Position numbers and translations under genes: made by a program. The notes under the pieces are model-generated. The model had not been told where the DNA came from and did no database searches. It worked only from the letters and a program-made list of their open reading frames with translations. Below are positions 1-64,000 of a stretch of DNA of 64,000 nt, piece by piece. Source of the stretch: Arabidopsis thaliana. Taxonomy: Eukaryota > Streptophyta > Magnoliopsida > Brassicales > Brassicaceae. The DNA lies in NCBI RefSeq assembly GCF_000001735.4, contig NC_003076.8, positions 13,209,835 through 13,273,834 on the forward strand, given 5' to 3'. The stretch's first letter is position 1. The number at the start of each line of letters is the position of its first letter.

Positions 1-2563
1 TGCCTTAGTAGCTCTGTCCTTCTCTACCTGCAAATAAAATTCAAACTGTAAGTTATGTTTTGCATAACAATAATATTCAAGTTTTTAAAAATATATCGTT
101 ATACAAAAGAAGAGTTTAACACTAACCATTATTATCTTGCAGATTTGTTCAGCTAGGTATTTCACTTTTGGATGAGCTCGAGACAGTTTGTCAGGATGAA
201 CGAGTAACGTTGCTTTCTTTAATGCTAATTTGTATTTCTTCTCGTCCCACATTTCCCAAATTTCGACTTTTTGCCATTTACTGTCGGGCCAAAGAATCTG
301 AAATGTAAAAATTCCAAAATGATTAGAATTAAAATCTTTTGCAGCAAAACAATGATGTAAATTAACTTACTTCTTCAAGTGACGATAGTAGATCTCTTAT
401 TAATTTGTTTTTCGCCCATTTTTTAACTTTTAGGTCAATTTCTTCCATTACTTCCTGACTCAACATGACCGGCGTCAAAGGAGTTTGAACTGATACAAAA
501 ACAAAAAAAAAAAATTTAGAAGTTGTTTATCAAGGCAAATCATCTGTGAATGTAAAAAGAACTTACGACTGCTCTGTCCCTGGGTGATTTCTTCTTCTTG
601 CGTAGAGAGTGGTGTTTGATTAACATCTTCATCATCTTTCTTGGTCTCTCTTGGAACCTGTAAACAAAAACATCAACACAAATTTTTATTTTTTGACAAT
701 TTTATCATGTCTTTTAAAACAATTAAGGAATGCAGACCTCTGTTGTTTCTTCTTTTTGAGGTTGTGATTCTTTCTCTGTGGGTGCAGTCCCATTATCTTC
801 ATCATCTGACAAAATTACATATGCTTCTTGATCTTCAGTCTCATCATGTTCATCATGTTCTTCTACGTTTTCTTCTTTTGGAACCTGTATACCAAAACAT
901 CAAAACAAATTTTTATTTTTTGACAATTTTATCATGTCTTTTTAAACAATTAAGGAATGCATACCTCTGTTGTTTCTTCTTTTTGAGGTTGTGATTCTTT
1001 CTCTGTGGGTGCAGTCCCATTATCTTCATTATCTGACAAAATTACATATGCTTCTTGATCTGCAGCATCATTATATTCATTATGTTCTTCTACTTTTTCT
1101 TCTTTTCCTTCTTCTCTTTCCATTTCTTCATCGCCTTGTTTGGGATTCTCTTGTTTTTCTGTTTCTTCAACATTGCAAGTAGAATTTTCATATACCAGTT
1201 TTACCTTCTCACCAAAGGACATTGATTTCCTTTTTCTGCTTTGATGCACAACTGTTTCAATTGCAGGTTTCAAGACATGATCAATTCTTCCTTGATGTCC
1301 TTGTTCCACTTGAATCCATCCCTGACACCAATCCTTCTTGCTCATTCTATATCCTTTGATCACAAGATCAAAAACATCCAACAGATCCTTGTCTTCAGGA
1401 TTCTTCTGTGAAACCAAGTGGTCGTATTCATGAGTATGAACACCAACTATTGGTGTCACTTCAACCTGCAAAGATAAACAAAATTCCAAACTGTGTAAAA
1501 ATAATGCACAATTCTTAATTAACCTTTTAAAATCCGTTGTAAATAGTTTAAATTGCTTTTAACCCTTTGTAAATCCTTAAAACTTGATTGTAAAAACTAT
1601 TGTAAAACATACTCTTTATTTATAAACAGTGTTTAAAACATAAAAAAAGCCACAACTAAGAAAATGTACCTTGTCACCATCTGCTATCATTGTTATAGCT
1701 TTTGCACTTGGAGACGATGTTGATCTCCATTGGAGAATTAATGGAATATTTCCACTAAATGATTCATCTCTAGTGCCAAACTTTTCTCCCAACTTCTGAA
1801 CCGATGATAATGCCCATATCTGAATTGATTGAACAAATCCAAATAGACCATATTGTTTCCTGAACAAATAGTCATTACCGATTCTCTTCACTTCAGTTAC
1901 CAAATATGAGTACACAATCTGCGCCCATGGATACTTACAAAACTTTTCGAAATCAGTAGCTCTCTTCAGATTCTCAATTGGCAGCATGGTAGTGGGATTT
2001 CGAGCTAGCAATATGCCCTCCACTAGTAACAAACCCGCCAATCTCAGTCTCTCCTCTGGCTGCATTTTTTTGGAACGCATTTCCAAAACATATGTAAGAT
2101 CTAAAAAAGTCATTTCCTTGTCAATCCACACATTTTTTTTCTGCTTTCCCTTCAAAGTCTGATTATCTTTTATCCACCACTTTTCTTTCTTCTTTCTCTT
2201 CACATTTGGACTGCTTCCTGATGCATCATCCATTGGAAGTCCTGTTGTTATGATAAACTCTCTCAGGGAGAATCGCATAGGTTGATCAGCAAATACAAAC
2301 CACAATTCGTCATTGTTGGTTAGTATTCTTCTCTGGAGTAAATGATGAACGATATGGCTTGAAAATGCTAAGTCCATTTAAGCGAATTCCACTATAGGAC
2401 CCAAGAATGTGTCCATTAATGTGTTGAACTCTATCGGCTCTAAAGCTTTCCTGACAGTCGAGACAATTTTGAAGGATGAATGCTTTGATACCCTTGTAAT
2501 ATTATCTACTTCGCTGCCTGGTTGGAACAGTCTTTTAGGAAAGAACAGTTTCTTTGTACTCAT
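1..2563 (-). pseudogene. DUF1985 transposon-type gene with auxilin-like J-domain (3' end off window)
   Basis: Exons that keep phase with each other are 1670-2563, 965-1465, 738-884, 567-657, 371-489, 127-297 and 1-27 onward. The first exon encodes a DUF1985 domain ([23 protein letters not shown], later FCKYPW). The middle exons are acidic and Lys/Glu-rich. Exons 5-6 encode an auxilin-type J-domain: a helix-I segment KVKKWAKNKLIRDLL, then SLEEILWPDSKW, then the Hsp70-activating HPDK inside ATLLVHPDKL. DUF1985 is a domain of unknown function common in ULP1-carrying Mutator-like elements of Brassicaceae. An in-frame TAA (2378-2380) follows IVEFA and directly precedes ATG GAC, so the N terminus is broken or translation starts at 2377. 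Helix IV of the J-domain looks weak. The J-domain call is strong; the function of the fusion is unknown. Confidence 0.7.
653..1110. repeat. Tandem exon-intron duplication, two units of about 228 bp
   Basis: 653-880 and 881-1110 are near-identical direct repeats. Each holds an acceptor, an acidic exon encoding EAYVILSD(D/N)[12 protein letters not shown] and the following intron. The upstream copy is fused to a longer exon (965-1465); the other is a separate exon (738-884). Both copies keep the reading frame, so the duplication lengthens the acidic linker between DUF1985 and the J-domain. Confidence 0.85.
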
Positions 2564-2572
2564 ATTTCTCAA

Positions 2573-3410
2573 AACCTGATTAAATACATTAACACAGTCA
2601 TTAAATTAACACAGTTTTGAAATGGTTTTAAAAACCATTTTTGTAAATCTATTATGCATTTGTAGTTTTCGAAACATAAACATAGTCATTACAAGTCGTT
2701 TAAAGAACTTTAAAAACCCTTGTAAAACCATTTTTCAAAGTCATTACAAGTCGTTTTAAGACTTTAAAAACCCTTGTAAAACACAGTCATTACTCCATAA
2801 TCCTTTTTAAAGACCGTTTTGAAACCATTCCAAAAACAAAATTTTAATCCTTTTCAAAGAACACAGCCGCTGAAAATAGAAACAAAAAAAAACCCTTTTC
2901 CAAACCAATTCCAATCAACTGGTAACCCATAAATTAAGTGAGGATCTATAAATTAAAACACAAACCCAAACATCAATCTATTTACTGTTGAAGTTTCAAA
3001 ACGAAAAAACTTTGAAATTGCTACAACAGAGAAGTTAATCGGCATTTGAAATCTTCTTTGAAGGTTTTTGAAACTCAAATATCAAACTTTAAACATAAAT
3101 CTATCAAAATTATATAACAATTTCCAACACTCCTTCAAAATCCCAAATATCAATCTATTTTACTTGTTTCGTTTTCAACCGAAAAACCTAGAAATGCTAG
3201 AACAAAAAAGAGATTCGGCAAAAATTGAACAAACCCAAATGGTAAACTTCAGTTTCGTAAATTAGTTACCTTCAATTGCTTCCTTTTTGCTGTATAATCA
3301 GATTTTCTTCACATTGTTGAAAGGAAGAAGACGAAGACGACAGTTTGTATTCTTCTTTTTTTTTTTTGTTACTTTTTTGTTGTCTTTTCACGGTTCCCTT
3401 CCTTTTTTGT
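2573..3410. other. Upstream region of the J-domain DUF1985 gene; no gene seen
   Basis: AT-rich DNA with several copies of the TTTTAAAA..TTGTAAA motif at 2600-2830 and a pyrimidine-rich stretch near 3330-3400. It is probably promoter and leader of the minus-strand gene, but no clear TATA box was assigned. Confidence 0.4.
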
Positions 3411-4920
3411 TTTTGGGTTATAGTGAATTTTTGGGCTTTAGTGTTTTTTGGGCTTTTAGTGTTTTTTTACTAAAACAGTTTGTTTTTCTAAATAACAGGC
3501 CTAGGCCCAATTAGTAACAGATACAGTGTTTAACATTACTGTAACTTTTTCAACGGTTGATATTCTCTTTTAAAAACGGTTCTAAATCATTTTAAAAACG
3601 GTTGTAAATCTTTTCAAAGTGACTGACCCTAATTCGGTGAAGATGTCAGAAGCCAATTCCTGTTTAATTTGTTTTTAGGTTATAGTGAATTTTTGGGTTT
3701 TAGTGTTTTTTGGGCTTTTAGTGTTTTTTTACTAAAACAGTTTGTTTTTCTAAGTAACCGGCCTAGGCCCAATTAGTAACAGATACAGTGTTTAACATTA
3801 CTGTAACTTTTTCAACGGTTGATATTCTCTTTTAAAAACGGTTGTAAATCATTTTTAAAACGATTGTAAATCTTTTTATAATAGCAGCTACTGCAGCTTT
3901 TTCAACACTTTTAAAACGCTTTTAAAACAGCTTATAATTCATTTAAAAACCCTGTTTAAAAGCATGTTTAAAGTCCTTTTCCATTCAAATCAAAGCACCT
4001 GTTAACCCAAACAACCATTATACAGTAATTTTGTAAAATAGGAGTTAAACTAAATAAACTTCATAAATCTTGTTCCATATAGATGTTCATAAAATATTCA
4101 ATTGACAAAGTTTATAAATCTATCTTGTACTCCACTACTTTTTGATTAGAAGTCTGCTACTTCTACAAAGTGACTGACCCTAATTCGGTGAAGATGTCAG
4201 CAGCCAATCCCTGTTTAATTTGTTTTTACGTTATAGTGAATTTTTGGCTTTAGTGTTTTTTGGGCTTTTAGTTTTTTTTTTTACTAAAACAGTTTGTTTT
4301 TCTAAATAACAGGCCTAGGCCCAATTAGTAACAGATACAGTGTTTAACATTACTGTAACTTTTTCAACGGTTGAAATTCTCTTTTAAAAACGGTTGTAAA
4401 TCATTTTAAAAACGGTTGTAAATCTTTTTATAATAACAGTTACTGCAGCTTTTTCAACACTTTTAAAACGTTTTTAAAACAGCTTATAAATCGTTTGTAA
4501 ATCTCTTTTAAAACGGTTGTAAATCATTTTAAAAACGATTATAAATTTTTTTCATAATAACCGCTACTGCAGCTTTTTCAACACTTTTAAAATCCTTATA
4601 AAGCAGCTTGTAAATCGTTTAAAAACCCTGTTTAAAAGCATGTTTAAAGTCCTTTTCCATTCAAATCAAAGCACCTGTTAACCCAAACAACCATTATACA
4701 GTAATTTTGTAAAACAGGAGTTGAACTAAATAAACTTCATAAATCTTGTTCCATACAGATGTTCATAAAATATTCAAATGACAAAGTTTTATGAAATAAG
4801 AAACAAAAGCTGATAAATCTATCGTATACTCCACTACTTTTTGATTAGAAGTCTGCTACTTCTACAAAGTGACTGACCCTAATTCGGTGTAGATGTCAGC
4901 AGCCAACTTATTCCTAACGT
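3410..4920. repeat. Triplicated 3' end of the ULP1-like gene
   Basis: Three direct copies, about 3410-3665, 3665-4215 and 4215-4920, share the block GGCCTAGGCCCAATTAGTAA (3498, 3760, 4312) and the block GTGACTGACCCTAATTCGGTG (3619, 4170, 4869). The last block contains the final codons and stop of the ULP1-like gene. The gene's tail and 3' flank have therefore been copied in tandem, with internal length changes in runs of TTTTAAAACGGTTGTAAATC. Confidence 0.8.
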
Positions 4921-5560
4921 TTTGAATTATGTTCCCTTCAAGGTTTGAATGGCTGGTATACATTGAGTAGCATTCCATAAACTTCAGCATATAGATACCA
5001 GACTCTTCATTTCTAGGAGCCTACAACCAAAAACCAAAAGAATTACTTAAGAAAAGAAGTTATAGAAGTCAGGACTTACGGAATATTCATTTCTAAGACT
5101 ATGATATATTTAAAGAAGTTACCTGAGGAAAAGTGGTAAGGACTTTGATGCTAAATGGAGAGACATCCATGTCTTCTTTTTTGAGGATGTTCCGAACAAT
5201 GTATGGCATAGCTATAGAGTAGGCAGCAACATATTTTTTCTTGACTTCTTCTGTTAAATAAGAAGCTGCATATTCCCATATACAAACTGTCTTCTGTTCC
5301 AAGTGGATGAGCAAGGCAACCCAGCATTTTCCTTTGATACAAAAAGGAGCCAATATGCACTTGGTTTCTTCCTCTATTATCAGCTTACTGATTTCTTCAG
5401 ACTGAAACTGAAATCCCTCTTTGTTATCCAAAAACTCCATGTATGACTCATCAACCACATTTAAGAAAGACGATCCAACAAATACAACTGATTTGTTTTT
5501 GAATAATTCTGGATTGCTTTCCTTCCTCGTTTTCATCAACTCCAAAGCTGCATCAACATG

Positions 5561-6030
5561 CTAAACACAACAAAAATAAAAATTATCATATTAGAAAACC
5601 CCTTTAAAAACGATTGTAAAAAGTGCAAACCCTTTTTAAAATACCTTGTAAATCATTCTACGCAACATACTTATGCTTTTTAACGATTGTAAATCAAGCT
5701 AAACACTTTTAAAAGCTTTTAAAATCCCTTGTAAATCATTCTATGTCACTAAGTTCTGCTTCTAAACGATTGTTAATCAATTAAACCCTTTTTAATAGCT
5801 TTTAAAAAATCCCTTGTAAATCAATCCTTACCACTTTCTAATCCGTTAAAAACGATTGCAAGTCATGTAAATCCTTTTTAAAATACCTTGTAAATCATTC
5901 TTTACCACTTTCTAATCTTTTAAAATTGTTTATAAACCATGTAACCCTTTTTAAAATCTCTTTGTAAATAACTTAATGATGCTTTAAAAACTATATGTAA
6001 TTCATGGGTTACCAATTTTACAAGGATTTT
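5561..6030. repeat. Intron filled with TTTTAAAA..TTGTAAATC repeats
   Basis: This intron of the ULP1-like gene is almost entirely degenerate copies of a unit resembling AACCCTTTTAAAATACCTTGTAAATC, alternating with AACGATTGTAAATCA. It lies between the exon ending near 6038 and the exon starting at 5560. Confidence 0.7.
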
Positions 6031-8419
6031 TAGACATACCGTTGCTGTTATTGCTTTCCCTGGCGTCTCTAGGGTTGTAAACCACTTTGTATCTACAATA
6101 TTTCCCGCGATTGATAGTGGCCTACAACAACAAAACAGTCAACAATGATGCTTCTTCCATTATTAAAAAAAACTCACTATCTTACTAACAAAACTCACTT
6201 TTTTTTCCTTGACTTCTTCCATTCAGCCAATTTCTCAAGTCTTGTGGCATCAACTTTCGCAAATGGATGCAAAATTGGATGCTTTTTCTTCTCAGCTGTG
6301 AAAGGTGCTTGGGTATGAATGGAAGGAAACGTACCCCGCTAACTCTTTCTTTGCGGAGCGGGCTGAAAATCATCATTGTCGTCATCATTATCAGCGTTAT
6401 CACCATCATTGCCAATAATTTTCCTTTTCTTACTCTGTACCAATCAAAAAGAATAAAAAAAACAGATGTTTAAAATACCTTGTAAACAAAATTTTCAAAA
6501 TCATAATAAATTAGATACTAACCTCTTTCCTTGTTGGAACATCAACATCAGCACTATCAACTTGTTTCTGCCTCTTTCTCGGCACCTAGAATAGTAAAAA
6601 ACACCAATTAAAAGTACTTTTAAAATCCCTTGTAAATATCATAACAAGACAATTGACAAATTTTAAAAACAGTACTGTTGCAAATACTAACCTGTTTTCT
6701 TGTTTTAAGATTATCCTCAGCATGAACACTTGGTTTAACTCTCTTGTTCTGAAGTTGCATGAAAGATAAACTTTTAAAGATTTGAAAAAAATATTATAAA
6801 CACTTGGTTAGATAATACAAATTTTTTAAAATGCTAACCTCATTTCTTCCTCTGCTAGATCTCTTCTTATCCTTTTGAACATCCAAACTTTCTTCAGACA
6901 AAATATTGAAATTTGGTGTAGAGGATCGTGGAGTAGGAGACTTATCCTTGAAAATATAACAGAATGTAAAATTATAAAAAGGATACTAATCATTTTTGTA
7001 AGACTTTTAGAGATATAAATTACTGTACTTTTGATGATTCTTCAGCTACTTCATCACCAACATCACATTGGGTGTTTTCATCATCACCCGGATAGCTCCC
7101 ATACTGTGTGTTTGGCTCTCTGATTGAATCTTCAAATGATTCATTGTCATTCTGCAACAAAATAAAAACAATAAGTCAATCATTAATATAATTAGTAGAC
7201 CTTTAAAATAGCTTGTAAAGATTTTCAATTACCTCTGCTTTTCTTTCTAGTCCTCCTTCTTCTTCAGCCTGCGAAAAAAAAGAGTACATTGTAAAGGTTT
7301 ACTACGTATTTTACCTTTAAAATACATTGTAAAACCTTTCCTTTCAAATAGCTTTTAAAGAAACATTTACAATTACCTCTGGTTGTCTTTCTACTCCTCA
7401 TCTTCTTGTTTTCTTTCTTCATCTTCCTCAGATCTCTGATTATTCTTTTCCTCCATTCTAATGTCCAAAATCCTCTCAATCAGCTCGACTCTCTTGTTAA
7501 GATCTTCAAGGATTGTCAAAATCCTGTCAAGCTTCTCGCTATTAGATATTTTGTTATTGATTTTGTTTTGACCTACTTCTTCAAGGGCAGCACAAACATC
7601 AACACATCTTGTATTCCATTCAGTTTTCTTCAATCTGTAGCCCATCTTAACAAGTTCCAAAACCTGTTGGAATTCTGTGTCGTTTGTGTGGAAATCAGGA
7701 ACTAAAGACTTGAAGTCTTCTGGGTTTCCAATAATTGTATTCACCTCAATCTGCGAAGATACAATAACATTACAAATCTTGAGAAAGCAGAACTTCAAAT
7801 CTCAAAACCATTTAAAGAATTCTGTAAATAGACAAAAGCTTACCTCATAAACATCATTTACAAGGTTTACGATCTTGAAAAACTCTGGAGTAGTAGTGCT
7901 TTTCCACTTCAATATCAATGGATATTCAGATTGGAATTCCTTATCTTTAACTCCAAATGCTGCACCAAATGCTGGAACTGCGCTCAACACCCATATTGTT
8001 AGCGCGAGTCCAAATCCTCTCAAATCATATTTCTCTTTTGCCCAAGTTTTCTCGTCCATTCTCAGAATTGAATTTGATAGAACACTGAATGCTTCTTTAC
8101 CCCACGGTTGGGCTGTGTACATCTCAAAATCAGAAGCATGCCGCAATCTTGGCAAAGGTATCTTCTCTTTTCCATATGGTGTCAAGAGAATTCCTTCAGT
8201 CAACACTACTGCAGCAAGACACAACTTTTCTTCATCTTCAACAGCAGGTTCACCTTCCTTAGGTTTTAAAAACAATCGATCTTCGAGATCACCAAGAGTA
8301 TAAGATCCTTTACTAGCCCAAAAGTATGGTTCTTTTACAGGATCTTTCCCCTTTCGTCGAAGTTCCCTATGAACAGGTTCACATTGAATTCCTGTATGAA
8401 CAAAAGACAGTGTAGAGAC

Positions 8420-9187
8420 TATTATTACAGGTTTTATAGTAAATACTTTAAAAACGATTGTAAATCATGTTTAACACTTTTAAAAGCTTTTAAAATCCCT
8501 TATAAATCATTCAATGCCACTTACTTATGCTTTAAAAACGATTGTAAACCATGCAGACACTTTTAAAATCCCTTGTAAATCATTATATGACACTTACTTA
8601 TGCTTTAAAAACGATTGTAAATCATGTTTAACCTTTCTAAAAGCTTTTAAAATCTCTTGTAAGTCATTCTATTCAACTTACTTATGCTTAAAAAACGATT
8701 GTAAATCATGTTTAACCCTTAGAAAAGGTTTTAAAATCCCTTGTAAATATTCTATGCCACTTACTTATGTTTTAAAATCGATTGTAAACTATGCAAACAC
8801 TTCTAAAATCCCTTGTAAATCGTTTTAAGACACTTACTTATGCTTTTAAAATCCCTTGTAAACGTGTTTAACACTTCTTTAAGCTTTTAAAATCCCTTGT
8901 AAATTATTCTATGCTAGTTACTTATGCCTAAAAACGGTTGTAAACCATGCATACCCTTTTTAAAATCCCTTGTAAATCATTATCTGCCACTAACTTATGC
9001 TTCTTAAACGATTGTTAATGAAGTAAACCCCTTTTAAAAGCTTTTAAAATCCCTTGTAAATTATCTATGACACTTACTTATGTTTTAAAAACGATTGTAA
9101 ACTACGCAAACAGTTATGCAAATGCCTTGTAAATCATTCTACGACAGTTAATTAAGCTTTAAAAACGATTGTAAAACTTTATTACCT
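8420..9187. repeat. Intronic satellite of the DUF1985-ULP1 gene
   Basis: A 0.77-kb intron made of about seven tandem units of roughly 100-120 bp. Each holds CACTTACTTATGC, TTTAAAAACGATTGTAAA and TTTTAAAATCCCTTGTAAATC. The unit is clear near 8515, 8590, 8675, 8757, 8830, 8915, 8990 and 9065. It splits the DUF1985 domain between exons 1 and 2. Confidence 0.8.
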
Positions 9188-9554
9188 GTTGTGAGATAGA
9201 ACTCTCTCAAGGAGAAACGGATAGGTTGAGAATCAACTCTAAACCAAAGAGTTGATCCTTTTGTTTTCACTCTCTGCTGCATGAGATAGTGAAAGATTTT
9301 TCCAGAAAATCTGATTCCCTTCTTAGCCTTCATTTTTGGTCCCAATTCAACTAGAAGACCAAGAAACGAACTTCTAATCTTCTGAAATAAACACTCGCCT
9401 AAAGCTTCCTCTACTTTACTAACTAAATTCCAATCCGAGTATTGTTGAACGGTTCCCAGTGCAATAGATTCTTCACCTTCTATGTATATCTGTTCAGGCA
9501 ATGTAAGGATTTCACTCTCTGAATCCATCTGCAAAACATGTTATGAAACATCGT

Positions 9555-9606
9555 CAGATCTACTATAAAATCGACTATAAAATCGACTATAAAATCGATT
9601 ATAAAA
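9555..9606. repeat. ACTATAAAATCG short tandem repeat
   Basis: Four near-perfect 12-bp units (ACTATAAAATCG) just upstream of the DUF1985-ULP1 start codon, in the presumed leader or first intron. Confidence 0.75.
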
Positions 9607-9687
9607 ACGGTTACCGTCGGATCTATCGATATCTCTGGGGATTGTTTGCGTCGTAGAGAAATGATCTGAATCCTTCAGCGAATCCTT

Positions 9688-9882
9688 CGGAGAGGAAATT
9701 CGTCGGCGATTTTGGGGTTTCTCAGAGAGAAAATTCGTCGGCAATTTTGAGTGAAATCGGAGAGGAAATTCGTTGGCGATTTTGAGTGAAATCGGAGAGG
9801 AAATTCGTCGGCGATTTTGAGTCAAAACGGAGAGGAAATTCGCCGGCGATTTTGAGTGAAATCGGAGAGGAAAATCGGAGAG
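9688..9882. repeat. 35-bp tandem repeat in the leader of the DUF1985-ULP1 gene
   Basis: Five units of about 34-36 bp with the core GGAGAGGAAATTCGTCGGCG followed by ATTTTGAGTGAAATC. They lie upstream of the minus-strand gene and are probably transcribed leader. Open reading through the repeat (minus strand) gives a repetitive Arg/Phe/Pro peptide that I do not regard as a protein. Confidence 0.8.
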
Positions 9883-10030
9883 GAAAACGAAGAAGTTTGT
9901 GAAACGAATGTGAAACCTAATCATTCAGTAAGGGTAAGACAGTCATTTGCCATATTAGAAGGGGTAGTTTTAAAAATAGCCTTCAGGAAAAGGCATTTTT
10001 ACAAAAGGTTATTAGAATAAGGGAAATTTT

Positions 10031-10065
10031 GCAAATCTCCCTTCTTATATTGAAGGGAGATTTGC
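10031..10065. repeat. Abutting MULE termini around a 9-bp target duplication
   Basis: GCAAATCTCCCTT (10031-10043) and AAGGGAGATTTGC (10053-10065) form a perfect 13-bp inverted repeat around the 9-bp spacer CTTATATTG. Nine bp is the standard Mutator-family target-site duplication. The left arm reads as the end of the element carrying the DUF1985-ULP1 gene, and the right arm as the start of the small element at 10053-11064. Confidence 0.65.
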
Positions 10066-11064
10066 AAAACCACCTTTTTTTTACTACCCTTTTGCAACAA
10101 TATCCTTTCATGTTGTCCATTTTTAAAAATACTCATTCCCTTGAACAAAATGACCAAATTACCCTCATCTAATAGAAAAAAGGAGTTGAAAACTGAACTT
10201 TTCCCGCCAATTTTTTGGCGCCAAAAGTTTTATTTCCCGCCAAAAAAAAAGTTTCCGCCAAACTTTTTTCCCGCCAAAAAAAAAAATATTCTCGCCAAAA
10301 AAAAATTTCCCGCCAATTTTTTTTTTTCGTAACAAATTTTTCTCAACCAAAAAAATGATTTTAAAAATCCTTGTAAATATTTTTTTGCGGCAAATAGATT
10401 TACAAGAGATTTTAAAAGAGTTTTAAAAGATTTACAAGAGATTTTAAAATCCTTTGAAAATCTTTGAAAACACTTTTAAACCCTTTAAAAATCTTTATAA
10501 ATCCTTTGTAAATCTTTTAAAGCCCTTTAAAATCCCATGGAAATATTGTAAAACTCTTTTAAAATCCCTTGTAAATATTTTAAAATCTTTTCAAAACAAT
10601 TTTAAACCTTTTAAAAATCTTTAAAATACCTTTGTAAATCTTTTAAATCCCTATAAAATCTCTTGTAAATCTTTTAAAACCCTTTTAAAATCCCTTGTAA
10701 ATCTTTTTAAAACCTTTTAAAATCCCTTGTAAATCACCCTTTTAAAATCCCTTGTAAATATTATAAAAGCCCTTTAAAATCCCTTGTAAATCTATTTCCC
10801 GCAAAAAAAAAAAATTGGCGAGAAAAATATTTTTGAAAACAAAATTTGGTGGGAATTTTTTTTTCGAAACTTTTTGGCGGGAATATTCATTTTGGAATAT
10901 TTTAGGTGAAAAAATATTAATATTTCATTTTGTTAACCTAAAACAATTTCCAAATAAGGGTAAAATGGTCATTAAAAAATTAAAGAGGGTAGAAATAAAA
11001 ATGGATAAAACAAAATGGTAAAGTTGAAAAGGGGCATCATGAAAAGGGCATTTGAAAGAATTTT
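10053..11064. mobile_element. Non-autonomous Mutator-like element with internal satellite
   Basis: The element starts AAGGGAGATTTGC and its right end (about 10940-11064) is a diverged inverted copy of the left end (shared CCATTTTTA..TACC and AAATGACCA..TTACCCT blocks). CTTATATTG precedes it and TCTATATTG follows it (11065-11073). The tandem units at 13002 and 14938 show the same site uninterrupted as CTTATATTGAATTGG. Inner inverted CCCGCCAATTTTT / TTGGCGGG tracts (10200-10330 and 10800-10880) bracket a dense array of TTTTAAAATCCCTTGTAAATC (10340-10795). No transposase is present. Confidence 0.65.
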
Positions 11065-11355
11065 TCTATATTGAATTGGATATTGTTACTTGTATTTATG
11101 TTTTTTGTTTCATTTTTAAACGTTGACAAAACCATTAAATTGAAGTTTTGTAGTATATTTATTTGTCGAAAATTTATTCCCATTAAATATAATGTTAAAT
11201 TTATTTGTCTTTTTAGAAAAAGTTACTTTGTGATTTTGATTTCCTATATAAAGTTTAGATAGCTTCAATTTTCAAATAACAAATACAAATCATTTTTCTT
11301 AGGATTTGTTTAGTAAAATAAGAATATTTCTTGTACATTTCAATCATAAGTACAT

Positions 11356-11703
11356 ATGGCTAAATTTAACTCTTAGATTTCTACGCGATTCATTGTTGTA
11401 GCTTTGGTGTGTGCATTTGTTCCAGCTTTCTCAGTCGAAGAAGTTGAAGCAAATTTATTATGGAATACTTGTCTTGTTAAAATCACTCCTAAGTGTGCGT
11501 TAGATATAATTGCTGCTGTCTTCGAAAATGGAACAATGTCTGATCTTTGTTGCAACGATCTCGTCAAAGAAGGAAAAGTGTGTTACGATACGCTTATTAA
11601 ATATATTGTAGATAAACCCATGTTAATTGCTCACGAAACAGAATACTTGAAGAAGAGTGATGACTTGTCGAAACATTGTGTCTCAATCTCCAAAAGTGCT
11701 TGA
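11356..11703 (+). pseudogene. DUF784 / ECA1-like secreted protein, copy 1, nonsense at codon 7
   Basis: Same reading frame and length as copy 2, but codon 7 is TAG (11374-11376) where copies 2 and 3 have CAG, a C-to-T change. The rest of the frame is open to the same SKSA end. It retains the signal-peptide region and five of the six cysteines seen in copy 2 (the second Cys pair reads DLCC instead of DPCC). A TATATAAA box lies about 110 bp upstream, so it may still be transcribed. No in-frame ATG lies close downstream to rescue the signal peptide. Confidence 0.85.
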
Positions 11704-13187
11704 AATGTATATTGCGTGTACTATTTTCACCCAATAAATTGATATTTTTCTGTTATAGTTTTCTTCACACAAGCCTTGATATTTTAACTTAACAACATTT
11801 TTAACCAAAGCGAATTTCTTTCTAAAAAAGTAAAACTTCAATTTATGATTATCTATTTGAACTCGAAACAAAATTTCTTATAAAGAGTCGAATAATAATT
11901 CAAAATTTAACTATTAAGAGGAGCTCTAACTAATATTGTTTAGTGAACTTTAATTTTTGTATTTTATTTCTAATTAGAGTAATATGTTTTCGTAATTCAA
12001 AAAAGTTGACATAATTTTTTCAAAGAATTTATAGAACTTAATCTGTATAATTCAGAAAAATTAGTATACATTCTTTATCTTTATTCTATCTTTCAATGAC
12101 GTTAAATCAGTACCTCACATAAATAACCAAAATGTTATCAAGTACAAATTTTTAATCTTTAATTTCAATGCGAAAAGAAAAACTTGATGGGTGAGAAAAA
12201 TTTGAATATGATATCTATTAAATCCTTTATTTTTATGAATTTTCTTACGAAAAGTATGTATTTTCTAATCGATCTGTTAGTTCACACATATCTTAATTAG
12301 TGTTAAAATATATCTAATGATTAGTGATAAAGTATTTAAATATCGATATAGGTGTCTTTACCATTTAACTTTAATCCTTTGTTAATGTAAAAGTTTAAAA
12401 TATTTTGCTTTGATTCTACTTATTGGTATATATTTTTAACATATCAATCCAATGCTACTCTTAAATTATCATGTACTTTTCGATATATGTTATGACTCAC
12501 TTGTTATGAAAAGATTGATTTTCACCAATATTGGTTATTTATTAACTAGGAGTTTTAGCTCTTGTGCAATTTTAAATGATATGCTTTTAAATTTGGTCTA
12601 GTTATAATAGTTGTATCTTTAACATAAATCTTATAATAAAACTATACTTCATATTCAAAAATTATTGATTTTCTCTTGTGAACTTCATATTAGCCTAGAG
12701 AAACTTTGAAAACCGTTCAATAAATTTTATGTCGAAGAAAATTTATAAATATTTATTAGCCATTTCGATTAAGACTATTGTGAGCAAAAGTTGTTTTTAT
12801 GAGAAAATAAATAATATGTTTAAGATAAAATGTGAGTTAGGCTTCTTATATTTTAAAAATTATATAAATTTATACTAAAAATAGTTAGAATTTTCAAATT
12901 TTAAATTTATTTGGTTAAGAACATAAATGTGCCAATTTGAACCTTATACCCACTAAATATTCCGTGTTAGATATCGAAATAAAAGAAAATTAACCATTGG
13001 TTTCTTATATTGAATTGGATATTGTTACTTGTATTTTAAGTTTTTTTGTTTAATTTTGAAACGTTGATAAAAAACCATTAAATTGAAGTTTTGTAGTATA
13101 TTTATTTATCGAAGATTTATTACCATTAAATATAACGTTAAATTTATTTGTCTTTTTTTAAAATGTTACTTTGTGATTTTGATTTCC

Positions 13188-13195
13188 TATATAAA
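13188..13195 (+). promoter_or_regulatory. TATA box of DUF784 copy 2
   Basis: TATATAAA sits 104 bp upstream of the ATG, and the context (TTTCCTATATAAAGTT) is conserved at the same place in units 1 and 3. Confidence 0.65.
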
Positions 13196-13298
13196 GTTAA
13201 GATAACTTCATTTTGCAAATAACAAATACAAATCATTTTTCTTACGATTTGTTTAGTAAAATAAGAATATTTTTTGTACATTTCAATCATAAGTAGAT

Positions 13299-13646
13299 AT
13301 GGCTAAATTTAACTCTCAGATTACTACGCTATTCATTGTTGTAGCTTTGGTGTGTGCATTTGTTCCAGCTTTCTCAGTCGAAGAAGCTGAAGCAAATTTA
13401 TTATGGAATACTTGTCTTGTTAAAATCACTCCTAAGTGTGCGTTAGATATAATTGTTGCTGTCTTCGAAAATGGAACAATGCCTGATCCTTGTTGCAACG
13501 ATCTCGTTAAAGAAGGAAAAGTGTGTCACGATACGCTTATTAAATATATTGCAGATAAACCCATGTTAATTGCTCACGAAATAGAATACTTGAAGAAAAG
13601 TGATGACTTGTGGAAACATTGTGTCTCAATCTCCAAAAGTGCTTGA
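13299..13646 (+). CDS. ECA1 gametogenesis-related (DUF784) secreted cysteine-rich protein
   Basis: A single-exon 115-aa protein. Residues 1-26 form a signal peptide (TLFIVVALVCAFVPAFS), followed by a small mature domain with cysteines in the pattern W-N-T-C..KCALD..PCC..VC..HC. This fits the prolamin-like DUF784 / ECA1 gametogenesis-related family, secreted proteins expressed mainly in reproductive tissue, whose biochemical role is not established. The start codon follows a TATA box by about 100 bp, and an AATAAA lies 28 bp after the stop. It is the only intact copy in the array. The family call rests on the cysteine pattern, the size and the tandem arrangement near TyrAAT1/GUS3 orthologues. 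Confidence 0.75.
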   Translation: MAKFNSQITTLFIVVALVCAFVPAFSVEEAEANLLWNTCLVKITPKCALDIIVAVFENGTMPDPCCNDLVKEGKVCHDTLIKYIADKPMLIAHEIEYLKKSDDLWKHCVSISKSA

Positions 13647-15232
13647 AATATATATTGTGTGTACTATTTTCATCCAATAAATTGATATTTTTCTGTTATA
13701 GTTTTCTTCACACTAGCGTTTATATTTTAACTGAACAACAATTTTAACCAAAGCGAATTTCTTTCTTAAAAAGTATAACTTCAATTTATGATTATTTATT
13801 TGAACTCGAAACAAAATTTCTTATAAAGAGTCGAATGATAATTCAAAATTTAACTATTAAGAGGAGCTCTAAATTGTATTGTTTAAAGAACTTTAATTTT
13901 TGTGTCTACATTCTAATTAGAGTAATATATTTTTCAAAATTCAACAAAGTTGATTTTTTTTTTCAAAGCATTTATAGAACTTAATCTAAATAATTCAGGA
14001 AAATTAGTATACATTCTTTATTGTTATTCTATATTTCAATGATATTAAATCAGTACCTCACACAAATAACCAAAATGTTTTCAAGAAGATTTAGAAATTT
14101 TTAATTTTAATTTCAATTCAAAAACCAAAAAGTTGAAGGGTGAGAAAAATTTGAATATGATATCTACTAAATCCTTTATTTTTCTTCGGACAAGTATGTA
14201 TTTTTTAATAGATCTGTAAGTTCACAAATATCTTAATTAGTGTTAAAATATATCTAACGATTAGTGATAAAGTATTTAGATATCGATATAGGTGTCTTTA
14301 CCATTTAACTTGAATCTTTTGTTAATATAAAATTTTAAAATATTGTGCTTTGATTCTACTTATTGGTATATATTTTTAACATATCAATCCAATGCCACTC
14401 TTAAATTATCATGTACTTTTCGATATATGTTATGACTCACTTGTTATGAAAAGATGGATTTTCACCAATTTTGGTTATTTATTAACTAGGAGTTTTAGCT
14501 CTTTTGCTATTTCAAATGATATGCTTTTAAAATTGGTCTAGTTATAATAGTTGTATCTTTAACATAAAGCTTATAACAAAACTATACTTGATATTCAAAA
14601 ATTATTTATTTGCTCTTGTGAATTTTATATAAGGCTAGAGAAACTTTGAAAAACTTTCAATAAATTGTATGTCGAATAAACTTTTACAAACATTTATTAG
14701 CCATTTCGATTAAGACTATTGTGAGCAAATTTTTTTTTTTTATATATAATAAATACTATGTTTTAGATACAATGTGATTTAGGCTTCTTATATATTAAAA
14801 CTTAAATACATTTATAATGAAAAATAGTTAGAAATTTAAATTTATTTGGCTTAAGAACATAAATATGCCAATTTGAACCTTATACCCACTAAATATTCTA
14901 TGTTAGATATCGAAATAAAAGAAAATTAACCATTGGTTTCTTATATTGAATTGGATATTGTTACTTGTATTTAAGTTTTTTTGTTTAATTTTGAAACGTT
15001 GATAAAAACCCTTAAATTGAAGTTTTGTAGTATATTTATTTATCGAAAATTTATTACCATTAAATATAACGTTAAATTTATTTGTGTTTTTTAAAAAAAT
15101 TACTTTGTGATTTTGATTTCCTATATAAAGTTTAGATAACTTCAATTTTCAAATAACAAATACAAATCATTTTTCTTAGGATTTATTTAGTAAAATAAGA
15201 ATATTTCTTGTACATTTCAATCATAAGTAGAT

Positions 15233-15481
15233 ATGGCTAAATTTAACTCTCAGATTACTACGCTATTCATTGTTGTAGCTTTGGTGTGTGCATTTGTTCC
15301 AGCTTTCTCAGTCGAAAAAGCTGAAGCAAATTTATTGTGGAATAATTGTCTTGTTAAAATCACTCCTAAGTGTGCGTTAGATATAATTGCTGCTGTCTTC
15401 GAAAATGGAACAATGTCTGATCCTTGTTTGCAGAGATTACTTAGAGATATAAGCTACTCATCGAGTGTTTGTAGAGATTGA
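15233..15481 (+). pseudogene. DUF784 / ECA1-like copy 3, truncated by an insertion
   Basis: The first 64 codons match copy 2 up to SDPC. From about 15425 the sequence switches to unrelated DNA beginning TGTTTGCAGAG and the frame ends after a short foreign tail at 15481. The four C-terminal cysteines or their partners are lost. The missing 3' half is not found elsewhere in the window. Confidence 0.85.
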
Positions 15482-16219
15482 TTCAGATCTTAATACAGTG
15501 AAGAGATCCCTTCTTTCCCTTAATCTATTTGCAGTGTTTATGTTTTCATACTCAAATATGTTGTTTGCTTCATTCAATATGTTTGAGTAATCTGCTTGTT
15601 AGGAATAAAGTTTCTCATTAGGGATTCATATGGTTTAGTAGATTGTCCCATTTGCTAGGTTATTTGTAGAATTCTTCATCTTTAATTCTGTTTAATGCTA
15701 GATCTAGAGTAATTAACTAGATCTTGAATCCAGATAATAGATATGCCCGTTATAGGTATCTGTAGTTGGATCTATTATTTGATGAACCTGGTTTTTAGGT
15801 GTGTAATAAGAATCGGCTTAGCTACTAAGGTGAACAATCGAACTCGTTAAGAATGCATATTTAGGTTGATAATTTCTCGGTTTCTCCGGTTATTCTTAGC
15901 TATAGATATAGGGAGTTTCGCGGAACGCCACCGGTTATTCCATAATTAGAGTATGAGTTTAAGAATGATTCGATAACAACCTAGCTTTCATTAGATCTAC
16001 TAACCAATAGTTTCCTGAGAATACCCTGTTCCTACCTCTTTTCCTAATCGTTTACAACACAATCAACCTGTTGTTTTCTTACTATTTTAATCATCACCTG
16101 CTAGCTTAATCTCGATATTCAACTCACTGTTTGAACAAAAAAACTCCGTGAATTCGATCCTAAAATACTGCAATTGATCTCTTATTTGAGAGAGTATTTC
16201 TAGGTAATTTGAACCATAT
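15425..16219 (+). mobile_element. LTR-like fragment (probable Ty3/gypsy LTR)
   Basis: Non-coding. It begins TGTTTGCAG and ends ...CCATATCA. The last 80 bp (ATTCGATCCTAAAATACTGC, then TTATTTGAGAGAGTATTT) resemble the 3' ends of Athila/Tat-type LTRs. No matching second LTR, primer site or target duplication was found. It could be a solo or truncated LTR. Confidence 0.35.
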
Positions 16220-17208
16220 CATTCATACAGATGGCAAAGGGAACCCTTTTGGCCTTGGATCGCTTATGGAGACACTGAACAAAAGAAGAAGGAAAGAGAG
16301 TTATGCGAGCTCTTCTACATCAACTGTTGCGCAGCTTCAAGAGCAGCTGCATCTCAAGATATTTGAACTAGAGGAGCAAAATGCAAAACGTAATGAGGAG
16401 AACCACCAATCTCAATCTCGGATAGCCAGCTTGGAGAAGCTCGTCCTCTTCATGAAAGAAAAAGATCCTGAGTTGGCTGCTTATTTGTCAACTGATTCTA
16501 CTGAACCTGAACCAGAAACACATCCAACCACCACAACTCCATCCACACTTCCAACCCCCACAACCACCGCACCAGCCATCATAGTTGCAGGCACCACACC
16601 CTTAGTCTCCACTTCAGCTACTATTTCGAACACTTCTTCTAACCATTAAACTTGATCTTTTGTTGCTTTTGTTGTTTTTGTTGAAACTTGTTTAGGAGTT
16701 GTATGACTATGATTTTCTGAATGTAAACATAATTAGTGTCTTATTGTTAACATGATTAGGGATTATTGGCTTTTGAATCGATATTAATCTGGTTTATCAT
16801 TCCAAACATAAGACCAATTTGGTGACTAAACCAAAACAATACATGTGACTAATTTGTGACCAAACCAATTATATAACTATGACCACTTTGTGACCAAACT
16901 TGTTCAAAATATGTGACAATAATGTAACTATTTTGCGACTACATTGTAATGTATGTACCTAAGTGTACATCGTTGCAGTTTAGTCGCATATCTGCCACAT
17001 CTTGATATCGTCACAAATCAGTCGCTTATTTACGACTAACTCTTTGTGTCCAAAATTTGTCGCTTATAAGCGACCAATTTGGGACTGAAATATTTTGCGA
17101 CGGTTTTTTAGCGACCGTTTAATATCATCGTTAAGTAGTCGTAAACACCTAGTTTGCGACCATTTTGGGACCAATATGGAAGTTGCAAATGGCAGGTTTT
17201 CTTGTAGT
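16220..17208 (+). mobile_element. 3' part of a CACTA (En/Spm) element
   Basis: It holds one exon of a Ptta/En/Spm-type protein (16231-16649; GLGSLMETLNKRRRKE, then a heptad coiled coil and a Thr/Pro-rich tail). Subterminal DNA follows, crowded with GTGAC/GCGAC repeats (16800-17190). The end GGCAGGTTTTCTTGTAGT is the inverse of the family terminus ACTACAAGAAAACCTGCC. The 5' part is missing. Confidence 0.75.
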
Positions 17209-17220
17209 AATATGCATATA

Positions 17221-18904
17221 TACTACAAAAAAAAATGAATATTCTTACGAAAAAATTGCGACCATTTTTTCGTCAGAAAATTGTGACCATATACATACAA
17301 AACTGTGACATATTTATTTGCTCATAAAAACGTTACTATTTCGTTATAGTGTTATAAAAACGCTCCTTTCTCAAAGTTAAAAATGTTTTGGTAATTATAT
17401 ATTTTCTTTCGTGTTAATTTCTCGTAAAAAAATTTCTGCTATTTCACTTTTGTTTATTGTTTCTTTTATAGGAAGCAAACAATGAAGACTTCTCTTTTAT
17501 TGGTGTGATGAAGAAAACACATCAGAAGCTTGATGGCTCGTACGTTGATCAACGAGCACGGTTGGTTGCAGACACTTATAAAAAGCATATACAAGAACGC
17601 TTGGGTCAACTTGAATCTTCTTGGGAAGAGAATCTGACAGCTGAAACTCTTGACGAACACTCAAGGTAATAATTCTAAACATTAGGCTGGTTTTACATTC
17701 ACTTTAGGCTTGTTAGTCTCTGGTTTTACATTTATTTGTTCATGTGATGTGTGTAGTCTAAACTATCGTTTTAGATAACTAGTAGTGTTTTTTGTTTTTA
17801 CTAATATATATGGTCTTTCATTCTAGGCTGCTGGATCATCTAAACAGGGTCATATATTTGGACTTGGAGCACTAATGGAGACTCTACCATCTGTTGGTGT
17901 TTCTTCAAGTGCACCACAAGCTTATGAAGAAGTAGAGACGATAACGCATCGACTACAAGGGATGGAAACTGATCTTAAAAAGAGCCTTTAAGAGAATTTG
18001 CAAATTCAGAAAAGACTTGAAGCTATTGAAAAACTTGTTGATTCTCTTGCAAGTCAAAATGTCTAGATCCAAAACCACCACCAAGACCGTCCACTTAATT
18101 TAGTTTATGTATGGTTTCTTTTAGCCTAAGTGTTGTTTAGTTTGTATTTTCTTTAAGTTGTGTTTTTAGTTTGACTTTATTTGGATTTTACTTTTTTGTT
18201 TGGATGTTATCGTTTGTTTTATTTGTATTAGTCTAAGTATTGTATTTAGTTTATTTGGATGTTGTTTTATGATTTCTGAAAATTATGGTTTCTATTAGTT
18301 TAAGTATTGTATTTCGTTTATTTGGATGTTGTTTAATCTGATAACGTCACTTTATAAAGAAAATAGTGATTGCAATTAGTAAAAACAAAAAATGGTTTCA
18401 TACGTTTGTGACCAAACGTCCATGTGTTTTTTACATTTCTTGTTTGTAACAAACTGATGTGAATTCAGTAAGAAAAAAGGTCACAAAATAAAATCAATTT
18501 GTGACGTTTATGTGACTATAATCGAGTCACTAATTGTGACGGATTTATGATTATATATTGGTCGTAAAATGTAACGGGACAATGACTTAAATATTATAAT
18601 AATCTGTGACAAGTATGTTACGATTTTATTGTCACTAGTTGTGGCATAGTTGTGACAATATCGTCTGTCACGAATTGTGTCCGTTTTTGCGATTATATTA
18701 ACGTTGTCACAATCAGTGATGAATTGTTACTATTGTTAATCGTCACATTCGTTTGTGACCTTTTTGAGACCTTCATTGATTTGTGACGATTTTATTGTGA
18801 CATTTGAAATTCGTCTCAGTTTCGTCACAAAAGAATTATTGTGACCGAAATTTTTTCTATTGTGACGATAATAATCGTATCAATATTCAGTTTTTATTGT
18901 AGTA
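17221..18904 (+). mobile_element. Small CACTA (En/Spm) element with Ptta transposase exons
   Basis: Terminal inverted repeats are ACTACAAAAAAAAATGAATA at 17222 and its inverse ending TTCAGTTTTTATTGTAGT at 18903. Subterminal GTGAC/GTCAC repeats fill 17230-17340 and 18400-18890. Inside lie two exons of a Plant_tran Ptta/En/Spm protein, about 17473-17666 (GSYVDQRARLVADTYKKHIQERL) and about 17827-18064 (IFGLGALMETLPSVGVSS, then a coiled coil with an in-frame TAA near 17988). It is non-autonomous and inserted into a MuDR transposase relic (see 18905). Confidence 0.75.
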
Positions 18905-19883
18905 TACCTTCCACAACATGTACAAATAACAATTGACATCCTTATAGAGTTCTTCCGGACTAGCTTTAAAATCACAAATAGCTTATTTTTTTCCTTTCAA
19001 CGCGATGGAGTATTAAATCTTGAGGAACTCGAATTTCTATTTGTCTAAGAAAAGTATCATGGAGAAAAGCTGATAATAATTATGGGGTGTATTTCCTCTT
19101 CATGCTGCTTGTACTACTTTTACTTAACCGAGTGTAACTATGCATATTTTTGTACCTTCAAATTGAGTAAATCTCTGTATTTCGTATTCTTGCAGCTCGC
19201 AAACGCCAAGAACACCATTCTTTAGAATATTTTAGGACATACTGCTGCTTATACGACTTTTTTATAACATAACCAAAACTGTTAACAAATGTGCATCTAT
19301 CCACCACTTCGTGCAATGCCGCCCAGTTTGGAAATTCTTTACGCAAACTTAAACCTATACTGTCTTCCCATTCCTTTTTAAACTGACTATGTTCTACAAC
19401 AGGTTGCACCTCAACATATTCATCATCCCTATCAGATATATCCATACCTTCATCCACACGTTCATCACGAGATACATTTTTAGCCACCTAAATATCAACG
19501 ACATCCACTATCTGATTTTATCCTCATCTGAATGCAGTTCCGCATAATTCTTACTAACAAAACTTTTGTCCTCTCTAGATAAAGGCTCGGGCAATTTAGA
19601 CTTAGATATGACCTCCCCAATCAAAACACTTCTACGGTTATTTTCAACGGACGCTACAATAAACTTGAACATCCTTGTCATTACAGATATTCATCTCTTC
19701 CTCTGGTCCCAACAACATTGCATTGTAACTCATTTGCAATTTAACCTTACTCTCATCTAATCCAAGCTTCATGTATATCCTAGCTTCTAATATGGAGAGA
19801 GTAATCCTCTCCTTTGATGTCTTCATCATCAAACTATAGATGCGACATTCGTATTTGAAATATATGATCACGTTCTCTTTCAT
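18905..19883 (-). pseudogene. MuDR (Mutator) transposase, N-terminal relic
   Basis: Exon 19644-19883 resembles the PB1-like N-terminal region. Exon 19158-19487 resembles the MuDR DNA-binding region (FPNWAALHEVVDRCTFVNSF, CSWRLRAARI). 18911-19090, read with stops, gives LLSAFLHDTFLRQIE and SPEELYKDVNCYLYML, the segment before the catalytic core. The frame is cut right after YLYML by the CACTA element at 17221-18904. Several stops lie in the distal part, so it is a dead remnant. Confidence 0.65.
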
Positions 19884-20560
19884 TGTATCCTACCAAACAA
19901 AAAACAAAACAACTATGTCAGTATTACTAGTTTTACTAATTCTACTACAGTTTATAGTTATACTAGTAGATCTAAAAGTAGTACTTATATCAGTAATACT
20001 AGTAACACTAGTCATACTACTACTATCCTGCCAAGACCAATGACTTCAATTGTAACTAGTTCTACTTTCGCGATAAGAACATAATTTTGATTCGGGTCCA
20101 AATCTACAATTCAAGACGAATCAATATGTGAAATCCATTTGTTACTCATTAGCAGAACAAATCGATTCTAAAGCTATGCTTAAACTTTCAATGTGGGTAC
20201 TAAAACAAAAAACACAAATCTAATTGGATTTAATCTCAATTGAATCACTAAAATTTGTCAATCCAAAAAGAGCGAATTTGAAGCTCTATGCAGCTAGAGA
20301 AATATACCTAAACTTTCAAGGTCGACGCAGCTTGGCGAAGGGAACGAAACGACAACAATGCAGCTCAACGTAGGAGATGTCATCAATGGAGCTCGAGTTC
20401 GAACATGGCGTCTTTTTTTTTCTGGGTTTGAATTCTTTTTTTTTTTTTTTTTTTTCAATAAACTATTTTCATATTTTCAAATAAACAAAAGATAAATTTG
20501 TCACTGCATATTTCATTTATAGAGAGGAGGGATACATAGACTCTAAAAAGATTTAAAAGA
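19884..20560. other. 5' flank of the MuDR relic; low-complexity DNA
   Basis: Contains an ACTAGT/TACTA-rich stretch (19915-20030) and a T-tract of about 20 at 20430-20455. No gene seen. Confidence 0.5.
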
Positions 20561-20564
20561 TTTT

Positions 20565-20770
20565 GTGTTGTCAAAAAGGGACTTAAGAGATCATTTCTCC
20601 CTATTCAAAGACTTTTGTCACAAAATAAAGTTTCAGGAGGCCGTGTCACTCTTTGATTCAATGGCCTACATGGGATTCAAACCTAAGATTGTCATATGCA
20701 ACATTGTGACTAATGGTGTTTGCAAAAACAGAGATCTGGATAACACTAGATTGCTTTTTCATTTTTTTAT
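20565..20770 (+). pseudogene. Pentatricopeptide-repeat (PPR) gene fragment
   Basis: The translation KFQEAVSLFDSMAYMGFKPK followed by IVICNIVTNGVCKNRDLDNTRLLF fits one complete and one partial PPR motif (organelle RNA-binding helical repeats). It lacks the rest of the gene and runs into unrelated AT-rich sequence. It is probably a captured or degraded piece. Confidence 0.6.
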
Positions 20771-20810
20771 AAATGATTTTATTTTGCTTTTCGTTATTAA
20801 AACTATCTAA

Positions 20811-22190
20811 ATTTAAAGACGTTTAATATAAATGGTTTAGTAACTGTTTAAATAGTCTTTTTATTGGGTTTAGTTCAAAAACCGATTAAACCAAGTTTAT
20901 GGAGAAATAAGTTCCGAACTATCGATTTGGGGAGATATAAGTTGGGAAATTTAGTTTCCGGGAGGGGGGGGGGAGGGATAATGGCCTATTTGGTACGTTG
21001 TAATACTTTTTGTGGAGAAATATACTATGTTGTTTTTCTATTTCTTCACTAAAGTTTTTACTTTTTTATTCTCTGGATTTTTTTTCTGTTTTTATTTCCT
21101 TCACGTTGTCCCCATGAAAAAAACAATTATTTTTTCCACACAAATTAATTTTGAGTGAAGTTTCTAGCTACTCTCAACAGCATTTCTCTTGATATTTGAT
21201 AGTTCTACTCTTTTTTTTATCTTGATCAAGAATTGGAAGAAAAATGCTCAGTGGTAATGGTTCGATCCATATCGAACAATAATATGATTAATAAAATTAC
21301 AATTTCTTTTTAAATCAAATGAGCTTTTTCTAAAATTCTATATTTTATTCCAAAATCAAATAATTTTTTTTCCAGGAATTGATTAATTGCTTAACCCATA
21401 CAAGAGCAAATTGAGGAGAAAGATGAGAAGATGATGAAGAGAAAAGATAGTTGAGCAATGGAGGAAGAAGAAGTTGTTCTATGAAGAAGAAGAGGAAGTG
21501 TTGTGAAGAAGAAGAATTATGACTTTAGTCACAATTGGATTAAGAGGCTATTGGGGTAGAAGATAAGTAAAGCCCAAATAGAAGTTGGTTTGTTTTGTTT
21601 AATAGAAAGTTGAAGCACCAGTGATGTAGATTGGAGAGAAGAAGCGTCTAATGTATTGAGCTTATATTTTTCTAATTTGTTTTTTTTGGCCCATCTCTAA
21701 CTTAACCTCCCTTTATATAATAAACGTAAAAGTTAAATTAAAACCTAATAAAAAACGAGATAAAAGGTATTGTTATCGTAATTATGATTTTTTTTTCCAA
21801 AATAAAAAACTAGAAGAAATAGTAATTAATGTGTATCTACATATATATTTTTGCAGCCATTTTGTGAAATAAATCCTATAGTTGGAACTTATTTACAATA
21901 GGTGCCACTGGATTTTAATGTTTGTTTTTGATAATTAGAAAAAAATCTTCAAATTAAATATTTGACATTTAACAATCTTCCCTAAATCTCTCCACATTAA
22001 CTACACGATTAGTTACTAAAATAAAACTTCCAAAATATTTAATATCATTTAATTACTACAAAATAAATGGTTTTTTTACGGGACGGATTGGTGGGACGGG
22101 TTTGACAGGACGTTACTTAATAACAATTGTAAACTATAAAATAAAAATATTTTATAGATAGATACAATTTGCAAACTTTATGTATACTAA
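20811..22190. other. AT-rich, no gene seen; probably includes a Helitron body
   Basis: Purine-rich GAAGAAGA stretch at 21415-21520 and a G-tract at 20960. The 5' end of the Helitron ending at 22238 should lie here. ATCTCTAACTTAACC near 21697 is a possible A|TC start but is not proven. Confidence 0.3.
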
Positions 22191-22238
22191 CTTTAGAAAA
22201 TAAATTGTTTCCGCGGTGTACCGCGGGTTAAAATCTAG
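22191..22238 (+). mobile_element. Helitron 3' terminus
   Basis: A GC hairpin CCGCGGT-GT-ACCGCGG (22211-22226) is followed 8 bp later by CTAG (22235-22238) and then T. This is the standard Helitron 3' end (hairpin, CTRR, insertion before T). The preceding GGGACGGATTGGTGGGACGG block (about 22079-22098) resembles AtREP tails. The 5' end is not assigned. Confidence 0.75.
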
Positions 22239-22968
22239 TTTTGTAATACAACCGTAGTTTGTTGTTTCCAAAATGTTGTTCGCATTGTGTATAATGATAG
22301 CTTATTGTCTAATTGTTGTGATCTGCTTCTTTTTTCATGTTTTTATTTTTACTTTTGAGTTATACATATAGATTAACATATATGTCAATGTTTTTTAACC
22401 CGACTCGCACGATGAACCGGACTACTTTCGTGATCACCGGTTCATTGAGTCAATCCAGTTCGATGACGGGTCAATTTCTTAAAGTTTTTTTTAATGTTAC
22501 AGAGATTATATAGTTTTTATATATAAAAGATATATCATATTTAACAAAGTAATATATTTAACAATAATAATAAAGTGATTAATTTTTTAAGTCCAACTAA
22601 AGTATAAAGCCGTAACAAATATGAAAATAGTGGAGATCACCGATGACATAAATAAACTAATAAAACATCGCGGATTTAAAACAACGAATCTCGATTTTCT
22701 CTCTCATCATTTCATTCACTCTTAAGGCGGGATTGTGAAGTCTTCATCAATTTAAAACATCAAATGAGTATATGAACTAGAAAAAGTTATAAAAATAATA
22801 TAATATAGTCTAAAATCTTTTATTTTAGACTTTTTTTCCGAGATATCCTATGTATTTTTTTTTTTCTTCATTAAAGTTTCTAATTTTCTATCCTCTTGGT
22901 TTTTGTTCTGTTTTCATTTTCTTCCCGTTGTCTCCATGAATTTTTTTTTACTTTTTCCTCATAAATTA
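22239..22968. other. AT-rich spacer, no gene seen
   Basis: No coding potential was recognised. 22390-22480 holds a GC-richer block (CCCGACTCGCACGATGAACC) that may be a further repeat fragment. Confidence 0.4.
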
Positions 22969-22976
22969 ATTTTAAG

Positions 22977-23343
22977 CTGTGTTCTAAAAAGCGGTTTAGG
23001 CGGCACTACGCTCTTAAGTGACTCGTAGACAACCGCTTTGACCGCCTAAATTTGCATAAGTTCCGGTTTACTGTATTGTTTTTTATTTTTAACTATATAA
23101 AACTTTCTTATAAGTCTTAACTCAATATATATTCTTTGATATGAATTTAACTAATTTTTGTTTATGATTTAACATTTTAATTTTTCTAATAGATAGTTAT
23201 ATATAATTTATTATCTATAATATTATATTCAATATGTATTATATTATAAACTTTTAAACTGTATAAAATCGTCTAAACTCCTATTAAGCATTGTAGGCGT
23301 TAGGCGCTATGTTACCGCCTGCCTAGCGTTTTCTTCGACACTG
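22977..23343. mobile_element. hAT-type MITE with 8-bp target duplication
   Basis: 367 bp bounded by ATTTTAAG at 22969-22976 and again at 23344-23351. The ends are imperfect inverted repeats (CTGTGTTCTAAAAAGCGGTT... / ...GCCTAGCGTTTTCTTCGACACTG), with GGCGG-rich subterminal blocks on both sides. No transposase. It lies about 210 bp upstream of the arogenate dehydrogenase leader. Confidence 0.8.
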
Positions 23344-23556
23344 ATTTTAAGTAACATTTCGAGCTAGTCTCATTAACGCCTCTATTTATATTTGATAATT
23401 TTACTAATTCATTTTTTTATCTTGATTTGAAAGAAAAATGTTCAGTGGTAATATGATTAGTAAAATTATAAAAAAATTTCTTTCTTTTATTAAATACAAA
23501 AGTTCTTAAAACGTGCAGACTTGAAGATCTCCACAAACCTCCAAAAGTCTATTCAA

Positions 23557-23610
23557 ATGGCAGAGACAGTTGAATCCATCATCATCATCATCATCGTCTT
23601 CTCCAAATGA
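23557..23610 (+). promoter_or_regulatory. Upstream ORF overlapping the arogenate dehydrogenase start (ATGA)
   Basis: An 18-codon frame (17 aa plus stop) starts MAETVES, continues through an ATC microsatellite as an isoleucine run, and ends TGA at 23608-23610. That stop overlaps the ATG of the main frame (23607-23609) in the form ATGA. It may control translation of the downstream enzyme, or it may be the relic of an older N terminus shifted by repeat-length change. Confidence 0.5.
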
Positions 23611-25688
23611 TCTTTCAATCTCATTCTCATCATCTTCTTCTCTATCAATCCTCATCTTCCTCCTCCTTCTTCTTCCTCCCAAAGCTCATCACCAAACCTC
23701 CTCTCTCCCTCTCATTTACCTCTCTTTCCTCAATGCTCCCTTCTCTCTCTCTCTCCACCGCCAACCGCCACCTCTCCGTCACCGACACCATCCCTCTTCC
23801 CAACTCCAACTCCAACGCCACCCCTCCTCTCCGTATCGCCATCATCGGATTCGGAAACTACGGCCAATTCCTTGCCGAAACCCTAATTTCTCAAGGCCAC
23901 ATTCTCTTCGCTCACTCCCGATCCGATCACTCCTCCGCCGCTCGCCGTCTCGGTGTCTCATACTTCACCGATCTTCACGATCTCTGCGAACGTCATCCTG
24001 ACGTAGTCCTTCTCTGTACTTCAATCCTCTCCATAGAGAATATTCTCAAAACGTTGCCGTTTCAGAGACTCCGTCGCAACACTCTCTTCGTTGATGTTCT
24101 CTCCGTTAAAGAGTTTGCTAAAACTCTTCTCCTTCAATACTTACCTGAAGATTTCGATATTCTTTGTACACATCCAATGTTTGGTCCTCAGAGTGTGAGT
24201 TCAAATCATGGCTGGAGAGGATTAAGATTTGTGTATGATAAAGTTAGGATTGGGGAAGAGAGATTGAGAGTCTCAAGGTGTGAGAGTTTTCTTGAGATTT
24301 TTGTTAGAGAAGGATGTGAGATGGTGGAGATGAGTGTTACTGATCATGATAAGTTTGCTGCTGAATCACAGTTTATAACTCATACTCTTGGTAGGCTTTT
24401 GGGGATGTTGAAGTTGATATCGACGCCGATTAATACGAAAGGGTACGAGGCGTTGCTTGATTTAGCTGAGAATATTTGTGGGGATAGTTTTGATTTGTAT
24501 TATGGGTTGTTTGTGTATAATAACAACTCTTTGGAGGTGTTAGAGAGGATTGATTTGGCTTTCGAGGCTTTGCGTAAGGAGCTTTTTAGTCGGCTTCACG
24601 GTGTTGTGAGGAAGCAGTCTTTTGAAGGTGAAGCAAAGAAAGTTCATGTTTTTCCAAATTGTGGTGAAAATGATGCTTCTTTGGATATGATGAGGTATGT
24701 AGTTAGTTAGTTAGTTACATTGTGTGGTTTGATGCATTTTGGATTTGGTTTCTTATTGTAAATAGTTATCGATTTGTGATCTTGCAGGTCAGAAGATGTT
24801 GTTGTGAAGTATGAATATAACTCCCAGGTGTCTGGTAGTGTTAATGACGGTTCGAGGCTCAAGATTGGTATCGTCGGGTTTGGAAATTTTGGACAGTTTC
24901 TAGGTAAAACCATGGTCAAGCAGGGTCACACTGTGTTAGCTTATTCCAGAAGTGACTACACTGATGAAGCAGCAAAGCTCGGTGTTTCGTATTTTTCAGA
25001 TCTTGATGATCTATTTGAAGAGCATCCTGAAGTTATTATTCTCTGTACGTCAATCCTTTCGACTGAAAAAGTTCTCGAGTCACTACCGTTTCAGAGACTG
25101 AAGAGAAGCACACTTTTTGTGGATGTACTCTCAGTAAAAGAGTTCCCGAGGAATTTATTTCTTCAAACTCTCCCACAAGATTTTGATATTTTGTGCACGC
25201 ATCCTATGTTTGGGCCAGAGAGTGGTAAAAATGGATGGAACAATCTTGCCTTTGTGTTTGATAAGGTTAGGATTGGAATGGATGATAGAAGAAAATCGAG
25301 GTGTAACAGTTTTCTTGATATTTTTGCCCGTGAAGGATGTCGTATGGTGGAGATGTCGTGTGCTGAACATGATTGGCATGCTGCTGGATCACAGTTTATC
25401 ACACACACAGTGGGAAGGCTTCTGGAGAAGCTGAGCTTGGAATCTACTCCTATAGATACCAAAGGTTATGAGACATTGCTAAAACTGGTGGAGAATACTG
25501 CTGGTGACAGCTTTGATCTGTACTATGGACTATTTTTATACAATCCTAATGCAATGGAACAGCTTGAGAGGTTTCATGTGGCTTTTGAATCATTGAAGAC
25601 ACAGCTCTTTGGACGACTACATTCTCAACATTCTCATGAGCTAGCTAAATCATCTTCCCCAAAGACAACTAAGCTATTAACTAGCTAA
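23607..25688 (+). CDS. TyrAAT1: Arogenate dehydrogenase, plastidial, two tandem catalytic domains
   Basis: Two exons, 23607-24694 and 24788-25688, with a 93-bp GT-AG intron, giving 662 aa. The enzyme oxidatively decarboxylates arogenate to tyrosine using NADP+, the last step of plant tyrosine synthesis in plastids. Residues 1-75 are Ser/Leu-rich without acidic residues until late, as in a transit peptide. Domain 1 has the dinucleotide fold GFGNYG (81-86) and domain 2 has GFGNFG (393-398). Both carry LLCTSI/ILCTSI, VDVLSVKEF and the CTHPMFGP substrate-site motif. The fused duplication is the hallmark of TyrAAT1-type enzymes (about 640 aa in A. thaliana). The intron falls between the domains. 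The start at 23607 is preceded in frame by no ATG; an overlapping upstream ORF ends on it. It is convergent with the GH79 gene, with stop codons 389 bp apart. Confidence 0.93.
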
Positions 25689-26077
25689 AGTTAATATTCT
25701 CTCAGTCATGCTCCTTGACTACTAATTATACTGTTCTACTCAATACTCAATATGGTGGAAATCGTTTGGTCTTTGAAAGGCTTTGATGTAAGTTTCTTTC
25801 TTTCTTTGTAGCTTTATTTGACCCTTTTGTGGGTTTGTTGTGTCTTTTGTCCTCGATACGGGCTTCACAGTCCCAACCAGTTTGAATGTTAAACAGAAAT
25901 AAAGTGCAGACAAGATTTTGAGTTTGGAAATTGTTTCACTTATTTTATTTGGTTCAAATACTTTGAACTCACAGCTTTCAATGCTTATAGGTTTATGAAA
26001 GAAAGGTACGCTTCTTTATTTTTCTCTAATCAAATAACTGAATGAAGGAACTGTCTTAAGTTCCATATGCAGCTACC
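25689..26077. other. Convergent 3' UTR region
   Basis: Short shared tail-to-tail space between the arogenate dehydrogenase (+) and the GH79 gene (-). It is T-rich and holds AATAAA at about 25900. No additional gene. Confidence 0.6.
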
Positions 26078-28884
26078 TTAAGCACATGCAGGTACAACAA
26101 CATTCCGCATATGCACAAACACAATGGAATATGGAGCTATTGTTATTGGCTCTGTTGAATTTATATGTATCGGCTCTATAGGAGGTAAATCACCCATCGA
26201 ATTAACCTGAAGAGCATTTCCGTTGAGTAGCATAGTCTGACTGTGTAGGTTTCCATCCTTTGCTGTCAAATGGTACTCTTCTCTTTGGATTACTCCATTA
26301 GGACCCCCAAAAAGTTGGGAACTTGCTCTTTTATAAGACTTCATGTGCTTTGTATGTCTCAGACTGAAACTGTTATTTAACTCTACTTTCGCTACAACCG
26401 TTGTAGTATTGTCAAGGTTCATCAGTAAAACTGTGATCCCTTTCTGCATGATGAAACTTTAAAAGTTAGATCGGAATTCATCTGAGTATAATGCTATTTG
26501 AGTTACTTGTATGGAAACTCGACTTACCGATTGTCTTGCACAATGGGTGTACGAACGTATCTTTTTGGTTCCGGAAAAGGTTGTGAACAATGCCTTTCTT
26601 CCCATAAGTTGTCGCCAGATCAGAGCACTGCATGTTAACAAGTAGCATGACTTGTAGTTAGGGTTATATACTCCTTTTATTGCTTGTCTTTTTAACCATT
26701 TCTCCTGGTGACATAATAGATTCATCTGATGTTACCTGTAATAGTCTGGATTTGGTGTGAAGTTAGTAGTATTTAGCAGCCCATAGTTTCCTCCGATCAG
26801 AGACTGTCTACAGTATGTTTTTGTATCATAAAGCGATGCCATACCAAGCTGGTCCAGGTACCTACCATCACACAGTTTAATCTCATTAGAAATGCTTTTA
26901 ATGTATTACTTATGATAACCTTAGTTTTTGCTGTCATGATATCTACTCTTACCAGAAACTATACACGAAAGCATTAGAGACAAGATTCCGCCCACTGTTG
27001 TAGGCACCACCGGACTCACCAACCCATGCCACAGCCTTTGTTGAGGAGTTTTTGATTATGTTCTTGAGACTGCGAAAACTTTTTGCCTCTTGGTCCAGAT
27101 ATGAAGGGTTTAGAATCTTTTCTATCAGATGTTCATCGACTCCTAATCAATCAAAATATTGTTTTCTTTCCATTCAGGTAAGGGAAATGATGAACCTGCA
27201 GGATCTGAAACGAAAGATAGTTGAGTATTCGGGTTACCTGGACCGAGATCGTAGATATGTCGAGTAGTAGCATTGAGAGAGTTTTCTGCTTTGTTCAGGT
27301 ATTCTGTGAACCAATCAACTTCAAAGAAGCCACCCGGACCTATCACCAACGGCATGGGACTCACATTCTTGTAAACCCGGTTCACAATGTTTCGCAGATT
27401 TATGGTGTCTATAGCATATTGATTTGCACCAACTCGTGCACCAACACCACTTCCACACAGCTCATTGCCTATTGAGAAAAGAAGCAAAACCAGCTTGGAG
27501 ATGAGTAGAGAATTCAATCAGGCTTATGCATTCTTTGTTATGTTGTAAAGTGACTTACCGAGCTCCCACCCGTCGATGGTGTAATTGTTCTCTGCTGTAA
27601 ACCGGATGAACGATTCAGCATTGGTGTAATTCCAGGCTCCTATGGCTTCACCGTTAGATTTTATGGAACGTCCAGAAAGTGCATTCAGCCCGAAGATGAC
27701 TTTAGTTCTGATTCAAACGACAAGTAGGTAAGGACAGAGACAGAGAGAAGAAAAGAAAGAAGATAATTTGAAGATATCTTTAGCTCTGATTCAAACCACA
27801 AGTAAGTAAGAAAAGAGACAGAGAGAAGAAAAGTAAGAAGAGAATTTGAAGATGACTTTAGCTCCGACTCAAACCACAAGTAGATAAGGAAAGAGACAGA
27901 TAGAAGAGAATTTGAAGGTACCCGGTTTTGCGAAAGAAGGCATTGAGCTCGTCCCATCGACGCATAGGTAGACATCCTTGTGTGTAACCAAAAAGAATTG
28001 AAGAGTTTTTGGTAAAAGGAAGACATGGTTGCTTCGAATCTGGTGTCTCATATATCACTATGTCTTGTAATGTTCCTCCTATTCTTATTTTCAACGGAGC
28101 AAATGCTGTGTTTTTGGAAATTGGAACAACAATGGTCAAATCCTAACATTAACCAATATAAATCAAGAATCATGTGATTACCTTTGATTGCATTTTGAAG
28201 AATAACGTTGTTCAAATCCTGCAAGATGATCGACCAAATTTTTCATTAGATTTCATATTTCTCTAATCAACTCTTCGAATAAATTACTTCATATTAACAT
28301 GACCAAATTTTGTTTGTAATCTATTGTTAAAATGGCATATGATGACAAAACAAAGGAATACTTTTACTTGCCGAATCTTGATTTTTGACTTTCACATTCC
28401 ATAAATGGTAAAAATGATTTTTTTTTTTTATCTCTACATTTTCTACAATTAGTAAATTCTATTTGCTTAATGAAGAGTAGTAGTACCTAAGAAATCTTTC
28501 AATGGATTCCTGCTACCTAACCAACCCGAAATAAATACACAACCTTTTTTATTTTGGTTCTATCAAAAATGCAAGTTGCATTGTTTTCGACGGAAAAACA
28601 TGAAAATGAAACAAAATTTGATCAAAAAAAAAAAAAAAAAAAAAGAAAAAACAAACCAGATTGAGAATTGAAGCATGGTCCCAACTACAACTGCCGTAGT
28701 CACATTTCTCCGGTGGCCACCAGTCTAAGGTGGCGCAAATGAAGTCTTCATCTATTGTTCCAACGGCGGCTCTTCCGTACACAAACACAGTCCCATTCTC
28801 TTCTACGGCGGAGCTAACAGTGCAGTCCAAGAATTGAAACACACAAAGAAACAAAACTATGGCCAAAATTTGACGATAAGCCAT
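26078..28884 (-). CDS. GUS3: Heparanase-like protein, GH79 beta-glucuronidase
   Basis: Nine exons joined in phase: 28657-28884, 28182-28218, 27922-28105, 27559-27707, 27238-27468, 26953-27142, 26736-26861, 26528-26627 and 26078-26443. They give a 536-aa protein, a length I recall for Arabidopsis heparanase-like protein 3. Residues 1-26 are a signal peptide (ILAIVLFLCVFQFLDC). The GH79 acid/base glutamate lies in GNELCGSG at the exon 4/5 junction and the nucleophile in AWVGESGGAYNSG. Many N-x-S/T sites fit a secreted glycoprotein. The family removes glucuronic acid from arabinogalactan proteins in the apoplast. All splice sites are canonical and the frame is open, so it looks functional. Intron 3 is an internal tandem repeat (27700-27921). 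Confidence 0.93.
27694..27921. repeat. 78-bp tandem repeat spanning intron 3 and its splice acceptor
   Basis: Three units begin TTTAG(T/C)TC(T/C)GA(T/C)TCAAAC at 27701, 27780 and 27858 (about 78, 78 and 62 bp). Each unit is preceded by GAAGAT(G/A)(A/T)C, which in the first case is the start of exon 4 on the minus strand. The real 3' splice site and the first exon bases therefore have two decoy copies upstream. Confidence 0.85.
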
Positions 28885-28937
28885 TGTTTCTCTCTTCTTT
28901 CTTCTTATTTATTAGAAAAATGAGATCTCATTTGGTG

Positions 28938-28945
28938 TTTATATA
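28938..28945 (-). promoter_or_regulatory. Probable TATA box of the GH79 gene
   Basis: TATATAAA on the minus strand lies 54 bp upstream of the start codon and would give a short leader. No other candidate is as close. Confidence 0.45.
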
Positions 28946-28949
28946 ATAT

Positions 28950-29537
28950 ATGGAAATGGAAGAGAGACACACATTCCAAAAAAAGTGAAATTGTTTTCTT
29001 TTTTTTTCACTTGTTTGAGTTGTTACTTGACCTTTAATAAAAAGTGTTGTACATCTCTTTACCTGCACAACTTCTATATATTATTGTTTTTGTTTTTTTC
29101 TTTGAAAGAAACTTTTATATAATATACATTTATATGGTTATTAATTTATTTTTTGGTCAACTTTTCTTAATTCTCATTATATATCTCCTTATAAGGATTT
29201 TTTTTGAAAATTCAAATTTTGGTAATATAAAATAAAAAAATGTCTTTAAAAAATAATATACTATAATTTCTATATATATTAAAATATTTAAATATGTAGC
29301 AAATTTCAGTAATGATCACTAAATTAGAATAAAGCTATCTATCAAGAACGTGATCTAGGTAAAAAGTCTCTCGTGGATACTTATAATTGTTAGGAGAATT
29401 GTCAGTTGTTGAGACTTGAGTATTTCATGAAAGTATTTGCTATCCAAGTGTTTATATTGTCATGAATAATTTTATTATGCATGTAATAAACTAATAATAT
29501 AAGAAATAACAAGACAGAAAAAATCACTTATAAATGA
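28950..29537. other. AT-rich intergenic DNA, no gene seen
   Basis: Promoter side of the GH79 gene. Long A/T runs, with no supported coding or repeat structure. Confidence 0.5.
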
Positions 29538-29876
29538 TTAGGAAAAAACCCAAAAAACACGGTCTAATTTAAATTTCCCCGTTTAATATCTGAATTATGA
29601 AATTTGTCCGAAAATATCTAAGTTAATTTTTATGTCTTTTAAAAACTTTTGTTTTTTAAATTTTGGCAAAATTAGATATCTGAATTAACGACCGTAACGG
29701 AATCACTAGCTGTAGTTAAAACTTAACCATATGGTGTTTACTATATATACAATTTCTTTTTTAATTGTTACGAATATATTGTCGTAGTCAGGTGGTTATG
29801 TGAGAGTTCAATAAATTGGTATTAAATGGACAAATTTAAATTAGACGATGGTTTTTTTTGGGGGTTTTTCCCCTAA
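29538..29876. mobile_element. Non-autonomous TIR element (MITE), about 340 bp
   Basis: The ends are inverted repeats of about 45 bp with small indels. The left reads TTAGGAAAAAACCC, then CACGGTCTAATTTAAATTT. The right, read inverted, is TTAGGGGAAAAACCCC, then CATCGTCTAATTTAAATTT. No coding capacity and no clean target duplication, so the superfamily is undecided (MULE-like is possible). Confidence 0.6.
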
Positions 29877-30838
29877 ATTATAAAAAAAGTATAACAAATT
29901 ATATAATATAGATGAAGCTATTTTATTTTTAATTTCGTAAGTTATATACACTAACGAACTTAGGTAGCAATTTGTGGGGGTGGGCCGGGGCAGGTGCACA
30001 ACCATGAGCAGAATTAGGTAGTCAATGCTCCGGTTAGTTATTCCTCTATAGATATATATCTTAGCTTCGAAACTTAAAAACAAAGTTATTGGAATACTTA
30101 TTCAACTCGATATCATATAGTTAGTAAACATCAGTAGCAACGCATATGGACAAATGTCACCTATTTTTTATATAACAGAAAGATAAAAACACAACTGACT
30201 ATAACAATAATATAACATATATTTCAAAATTCTTGGTTTTTTTAGATAATGATTATCTTGATTTGCAATTAGAATCTCCAATTGTTTAACATGAGCATAT
30301 TAGGTGAACGAAAACAAAGTTGTTGATACTGACACTAGACTGGTTAGATTTCATGTACGTGGTGTTCTAGTTTTTTAGAATACCTATACATTGAACAAAT
30401 TGTATTGAAACATAATTAAGAACTCAGAATAATAGAATATCAAAACTAGTGAAGATACATGGCTTTTGTATTGAAACGTAATTAAGAACTCAGAAGACTA
30501 TTCAACGACATCCTTTCAATTATTAGTAACTAACAAACAAAAAACTATGTTTATCTTGTGACATGGTGTTGACGTGAACGGTATAGCTTTGTAGAAAATA
30601 TGCAGGTCATTAATGTTGGTGAAATAAATCCTTCTGTTTAGCTAATGGATCAGATCGATCGATACCATATCACCAACAGACTAGTATATCGTCATTCACT
30701 ACCATATATCATCAACCATCACCGAATAATGGAGGACACTAATCAACCTCATAATTTTAAATGCAATGTGCACTTATGCTGACAAAAAGGTCCATGATCT
30801 TATGCATCAATTCCTTAAGGCTTTGGAAAGGTTTGAAG
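29877..30838. other. AT-rich intergenic DNA with a small local duplication
   Basis: About 30 bp (TGTATTGAAACATAATTAAG, then AACTCAGAA) at 30397 recurs at 30466 with one change. No gene seen. Confidence 0.45.
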
Positions 30839-31215
30839 TAAAAAAAAACTATGAGAATCTTAACAAATTTGAAAGCAAGTTCAGGTTAAACTTTGAAGCT
30901 TTTGAATGGATTTGGCTTTGAAAACCCTTCTTAACACCCAGGCCCGTCTCTGACCCATGGCAGAGTAGGGCAAATGCCATGGGTCCATTACAAAATTCAA
31001 AAAAATTCTTAAAGAAAAAAGGTCCATTTTTATTTCAAAAAAAAATTACTAAGAGGTCTTAGATTTATTTTGGATTTTACCAAAGGCTTATAAATATATT
31101 GAGACGGGCCTCTTAACACCTAAGACTTAGGAAAAGTTTGAAGTAAAAAAACCTATGAGGATCTTAACAAATCTGAAAGCAAGTTCAGGAGAAAGTTTGA
31201 AGCTTTTGAACGGAT
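30839..31215. repeat. Direct duplication flanking a hAT MITE
   Basis: 30822-30915 and 31127-31215 are diverged direct copies (shared AAAAAAACTATGAGAATCTT / AAAAAAACCTATGAGGATCTT, then AGCAAGTTCAGG and TTTGAAGCTTTTGAA). The MITE at 30939-31112 sits between them. The units read as a Lys/Glu-rich helical peptide, but no family was recognised. Confidence 0.6.
30939..31112. mobile_element. hAT-type MITE, 174 bp, 8-bp target duplication
   Basis: TTAACACC at 30931-30938 and 31113-31120 flanks an element with inverted ends CAGGCCCGTCTC / GAGACGGGCCTC (one terminal mismatch). Terminus and duplication length fit the hAT superfamily. Non-coding. Confidence 0.85.
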
Positions 31216-32015
31216 CGACTTCCAACAACGAAACCAAAAGGAAGATATTCAAGAGAAAAATATCAAAATCATCAATGTGATGTATCTCTCGAAGCTATAG
31301 AAAGAATTTTCAAATGAGATATCAAGATGTTACGGTTCTGCAGTATGCGATGAATATGCTCTCTCCGTACGACAGGAGACCACGATGAACGGTTCTGTAT
31401 ACAATATTTTGGAACCTCAGGTAAGCTTCACCGGTAAACTGCAAGAAATTACATTATCTAGGATAAAATTTCGTACATTATGTAAAAGCCTTTAAACCCT
31501 TAATTGTTTTGAAATATATAATATGTATTTTACATATTTTGGATTTATTTCATTTGTATCTGTTAAATTCAAAAGGAAAATATTTATTTCAGTTTTCTTA
31601 AGAATACGTTTCTGTTTTTATAAATAAAAGATTTCCATTTATTTATTTTTCTTTATTGACTAGTTACATTTTTTTTACTATAAATGCTCTTTTTTATGGA
31701 AAATAATGAATCTTTCTTTTTCCAATTTTATATTTAAAGAAATATATTTAAAATATATACCATAGGTAATATTAAATTTTTCATTGGACATTACATTCAA
31801 AAACTCTAAATTTACTGTATTCAAAGTTAATTTTCTTTATTTATATACTTCTTTTGTTGCTCTATATCGCATATTTAAATAAATTAAAGCCTCATCATGT
31901 ATTTCTCTTATGAAAATAACTTCCAATTTTATATAATTAAGATTCTGTAAATAACTATTTTGATACTTTTTATTTTTGAAATATGAAGCAAAAAAAAAAA
32001 AAAGATGATAATAAA
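31216..32015. other. AT-rich intergenic DNA, no gene seen
   Basis: A short open stretch around 31216-31400 is interrupted by stops. The remainder is very AT-rich with no recognised element. Confidence 0.45.
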
Positions 32016-32019
32016 TAAA

Positions 32020-32790
32020 AAATCTTTAGGATTGCTTAGAAATGATAACTTCGGAGCTATGCTTAAGGACTGATTCTTCTGCTTTCCTTTTTGCATTCTT
32101 CTTTATTTGAATCAGTTTCATCCTATAGAAAAAAGCAAGAACTTAATTATCTTAGTTTCATCCTAATTTTAGCCTTATACTACTAATAGTCTCAATAAAA
32201 TTGACTCACCTCTTGAAAGAGATAATTTTCTCTATCTCTTGCTTTTGTTCAGCCTTAAAGGCTAACCATTTTCATAAGTACTTAAATCATCCAATGTTCC
32301 TAAATCTGTGCATTCATAAAGACCAAGCTTAAAATACTTAACATATTCTCATTAAAAACGTAAACAATAAGTTAGTAAATTTCACACCTTAAAGCAAAAA
32401 CTTTGCTTTTTCTCTAAACCACATCAGTTTCTAGAGAACAAGACCATTGTCATCCAATATGATTGGGTCAGTTCTAACAGTTTCACATGTTTTCATCTCT
32501 ACAAACATATTTCTTTAAGTTAATCCTTCATAGCAACATGAAACAGAAAAGGATAACATAACAACTGTAAGACCATTGATATAAAAATTTCAAGGGATTT
32601 AAACTTACTTCTAGATGCAATCCTTTTTGCCTCCAGCATCTCGTCATGAGCTTCTTTATCTTTAGTTTTTAATTGAGATAAAATTTCTTTGTGCTCTTCA
32701 ATAGATAATAGAGCTCCGGTATTTTTTCATATGGATTTTGGCAATATGACTTTGCATCGTCTTTCTCAGTTGTTTTTTCCTACAAAAATA
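32020..32790 (-). pseudogene. Fragmented coiled-coil gene, family not recognised
   Basis: On the minus strand, several short exon-like pieces with GT/AG borders read as Lys/Glu-rich helices: about 32690-32780 (TEKDDAKSYCQNPYEKIPEL), 32610-32700 (SQLKTKDKEAHDEMLEAKR), 32405-32500 (CETVRTDPIILDDNGLVL, then a stop), 32205-32255 (AEQKQEIEKIISFK) and 32025-32115 (KKNAKRKAEESVLKHSSEV). This could be the remains of a multi-exon coiled-coil protein. The pieces are short and partly stopped, so confidence is low. Confidence 0.3.
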
Positions 32791-33209
32791 AGGTTTAACA
32801 CATAGAATTGATATTAAAAAAAACTTGCAGATTTTTTTAAAATACCATTTTTTTGCATTTGCAGACTTTTTTGCTTCTATTTTCATTGTCTTACACTCTG
32901 CATGTTTGTTCTTACTGAATAATTACAGGTCTTTGTCTTTCAGTGCAAGTAGCAACAATTGGTTCAATAATATTGGAGATTTGCTGTTGAAGTCAGGAGT
33001 TTTGAGTGATTCCCACTTGAAATCTTTGAAGGAGGTGTTGCAAAGTATAAAGAGATAGATGCATGAAGAAGACTCAAACTTCTAAACTTCTTATGTGTGA
33101 ATCACTTAGCACATTGTATGTAAATAACTATTTTGTTTAAATTTATAATTTGCTACGACTTAAAACCTATGTTTGAAAGATTTCAGGGCCATGAGGATCT
33201 TAACAACCC

Positions 33210-33490
33210 TTGGAACAGGACAAGCCATCTCTAACTTCGCTTTCATTTGACCATGAGAAGTGTCGTTGTGGTTCTCAACTCTTCTTTGCAATCAGGAATG
33301 ACATGTTGCTTTTACGATGCAAGCAGAATAAATGCCGAGATGTCCTGTGGTCCGAGAAAGACTATCTATTTTGCGGAATGTGTGTGTCCTAAGTGTAACA
33401 GACCAACAAACCTGCTGTTAGTCTTCAGAAAGAAATCCTGGCAAACTCTACTATAAGTGTCACCCATGCAGTTTCTTTAAATGGTGGCAC
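33210..33490 (+). pseudogene. GRF-type zinc-finger relic
   Basis: 33210-33392 reads EKCRCGSQLFFAIRND. After a frameshift, VCPKCNRPTNLLLV leads, in a third frame, to NPGKLYYKCHPCSFFKWW (33440-33485). The last segment matches the GRF zinc-finger signature (NPGR.FY.C....C.FF.W), a nucleic-acid-binding module often found in transposon-linked plant genes. At least two frame changes make it a pseudogene. Confidence 0.5.
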
Positions 33491-33656
33491 AGATCCTTGC
33501 AAATGATGGGTTATATAACAAGGATTCAAAAGCATGTTTTTGTGAATCAGCTCTTCTTGATTCCAAATGACAAAACTCTTGTTGCTTTTGCCCAATGAGA
33601 TGATTGAATCCGTTGAGGATCATCCACCAACGCATAGAGACACGGTCGTAGAATTT

Positions 33657-33921
33657 AAACATCTTATAAAAATATTTTTCTAAGTTCTTTGGGAAACCAG
33701 GACTTTATATTAAACATCTTATAAAATATTACAAAAGCTTATAAACTTTTTTATAAATGGCTTATAAAAGCTCTTATGAGCTTTTAAACATCTTATAAAA
33801 ATATTATTAAAGCTTAGAAACATCTTATAAAAACATTATCAAAGATTAAAATTATAAAAAGCATATATAAAGTCAATAAAAACTTATAAAAGCTTATAAA
33901 CATCTCATAAAATGTATTATA
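33657..33921. repeat. AAGCTTATAAACATCTTATAAAA satellite, left part
   Basis: Degenerate tandem units such as AAGCTTATAAACATCTTATA fill the 260 bp directly left of the Helitron. The same repeat resumes directly right of it (42653-42975), so the Helitron inserted into this array. Confidence 0.75.
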
Positions 33922-33932
33922 CTAGATACGGA

Positions 33933-33950
33933 CCTGCGGTACACCGCAGG
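33933..33950 (-). other. Helitron 3' terminal hairpin
   Basis: Eight-bp GC-rich stem with a two-base loop, 7 bases before the terminal CTAG on the minus strand. It marks the 3' end of the element. Confidence 0.8.
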
Positions 33951-34722
33951 TTGAGCATTTGCGTTTGATCGTAATATGATGGTTTCATTATAATATAATT
34001 GACAGTTAAATCATTATAGTTAATTTGCATTTTTTACTATATATTTATATCTATTGACATGGGTGATTATATTTGTATGTTTCGGTCTGGTTTTGTAAAG
34101 TTCCACAAACATGTATAATATTCTATTTATATACATCGGATATTATTACATGTAAATTCATATGATTCAATTGGTTTAAAATTTAATTTTTGGATTGTAA
34201 CTGTAATTATCATTAAAATTACATGGGTGCTCTATTGTTATATGAAGTATATGATGTATTTAAATTTCTACAATAATTTAATTTTTATACTAAATATTTA
34301 TTATATAATACTTAGATTTTTTTTTCTTGTATACAGATGAAGAGATAAAGAGTGGAACTCATCATCTCCATCTAAGGTTAGATACTAAGAACTCTTATAA
34401 TGCATAGGTATATTTTTTGAAAATATGAACTTAGTTATTGTTATATAAAATAGCCGGATATTTAAAATTTTCAACTAATCATTTTGAAACTGTTAAACAC
34501 TTGATTCTTATATGCTTAAAGAAAATACTAACTTGCAGATTAAAATAGGAAAAAGATTAAACTGAAACCATCTCTTCCAAAATGAACACAATTTATGATC
34601 ATTCTTACAAACAATAGTTCAAAAGATAAAACCAATATCAACTTAAGAATGAACAATTTGATTGTTAAAAGCAGTGTAAATTGCTTATACAAATCCTTCT
34701 TCAGACGAATCTGACTCTAGGA

Positions 34723-36005
34723 TTAGTCCTTAGCAACATACTCAATCCTCCCTTCAACAGACCCATCTGGTTCACCTGCAAAAAAATTGTTGTAACAAAA
34801 ATAGAAAAAGATGTCAAACTTCTTGAAAAAGTTAGTATCTAATAAACAAAAACAAATTATCTAATGTCTTTTACATACATGTAACATGTTACATCAAAGT
34901 CTGGAAACGATTCCTCAATGAAGACCCTTAAACACCCATACTCGCTGATTAAGGCCTTAGATCCTATAATATTTGTTATCATTCTGTTGATTAGTTATAT
35001 ATCACAGGATTTAACATTTTAAGGTAAGAGACTAACATATTAACGAATTTCCACTAACCTTTAAACATAGAGGTTCTACAGAACCGGAGCACTGTAGTGA
35101 TTGGCTCGTAGTTGTAACTTTTCATACCAATAAGTCAATAAAACTTTGACAGAAAAGACTCACACGCACTCCCTCTAGCAACACAAGTTATGATCCTCTC
35201 ACTACAACCAAAGAAAATACAAATTTATCATACTACACATATATGTCTGTTCCTAACGAATTTCAATACCATTATACATCCATGATTGTTAACTCACTGA
35301 TTATCTCTGATGGTAAATATTACATATCTGGCCTCATAGTCTGTTTCCACTTCACGACAGCAATATGGAAAACTCGACATAGTTGAGACAGTTGTTATAA
35401 CTCCAATAGCATCTAACAATAACAGAACAATAAATCAGAATTAATCAAAATCTTAGTACTAAGGAATAACAATTCCAAGAAACCATATACTATATAATTA
35501 AGACTTATATTACCGACTACATGATCCTCAGATTCAGCATTGACTTCATCAGCATGGATGAATTTGAGAGAACTTTCTTCTGCTCTATCACTTACAGGCC
35601 ACATTTTAGTGTGCCACATAAACTCGATTTCATAATGAAAATCTGTGTACTTTGGTATTGTTGTTGCTCTCTTCAATCGAAAGTGTTGAAGGTAATACCA
35701 CTTTCCTTCAAATAGGTTAGTCTTAAAATTGTTCATATACTCGCCCCAAGGTATTCTAGCATCGATTTTGTTTCCCTGACTAAAAAGAGAACCATATAAA
35801 ATTCTTTGGAAAATAATAGAAAGCAAAAACCAGAATAACAATTCAAATATACATCATAGATACTCACCTTCACATCACAGAGGATCATGGTAGTAGGAGT
35901 TGGTTTGATCATAGACTGATTGTCCCAGATGCTTAATATTTTCACGTATATAACATGATTGTTCCTGTGTAAATTTAGATCTGGGATATAATTTCTCTCG
36001 GCCAT
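34723..36005 (-). pseudogene. RPA1-like (replication protein A large subunit, OB-fold) pseudogene
   Basis: Exons can be followed from ATG 36005 (YIPDLNLHRNNHVIYVKILS), through 35514-35745 (ARIPWGEYMNNFKTNLFEGK; then FHYEIEFMW), 35290-35400 (DAIGVITTVSTMSSFPYC), 35050-35200 (ERIITCVARGSA; then EPITTVLRFCRTSMFKG) and 34889-34970, to a last exon ending GRIEYVAKD at 34723. RPA binds single-stranded DNA during replication and repair, and plant Helitrons often carry RPA1-like genes. An in-frame TGA at 35135-35137 and one weak splice border show decay. Order and introns match the intact RPA1-like gene at 39091-41623. Confidence 0.6.
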
Positions 36006-36692
36006 TGGAAGTTTGGATCTTAATTTTAACAGATTTTTTAGAAAAGATAGATTGAGGGAAGTTAACCTAATATTGGTCTTATATATATATATATATTGAA
36101 GAAGCACGAGGAAATATGAATATAGATTCAGTGAATATAAATGAAAGGTTTCTTGCTATATATCCGTTCAAATCATTTAGTCAATCTCTAATTATATGCT
36201 AACCGATTCTGTAGCCAATCACCATATATTAAAGTCTTTTTGCTAATGATTGCTGATATGTTAAGTAGATAATGACAATAAAGTATTTGGATTCAACAAG
36301 AATATAAATAATGGTTGATTAGTACCAAAACACAGGTTAGTACCAAAACTTCTAAATGGAGAACTGAACATATAAGTCTGCTTTGGTGTGAACATCAAAG
36401 TTGAACATATGAGAACATGATTAAAAGTGTAGAGAAATAAAAACAATTTGAAATAGAGGTTCACTTGTAGTAATTTTAAATCAGTATCTAACCGGAACAT
36501 GTTGAATTGTTGCTTCTTTGTTTGCTTCAGCAGAATAATGTAAATAATCCTGTGACATTACAGATCAAATACTACTTGTTTGTTACTGTGTGGGGGGGTT
36601 TAACAACCATAAATGAAAGTATATAAAGTGAATAAAGGTTGATGAAGAATACCTTTCTCAAATGCTTGGAACATAGACTGGCAGCAATGTAA

Positions 36693-38697
36693 TTAGTCTA
36701 TGTTTTGGAAAACTTCCTTGAAAACAACGTTGGTTGTTTGCTTCTGAAGTTTACCATCTTTGTCTAGTATTAGGAATTTCAAACCCTTTTTAGAGGTAAC
36801 CCTAGACAAAGCAACATAAAGCTGACCATGGGAGAACACTGCTTTGGGCAAGTAAAGTCCTACATGTTCTAGAGATTGACCTTGACTCGTATTTATAGTC
36901 ATAGCGAATGCAACAGAGAGTGGAAACTGTCTTCTACGCATCTTGAATGGAAGTTTAGTGTCTGTAGGTGTAAGATTCACTGTAGGAATCAAAACTATGT
37001 GACCAATTATGTCTCCTGTAATAACTTTAGCTTCAACAATCTGAGTACATAGCTGCGTAATCTGAAGCCTAGTGCCATTGCATAGACCACCTTTAGGATC
37101 CAAATTTCGTAGTAACATAACAGGAGCACTGACCTTTAAACGCAAAGAATGGTTAGGCAAACCTGCTAACTTGATACTGTTTAAAAAATCTGGAGTGATA
37201 ACAGGATTGTTAAGTGAATTAGAATCTGTAGGATCTATGGAATCAGCAGATAGATAAATTCTTTCCTCGGCTGAAAAAAAAAACAAATTGAATGTATGTC
37301 AGTTGTATATTCAATAAAAAAATAGATTGCATATAAAGATTATAAACTTTAAACTGAAGAGTAAAAGTGCACTGACCATGCAACTGCTCTAGCAAATACT
37401 CATTGATTGTGTTTACGTCCTCATTCGTTGGTGCTAATATAGCTCTGCCTTGAAAGAATTTGGGATCAGTGATTTCGTGTAGGATTTTAGGATCTCCATA
37501 AATTTCATTGGTGATCGATTCTATTGGCTTGTCTGTGTTGGTAATCAACAAATCTTCTGGAATATCTATTATAGCCACACCGTCATTAGGCTCATTTATC
37601 CTACCATCACCAACAACCAATAACCAATCAGAAAACTCTTGAATTTTTTAGCTTCAGTTTCACTCAAATTGTTTGCTAGTAGTCTCATGTTCTTAGTCAA
37701 CTTTAACACCTTGCAGTGATCCCAAAGATACGAAGCATTAAGCGATGACATTACTATTTCTGCTCTCCCTGCACCATTAATTACTAGAAGCACCTGTCTG
37801 AAATCACCACAAAAAACAACAACCTTTCCACCAAAAACCTTGTTGTCTGTGTTTTTTATAATGTGGGAGAAAGATTTATCTAAAGCTTCAAAACAAAACC
37901 TGCTCATCATTGGTGCTTCATCCCATATAACTAAAGACGCTTCTTTAACCAAATTTGCCAAATCAGACTTTGGTTTTATCTTACATACAGAGAACTCATC
38001 AGGATTCAATGAAATACCAAACCTTGAATGTGCAGTCCGACCACCTTCTAACAACAAAGAGGCAATGCCACTGGAGGCGACGTTAAGAACAATCTGATCT
38101 CTACATCTAATAGCAGCAGACAAAGTTTTCCAAATAAAAGTCTTCCCTATACCTCCAAAACCGTACACAAAAAAAGACTCCACCTAAATTATTAAAAACT
38201 GCCTCTGTAATCTCATTGTATACGCCTCTCTGCTCAGGAGTTAGCATTTGTTTCCATTCTTCATGCTTCTCTTTTAGGTTGGATTCACGATTATATCTTA
38301 ACTCCTCAACAATGAGTCTATTTGAATTATCAATACCATCTCTAGTAGGCTTAGGAAACTCATCAATATCTTCTAAGGTTGCTCCATTTGACAGCATAAT
38401 TTTCTCGAAAGAAACATATCTGGCCTCATAGTCGGTCTCACCCTTATTGCAGACATAAGGAAACCTCTTGATAGAAGAAACGCTTGCAACCACACCAATA
38501 GCATCTATGAAAACAAAAAATCAAAAGCTAGTTATTGTCTGCAGCAGAGTACTCAAATATAAACTCATGAAATGATCTAAAGAATTAGGATCGTTATAAA
38601 CATACCAGTAACATCAACAACATTGTCTGTAGCAGAGTCCTCAAGTTCATTGGGGAAAAGATAGTCTGTGAAATCAGATTTCACTAACTCTGACATT
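36693..38697 (-). pseudogene. Chimera of RPA-like OB-fold piece and Helitron PIF1 helicase, frameshifted
   Basis: ATG 38697 opens a short exon (SDFTDYLFPNELEDSATDN) followed by an exon encoding DAIGVVASVSSIKRFPYVC and TDYEARYVSFE. Both match the RPA-like genes on either side. The frame runs straight into PIF1-type helicase sequence (KIMLSNGATLEDIDEFPKP) near 38410. Helicase motifs follow: Walker A GFGGIGKTF, Walker B VIWDEAPM, GDFRQVL, the late [14 protein letters not shown] and YVALSRVTS. The helicase is cut in at least two places: an extra T in a T7 run near 38170, and a frame change near 37620. A short intron (about 37287-37375) is also present. The Rep half normally found upstream in Helitron RepHel proteins is replaced by the RPA piece. 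Confidence 0.7.
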
Positions 38698-39090
38698 CTG
38701 AACACTACAGTATAATGAAACTTTAACTTATTGATACAAGTATACACTAAAGTCATTCATTAAAAGTCTGAAGCCAGTCGAATACATATATACAACATGA
38801 AATGGTAAGTTTCTTTGGACCCTCTAACTGTAACGTTATAACTGAGATTGCATGTTTTCATATAGATGGCTACAAAATTAGTAATGATCGAACATATAAG
38901 CTTAATAGAATAATTTTAAGATTAACTCCAAAATTAAAGATGAAACATAATCCAAAACATGAAATCCAATAACTTTGAAAAAAAAACACGAACATAATCC
39001 AATAAAAAAAAAAAAAAAATTCAAAACATAGCTTCAGTGACCAAACACAATTCAAGAAGCATCACTTATTAAAAGAAATAGATAAGTAGA

Positions 39091-41623
39091 TCACTTGTTC
39101 TTCTCCACTTTGACCCTTACAGCAGCCATGTTCCTAGCCATCTCTTTCTTGACTTCTTGTTTCACCACGACAGTAGCTGGGACAAGTGCTTGGTCATTCT
39201 CTGTTTCAACAGGAACCATTGATGTTTTGAGTTTAGTTGGAACAGTAACTTCTTTTGAATCAGCCACCTGCAGATTCAAGGCAACTCCATGTTCAGCATT
39301 CTTAGATAAAGACTTTTCCAAGTCTAATGGTACAACACACACCTTCTTTGAACTTGAAGAACCTTCCGAGCCACTCGTTTCTCTAGCGTAAACACGCTTT
39401 GAAGATGGAGTCGTAGAGTCTGGCGATCCATTACCATTCTCCAGCATAAGTAGAACCTACAATATATAGAGTTAGAAATTGCCAAAACTCTTATGAACTT
39501 TATGATTGTAATGAAGAATGTAACTTGATATGTTGTGTGAAATACCTGATCACTAGACACAATGGATGCAGGGTTCACATGTTCAGCAGAATCCTCTAGT
39601 AACTGTTTCTCTAGTAGTCCATCTTTCAGAAGCACCTTTGAAACCTTATAGATTTCTTTTCCATCCGAGATGTTGTCTTTCTCAACCCACACCAGAAACA
39701 GAAATGTCTTACCAATCAGATTCTTTACAGAATCAGGAAGATCTTCTGGATCCTCAATCTGGAAGAGTGTAAATAGTTATTTGAGTTCTCTATATATTTA
39801 TATGTCAGTATACATAAAGTAGACACGGGACAACTTTAAGAAACATACCTCATTAACAGATCCATTAAGAACAGAGGTTGCAGACTCGCCAATGATCTCA
39901 AAGCAAATTGAATCAAACAGAACCAATTTGGCTTCACTAGTGCTATCCATAACCTTTGCATAGATCATGTACCTTGCATATAATAAAATTTTACGAACTT
40001 AATTTCCAAGCTATACACACAGTTCCAATAAAATATTTCAAAGTAGTATGCTATGTAAATATAATCTTCAAAGAAATGTATTTACCTAGAGACCACATTG
40101 GTTACAACAGACTTGCAGGTGTCACACCAGAATTTAGGCTTCTTACCCTTGTTGTTTACTCCATTAACACCAGCATGAATATGATTCACTTTCTTATTAC
40201 ATGTCTTGCAGCTGATGTAATACCAAGCCCAATCCGTATCAATTGCATAGATTGTGCACAAAACTCTGACTTTACCAACCTATATAAAATATCAGAACAC
40301 ATTAGATACTGATGATAGTTAGATTTCTAAACTTTGAGATAAGTTAGCTGAATATAACCTCAGTCGAGCTAAGCAGATCTTCAATGGTATTCCTTGTGTA
40401 TACACTGTAGTCAATCCTTTTGACTGCAACCATCTCAAAACGTGGGACTCTTGTACGGTACACACAAATAGCACCATCATTTGGAAGTCTGCATTTGGAT
40501 AAAAAGATGATCAATAGCACATAAAGAAGTCAACTAAAAGTAGATTGTGTTGAGAGTAGATGCATTTACGTTTGACTGAAATGGTGAGCTTCAGGGAAGT
40601 CTGGATTGACATGTACTTGTGATGCATCAAATGAGTTGGATAAACTCTTCACACCAGCAGTCTCATAACATTTAAGTGACCATAGATCATGCAGTATGGA
40701 AAGAAAAGGAATAGGTACAAAGAAACTGAATATACCCTTGTAACTCTTAATTTTGGCAAAACGAATGAGAAAAATCACATTCTTTCCCTCAGATTCCTGA
40801 CATGCTCTGTAAACCTGCTGAGCGTATGTTCCCCACAAAGTAACTTGCATTCTCTCATCCCTATGAGAACAAATGAATCGAAACAAACACTTTCTTTGAT
40901 AACCAATAAACAAATAAGATCGCAATAAACTAATAAGATATAGACATTACATTTGATCTCTGATCTCAAAGTCAATCTTTGTTGTAGGCTTATTGTTAGC
41001 CTCGAGTTCCTCCAACTCACCAACAGTAATGATTTGGCCAATAGCATCTGCAGTGAAACATGACTGTGTTCATAATCTAATGATAGCAAGTGAATGGAAT
41101 AAAGCAAAAATATAATATAGAATCGGAAAACTCACCAACCAACATGTGAGGGTTAAGCTCACCACTCTGGATTTTTGAAAATGGCGCCAAAGTCAAGAAG
41201 TTGGAGTCAGAGACAGAAGCACAACCCATGACTTCAGTTCTAACCTGGAACGCCATCTTGTATAGATGGTTGGTTGGGCGAAACTGGCTAGACGCATAGG
41301 TAAGACGAAAAATCTCAATGAAGACCCATTCGCCAACAATAAGCTTGTGAACAAACTTAGAAACCAACTCCTTCTTCACGGTAGCATGCATTTTTTTCCC
41401 TTATGACAAAGACAACAGAAATCTATATTAGCACTTGTGTATATGTAAACGTAAATTTTGCATAGATAACAGTAGTTCTTACATATTCATCAGAGATGAC
41501 CAACTCAATGGTTTCACAGGTGTTGCTTGTGTACTGCTTCCAAGAGTGAAGAATCTTGACCTGGACTCTCCATGCGTTTTTGTAAGGCCTCACGTCTTTA
41601 AGGTATGCGAATGTAGCAGCCAT
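39091..41623 (-). CDS. RPA1-like single-strand DNA-binding protein, Helitron cargo
   Basis: A multi-exon gene. Recognised exons are 41483-41623, 41136-41399, 40951-41047, about 40736-40860, 40575-40654, about 40375-40490, then zinc-ribbon and C-terminal exons down to 39091. It has three OB-fold regions in RPA1 order (VQVKILHSWKQYTSNTCETIE; WVFIEIFRLTYASSQFRPT; VTLWGTYAQQVYRAC) and the DBD-C-type zinc ribbon CKTC...CDTC. The tail is Ser/Lys-rich with a basic end. The role is inferred: single-strand DNA binding during Helitron rolling-circle transposition, or a host-derived RPA copy. No stop was found in the exons. The intron at 40655-40735 is 81 bp, has lost its acceptor AG (it reads TG) and is open throughout, so retention would add 27 residues. 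Confidence 0.65.
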
Positions 41624-42640
41624 TTCTCAAAATGTATAATTGCTTTGATCTCTCGTTTGCGGTGTGAGTGATGATGAAATGAAATGATATGAGAAGCGTA
41701 TTTATAGTAGCCGAGTGAATCTTTAAACATTTATTTGCAAAGATTTAGAGCGTAAATTCTTTAGAAACATAATGATTCTGAATGGTTTAGAATAGGAATA
41801 TGCTTGAGTATCATAAGTGCAAAATAATAATCGAAATGCCGTATTTAGATTTTGATTTGATTCTGAATCAAACTGTCGAGATATGGTAGATGCATTTGCC
41901 CTTATTTTTACGCTTGTACATTCAAAACAGAATGATTTGGATGGTTTAGAAGATGGAATATTGCGTGATTTAGATTATGTCTTGACTGGCAAGCGAATGT
42001 TAAAAGATTTTGTAGTTAAGGTGATATATGTAAATCAGGAAACAGAATTGCTATGAATGAGGAATGGAGAAAATAGATGATTGAATCGGATAGAATTTTG
42101 GGAAGGCAATAATCCATAACAATTTGGATAATATTATAGTTGGCGAAATTTAATTTTCGAGGTGATATATTGGAATTTGGAATTGATGATGATTTTTAGA
42201 ATGTGTAAAAATATATTGACTATACCATATGTAAGATTATATGATATATTGAGGAATTAATGCATGATTAATAATCGTTTAACTTATAGAAATGTGATAT
42301 CGAAATATGAATATTTGGTAAGAGTGTAGTAAATATTTCAAGATTTTGGAATGAAGTAAGTAAAGATATGGTTAGTTATTTGGTTGTTCGGATTTTTTAG
42401 GAAATATTATTTCGTGTAATATTGAATTAGTAGAGTTTCAAGGGATTAATGTGTGCAATTTATGAGGGTAGTACTTAACAATTTATATGTTTAGGCAAGT
42501 AATTAGTGCAATACGTGAATAGTTGAGCAAAAATTTGGTTATTGTCCTAAAGAAATATCTTGTCTGATTGATTTTGTAGGGACTAAACATACAATATCGA
42601 AATTGAAAAAGGATTTTTCGGCACAAATCGTCCCCAAAAA
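41624..42640. other. Helitron 5' region, no gene seen
   Basis: AT-rich DNA upstream of the RPA1-like gene, probably its promoter. No recognised coding sequence, repeats or Rep domain. Confidence 0.5.
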
Positions 42641-42652
42641 AGTATATGCAGA

Positions 42653-42975
42653 TAATAAAAGCTTATAAAATACAAACATCTTATAAAAAGCTTATAAACA
42701 TCTGATAAAAGACATCTTATAGACATATTATAAAAGCTTATAAACATCTTATAAAAAACATATATACATCCGATAAAATATTTATAACATCTCATAAAAG
42801 CTTATAACCATCTATTAAAAATATTAAGGTTTATAAAACTTATTAAGTAATACAAAAGCACTTCTTTACATCTAATAAAAAAATCTTATGTTATTAAATT
42901 TTATCATAAAAAGGTTATATGAGAAAATCTTATAAACATCTTATAAAAGCTTATAAACATTTGTTTTGATCCTGC
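42653..42975. repeat. AAGCTTATAAACATCTTATAAAA satellite, right part
   Basis: Continuation of the array at 33657-33921 on the other side of the Helitron. Units of about 20 bp (AAGCTTATAAACATCTTATA) with frequent decay. Confidence 0.75.
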
Positions 42976-43498
42976 CATTCTTATAAGCTTTTATAACGCT
43001 TCTTCTAAAAAAAAACTATGGGTCTATTTTTCTACTAATCAACAGCGAGTTTGAGAGTATTATTCCTCTAGATGCGAAGCTTTATTTTTCCAAATAATTT
43101 TTTTTTTGTTCCGCGTTACGTTCCTAGATGGAATAAACTTTTTTACAAGTTAATGTAATTCGATTTTCTGAGACTAAAGAAGTTTGTTACTTTGTTTTCC
43201 ACCTTAGTAAGCTTAAGTTAGGCTTTTGTTCTACCTTAGTCACATTTGGCACTTCTATTAAACACACCAACAAAGAACTAAGACCAAATTACAAAATAAA
43301 ATCGAATTTGTTTTGCAATTGGTTTGGTTTAAAAATGTTTTCAAGCGAACTAAACAAAATCGAACCGAAGTAAAATTTTAAAGAGACTTTAGCAAAATTA
43401 TGGGAAACTTTTGTTCTTCGAAGACTTCATTGTGCATTCCACTCCTTATACAAGTAACCACTCACTAGGACCTGCACATTGCAAGTCGATAACTTGTT
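42976..43498. other. Spacer, no gene seen
   Basis: Downstream of the FBD pseudogene on the minus strand; contains its presumed 3' UTR. No element recognised. Confidence 0.4.
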
Positions 43499-43842
43499 TT
43501 AGAGTTTCATCATCTCCGCAATAACTTCAGACACATCATGGACTCTGAGTTGTGTAGGAGCATTCTCTTCTATATAGATCTTTATATCCTTCAAACATGA
43601 AAAATAGTATAAGAAATGCTTTATCATGTGCATCTCTTTCATTGTTCCTTGAAATTCATCAATCTCTAACACTTTTACTGGACAAGATGTGAGTGAACGA
43701 CCTTTGTCCTCTCGAGAAACGCAGTCACAAGCATCCCCACATTTATTTGTAACATGGTGCAAGAGACCCTAAAAGCATAAAGGAAACAATAATCAGTTGT
43801 GCTATAATCTAAGAACTCTATCTCTGTTCACGTTTGGCAAAT

Positions 43843-43847
43843 GAGTT
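43843..43847. repeat. Copia target-site duplication GAGTT (left)
   Basis: GAGTT at 43843-43847 matches GAGTT at 48676-48680, immediately outside the two LTRs. Confidence 0.85.
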
Positions 43848-44017
43848 TATTACAAGATAAGGATTGAGCTGAGCTAGAGAGAAAACTTGTTAAGATTTTT
43901 GATTCTTATTTCTTAAAGAGTAAAGTGTACAACAATTTCCTTATATACAATTGTTCTAACTTAACCAGTCAATTAAAGTCTATTCTAACTAAACCGGATG
44001 GTATATATACTCCAAGA
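43848..44017 (-). repeat. Copia 3' LTR
   Basis: 170 bp. On the coding strand it starts TCTTGGAG and ends CTTGTAATA, not the usual TG...CA. It lacks a 10-bp segment present in the 5' LTR. Confidence 0.85.
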
Positions 44018-44024
44018 GTCCCCC

Positions 44025-47000
44025 TCAAGATGAGGCAAAAATATTATGAAGACTCATCTTGGACATAAGGTAAGAGAACTGATGCGGAAATAATGGTTTA
44101 GTCAAGATGTCTGCAACCTGATCCTCTGTCCGAACATGCAACATTCTGATGAGACCTTTATCCAAGCGTTCTCGAACTAAATGGCAATCGATCTCGATGT
44201 GCTTCGTTCGCTCATGAAAAACAGGGTTGGTAGCGATGTAAATTGCAGCGGTACTATCAGAGAAGACTATGGGGACTGACCCTGTGATGATCTTCAAGTC
44301 TAAGAGTAAAGAAGCAAGCCATACCATTTCACAGGAAGCCAAGGCTAATGCTCGATACTCTGCTTCAGCAGAAGATCTTGAAACAGTGGGCTGTTTCTTG
44401 GACCTCCACGTGATCAAAGAAGAACCAAGGAACATAGTTAACCCTGTAGTTGAACGACGAGTGTCAGGACAGGTTCCCCAATCAGAGTCTGCAAAGCCTT
44501 TAAGGGTAAGGTCAGGATCAGAAGAGTAGAAAAGTCCCTGTCCAACTGTACCCTTAATATATTGTAAAACTTTGTAGACTGTAGTCAGATGTGAAGTCCG
44601 TGGAGCAGCTGAGTATTGACAAAGCTTGTTCACAGCGAAAGTAATATCAGGCCTTGTTATAGTGAGATACATCAGCTTCCCCACCAGACTGCGATAAAAC
44701 TCACGATCCTCCAACAATTCTCCATCAGCCTTTGAAAGTTTCAGATTTGGAACCATGGGAATAGTAGAAGGCTTGCAATCCAACATTCCAGTGAAAGCAA
44801 GAAGTTCCAAAGCATACTTACGTTGACAAATGGATATGCCTGCAGCAGTCCTAGCAATTTCCAGACCCAAAAAGTACTTCAAAGGGCCAAGGTCACGAAG
44901 CTTGAAACTCTCCTTCAGAGCATTGGTTAACTGAGCTGCAACACCCTCTATTGTGCTAGCAATAACAATGTCGTCTACATAGACCAAGACAGCAAGAAAC
45001 TCACCACCAAAGCAGCGAACAAACAAAGTGTGATCTCCATGTCCTTTAATAAAACCCAAATCCAACAGACAATTAGAAAATTTCAAGAACCATTGACGAG
45101 ATGCTTGTTTGAGACCATAAATCGTTTTCTTGAGTCTTAACACAACATTCTTTGGCAATTGGTCCCCCTTATTGTCTGCATAACCTTCAGGTAAACGCAT
45201 ATATATATCCTCCTCCAAATCTCCATTCAAAAACGCATTAGAAACATCAAGTTGAGTCAAAAACCACTTCTTAGATGCAGAAATCTTAAGCAACATTTTA
45301 ATAGTAGCCATTTTTGCAACCGGAGAGAAGGTGTCAGTATAATCCAAACCTTCTTTCTGAGTGTACCCCTTAGCAACCAGCCTAGCCTTATGCCGCTCAA
45401 GACTCCCATCAGCATGAAACTTCAGAGTAAAAATCCACTTACAACCCACTGCCTTCTTTCCTTTAGGTAAACTTGTAACCTCCCAAGTGTCTTTCTCTTC
45501 CGTCGCACCAATTTTCGTATCAATAGCATCACACCACTCTTTAGAATCCTTTGCCTCAGAATATGATTGAGGAATTGGAATTTTAGTGATGTTATTAATG
45601 TATAACAAGTGAGAGGGAGAGATTTTTGAGTAGGAGATGAAAGAAGAAATGGGATGAGTGACTTCATTGTTTAAAGAATAGCAATGATAGTCATTTAAGT
45701 GAGCAGGAAGTTTGCGTGCTCGATGGGAAGAAATTTGTGTTGATGGAGAAATTTGTGATGGAGAGGGAGAAATGGAATTGGGATTACCTCAGGGCAAAGA
45801 ATCCATTGGTGTGACAAGGGATGGAGAGTCAGCAGAGTGTGGTGATGCCATTGGAAAGACTGTCTCATGAAAGGTAACATTTCTGGAAATGAAGACTTTA
45901 TTGCTTTCCAAATCCATGATCTTGTACCCTTTGTAGCTAGACGGTTAACCCAGAAAGATGCATGCCCGAGCTCTAGGCTGAAACTTGTGACGTTGAGTAG
46001 GAGAAGTAGAACCATAACATAGACATCCAAAGGTGCGAATCTGCTCATAATCAGGTTTCTTACCTGTAAGAACCTCAAATGGAGTTTTATTAGAAAGCAA
46101 TTGAGATGGTGTTCTATTAATAAGAAACACAGCTGTCAATATGCAGTCTCCCCAATAAGGTAAAGCAACCTTGGATTGAAACATCAAAGCTCTAGCAACG
46201 TTGAGTATATGTTGATGTTTCCTTTCAACCACTGAGTTCTGTTCAGGTGTCTCAGGACATGAATGATAAGAAACTATCCCTTTAGCCTTGTAAAACTCAG
46301 TAAATTTCAATTCCTGTGCATTATCAGATCGAACTGCCTTAACTTTGACGTTGTACTGATTCTCTACACGGGTGACAAAAGCCGGAAACACACTAAGAAC
46401 CTCAGATTTAGTCTTGAGTAAGTAAACCCAGGTAGCTCGTGAATGATCATCAACAATGGTCAAAAAATATTTAAAACCATCAATAGTCTCCACTGAAATG
46501 GGTCCCCAAAGGTCTATATGTAATAACTCAAAAGTTGAATTACAAATATTGTTTGAAGACTGAAAAGACAACTTCTTCTGCTTAGCCAAATGACAAATGT
46601 GACAATAAGCAGATCCTTTATTCTTGTGTTTAGTAGTCCTCAAAATGTCTGAAATAGCATCCAGTCTTGAGTAAGCTGGATGTCCCATCCTCATGTGCCA
46701 TAAACTAACATCCACCACCGCATTAACAGAGACTGAATCCAATGGAGGTGTAGTATCCAACACATAGAGGTTGCCAATGCGTCTACCTCTGCCAATTCTC
46801 AGGTCCTTGGTAAGATCCTGTATTTCACAACATGACGGATCAAAGATCACTCTTGAACCAATATCTGAAGTCAAACTACTGATGCTGATCAGATTCAAAC
46901 GAAACTCAGGGAGAAATAAAACATTTCGAAGAAGAATGTTTTCATTTATCTGTACTGAACCCACTCCACTGATTTTAACACGTGATCCTGTTGGGAGATT

Positions 47001-48422
47001 CACATAACTCACCACAGAATGATCCAAAGAAACAAATAGGCTCTTATCATGGCAAACATGATGAGTTGCACCAGAGTCTATCACCCAAGTTTCAGTGGAA
47101 AGAGTATGTTGGGATACATTCAATATACCAACAAAGTAGTATGTAGAGTTAGAGAATGAGATACCAGTGTAATCAATAGGAGAACGTGAAATTCCAGCAT
47201 CTGAAGAAGAAGCAGTTGGTTGTGACTTCAGTTGAGAACTGAACAAGGCTATGAAGTTCTGAAGTTGATCATTGGAGAGATTACCAAGCAGACCATCTAG
47301 AGTAGCCTGAGTTGGAACCATCGGAGGCAATAAAGAGACCTGAGCAGCAACCGGTTGAGGTTTGGTACCCTTCTCTGGTAGTTTGCCTTTAAAACCAGGA
47401 GGGTAACCATGCTTTTTGTAACATTTCTCTGCAATATGTCCCACCTTGTTGCAGAATGAACAGATTGGACGCCCTTTATTAGGTCCATTCTGAACATAGC
47501 AAATCTTAGGAGTCAAAGCAGTAGAAGATATCTTAGAGACCTGAAAAGCAGCAGGAGGAGAAACATTGGTAGAGAAACCTTTCTGACTGTAATCCTGGTC
47601 AAGAATATTGTAAACTTCAACCAGAGAAGGCAAGGCTTTCTTTGCAATGATCTGTCTCCTGACTATAGAGTAGGACTCATTCAAACCTGCCAAGAATTTG
47701 ACAGTTTTAGCTCTCTCTGCCTTCTGTTGCAGACGAAGAACTTTACCACAAGTACAAGGATCATCAGGTTCCTCTGTACTGTCCAACAAATCCCAAAGAA
47801 TACGCAACTGAGTATAGTACTCAGATAGAGAAAGAGAACCCTGGCGAAAATCCTGGATCTCCTGTGTCAGATTGTACGTACGAGGAAGATTAGTCATATG
47901 AAAACGTCCATAAATGTCACGCCAGATATCTGTAGCATCATTCATGCGTAGAATGCTACGATAAATCTGCGGAGACACAGAGTTCAACAACCATGATTTC
48001 ACCATACTATTACATCTGGACCAAAGGCGAAAGTTCCCATCCGATTCAAGTGGACGAGGCAAAGAACCATCAACAAAACCAATCTTATTCTTAGCATCTA
48101 ACGAGATCCGCAACGCTGCACTCCAATCATCATAGTTAGTCTCATCTAAGCGGATAGAGACGAGATTCAAACCTGGATGATCACCACTGTGCATAAAAAA
48201 CGGAGACTGAGTCGGATCCATGGAATCTGAAGTCACAACAGCTCGCGATGCGCCAGCAGAGAGCAGATCTACAGCTGGAGGAGAGATCGGAGGAGAGACT
48301 GTGAGACCAGTGGATCGCGACGATTTCCATGGAACGGAGCTTATCGACGCCTTTGAACGAGTGGATTTCCGAGTTACTCGAGCAACAGCCACCATCTTTA
48401 CAGAAAAACGAGTAGTGAACAA
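44025..48422 (-). pseudogene. Copia gag-pol polyprotein with two nonsense codons
   Basis: One continuous minus-strand frame. Gag comes first, with zinc knuckle CSFCNKVGHIAEKC (near 47421-47462). Protease follows (DSGATHH), then integrase with its HHCC region (WHMRMGHP, CHICHLAKQ) and DDE core (RSDNAQEL, PEQNSVVERKH). Reverse transcriptase comes next (QLDVSNAFLNG, VYVDD near 44970) and RNase H last (DSTAAIYIA, KHIEIDCHLVRE). A TAA (45945-45947) and a TGA (45789-45791) interrupt the region between integrase and reverse transcriptase without changing frame. An intact polyprotein is therefore not made and the copy is inactive as it stands. Confidence 0.9.
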
Positions 48423-48482
48423 GAAAAAAACGAGATCGGAGAAGAAGAAATCTGATCGGAAACAACAAAAACTTAGCTCGTT

Positions 48483-48495
48483 GGCTCTGATACCA
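48483..48495 (-). other. Copia primer-binding site
   Basis: TGGTATCAGAGCC on the minus strand, directly next to the 5' LTR. It is complementary to the 3' end of initiator methionine tRNA. Confidence 0.9.
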
Positions 48496-48675
48496 TATTA
48501 CAAGATAAGGATTGAGCTGAGCTAGGGAGAAAACTTGTTAAGATTTTCGATTCTTATTTCTTAAAGAGTAAAGTGTACAACAATTTCCTTATATACAATT
48601 GGTCTAACTTAACCAGTCAATTAAACCGGAGAATAATCTATTCTAACTAAATCGGATGGTATATATACTCCAAGA
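48496..48675 (-). repeat. Copia 5' LTR
   Basis: 180 bp, matching the LTR at 43848-44017 apart from a 10-bp indel and about four substitutions. Confidence 0.85.
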
Positions 48676-48900
48676 GAGTTGTTATTATACCTCAAGAGCG
48701 TAAAGGTTTAGAACGAACACAAGATTCTTGAGCTGCGAAGGCTGAATGAAGAGGTGGACAAAGAGATTGCTCTGAGTAAGTCATGTGCAGCGAAGATTGT
48801 TCAACAGCTTGAAAATGTGAAGCATCACAGTTGCAGATAAGTAAGTTGTTGTCTCAGAGATAGGCAAGCAAAGAAAATGGTGTAACTTGAAGGTGCTGAG

Positions 48901-49489
48901 AAAGTGACTGCAGAAAAAGAGAGCACAAAGAGTTAACGGCGATTCCATTATCTGCAACATTAAACAAAGATAAAAAAAAGAAGAAATTTTCACAGAAGTG
49001 GACGAAAAAAGATTTGCCCTCACCGTTTGTCAAAGTGAGAACTGGTTTTCACGGTTTCTCTTTTCATTCAATTTCGGACCAAATTACCCTGGGAAAACTT
49101 AATAATGGCACAAACCAAACCGTGCAACAGTTCGTATCGGTTCAGTTGACGGCGTAAACCAAACCCTACAGCAGTTGGTTTTGGTTTAGTTGATGCGGTT
49201 CAGTTTTGAAAAAGACAAAAAAAAAAAAAACTGAAACGAAGAAACCCGAGAAAACGAAAAAGAGAAGAGAGTAACGGAGAGATTTGAGAGAGAATCAGAA
49301 AGCGAAACGAAATTCAGTATCCATTGCTTCAAAATTCGACATAACTTCGAATTGTTGGGTAGTTGAATTGAGCCACTGAACTCCCACATCCGGGGAAGTG
49401 AAAGTTACTGTTTTTCCCGGCGAAGCCAAGAGAAAGTTACTTTTTATTCCGGCGAAATTTGAACCTCCGGCGAGATAGCATCTTTAGCT
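48901..49489. other. Promoter and leader of the third DUF1985 gene
   Basis: GA-rich transcribed-looking leader at 49200-49480 (repeats of TTCCGGCGAA at 49410-49470). No separate gene seen. Confidence 0.45.
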
Positions 49490-51181
49490 ATGGCTGGGAA
49501 TAAAGCTAACGACGAAGTCCCGAGGAAGCAGCATGGTCAAAGGAAGGAGAAGCGGGTATTAAGAGTTTCCCCGCGGAGAAAACGCTCTGCAACAAAGGCA
49601 ACGGAGGAACTGGGTTAGAATCTCTAATTTACCGTTTGTTGTCTTTGGGTGTATCAGAATTGTAAAGCTTGTTTGATTAAAGGGTTAGAACTTGTCGGAA
49701 TTTAGCATATCTTTAGGATGAAAAATTGAGAAGTAGAATTGGAAATCTCTGTTTCCGCCAAAAATATGATTTTGAGTTATAATCTGGAAAATGTCTGTGT
49801 ACGTACACTACTTCGGTTTGCTTAACAGTATATGACTTTTAGTTGCAGGTAGTCCAAGTGTTGCTCCGACTGAAGATCTTACAGTTGAAGAGTTACCACC
49901 AAGACTCTTTGCTCTACACCGGTACCCTTCCGAGACGAAGATGAACGCGTACTCTAAACCGGAGTACATTTCTGACATAGAAAATGTACTAAAGGGGAAA
50001 CCAGAGATGCAGTTTCTTCTCGATTCTCCATTTGGGGAACTTTTTAAAATACCCCAAAACAAGGCATCTTTCAATGCTAAGCTTGTCCTTGGACTAATAT
50101 GCCGTCAGTTAGTGACAAAGAAGGTGAATGAGATGTGGATTGTATTCGGCGGTCATCCAATTAGATTTGGATTAAGAGAATTTAGTATCCTAACTGGGCT
50201 GGAATGTGGGAAGTATCCCAAGAAGAAAGACGTTGATGATGTTATCAATGTGAAACCTGAGTGTGAGAGTGTTTGGAATACTCTGTTTGATGAGAGGTTT
50301 GGGGACACGGTTCCAACAATTGCTGATTTGGTGAGCTGGCTGCAGGAGGAGGAAAGCATGGAGGGGTGGAAGCAACTGGCACTATCTCTTATTATTTTGG
50401 TTGACGGTGTGGTAGCGGCCCACAGTAACCCCAACAGGCCTACTTCGAAGACTGTCGAGATGACTAAGAACCTGAAGTTCTTCTGCAAATACCCATGGGG
50501 AAGGGTGTCCTTTACCCGTACTTTGGGGAGGATAGCAAATTTCCAAACTCCTTACGATGCTCAACAACTAATAAGGGATTTACTTGTAGGGTCTTATGCA
50601 CTCCATGGCTTCCCATTAGCTCTCCAGCTTTTAGCTTTCGAAACAATCCCATCAATTGCTAAGCTAGGACCTGATGATGTACTTAACAGGACATTTGCTG
50701 AGAGGTCTATCCATCGTCTTGCCTCTCTGCGAGCAATCCGGACATCTCGCATTTTGGAGTGTGAGGCTGCTGATGAGGTGTGTTAAATTGTGTATGTACG
50801 TACATAATAAGTAAATGTACATTATCTATGGTTAACATACTTATTTGTGTAGGTTGAGGTCAACTATATTGTGAAACCAGCTGATAATGTTTGTCCTCCA
50901 TCTCTTTCATGGGATGATGAAGTTGATGATCCAAGGGTTGATTACATTGAGGCACTGTTGATAGATGGGCACCAGTGGCAGGAGGATGAATGGGTTGGAG
51001 GCTATGCTAGAGTACCAAAGCAGGTGCGCCCACCACAACTAGAAGAGACAGGTAAGTATAAGTATAAAGGTTGTTTACAAATTTTTTTGGTATTGCATCC
51101 AGAAGAAACCCAATTAATAGCAGCAACTGGTCTATTGTAGATGTTAAGAGAAAACGAAATGCACCGGGCCCGAGCCCTAAA

Positions 51182-51186
51182 GAACC
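51182..51186. repeat. Athila target-site duplication GAACC (left)
   Basis: GAACC here and at 62677-62681, directly outside the LTRs, inside exon 4 of the DUF1985 gene. Confidence 0.95.
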
Positions 51187-52947
51187 TGATAATAAGTTTT
51201 TAGTCAATTATTCCTAAAACACCAATCATGTCGTTGTAGTAATTTAGCTGTCAATCCAAATGGGTGTGATGCAAACAGATGAGATGTGATCAGAAGTCAC
51301 TAAGTCAAGCCAAGCAATAACAGTTTTGGGGTTTCTAACAGTCCTAAGCGAACATGCAGAAAACAGAAGCAATAACAGAATTACTAAAATCACTCGACCA
51401 CAACAGGCTGATGCCAGAAGTAGGATGTGGTCGAGTAACAGGTCAAGTAATAGACAGGATATGAAACAGCTATACTCGACTGCACAGTCTGTTGCCAGAC
51501 ACTGGGTGTGGTCGAGTAAGTTGGTCGAGTGATTGTAAAAACTAAGAAACAAGCAATGAGAACGATTAAGCGATAACGATAAAACAGAGAAATAAGATAG
51601 ACGAGAAATTCCTAAGGATGGGGTAATCGAGTAGAGTGGTGTCCTAGCCTATTCGAATGGTTAACAAGCGCAATCAAGCTATCCCTAGACAACAGGTTCA
51701 ACAACAGACCAATTCACTCCCGTGATAGAAATCCTCAAGCAAAGCTAGCCCAGACTAATTCCCATTAACGGAATCTAACTATGCAGGCAATACGAACAGA
51801 CTGATAAAGTCAATAAACGCTCTAAACGGCCAATCCCTTGGGATAGAGACGCATATCTCAGGAACTAGTGGATCAAGCATTCCATCGAACACCTTCTGGG
51901 TGCGGGAATGCTTGGGATCGAATTCCAGTTGATCAGAAAGAAATAAGCAGTAAACGCAACTAGTCCTAAAGGGATTCAATCAATTCTGAAACTTAACCAT
52001 TCTACAGACTACGGATTCCACAACTACTCTATCCCATCCCTAAGAATTCTAAGTCACTACTCAGACAACATGCTCAAAGACATAAACGCAGATAAACGAT
52101 AATATTGCATAAGTAAAGAGATAAAGAGTAGAGAAACAAGATGACTAATGAAATCAAACGCGGAATCTCAATAACTTGGAAAAATCGCGAACTACAGGTT
52201 GCAGAAGCAAAAGCGGCGCAGCAGAGTAAAACTGAAAATAAAACTGAAGCAAAAACGCAATGTCGACTAGATGTCTCAGGACAGAACCCTAAAACATCTA
52301 TTTATACCAAACGAAATAAAATGATAGTAGACGGGCCAATAACCTAATCGCCCGGCCCATAGAGTGATAATGGGCCGAGATGGGCTTCGTGATCCGATGG
52401 AGGTCCAGGCCGCTTCCAAACACTTTGTCTTCTCCTCTTCTCTTCCTTGTGCTCAGCTTATCTGGTTGAGTGCGGATTTGAGTAGACTGTGAAGAAGTGA
52501 TCGAGTGTCCGGTCGAGTGATGGTGATGGTGGTGAGTGATGATACTCGACCATGGGGTCGAGTAACGTGGTAGAGTGAATGGTCGAGTGTAGTCAGGTGG
52601 TGTGGCGAAGTGAGACTCGACCAGGGGGTCGAGTAATGTCATCGAGTGGCCTGAGCTGACGTTACTCGACCTGGTGGTCGAGTGGATGGGAAGAATGGCT
52701 CCAAAGTCACTCGTCCTGGGGGTCGAGTATGTCTTCTCGTTCTGGCTCGTTTCTTCCAATTTGCTCGCAAACAGCTCCAAATCACCTGAAAACAACTCAG
52801 AAATGCAATATGCATGCAAAGCTATCCTAATCATGCAAAGTATGCAAGAATGATGAGAAATGATATAAAACAGTGATGAATGATACGAAACTGGACTCAA
52901 AACGATGATGAATGGACACTGAAAACATGCAAATTATAGACATATCA
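51187..52947 (-). repeat. Athila 3' LTR
   Basis: 1,761 bp, with many copies of GGTCGAGT / ACTCGACC. The long open frames inside it (for example 52298-52900 minus) recur in the other LTR and show no protein family, so they are not annotated as genes. Confidence 0.95.
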
Positions 52948-52962
52948 ACTCCCCCAAACTTA
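52948..52962 (-). other. Athila polypurine tract
   Basis: On the minus strand CTAAGTTTGGGGGAGT lies immediately before the 3' LTR, where plus-strand synthesis is primed. Confidence 0.8.
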
Positions 52963-55097
52963 GTCTTTGCTTGCCCTCAAGCAAATAGGAAGACATAGTT
53001 GAAGGAGAGGAGTAAAGGCGGGGACTCAGAACCAAAGCATATGATAGAGCAAATAAAATCAATGTCCAAGTTGGTAGTTCTAAGATGCGATATGATTGAA
53101 TTCTACTCAAAAAACGTTAGTCATGCCTTGTTATCAATAAATCCGTCTCTTATACTCGACCTACACATGTTTTCAAATCTACCAATCCCTTTAACATTCA
53201 TTAGTTCTGGAACGTGAATCAAGCAATGCATCATCAATGAACTCATTTGGCTAAGGTGAAGGTCAAGAGACAAAGATGGTCCCCTACAGAATAGGCTTAA
53301 GTAACAGGGGATCCCTCAAGAATGATTGAGCTTTAGTAGAATGCTAAAGGTAAGTCCCAAGTTATGCATACAGAGATAAGATCCCATCTACCCAGAGTAT
53401 AACAATGAAGCTCTAATGGTAATCCCAACTCCTGTCCCAACTTAACTCTACCCTTTGCACTCATGAATCTTTCAAACTCTTTTTTCCATATCATTCTTTT
53501 CTTTTCTCTTAACTCTAGGAGAAGCTTTCTCAACGCTCTTGATACATCTAGCGGGTTTGGACTTCTTTAACAACTAAGGTTCCTGTTTTTTTTTTTTCTT
53601 TAACACCAAAGGCTTTTAACCCTTCTTCTTTAGCTAACAAGAACCTCATTCTTTTCTTTAACATTCCCAAAACCTTTACTAGATTTTTTTTCCTAACTTC
53701 TTTAGCTTACTTCCCCTAGAATTCTTTCCCTTTCCTCATCAACAACGAATTCCCTCTTTTCTTTTAAACACATCCCAACCCCTGATATAAGCGCCCTCCT
53801 AGTCCTATCCAGTCCGAAGAACGCGAACTAGAACTACATGAGACACTATCTCTGTCGTTACGAACCTAACACTTTCTACCAAGCTCAATCGAAATAAGAC
53901 CTCACGAACACTCACAAGTGATATAGGGCTTGAAAGAAAGTTCAGGTTTGGGTATGGGTTAACTGCTCTAATAAGAAGAGTCAGCTACTTGGATCAACAA
54001 GAGTGGTTAAAATGAGTTAGAAAATCCAAGTATTTTAGGGTATCCATGAGTTCAAATTCGATGCCAAGACATGATAATTCTAAATCAGATTCAAGTTCAA
54101 ATTGATAGGGAATGATATCAGATCCTAACAGTGTGGTCGAGTAGAGCAATCTAGGCATGGTGCAGTTCTTACTTCAATTTCAATGACAACGCATCAAACA
54201 ACTAACAACGAGGGCACTGAGCTTATCTGGTGAACCAAAATGCTTACAAGGCTATCTCATCATTATCCCCTATGCATATGCAACAATCCTAAACGAAACA
54301 CTCTAGACTCGATCCTAAATGCAATGCAACTACATGAACACTCTATTTTTGTGAAATCATTTTCTGGAATTTTTCAATTTTTTTGGTTTTTCTATGCCTT
54401 AGATGAATGCAGACTCAAGATTATACAATGCAACACACACTTCCTGAGCCCTCCCCCAAACTTAAATCACACAGTCCACTGTGTGACCAAATTTGGAAGA
54501 GAGTACTCAGGACAAAAACACATCACAAAAACAAAATAAAAACAAGAGATGGTATATTACAATGGTGGAGTGAGGTGCATACCTCAGTGGAAGAAGGAGC
54601 GGAGTTGGTCGTCAATAGCTGTCTGTGATTGCTCCCAGGCCATCGAAGAATCTCCCTGTTGTGTCCCAGCTTCCCCCTGGGGGTACTCGACCTCTGCTCC
54701 TTCGTCGCGGCCAGCACCGCTGTGATGATACTCGACCTCTCTTCTTCTGCTGCGGCCACCACCGCGGTCGCGTAAGCTACGGGAGTGGAGAAGTCGTGAC
54801 TGCATCATTCGCTATACTCGACAATATCGTCATTCGGTCTTTATAGGGTGTGGTCGAGTGATTTCCTGGTGTGAAGACGCCAGAACAATGTCGAGTTTGA
54901 TTGCTTTGTGGTCGAGTGTATTGCTGTTCCTTCAAAGCCAGAATCTATTTCCATCAACTCTTCATATTTATCTCCTGAAAACACTAACAAGATGCATCAA
55001 AAACAACAAGGAAAATGAAAGATATGTGCAAAGATAGGCTTGGGACTTCCTCCCAAGTGAGCTTGTTTTAGGTCTCTAGCTTGACTCTTCATACTCA
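52963..55097 (-). other. Athila region between pol and 3' LTR, no intact gene
   Basis: 2.1 kb. Athila elements often keep a degenerate env-like gene here, but none is recognisable. A second purine tract (TAAGTTTGGGGGAGGGCTCA, minus) lies at 54448-54467. A 74-codon minus-strand frame (54584-54808) begins MMQSRLLHSRSLRDR and contains two VEY units made by the GGTCGAGTA motif. It has no known relatives that I can name and could be chance. Confidence 0.5.
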
Positions 55098-58000
55098 TTA
55101 GGCGTTTAAAGGCTCCTCCAAAGGAACAGAGGTTCCTTCTGGAATAAACTGATCTATCATGTATTTCTTGAGCCGCTGGCCATTGACTGTGAAGTCTCCA
55201 TTCTTTCCAGCTAGAGTGATAGCACCATAAGGTCGGACTGCAGTAACAGAGAAAGGACCAGACCATCTAGACTTGAGCTTGCCTGGAAAAAGCCTCAGGC
55301 GAGAGTTGAACAGCAACACTTGATCACCAACCTTAAAATCTCTTGAGACTATCTTCTTATCATGGAAAGACTTGGTTCGCTCCTTGTAGATTTTGGAACT
55401 CTCATAGGCTTCTAAGCGAATCTCGTTGAGATCGTTCAGTTGGATCAACCGCTTCTCCTCGGCGGTTTTAATGTCGAAGTTCAGGAGTTTAACTGCCCAC
55501 ATGGCTTTATACTCGAGTTCAACAGGCAAATGACAGGATTTTCCATAAAGGAGGTTGAAAGGAGTCGTGCCAATAGGGGTCTTGAAGGCTGTTCTGTAAG
55601 CCCATAGTGCGTCATCGAGCTTAGCAGACCAATCTTTCCTTGTACTTCCCACAATTTTCTCTAAAATTGCTTTTATCTCCCTGTTGGAGATTTCCACCTG
55701 CCCGCTCGTCTGTGGATGATAAGGAGTGGCGACCTTGTGCTTTACTCCATGCTTCTTCAAAAGGTTCTCAAAAACCTTGTTGATAAAATGTTTCCCTCCG
55801 TCACTGATCATAATTCTCGGGACTCCAAATCTAGGAAAGATAATTGTCTTGAACAGCTTTAGCACAACTCTAGCATCATTGGTGGGGCTGGCTATGGCTT
55901 CCACCCATTTTGATACATAGTCTACTGCGACCAGTATGTACTTGTTCCCGTAAGAGGAAGGAAACGGACCCATAAAATCAATTCCCCAAACGTCAAAGAT
56001 CTCAACTTCTAATATCGGATTCTGAGGCATCTCATTCCTTCTGCTGATGTTCCCTCTTCTCTGACATGAATCACATTTCGAGATAAATTCCTGAGCATCC
56101 TTAAACATTGATGGCCACCAAAAACCAGCTTGCAGGATTTTCGACACTGTCTTGAACGTTGCGAAGTGGCCACCATAGGCAGACCCATGGCAATGCAATA
56201 GGATGCCTTCGATTTCGTCTTCTGAGACGCATCTCCTGTAGATCTTATCTTTGCAGAGTGTGTAGAGATAAGGTTCGTCCCAGTAGAAATGGTTAATGTC
56301 CTTGAAGAACTTCTTCTTCTCATAGCTCGACAGATTCGGAGGCTCCTCACCACTAACCAAGTAGTTGACGTGATCAGCATACCACGGAAGCTTTTCTTCA
56401 ATTGTACATACTTGATCGAGTGATTTCCGAATTTGTGCACTCTCGTTAAGTTGCTGAATTGCCATTAGCTGTTCTTCTGGCATGGAGTCGTCAATAGGGA
56501 CCTCGTCTTCAATCCTCATCCTAGACAGATGATCAGCTACACCGTTTTCAATTCCCTTCTTATCAACTATCTCCATATCAAACTCTTGGAGCAATAAGAT
56601 CCATCTCAACAGCCTAGGTTTGGTATCTTTCTTCGCGTATATATGCCTCAGAGCAGCATGATCAGTGTAGACTGTCACTTTAGAACCCACTAGGTAGCTT
56701 CTAAATTTTTCAAATGCAAATACCACAGCTAGCAGTTCCTTCTCTGTAGTGGCATACCTTACTTGTGCATCATCCATCGTTCTGCTCGCGTAGTAGATCA
56801 CATGCAGCTTTTTATCAATCCGCTGGCCCAAGACTGCTCCTACTGCGTAATCTGAAGCATTGCACATGATCTCGAATGGGAAGTCCCAGTTTGGAGCTTG
56901 GACTATTGGTGCAGTGATCAAAGCTTCCTTGATCAACTTAAAGGCTGTCAAACATTCGTCATCAAATGCAAACTCGGTTTCCTTGCACAGTAGTCTGGTG
57001 AGCGGTCTTGCCAACTTGGAGAAATCTTTGATGAATCTTCTGTAAAATCCTGCATGTCCAAGAAAACTCCTGATGTCTTTGACAGTTTTGGGTGGCTGTA
57101 ACTGCATCATCACGTCAACCTTAGCCTTATCAACCTCTATTCCCTCTTCAGAAATTTTGTGGCCCAAAACGATGCCTTCTCTAACCATGAAATGGCATTT
57201 CTCCCAGTTTAGCACTAGGTTTGTCTCTTCACATCTTTTAAGTACCCTGCACAGGTTCAACAAACACGAGGAGAAGGAAGAGCCATACACAGAAAAATCA
57301 TCCATGAATACCTCTACCATCTCCTCTATCAAATCCGAGAAAATAGAAGTCATACACCGCTGAAAAGTAGCTGGTGCATTACAGAGACCGAAAGGCATAC
57401 GCTTGTAAGCAAAGGTCCCATAAGGACAAGTGAAAGTGGTTTTTTCTTGGTCATTTGGGTGAATAGGGATTTGAAAAAATCCGCTATAACCATCCAAAAA
57501 GCAATAGTAAGGATGGTTTGCTAATCTTTCTAGCATCTGATCAATGAAGGGCAATGGGAAATGGTCTTTTCTAGAGGCAGCATTTAACTTCCTATAGTCA
57601 ATACACATCCTATGTCCAGTTGTAGTCCTAGTGGGTATCAGTTCATCTTTAGAATTTTTAACAACTGTCATACCTCCTTTTTTAGGAACGTAGTGGACTG
57701 GAGATACCCAAGTGCTATCAGAGATAGGGTAGATAACCCCAGCATCTAATAGTTTAAGTATCTCCTTTTTGACAACCTCTTTCAAGTTAGGGTTTAATCT
57801 CCTTTGAGGTTCAATGCTAGAGTAGGATTCATTTTCAAGATGGATTCTATGGGTGCATAAGGTGGGCGAAATCCCCTTAATATCATCTAACGAATATCCT
57901 ATAGCTTTCCTATACTTCTTGAGCTCGGTTATCAGCAGGTTTACTTGATCAGCAGTTAGCCCATCATTCACTATGACAGGATAAGTAGAGTTTAGTCCAA

Positions 58001-58145
58001 GAAAAACGTACCTTAGCCCTTTTGGTAGCGGTTTCAAATCTACTTTGGGTGCCTTGAGTTCAGACCAGTCATCGGATACTAAGTTGGCTTCAGAGGGGTT
58101 GTTGTGGTCGAGTAGCTCGGTCGAGTACACAGAATGGGCTGTTGG
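55098..58145 (-). CDS. pol: Athila pol: reverse transcriptase, RNase H, integrase
   Basis: About 1,015 codons, open from the TGA at 58146. Reverse transcriptase carries [17 protein letters not shown] and the catalytic FMDDFSVYG (near 57300). RNase H carries [27 protein letters not shown] and YTDHAALRH. Integrase has a zinc domain ([16 protein letters not shown]), DDE core ([23 protein letters not shown]) and a C-terminal barrel ([20 protein letters not shown]). There is no ATG near the start and the frame continues that of gag across one stop codon, so it would need readthrough or is a broken polyprotein. Confidence 0.88.
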
Positions 58146-60743
58146 TCAAGTGATGAGGTCGAGTATATATTCCTCCCTTGCTCTTTCACCCAAATCTTCA
58201 TACTCTCCTGGATTCTCAACTGCTTTGTGTTCATCTAACAGCTTTTGGTACCCCAAAATCTCCAAATTTAAATCTCCTTCCTTGCTATCCTTTGTTAGAG
58301 CACTCTGTAGATGATCTGTTTCTCCCAGCTCTTCTAGCATTTCGTCAGCTAACATATCCATCTCTTCAATCCAGAAAATATTTCTTTCTATCGTAGGCTT
58401 CTTCATGGTGTTGGTGATATCGAAGGTCATCTTGAGATCTCTCCCGAGGTTAAGATCAATTTTTCCCTTCTTAACATCAATGATAGCTCCAACTGTAACT
58501 AAAAATGGTCTTCCCAATATCAAAGGGTCTTTGGGTTCTTCATCCATTTCTAAAACCACAAAGTCTGTCGGTACTTCGACCATGCCTATCATGACTGGTA
58601 AGTCCTCCAGCAGACCATGGGGAATCCTAACAGATCTGTCAGCTAGGATCAAGGATATATTGCAGGGCTTGTACTTGTTGAAGCCCAGTTTCTTTGCCAC
58701 AGAGAGAGGCATGAGACTCACAGATGCACCTAGATCACAGAGGCACTTGTTGAAGGCTAAAGGGCCTAGAGCGCAAGGTAAGGTGAAGGAACCAGGATCT
58801 CCTAGTTTTTTTGGAATGATCTTCTGCTGAATGATCGCACTGCATTCGTGACTTAGCACCACCATTCCTTGGACTTCTTTGATCCTCTCTGTAATCATGT
58901 CTTTCACATATTTGTTAGAGTCTGGTATAAGTGCAAGACAGTCGACAAGAGGCATCGTGACTTCAAGATTTTTCAATTGTTTCTCCAGGAGAGCTTTGTA
59001 CTTCTGTATCATGACCTTCTTGAATCGACCAGGAAATGGGAGTGGGGGCTTGTAAGGTGGGGGAACGAAGACGTTGTCTTTGGTTTTGGTGGCAGCTGGT
59101 TTTTCAACAAGAGGAGATGCTGCAGGAGCTAGTAGTCGAGTAGGTTGGTCGAGTATAGGCTCTTCTATTGCTTTTTCAGCGGAATTTCCATTTTGACAGA
59201 AATCCTCCCCATCTTGATCCACACTGTCCTCAGTGTTCTGGTTCGGGCTCTCTTTTGTGGGTAATTCTTTACCGCTTCTAAGTGTGATAGCATGAGCGTA
59301 CTCCTCTGAATTTGACATTGATTTTCTGGAAGGTCCTGTAAATTTGGGTGCTGCGGTCGACCCAGTTTGGCCTTCTATGTATCTAATCTTAGATGTCAGT
59401 GCTTCAACCTTGATATTGATATCATTGTAACTGCAGTCAACCTTGTTGTGAATTTCTGCCATCCTTTTGGACAGATCCATTGCTCCTGTTGCTTGCCCTT
59501 GTAGAATCTGCTGTAACATGTTCTTCAGGTCTGAATCTGGAGTTGTTGAAGCTGGTTGTTGTTGCTGCTGTGTGAACCCAGGTGGTGGAAGTTGCGGCTG
59601 ATAGTTGCCCTGATACTGCTGCTTAGGAACATACCCTTGACCTTGGTTGTATGGAACAAAGGGCCTGGGTTGATTCTGCTGCTGTGAAGGGTAAACTTGG
59701 TCCTGCGGGTTTGCAACGTTTGTACTTCTGTAAGACAGATTGGGATGGTTCTGCTTGAAGTTGTTGAAACCTTTGTTGTAACCTCCTTGGTTCTGCACAT
59801 AACTGACCTCTTCTGACTGCATAGTCTCCCCATCCTGAACTTGGAACGTCTCATCATCACCCAGAAAATGAATGTGCTTCTGTTGCACAAGCAGTAGCTT
59901 GTCCAGTTTGTCATTCATGGCTTTCATTTCCCTGCGGTGCTTCTCATCAGAATCAGAGCTGGTGCGGACGCTTCTATCATAATCTTCATTATAGTTGCCA
60001 TCCGACTGAGCTAAGTTCTCTACCAGCTCCCATCCGTCTTCAACGTCTTTGTTGAGAAAGTTCCCGTTAGAAGCGGTATCTAGAAGCATCCTGATCTTTG
60101 GGAGGACACCTCTGTAGAGAGTGCTGAGAAGCGAAGCTTTGGAGAAACCATGATGAGGACATTGCGTCTGATAACCTTTGAAGCGCTCCCATGCTTCACA
60201 GAAAGTCTCATTATTCGTCTGAGTGAAACCGGAGATATCATTCCTTAGTCTCGCAGTCCTGGAGTTTGAGAAAAACTTAGCCAAGAAGGCTTTCTTGCAG
60301 TCATTCCAGGAGGTGATAGAGCCTTGAAGAAGCGACTTTTCCCACTGATGGGCTTTGTCTCCAAGAGAGAAAGGAAACAATCTGAGCTTGAAGCCATCCT
60401 CACTGACTCCATTGATCTTTGTTAGGCTGCAGAGCCTATCAAACTCGTCCAGGTGATCGAGTGGATCCTCCATAGGGAGGCCGTGGAACTTGTTGCTCTG
60501 AACCATGGCAATGAGACCGCTCTTGATCTCAAAGTTGTTGTTCTGCACAGGTGGAGGCACGATGCCATTACGCTGATTGTGGTTGCGTGGTGCATCGCCT
60601 GCACCTATGTTGTTTGGTTGCACCTGCTCATCAACAACTGCAGCCATTGTGTCTGTTTCTGTCTGTGTTCTGAGTTGGCGTGCAATACGGTCGATGTTAT
60701 CGTTGAACAGGAGATTCTGATTTCCTCGTGACCGTGTTTGCAT
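58146..60743 (-). CDS. gag: Athila gag-protease
   Basis: 865 aa from ATG 60743. The Gag core includes [20 protein letters not shown] and the W-ER-F-G-Q region typical of retrotransposon gag. A Gln-rich stretch lies in the middle with no CCHC knuckle, as is usual for Athila. An aspartic protease near the C terminus carries [19 protein letters not shown]. The frame ends in TGA (58146-58148) exactly in frame with pol. The linker around the stop is built of GGTCGAGT/ACTCGACC units; the stop sits where that motif would read ACTCGACC. Confidence 0.88.
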
Positions 60744-60899
60744 ACAACGAGTACCAACTGGTGAAGCTAGTGATTCGTAGTACCTGAATCAAAACAGACA
60801 AACAGAAATAACACAAAGTTAGTAACTTTCAGAAAAAATGAAAAAGAACTTGATCTTAAATATTCTGAAATCTCGAATATAGCAAACAAACACCCAATT

Positions 60900-60912
60900 G
60901 GCAACGGCGCCA
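60900..60912 (-). other. Athila primer-binding site
   Basis: TGGCGCCGTTGCC on the minus strand, three bases after the 5' LTR. It is complementary to the 3' end of tRNA-Asp, typical of Athila/Tat elements. Confidence 0.85.
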
Positions 60913-60915
60913 AAT

Positions 60916-62676
60916 TGATAATAAGTTTTTAGTCAATTATTCCTAAAACACCAATCATGTTGTTGTACTATTTTAGGTGTCAATCCAAATGGGTGTGATG
61001 CAAACAGATGAGATGTGATCAGAAGTCACTAAGTCAAGCCAAGCAATAACAGTTTTGGGGTTTCTAACAGTCCTAAGCGAACATGCAGAAAACAGAAGCA
61101 ATAACAGAATTACTAAAATCACTCGACCACAACAGGCTGATGCCAGAAGTAGGATGTGGTCGAGTAACAGGTCAAGTAATAGACAGGATATGAAACAGCT
61201 ATACTCGACTGCACAGTCTGTTGCCAGACACTGGGTGTGGTCGAGTAAGTTGGTCGAGTGATTGTAAAAACTAAGAAACAGGCAATGAGAACGATTAAGC
61301 GATAACGATAAAACAGAGAAATAAGATAGACGAGAAATTCCTAAGGATGGGGTAATCGAGTAGAGTGGTGTCCTAGCCTATTCGAATGGTTAACAAGCGC
61401 AATCAAGCTATCCCTAGACAACAGGTTCAACAACAGACCAATTCACTCCCGTGATAGAAATCCTCAAGCAAAGCTAGCCCAGACTAATTCCCATTAACGG
61501 AATCTAACTATGCAGGCAATACGAACAGACTGATAAAGTCAATAAACGCTCTAAACGGCCAATCCCTTGGGATAGAGACGCATATCTCAGGAACTAGTGG
61601 ATCAAGCATTCCATCGAACACCTTCTGGGTGCGGGAATGCTTGGGATCGAATTCCAGTTGATCAGAAAGAAATAAGCAGTAAACGCAACTAGTCCTAAAG
61701 GGATTCAATCAATTCTGAAACTTAACCATTCTACAGACTACGGATTCCACAACTACTCTATCCCATCCCTAAGAATTCTAAGTCACTACTCAGACAACAT
61801 GCTCAAAGACATAAACGCAGATAAACGATAATATTGCATAAGTAAAGAGATAAAGAGTAGAGAAACAAGATGACTAATGAAATCAAACGCGGAATCTCAA
61901 TAACTTGGAAAAATCGCGAACTACAGGTTGTAGAAGCAAAAGCGGCGCAGCAGAGTAAAACTAAAAATAAAACTGAAGCAAAAACGCAATGTCGACTAGA
62001 TGTCTCAGGACAGAACCCTAAAACATCTATTTATACCAAACGAAATAAAATGATAGTAGACGGGCCAATAACCTAATCGCCCGGCCCATAGAGTGATAAT
62101 GGGCCGAGATGGGCTTCGTGATCCGATGGAGGTCCAGGCCGCTTCCAAACACTTTGTCTTCTCCTCTTCTCTTCCTTGTGCTCAGCTTGTCTGGTTGAGT
62201 GCGGATTTGAGTAGACTGTGAAGAAGTGATCGAGTGTCCGGTCGAGTGATGGTGATGGTGGTGAGTGATGATACTCGACCATGGGGTCGAGTAACGTGGT
62301 AGAGTGAATGGTCGAGTGTAGTCAGGTGGTGTGGCGAAGTGAGACTCGACCAGGGGGTCGAGTAATGTCATCGAGTGGCCTGAGCTGAGGTTACTCGACC
62401 TGGTGGTCGAGTGGATGGGAAGAATGGCTCCAAAGTCACTCGTCCTGGGGGTCGAGTATGTCTTCTGGTTCTGGCTCGTTTCTTCCAATTTGCTCGCAAA
62501 CAGCTCCAAATCACCTGAAAACAACTCAGAAATGCAATATGCATGCAAAGCTATCCTAATCATGCAAAGTATGCAAGAATGATGAGAAATGATATAAAAC
62601 AGTGATGAATGATACGAAACTGGACTCAAAACGATGATGAATGGACACTGAAAACATGCAAATTATAGACATATCA
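60916..62676 (-). repeat. Athila 5' LTR
   Basis: 1,761 bp, the same length as the 3' LTR with about ten substitutions and no indel. Differences cluster near its outer transcript end (60960-60980). Confidence 0.95.
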
Positions 62677-62681
62677 GAACC
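62677..62681. repeat. Athila target-site duplication GAACC (right)
   Basis: Second copy of GAACC; exon 4 of the DUF1985 gene resumes in frame right after it. Confidence 0.95.
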
Positions 62682-64000
62682 TGCTATGGAAAAACAGAAA
62701 TCTGAAATGGATTGTGATAAAGAAGAGAATGCTGAGGATTGTTTTGGAGAGCTTGTGCCTGAGAGGTTTATTGTTGAAATGAGGAGGTCTTTCAAGGAGC
62801 TGGAAGACCAAATGTATCAAATGCATGAAGATATGAAAGACTTTGTCCGTGACCAGATACGTGCTGCCCTTGATCCAAAAGGCAAAAGGCCAGAACAAAC
62901 CATACCTTCCCATGATTCGCGGGAACCACCTACTTCTATGGATAAGGCACCGGTTACTGGGAAGAAGCCATCGAGAAGGATGTCTACAAAAGGAAGCACT
63001 GAAACGAGAAAGTCTTCAAGGCTGACTCGTGTTTCTCATGATGTGGACACTCCTGCACTTTCTGTTGGCTGTAATTCCAAAGAGGAAGATTTGGATGTCC
63101 CTGGAGTACATACCACTGCTGTCGAAGGAAGAAGAAAACCGTCAAAGCCGAAGAAAAATGTTTCTTTTGCTGTTGACACTACTGAGCTACCTGATTCCAA
63201 TAAGGAAGATATGCAAGGATTCATTGATGAACAGGTAAGTCATGTACGTACATTGCTAAATATTTTATAATCCATATGTATAACTATACTGCCTGCTTCG
63301 ATACAGTATGGCGCTAATAATGAAAGTGATTTTACTGCAAATGATAGATTAGATTCTTCGGCCGCTGAAGAAGAGATATTAGACACTGGATTTTTAATAG
63401 TTCCTTATGCTGGATCCACACAATCCCATCTGGTATGTCGTCTACTAATACTCTTCACAATCTGTTTAAATGGTGTACGTACATATTCGCTTAAAAAGTT
63501 AGTTAAACTATGTTTCAGGATAGAGGAAATGTTGTTGTTTGTAAGACTGTCTTCTTAGGTTCAATGTCTGGGACTGTCTATGTTACACAGGAAGAGAGAC
63601 CTGTGGAAGAAGCTACTGTTGACACCGAGATGGAAGAAGTTCCATCTAATGAGTCTGCAAGAGTTTCAGAGGTAGATCTTCTGGTAATCGTTATATACAG
63701 ATTTCCATGACTATATGCATATATATTACATTAATTTCTCCACTTATCTAACGCTTAACTCTATGGTAGCCTATCTTTCAGGATAATGGACCAAAGGATG
63801 TTGCTGAACCTGGCTTAGTTGGTACCCATACAGGGGCCGATGAAATAGCTGATGCAGACATAGAGATGGTAGACAATCCATCAGGTTTACCTTCAACATC
63901 TGCACAGGTATGTGTTAGTCACTTGTTCTTTTTCCATATGTGTACGCCCATAAGACTTTGAAAATTATTTTTGTTTCAGGAAGAAGCAAGAGATGCCAGT

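Follow-up and report, generated by a model that had tools for sequence, protein, structure and literature searches.

The closest described relatives of the element reported here are the Kaonashi (KI) elements with their KIU gene (Hoen et al. 2006, as presented in the available parts of PMC13317346 and PMC6117577). In these accounts they are non-TIR Mutator-like elements (MULEs) with a MuDR-type transposase and a gene that joins DUF1985 to an Ulp1-like domain; they have three genes, of which KIU is one (PMC13317346, in the part available), and they occur in many Arabidopsis copies. Our element resembles them in all of these respects. It is unlike Kaonashi in two ways: the catalytic triad is missing from its Ulp1-like domain, and it has another gene whose product has a C-terminal J-domain and contains repeats that look like SUMO-interacting motifs (SIM-like repeats).

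According to the accessible text of PMC5735166, VANC of the VANDAL elements is likewise a DUF1985 protein of a non-TIR MULE, it has tandem peptide repeats in its variable region, and it causes sequence-specific hypomethylation. The protein described here shares the DUF1985 and the tandem repeats. Unlike VANC, it has a C-terminal J-domain, and its DUF1985 is distant from the presumed VANC sequences that we compared. Pfam reported no DUF287, a domain of VANC, in the pieces that were scanned. The J-domain itself is similar to those of the auxilin-like J-proteins (e.g. PDB 3ag7, which we take to be JAC1) in its type, in its HPD tripeptide and in two intron positions. It differs from them by an identity of 29-39%, by two two-residue gaps and by another C-terminal tail, and the rest of the protein, i.e. 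DUF1985 and repeats, is foreign to them. Finally, the J-domain of polyomavirus T antigen employs Hsc70 to break repressor complexes. Here the likeness is one of principle alone, namely that a selfish element's J-domain would turn Hsp70 on host repressors.

The window, i.e. the whole stretch of 64,000 nucleotides that was analysed, corresponds to C5:13209835-13273834 of Arabidopsis thaliana; negative coordinates refer to the neighbouring contig sequence left of position 1. The gene in question, called the J gene below, lies on the minus strand, and its seven exons run from 2563 leftward past the window edge. Exon 1 (2563-1670) encodes the N-terminus and DUF1985 (Pfam PF09331, E 6e-21, 75 bits against a cut-off of 35.1), a domain whose predicted structure has a mean pLDDT of 43.7. 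Exon 2 (1465-965) carries the first DUF1299 or SIM-like repeat, and the counterparts of this region in other copies hold additional acidic/lysine-rich repeat exons. Exon 3 (884-738) carries the second DUF1299 repeat, with the SIM-like core YVILSDDED; exon 4 (657-567), delimited by the gene model and by splice comparison among copies, is a linker. The J-domain follows, its helix I (KVKKWAKNKLIRDLLSSLEE) in exon 5 (489-371) and its remainder, including HPDK, in exon 6 (297-127). Exon 7 begins at 27 and ends at -20 with the stop codon; the part within the window (1-27) reads VEKDRATKA, and 21 bases lie beyond the edge. The order of the product is accordingly DUF1985, two DUF1299 repeats, linker and C-terminal J-domain.

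All internal splice borders of this model are GT-AG and the reading frame is continuous throughout, with the exception of one premature stop codon in exon 1 of the window copy, which was missed in the preliminary description of this DNA. That description had placed three in-phase J exons (our exons 4 to 6) downstream of a DUF1985. The Pfam score given above bears out the DUF1985, the exon borders and phases agree, and both introns (567/489 and 371/297) are reproduced exactly. On its predicted exons, the locus is a minus-strand gene that joins DUF1985, SIM-like repeats and an auxilin-type J-domain.

The assignment of the J-domain relies on sequence comparisons. In a phmmer search against PDB sequences the best match was 3ag7 from Arabidopsis (E 4.3e-14), followed by the auxilins 1xi5 and 1nz6 (about 1e-7), and six of the seven matches at E 1 or better were auxilin-type J-domains. 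A translated search of the genome (119.7 Mb, 7 contigs) returned 13 close copies, with 80-97% identity over exon 6, and eight other host places with 29-39% identity (E 3e-7 to 1.4e-3). We take the latter, by their positions, to be auxilin-like genes. The J-domain of PDB 3ag7 is encoded at C1:28191244, the letters being identical from NIDAK to ELLQ. The HPD tripeptide between helices II and III is present in 11 of the 13 J copies, including that of the window, and the remaining two have HPN and HRD. The auxilin-type J-domain of the preliminary description is upheld by these matches, which are, as scored, beyond chance. The profile check that had been proposed along with it gave a divided answer. 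DUF1985 was recovered, as stated above, and Pfam DnaJ failed to report the window sequence and gave 12.4 bits to the J-domain of another copy (cut-off 27.8). However, three host auxilin-like J-domains also score below this cut-off (21.3, 23.3 and 23.7 bits), so we set Pfam DnaJ aside as a judge of this domain.

The intron positions add to this picture. In the host genes, the exon with helix I mostly ends in LLSTLQY and the next exon starts with (I/V)LWP or ILG; the second J exon ends in DMLK, DLLK or ELLQ and is followed by EAWNKF. The transposon J-domain is split at LLSSLEE|ILWP and at KIIM|VEKD, both in phase 0. In other words, two intron positions and their phases are common to the transposon J-domain and the host auxilin-like genes, which argues that host exons were captured. 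The EAWNKF ending has been replaced by a different C-terminal tail, and the two two-residue gaps mentioned above separate the transposon J from the host J-domains. No donor is singled out by a tree of seven host J-domains (the eighth matched place, C4:17225306, was left out), in which the transposon J branch measures 1.59 changes per site. The preliminary description had suggested that a host J exon set was captured by a Mutator-like element. With matching introns and phases, and with the MuDR-type transposase and 9-bp target-site duplication described next, such a capture from a host gene is well supported.

The J gene sits within a 14.7 kb non-TIR Mutator-like element of the Kaonashi/VANDAL kind. 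By alignment with a chromosome 2 copy, positions 1-10041 of the window belong to it, and the remainder, which includes the transposase gene, reaches to -4682. The two copies are co-linear from -4682 to about 10041, with ~93-98% identity in the main blocks. A 9-bp target-site duplication, TTCTTATAT, is perfect at both ends of the window element (right copy at 10042-10050, plus strand; left copy at -4691 to -4683). No terminal inverted repeats were seen when both ends of the element were read by eye, and no target-site duplication was recognised at the chromosome 2 copy, the sole other copy whose ends were read. The transposase to the left of the J gene is of the MuDR type (PF10551, MULE, E 1.5e-17; PF03108, MuDR DNA-binding domain, E 3.3e-10; SWIM, 7.7e-9). 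Its frame has 363 residues in the window copy. Eight other family members have frames of 507-555 residues, and in two of these eight the match contains stops. A mudrA-type transposase, encoded on the opposite strand, is the neighbour of 12 of the 13 J genes. To the right of the J gene, the same element contains a DUF1985 gene with an Ulp1/C48 domain, called the sibling gene below.

Several further features lie in or near the element. A hairpin that resembles the MIR2933 precursor (9765-9876, plus strand; Rfam RF03984, 123.4 bits) is found upstream of the sibling gene. MIR2933 has 15 matches above the Rfam cut-off in the genome, of which 12 lie no more than ~17 kb from a J copy and a further two adjoin DUF1985 frames resembling that of the sibling gene. 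From the placement of these matches, the annotated microRNA family MIR2933 is a part of the J-carrying transposon family. The element also has tandem repeats of ~290-310 bp, each consisting of an acidic repeat exon and an intron, and short repeats like CGATTGTAAATC are abundant in its non-coding parts and are reminiscent of the arrays of tandem motifs in VANC targets. Elsewhere in the window there are a separate DUF1985 frame of 316 residues (49836-50783, plus strand) that falls in a different branch of the DUF1985 tree, and the plant snoRNA R71 (60145-60251, plus strand).

The repeats encoded by exons 2 and 3 belong to DUF1299 (PF06975; the frame that contains the first repeat has E 1e-26). 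Genome-wide there are 32 DUF1299 matches: 31 are beside J copies and the remaining one is at an older copy of the family, on C2 at 4.37 Mb. Pfam DUF1299 (735-1084 of the window, minus strand) therefore appears to be confined to the repeat of this transposon family, and no mention of it was found in the open-licence PMC literature. Eleven of the 13 J copies have two or three repeats; the remaining two have a single one. In 26 of the 27 repeats inspected the SIM-like core is present, as AYVILSDDEDN, as AYINLSDDEDN or in a closely similar form. This core resembles SUMO-interacting motifs, for instance the one in Daxx, and by motif likeness we regard the DUF1299 repeats as putative SUMO-interacting motifs.

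The sibling gene encodes its DUF1985 at 7391-9540 (minus strand) in two exons (9540-9148 and 8464-7802) and an open segment (7801-7391); scored apart, the two Pfam pieces reach 31.8 and 26.4 bits, i.e. they stay under the cut-off of 35.1. The Ulp1/C48 domain follows in two exons at 4862-5560 (minus strand; Pfam PF02902, E 1.4e-25), and a phmmer search of the C48 exon against PDB gave no match. It is conspicuous that all three catalytic residues are changed, H to C, D to E and C to S: the domain reads GKCWVALL ... CIWEYAAS (CIWECAAS in others) ... NEESGIY, as against HW ... D ... DCG in active enzymes. The catalytic positions are C, E and S in all eight sibling copies whose fetched stretch contains C48, counted by alignment with the changed letters not being required; a ninth stretch was examined and has no C48 domain. 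The loss of the triad is probably ancestral to the copies, because it is common to every sibling copy read. The first C48 exon is open and full-length in four of the eight, has a stop in one and is frameshifted in three.

This loss is not general among related genes. Of five further C48 domains linked to DUF1985, four retain His-Asp-Cys, as does one probable host C48; in the fifth (C1:7357), His and Asp are unchanged but Ser stands in place of Cys. Dead Ulp1 domains may thus recur in such elements, the C1:7357 family having lost the Cys alone. The sibling gene resembles KIU in combining DUF1985 and C48, and departs from it in the His-Asp-Cys peptidase residues. An Ulp1-like gene that is devoid of the His-Asp-Cys triad in eight out of eight copies is a new observation here, as is the probable paralogy described next, and judging from these residues the SUMO-protease-like protein looks catalytically dead.

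The J gene and the sibling gene are related. Their DUF1985 domains match each other with 137 bits, as compared to 87 bits or less for the other sequences in the comparison, and a tree of 19 DUF1985 sequences pairs them with a support of 86/84, both branches being long enough to cause a program warning. The J gene does not group with VANC21 and VANC6, which lie far off in this tree; these two loci are presumed ones, as we assigned them by coordinates. Given the score and the pairing, we regard the J gene as a probable old paralogue of the element's Ulp1-type gene, the J-domain taking the place of the protease. The wider distribution is as follows. At least 150 DUF1985 profile matches were scored (150 of 297 candidates, some being pieces of one locus); at least 73 of the 150 are followed on their own strand by a C48 at a distance of up to 7 kb, nine have the J-domain, 68 have neither and none has both. 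Conversely, C48 lies within 12 kb upstream on the same strand of 12 of the 13 J copies, a DUF1985 of the same family is upstream of at least nine of the 13 among the matches listed, and pieces of it are upstream of two more.

We tentatively propose that the J gene encodes a transposon anti-silencing factor that acts by chaperone-driven disassembly, a reading that we hold for quite possible and by no means certain. Three precedents are available: the hypomethylation caused by VANC; the J-domain protein SLN, which takes part in host silencing at methylated DNA and needs for its activity the HPD motif, through which HSP70 is contacted (PMC10651127, in the part available); and the Cdc48 chaperone, which disassembles sumoylated centromeres according to the title of a paper cited in PMC9770095. 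Taken together, they make an anti-silencing protein the likeliest reading. The placement of the J protein, its binding of SUMO, its action on HSP70 and its effect on silencing, all of which we infer, would be connected as follows. DUF1985 would bring the protein to the chromatin of the element, in analogy to VANC, or to the sibling protein; the YVILSDDED repeats would hold on to SUMO on silencing complexes; and the J-domain would trigger the HSP70 of the host, so that the complexes are pulled off or kept from forming. With HSP70 the element would achieve an effect for which its relatives may rely on an active Ulp1 protease.

A bolder version, possible in our opinion but rather doubtful, is that the family traded enzymatic deSUMOylation for chaperone disassembly, with a dead Ulp1 partner and a J paralogue serving as a SUMO-targeted Hsp70 co-chaperone. 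The preliminary description had raised the possibility of chaperone recruitment in the place of deSUMOylation. This idea gains unexpected support from the Ulp1-like sibling, in which none of the three catalytic residues is left. In its literal form it does not stand: the J-domain did not supplant Ulp1 within one gene, but resides in a second DUF1985 gene of the element, separate from the Ulp1-like one.

Another explanation would see the J exons as a passenger, i.e. a transduplicated host fragment that, if translated at all, has no function. Transduplication is reportedly common in plants (PMC2572040, in the part available), and the condition of the copies speaks for this view. Exons 4-7 are without internal stops or frameshifts in seven of the 13 copies (one of them without a terminal stop), two of the others are frameshifted and four have internal stops. 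Exon 1 has a stop in three of the nine copies read, the window copy among them, and the repeat exons have lesions in every copy read through them, although the gene model is uncertain there. For the J part, dN/dS amounts to 0.91 when all 13 copies are compared (78 pairs) and to 1.70 among the seven in-frame copies (21 pairs), so no recent purifying selection was detected among the 13 copies; in 12 comparisons against the most diverged copy the uncorrected ratio is 0.49-0.91. We considered dN/dS as proof of J function and rejected it, the values of 0.91 and 1.70 being unsupportive. This looks like post-insertion decay and gives no proof of selection.

On the other hand, the J-domain has diverged to 29-39% identity with the host, yet exons 4-7 are in frame in seven of 13 copies, HPD is kept in 11, and all 13 have intact splice dinucleotides at the seven sites that run from the acceptor of exon 4 to that of exon 7. 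When a 60-codon host J exon was allowed to decay neutrally to 40% identity in 2000 simulations, 212 sequences remained stop-free, 98 kept HPD and just seven did both. These simulations, which cover one exon, make an indirect case for past selection on the J-domain, and they render a mere passenger unlikely in our view.

Copies elsewhere add to the history of the family. At the older copy on C2 at 4.37 Mb the match ceases at exon 5, and we considered this break as a date of capture. It was rejected, because the break is due to the insertion of a nested, LTR-retrotransposon-like repeat, which leaves this copy uninformative on the timing. The repeat has an RT-like frame by eye and 41 further matches, and we presume it to be of the LTR retrotransposon class; window positions 15443-16221 are 88% identical to it. 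Besides this copy, two copies of the family on C3 are without the J part, at least one of them owing to an internal deletion.

It is also conceivable, if a little harder to accept, that the J protein is an HSP70 decoy which would weaken HSP70-dependent silencing without involving SUMO, either by competing with the host J-protein SILENZIO or by entering MBD5/6 assemblies. The host MBD5/6 complex does operate through the J-protein SLN and HSP70 (PMC10651127 and PMC9770095, in the parts available), and the retention of HPD in 11 of the 13 J-domains would fit. Against a decoy, genome and PDB matches place the J-domain in the auxilin type, and a decoy would account neither for the SIM-like repeats nor for the apparently dead Ulp1 sibling.

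A role in transposition itself seems to us improbable. ClpX remodels the phage Mu transposase-DNA complex after strand transfer, and the J-domain could similarly recruit HSP70 to remodel or disassemble the element's transposase-DNA complex at this step. In 12 of the 13 copies the J gene does have its element's transposase gene as a neighbour, but many other related transposases and DUF1985 matches have no J-domain nearby in the J search (E 1 or better). Lastly, that the J exons are a separate gene which just happens to sit downstream of a DUF1985 gene is highly improbable in spite of the in-frame ATG codons within exon 5, because the phases agree across the model and the splice dinucleotides are intact in all 13 copies, and introns 3 to 6 have only 73 to 99 bases each.

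The preliminary description knew of no earlier account of this fusion. We also found no description of a DUF1985–J-domain protein in the open-licence PMC literature, part of which consisted of titles or abstract openings, nor did we find anything there that brings auxilin, Mutator-like, Arabidopsis and transposon together.

The anti-silencing reading of the J gene points to transposon counter-silencing by recruitment of the host Hsp70 machine, a strategy that is undescribed as far as we searched. It suggests that the J protein may pull silencing complexes apart rather than cut SUMO off. Since methylation-dependent silencing in the host relies on a J-protein together with HSP70, host and transposon may be contesting the same machinery. 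Moreover, why such elements carry SUMO-protease-like genes becomes a testable question.
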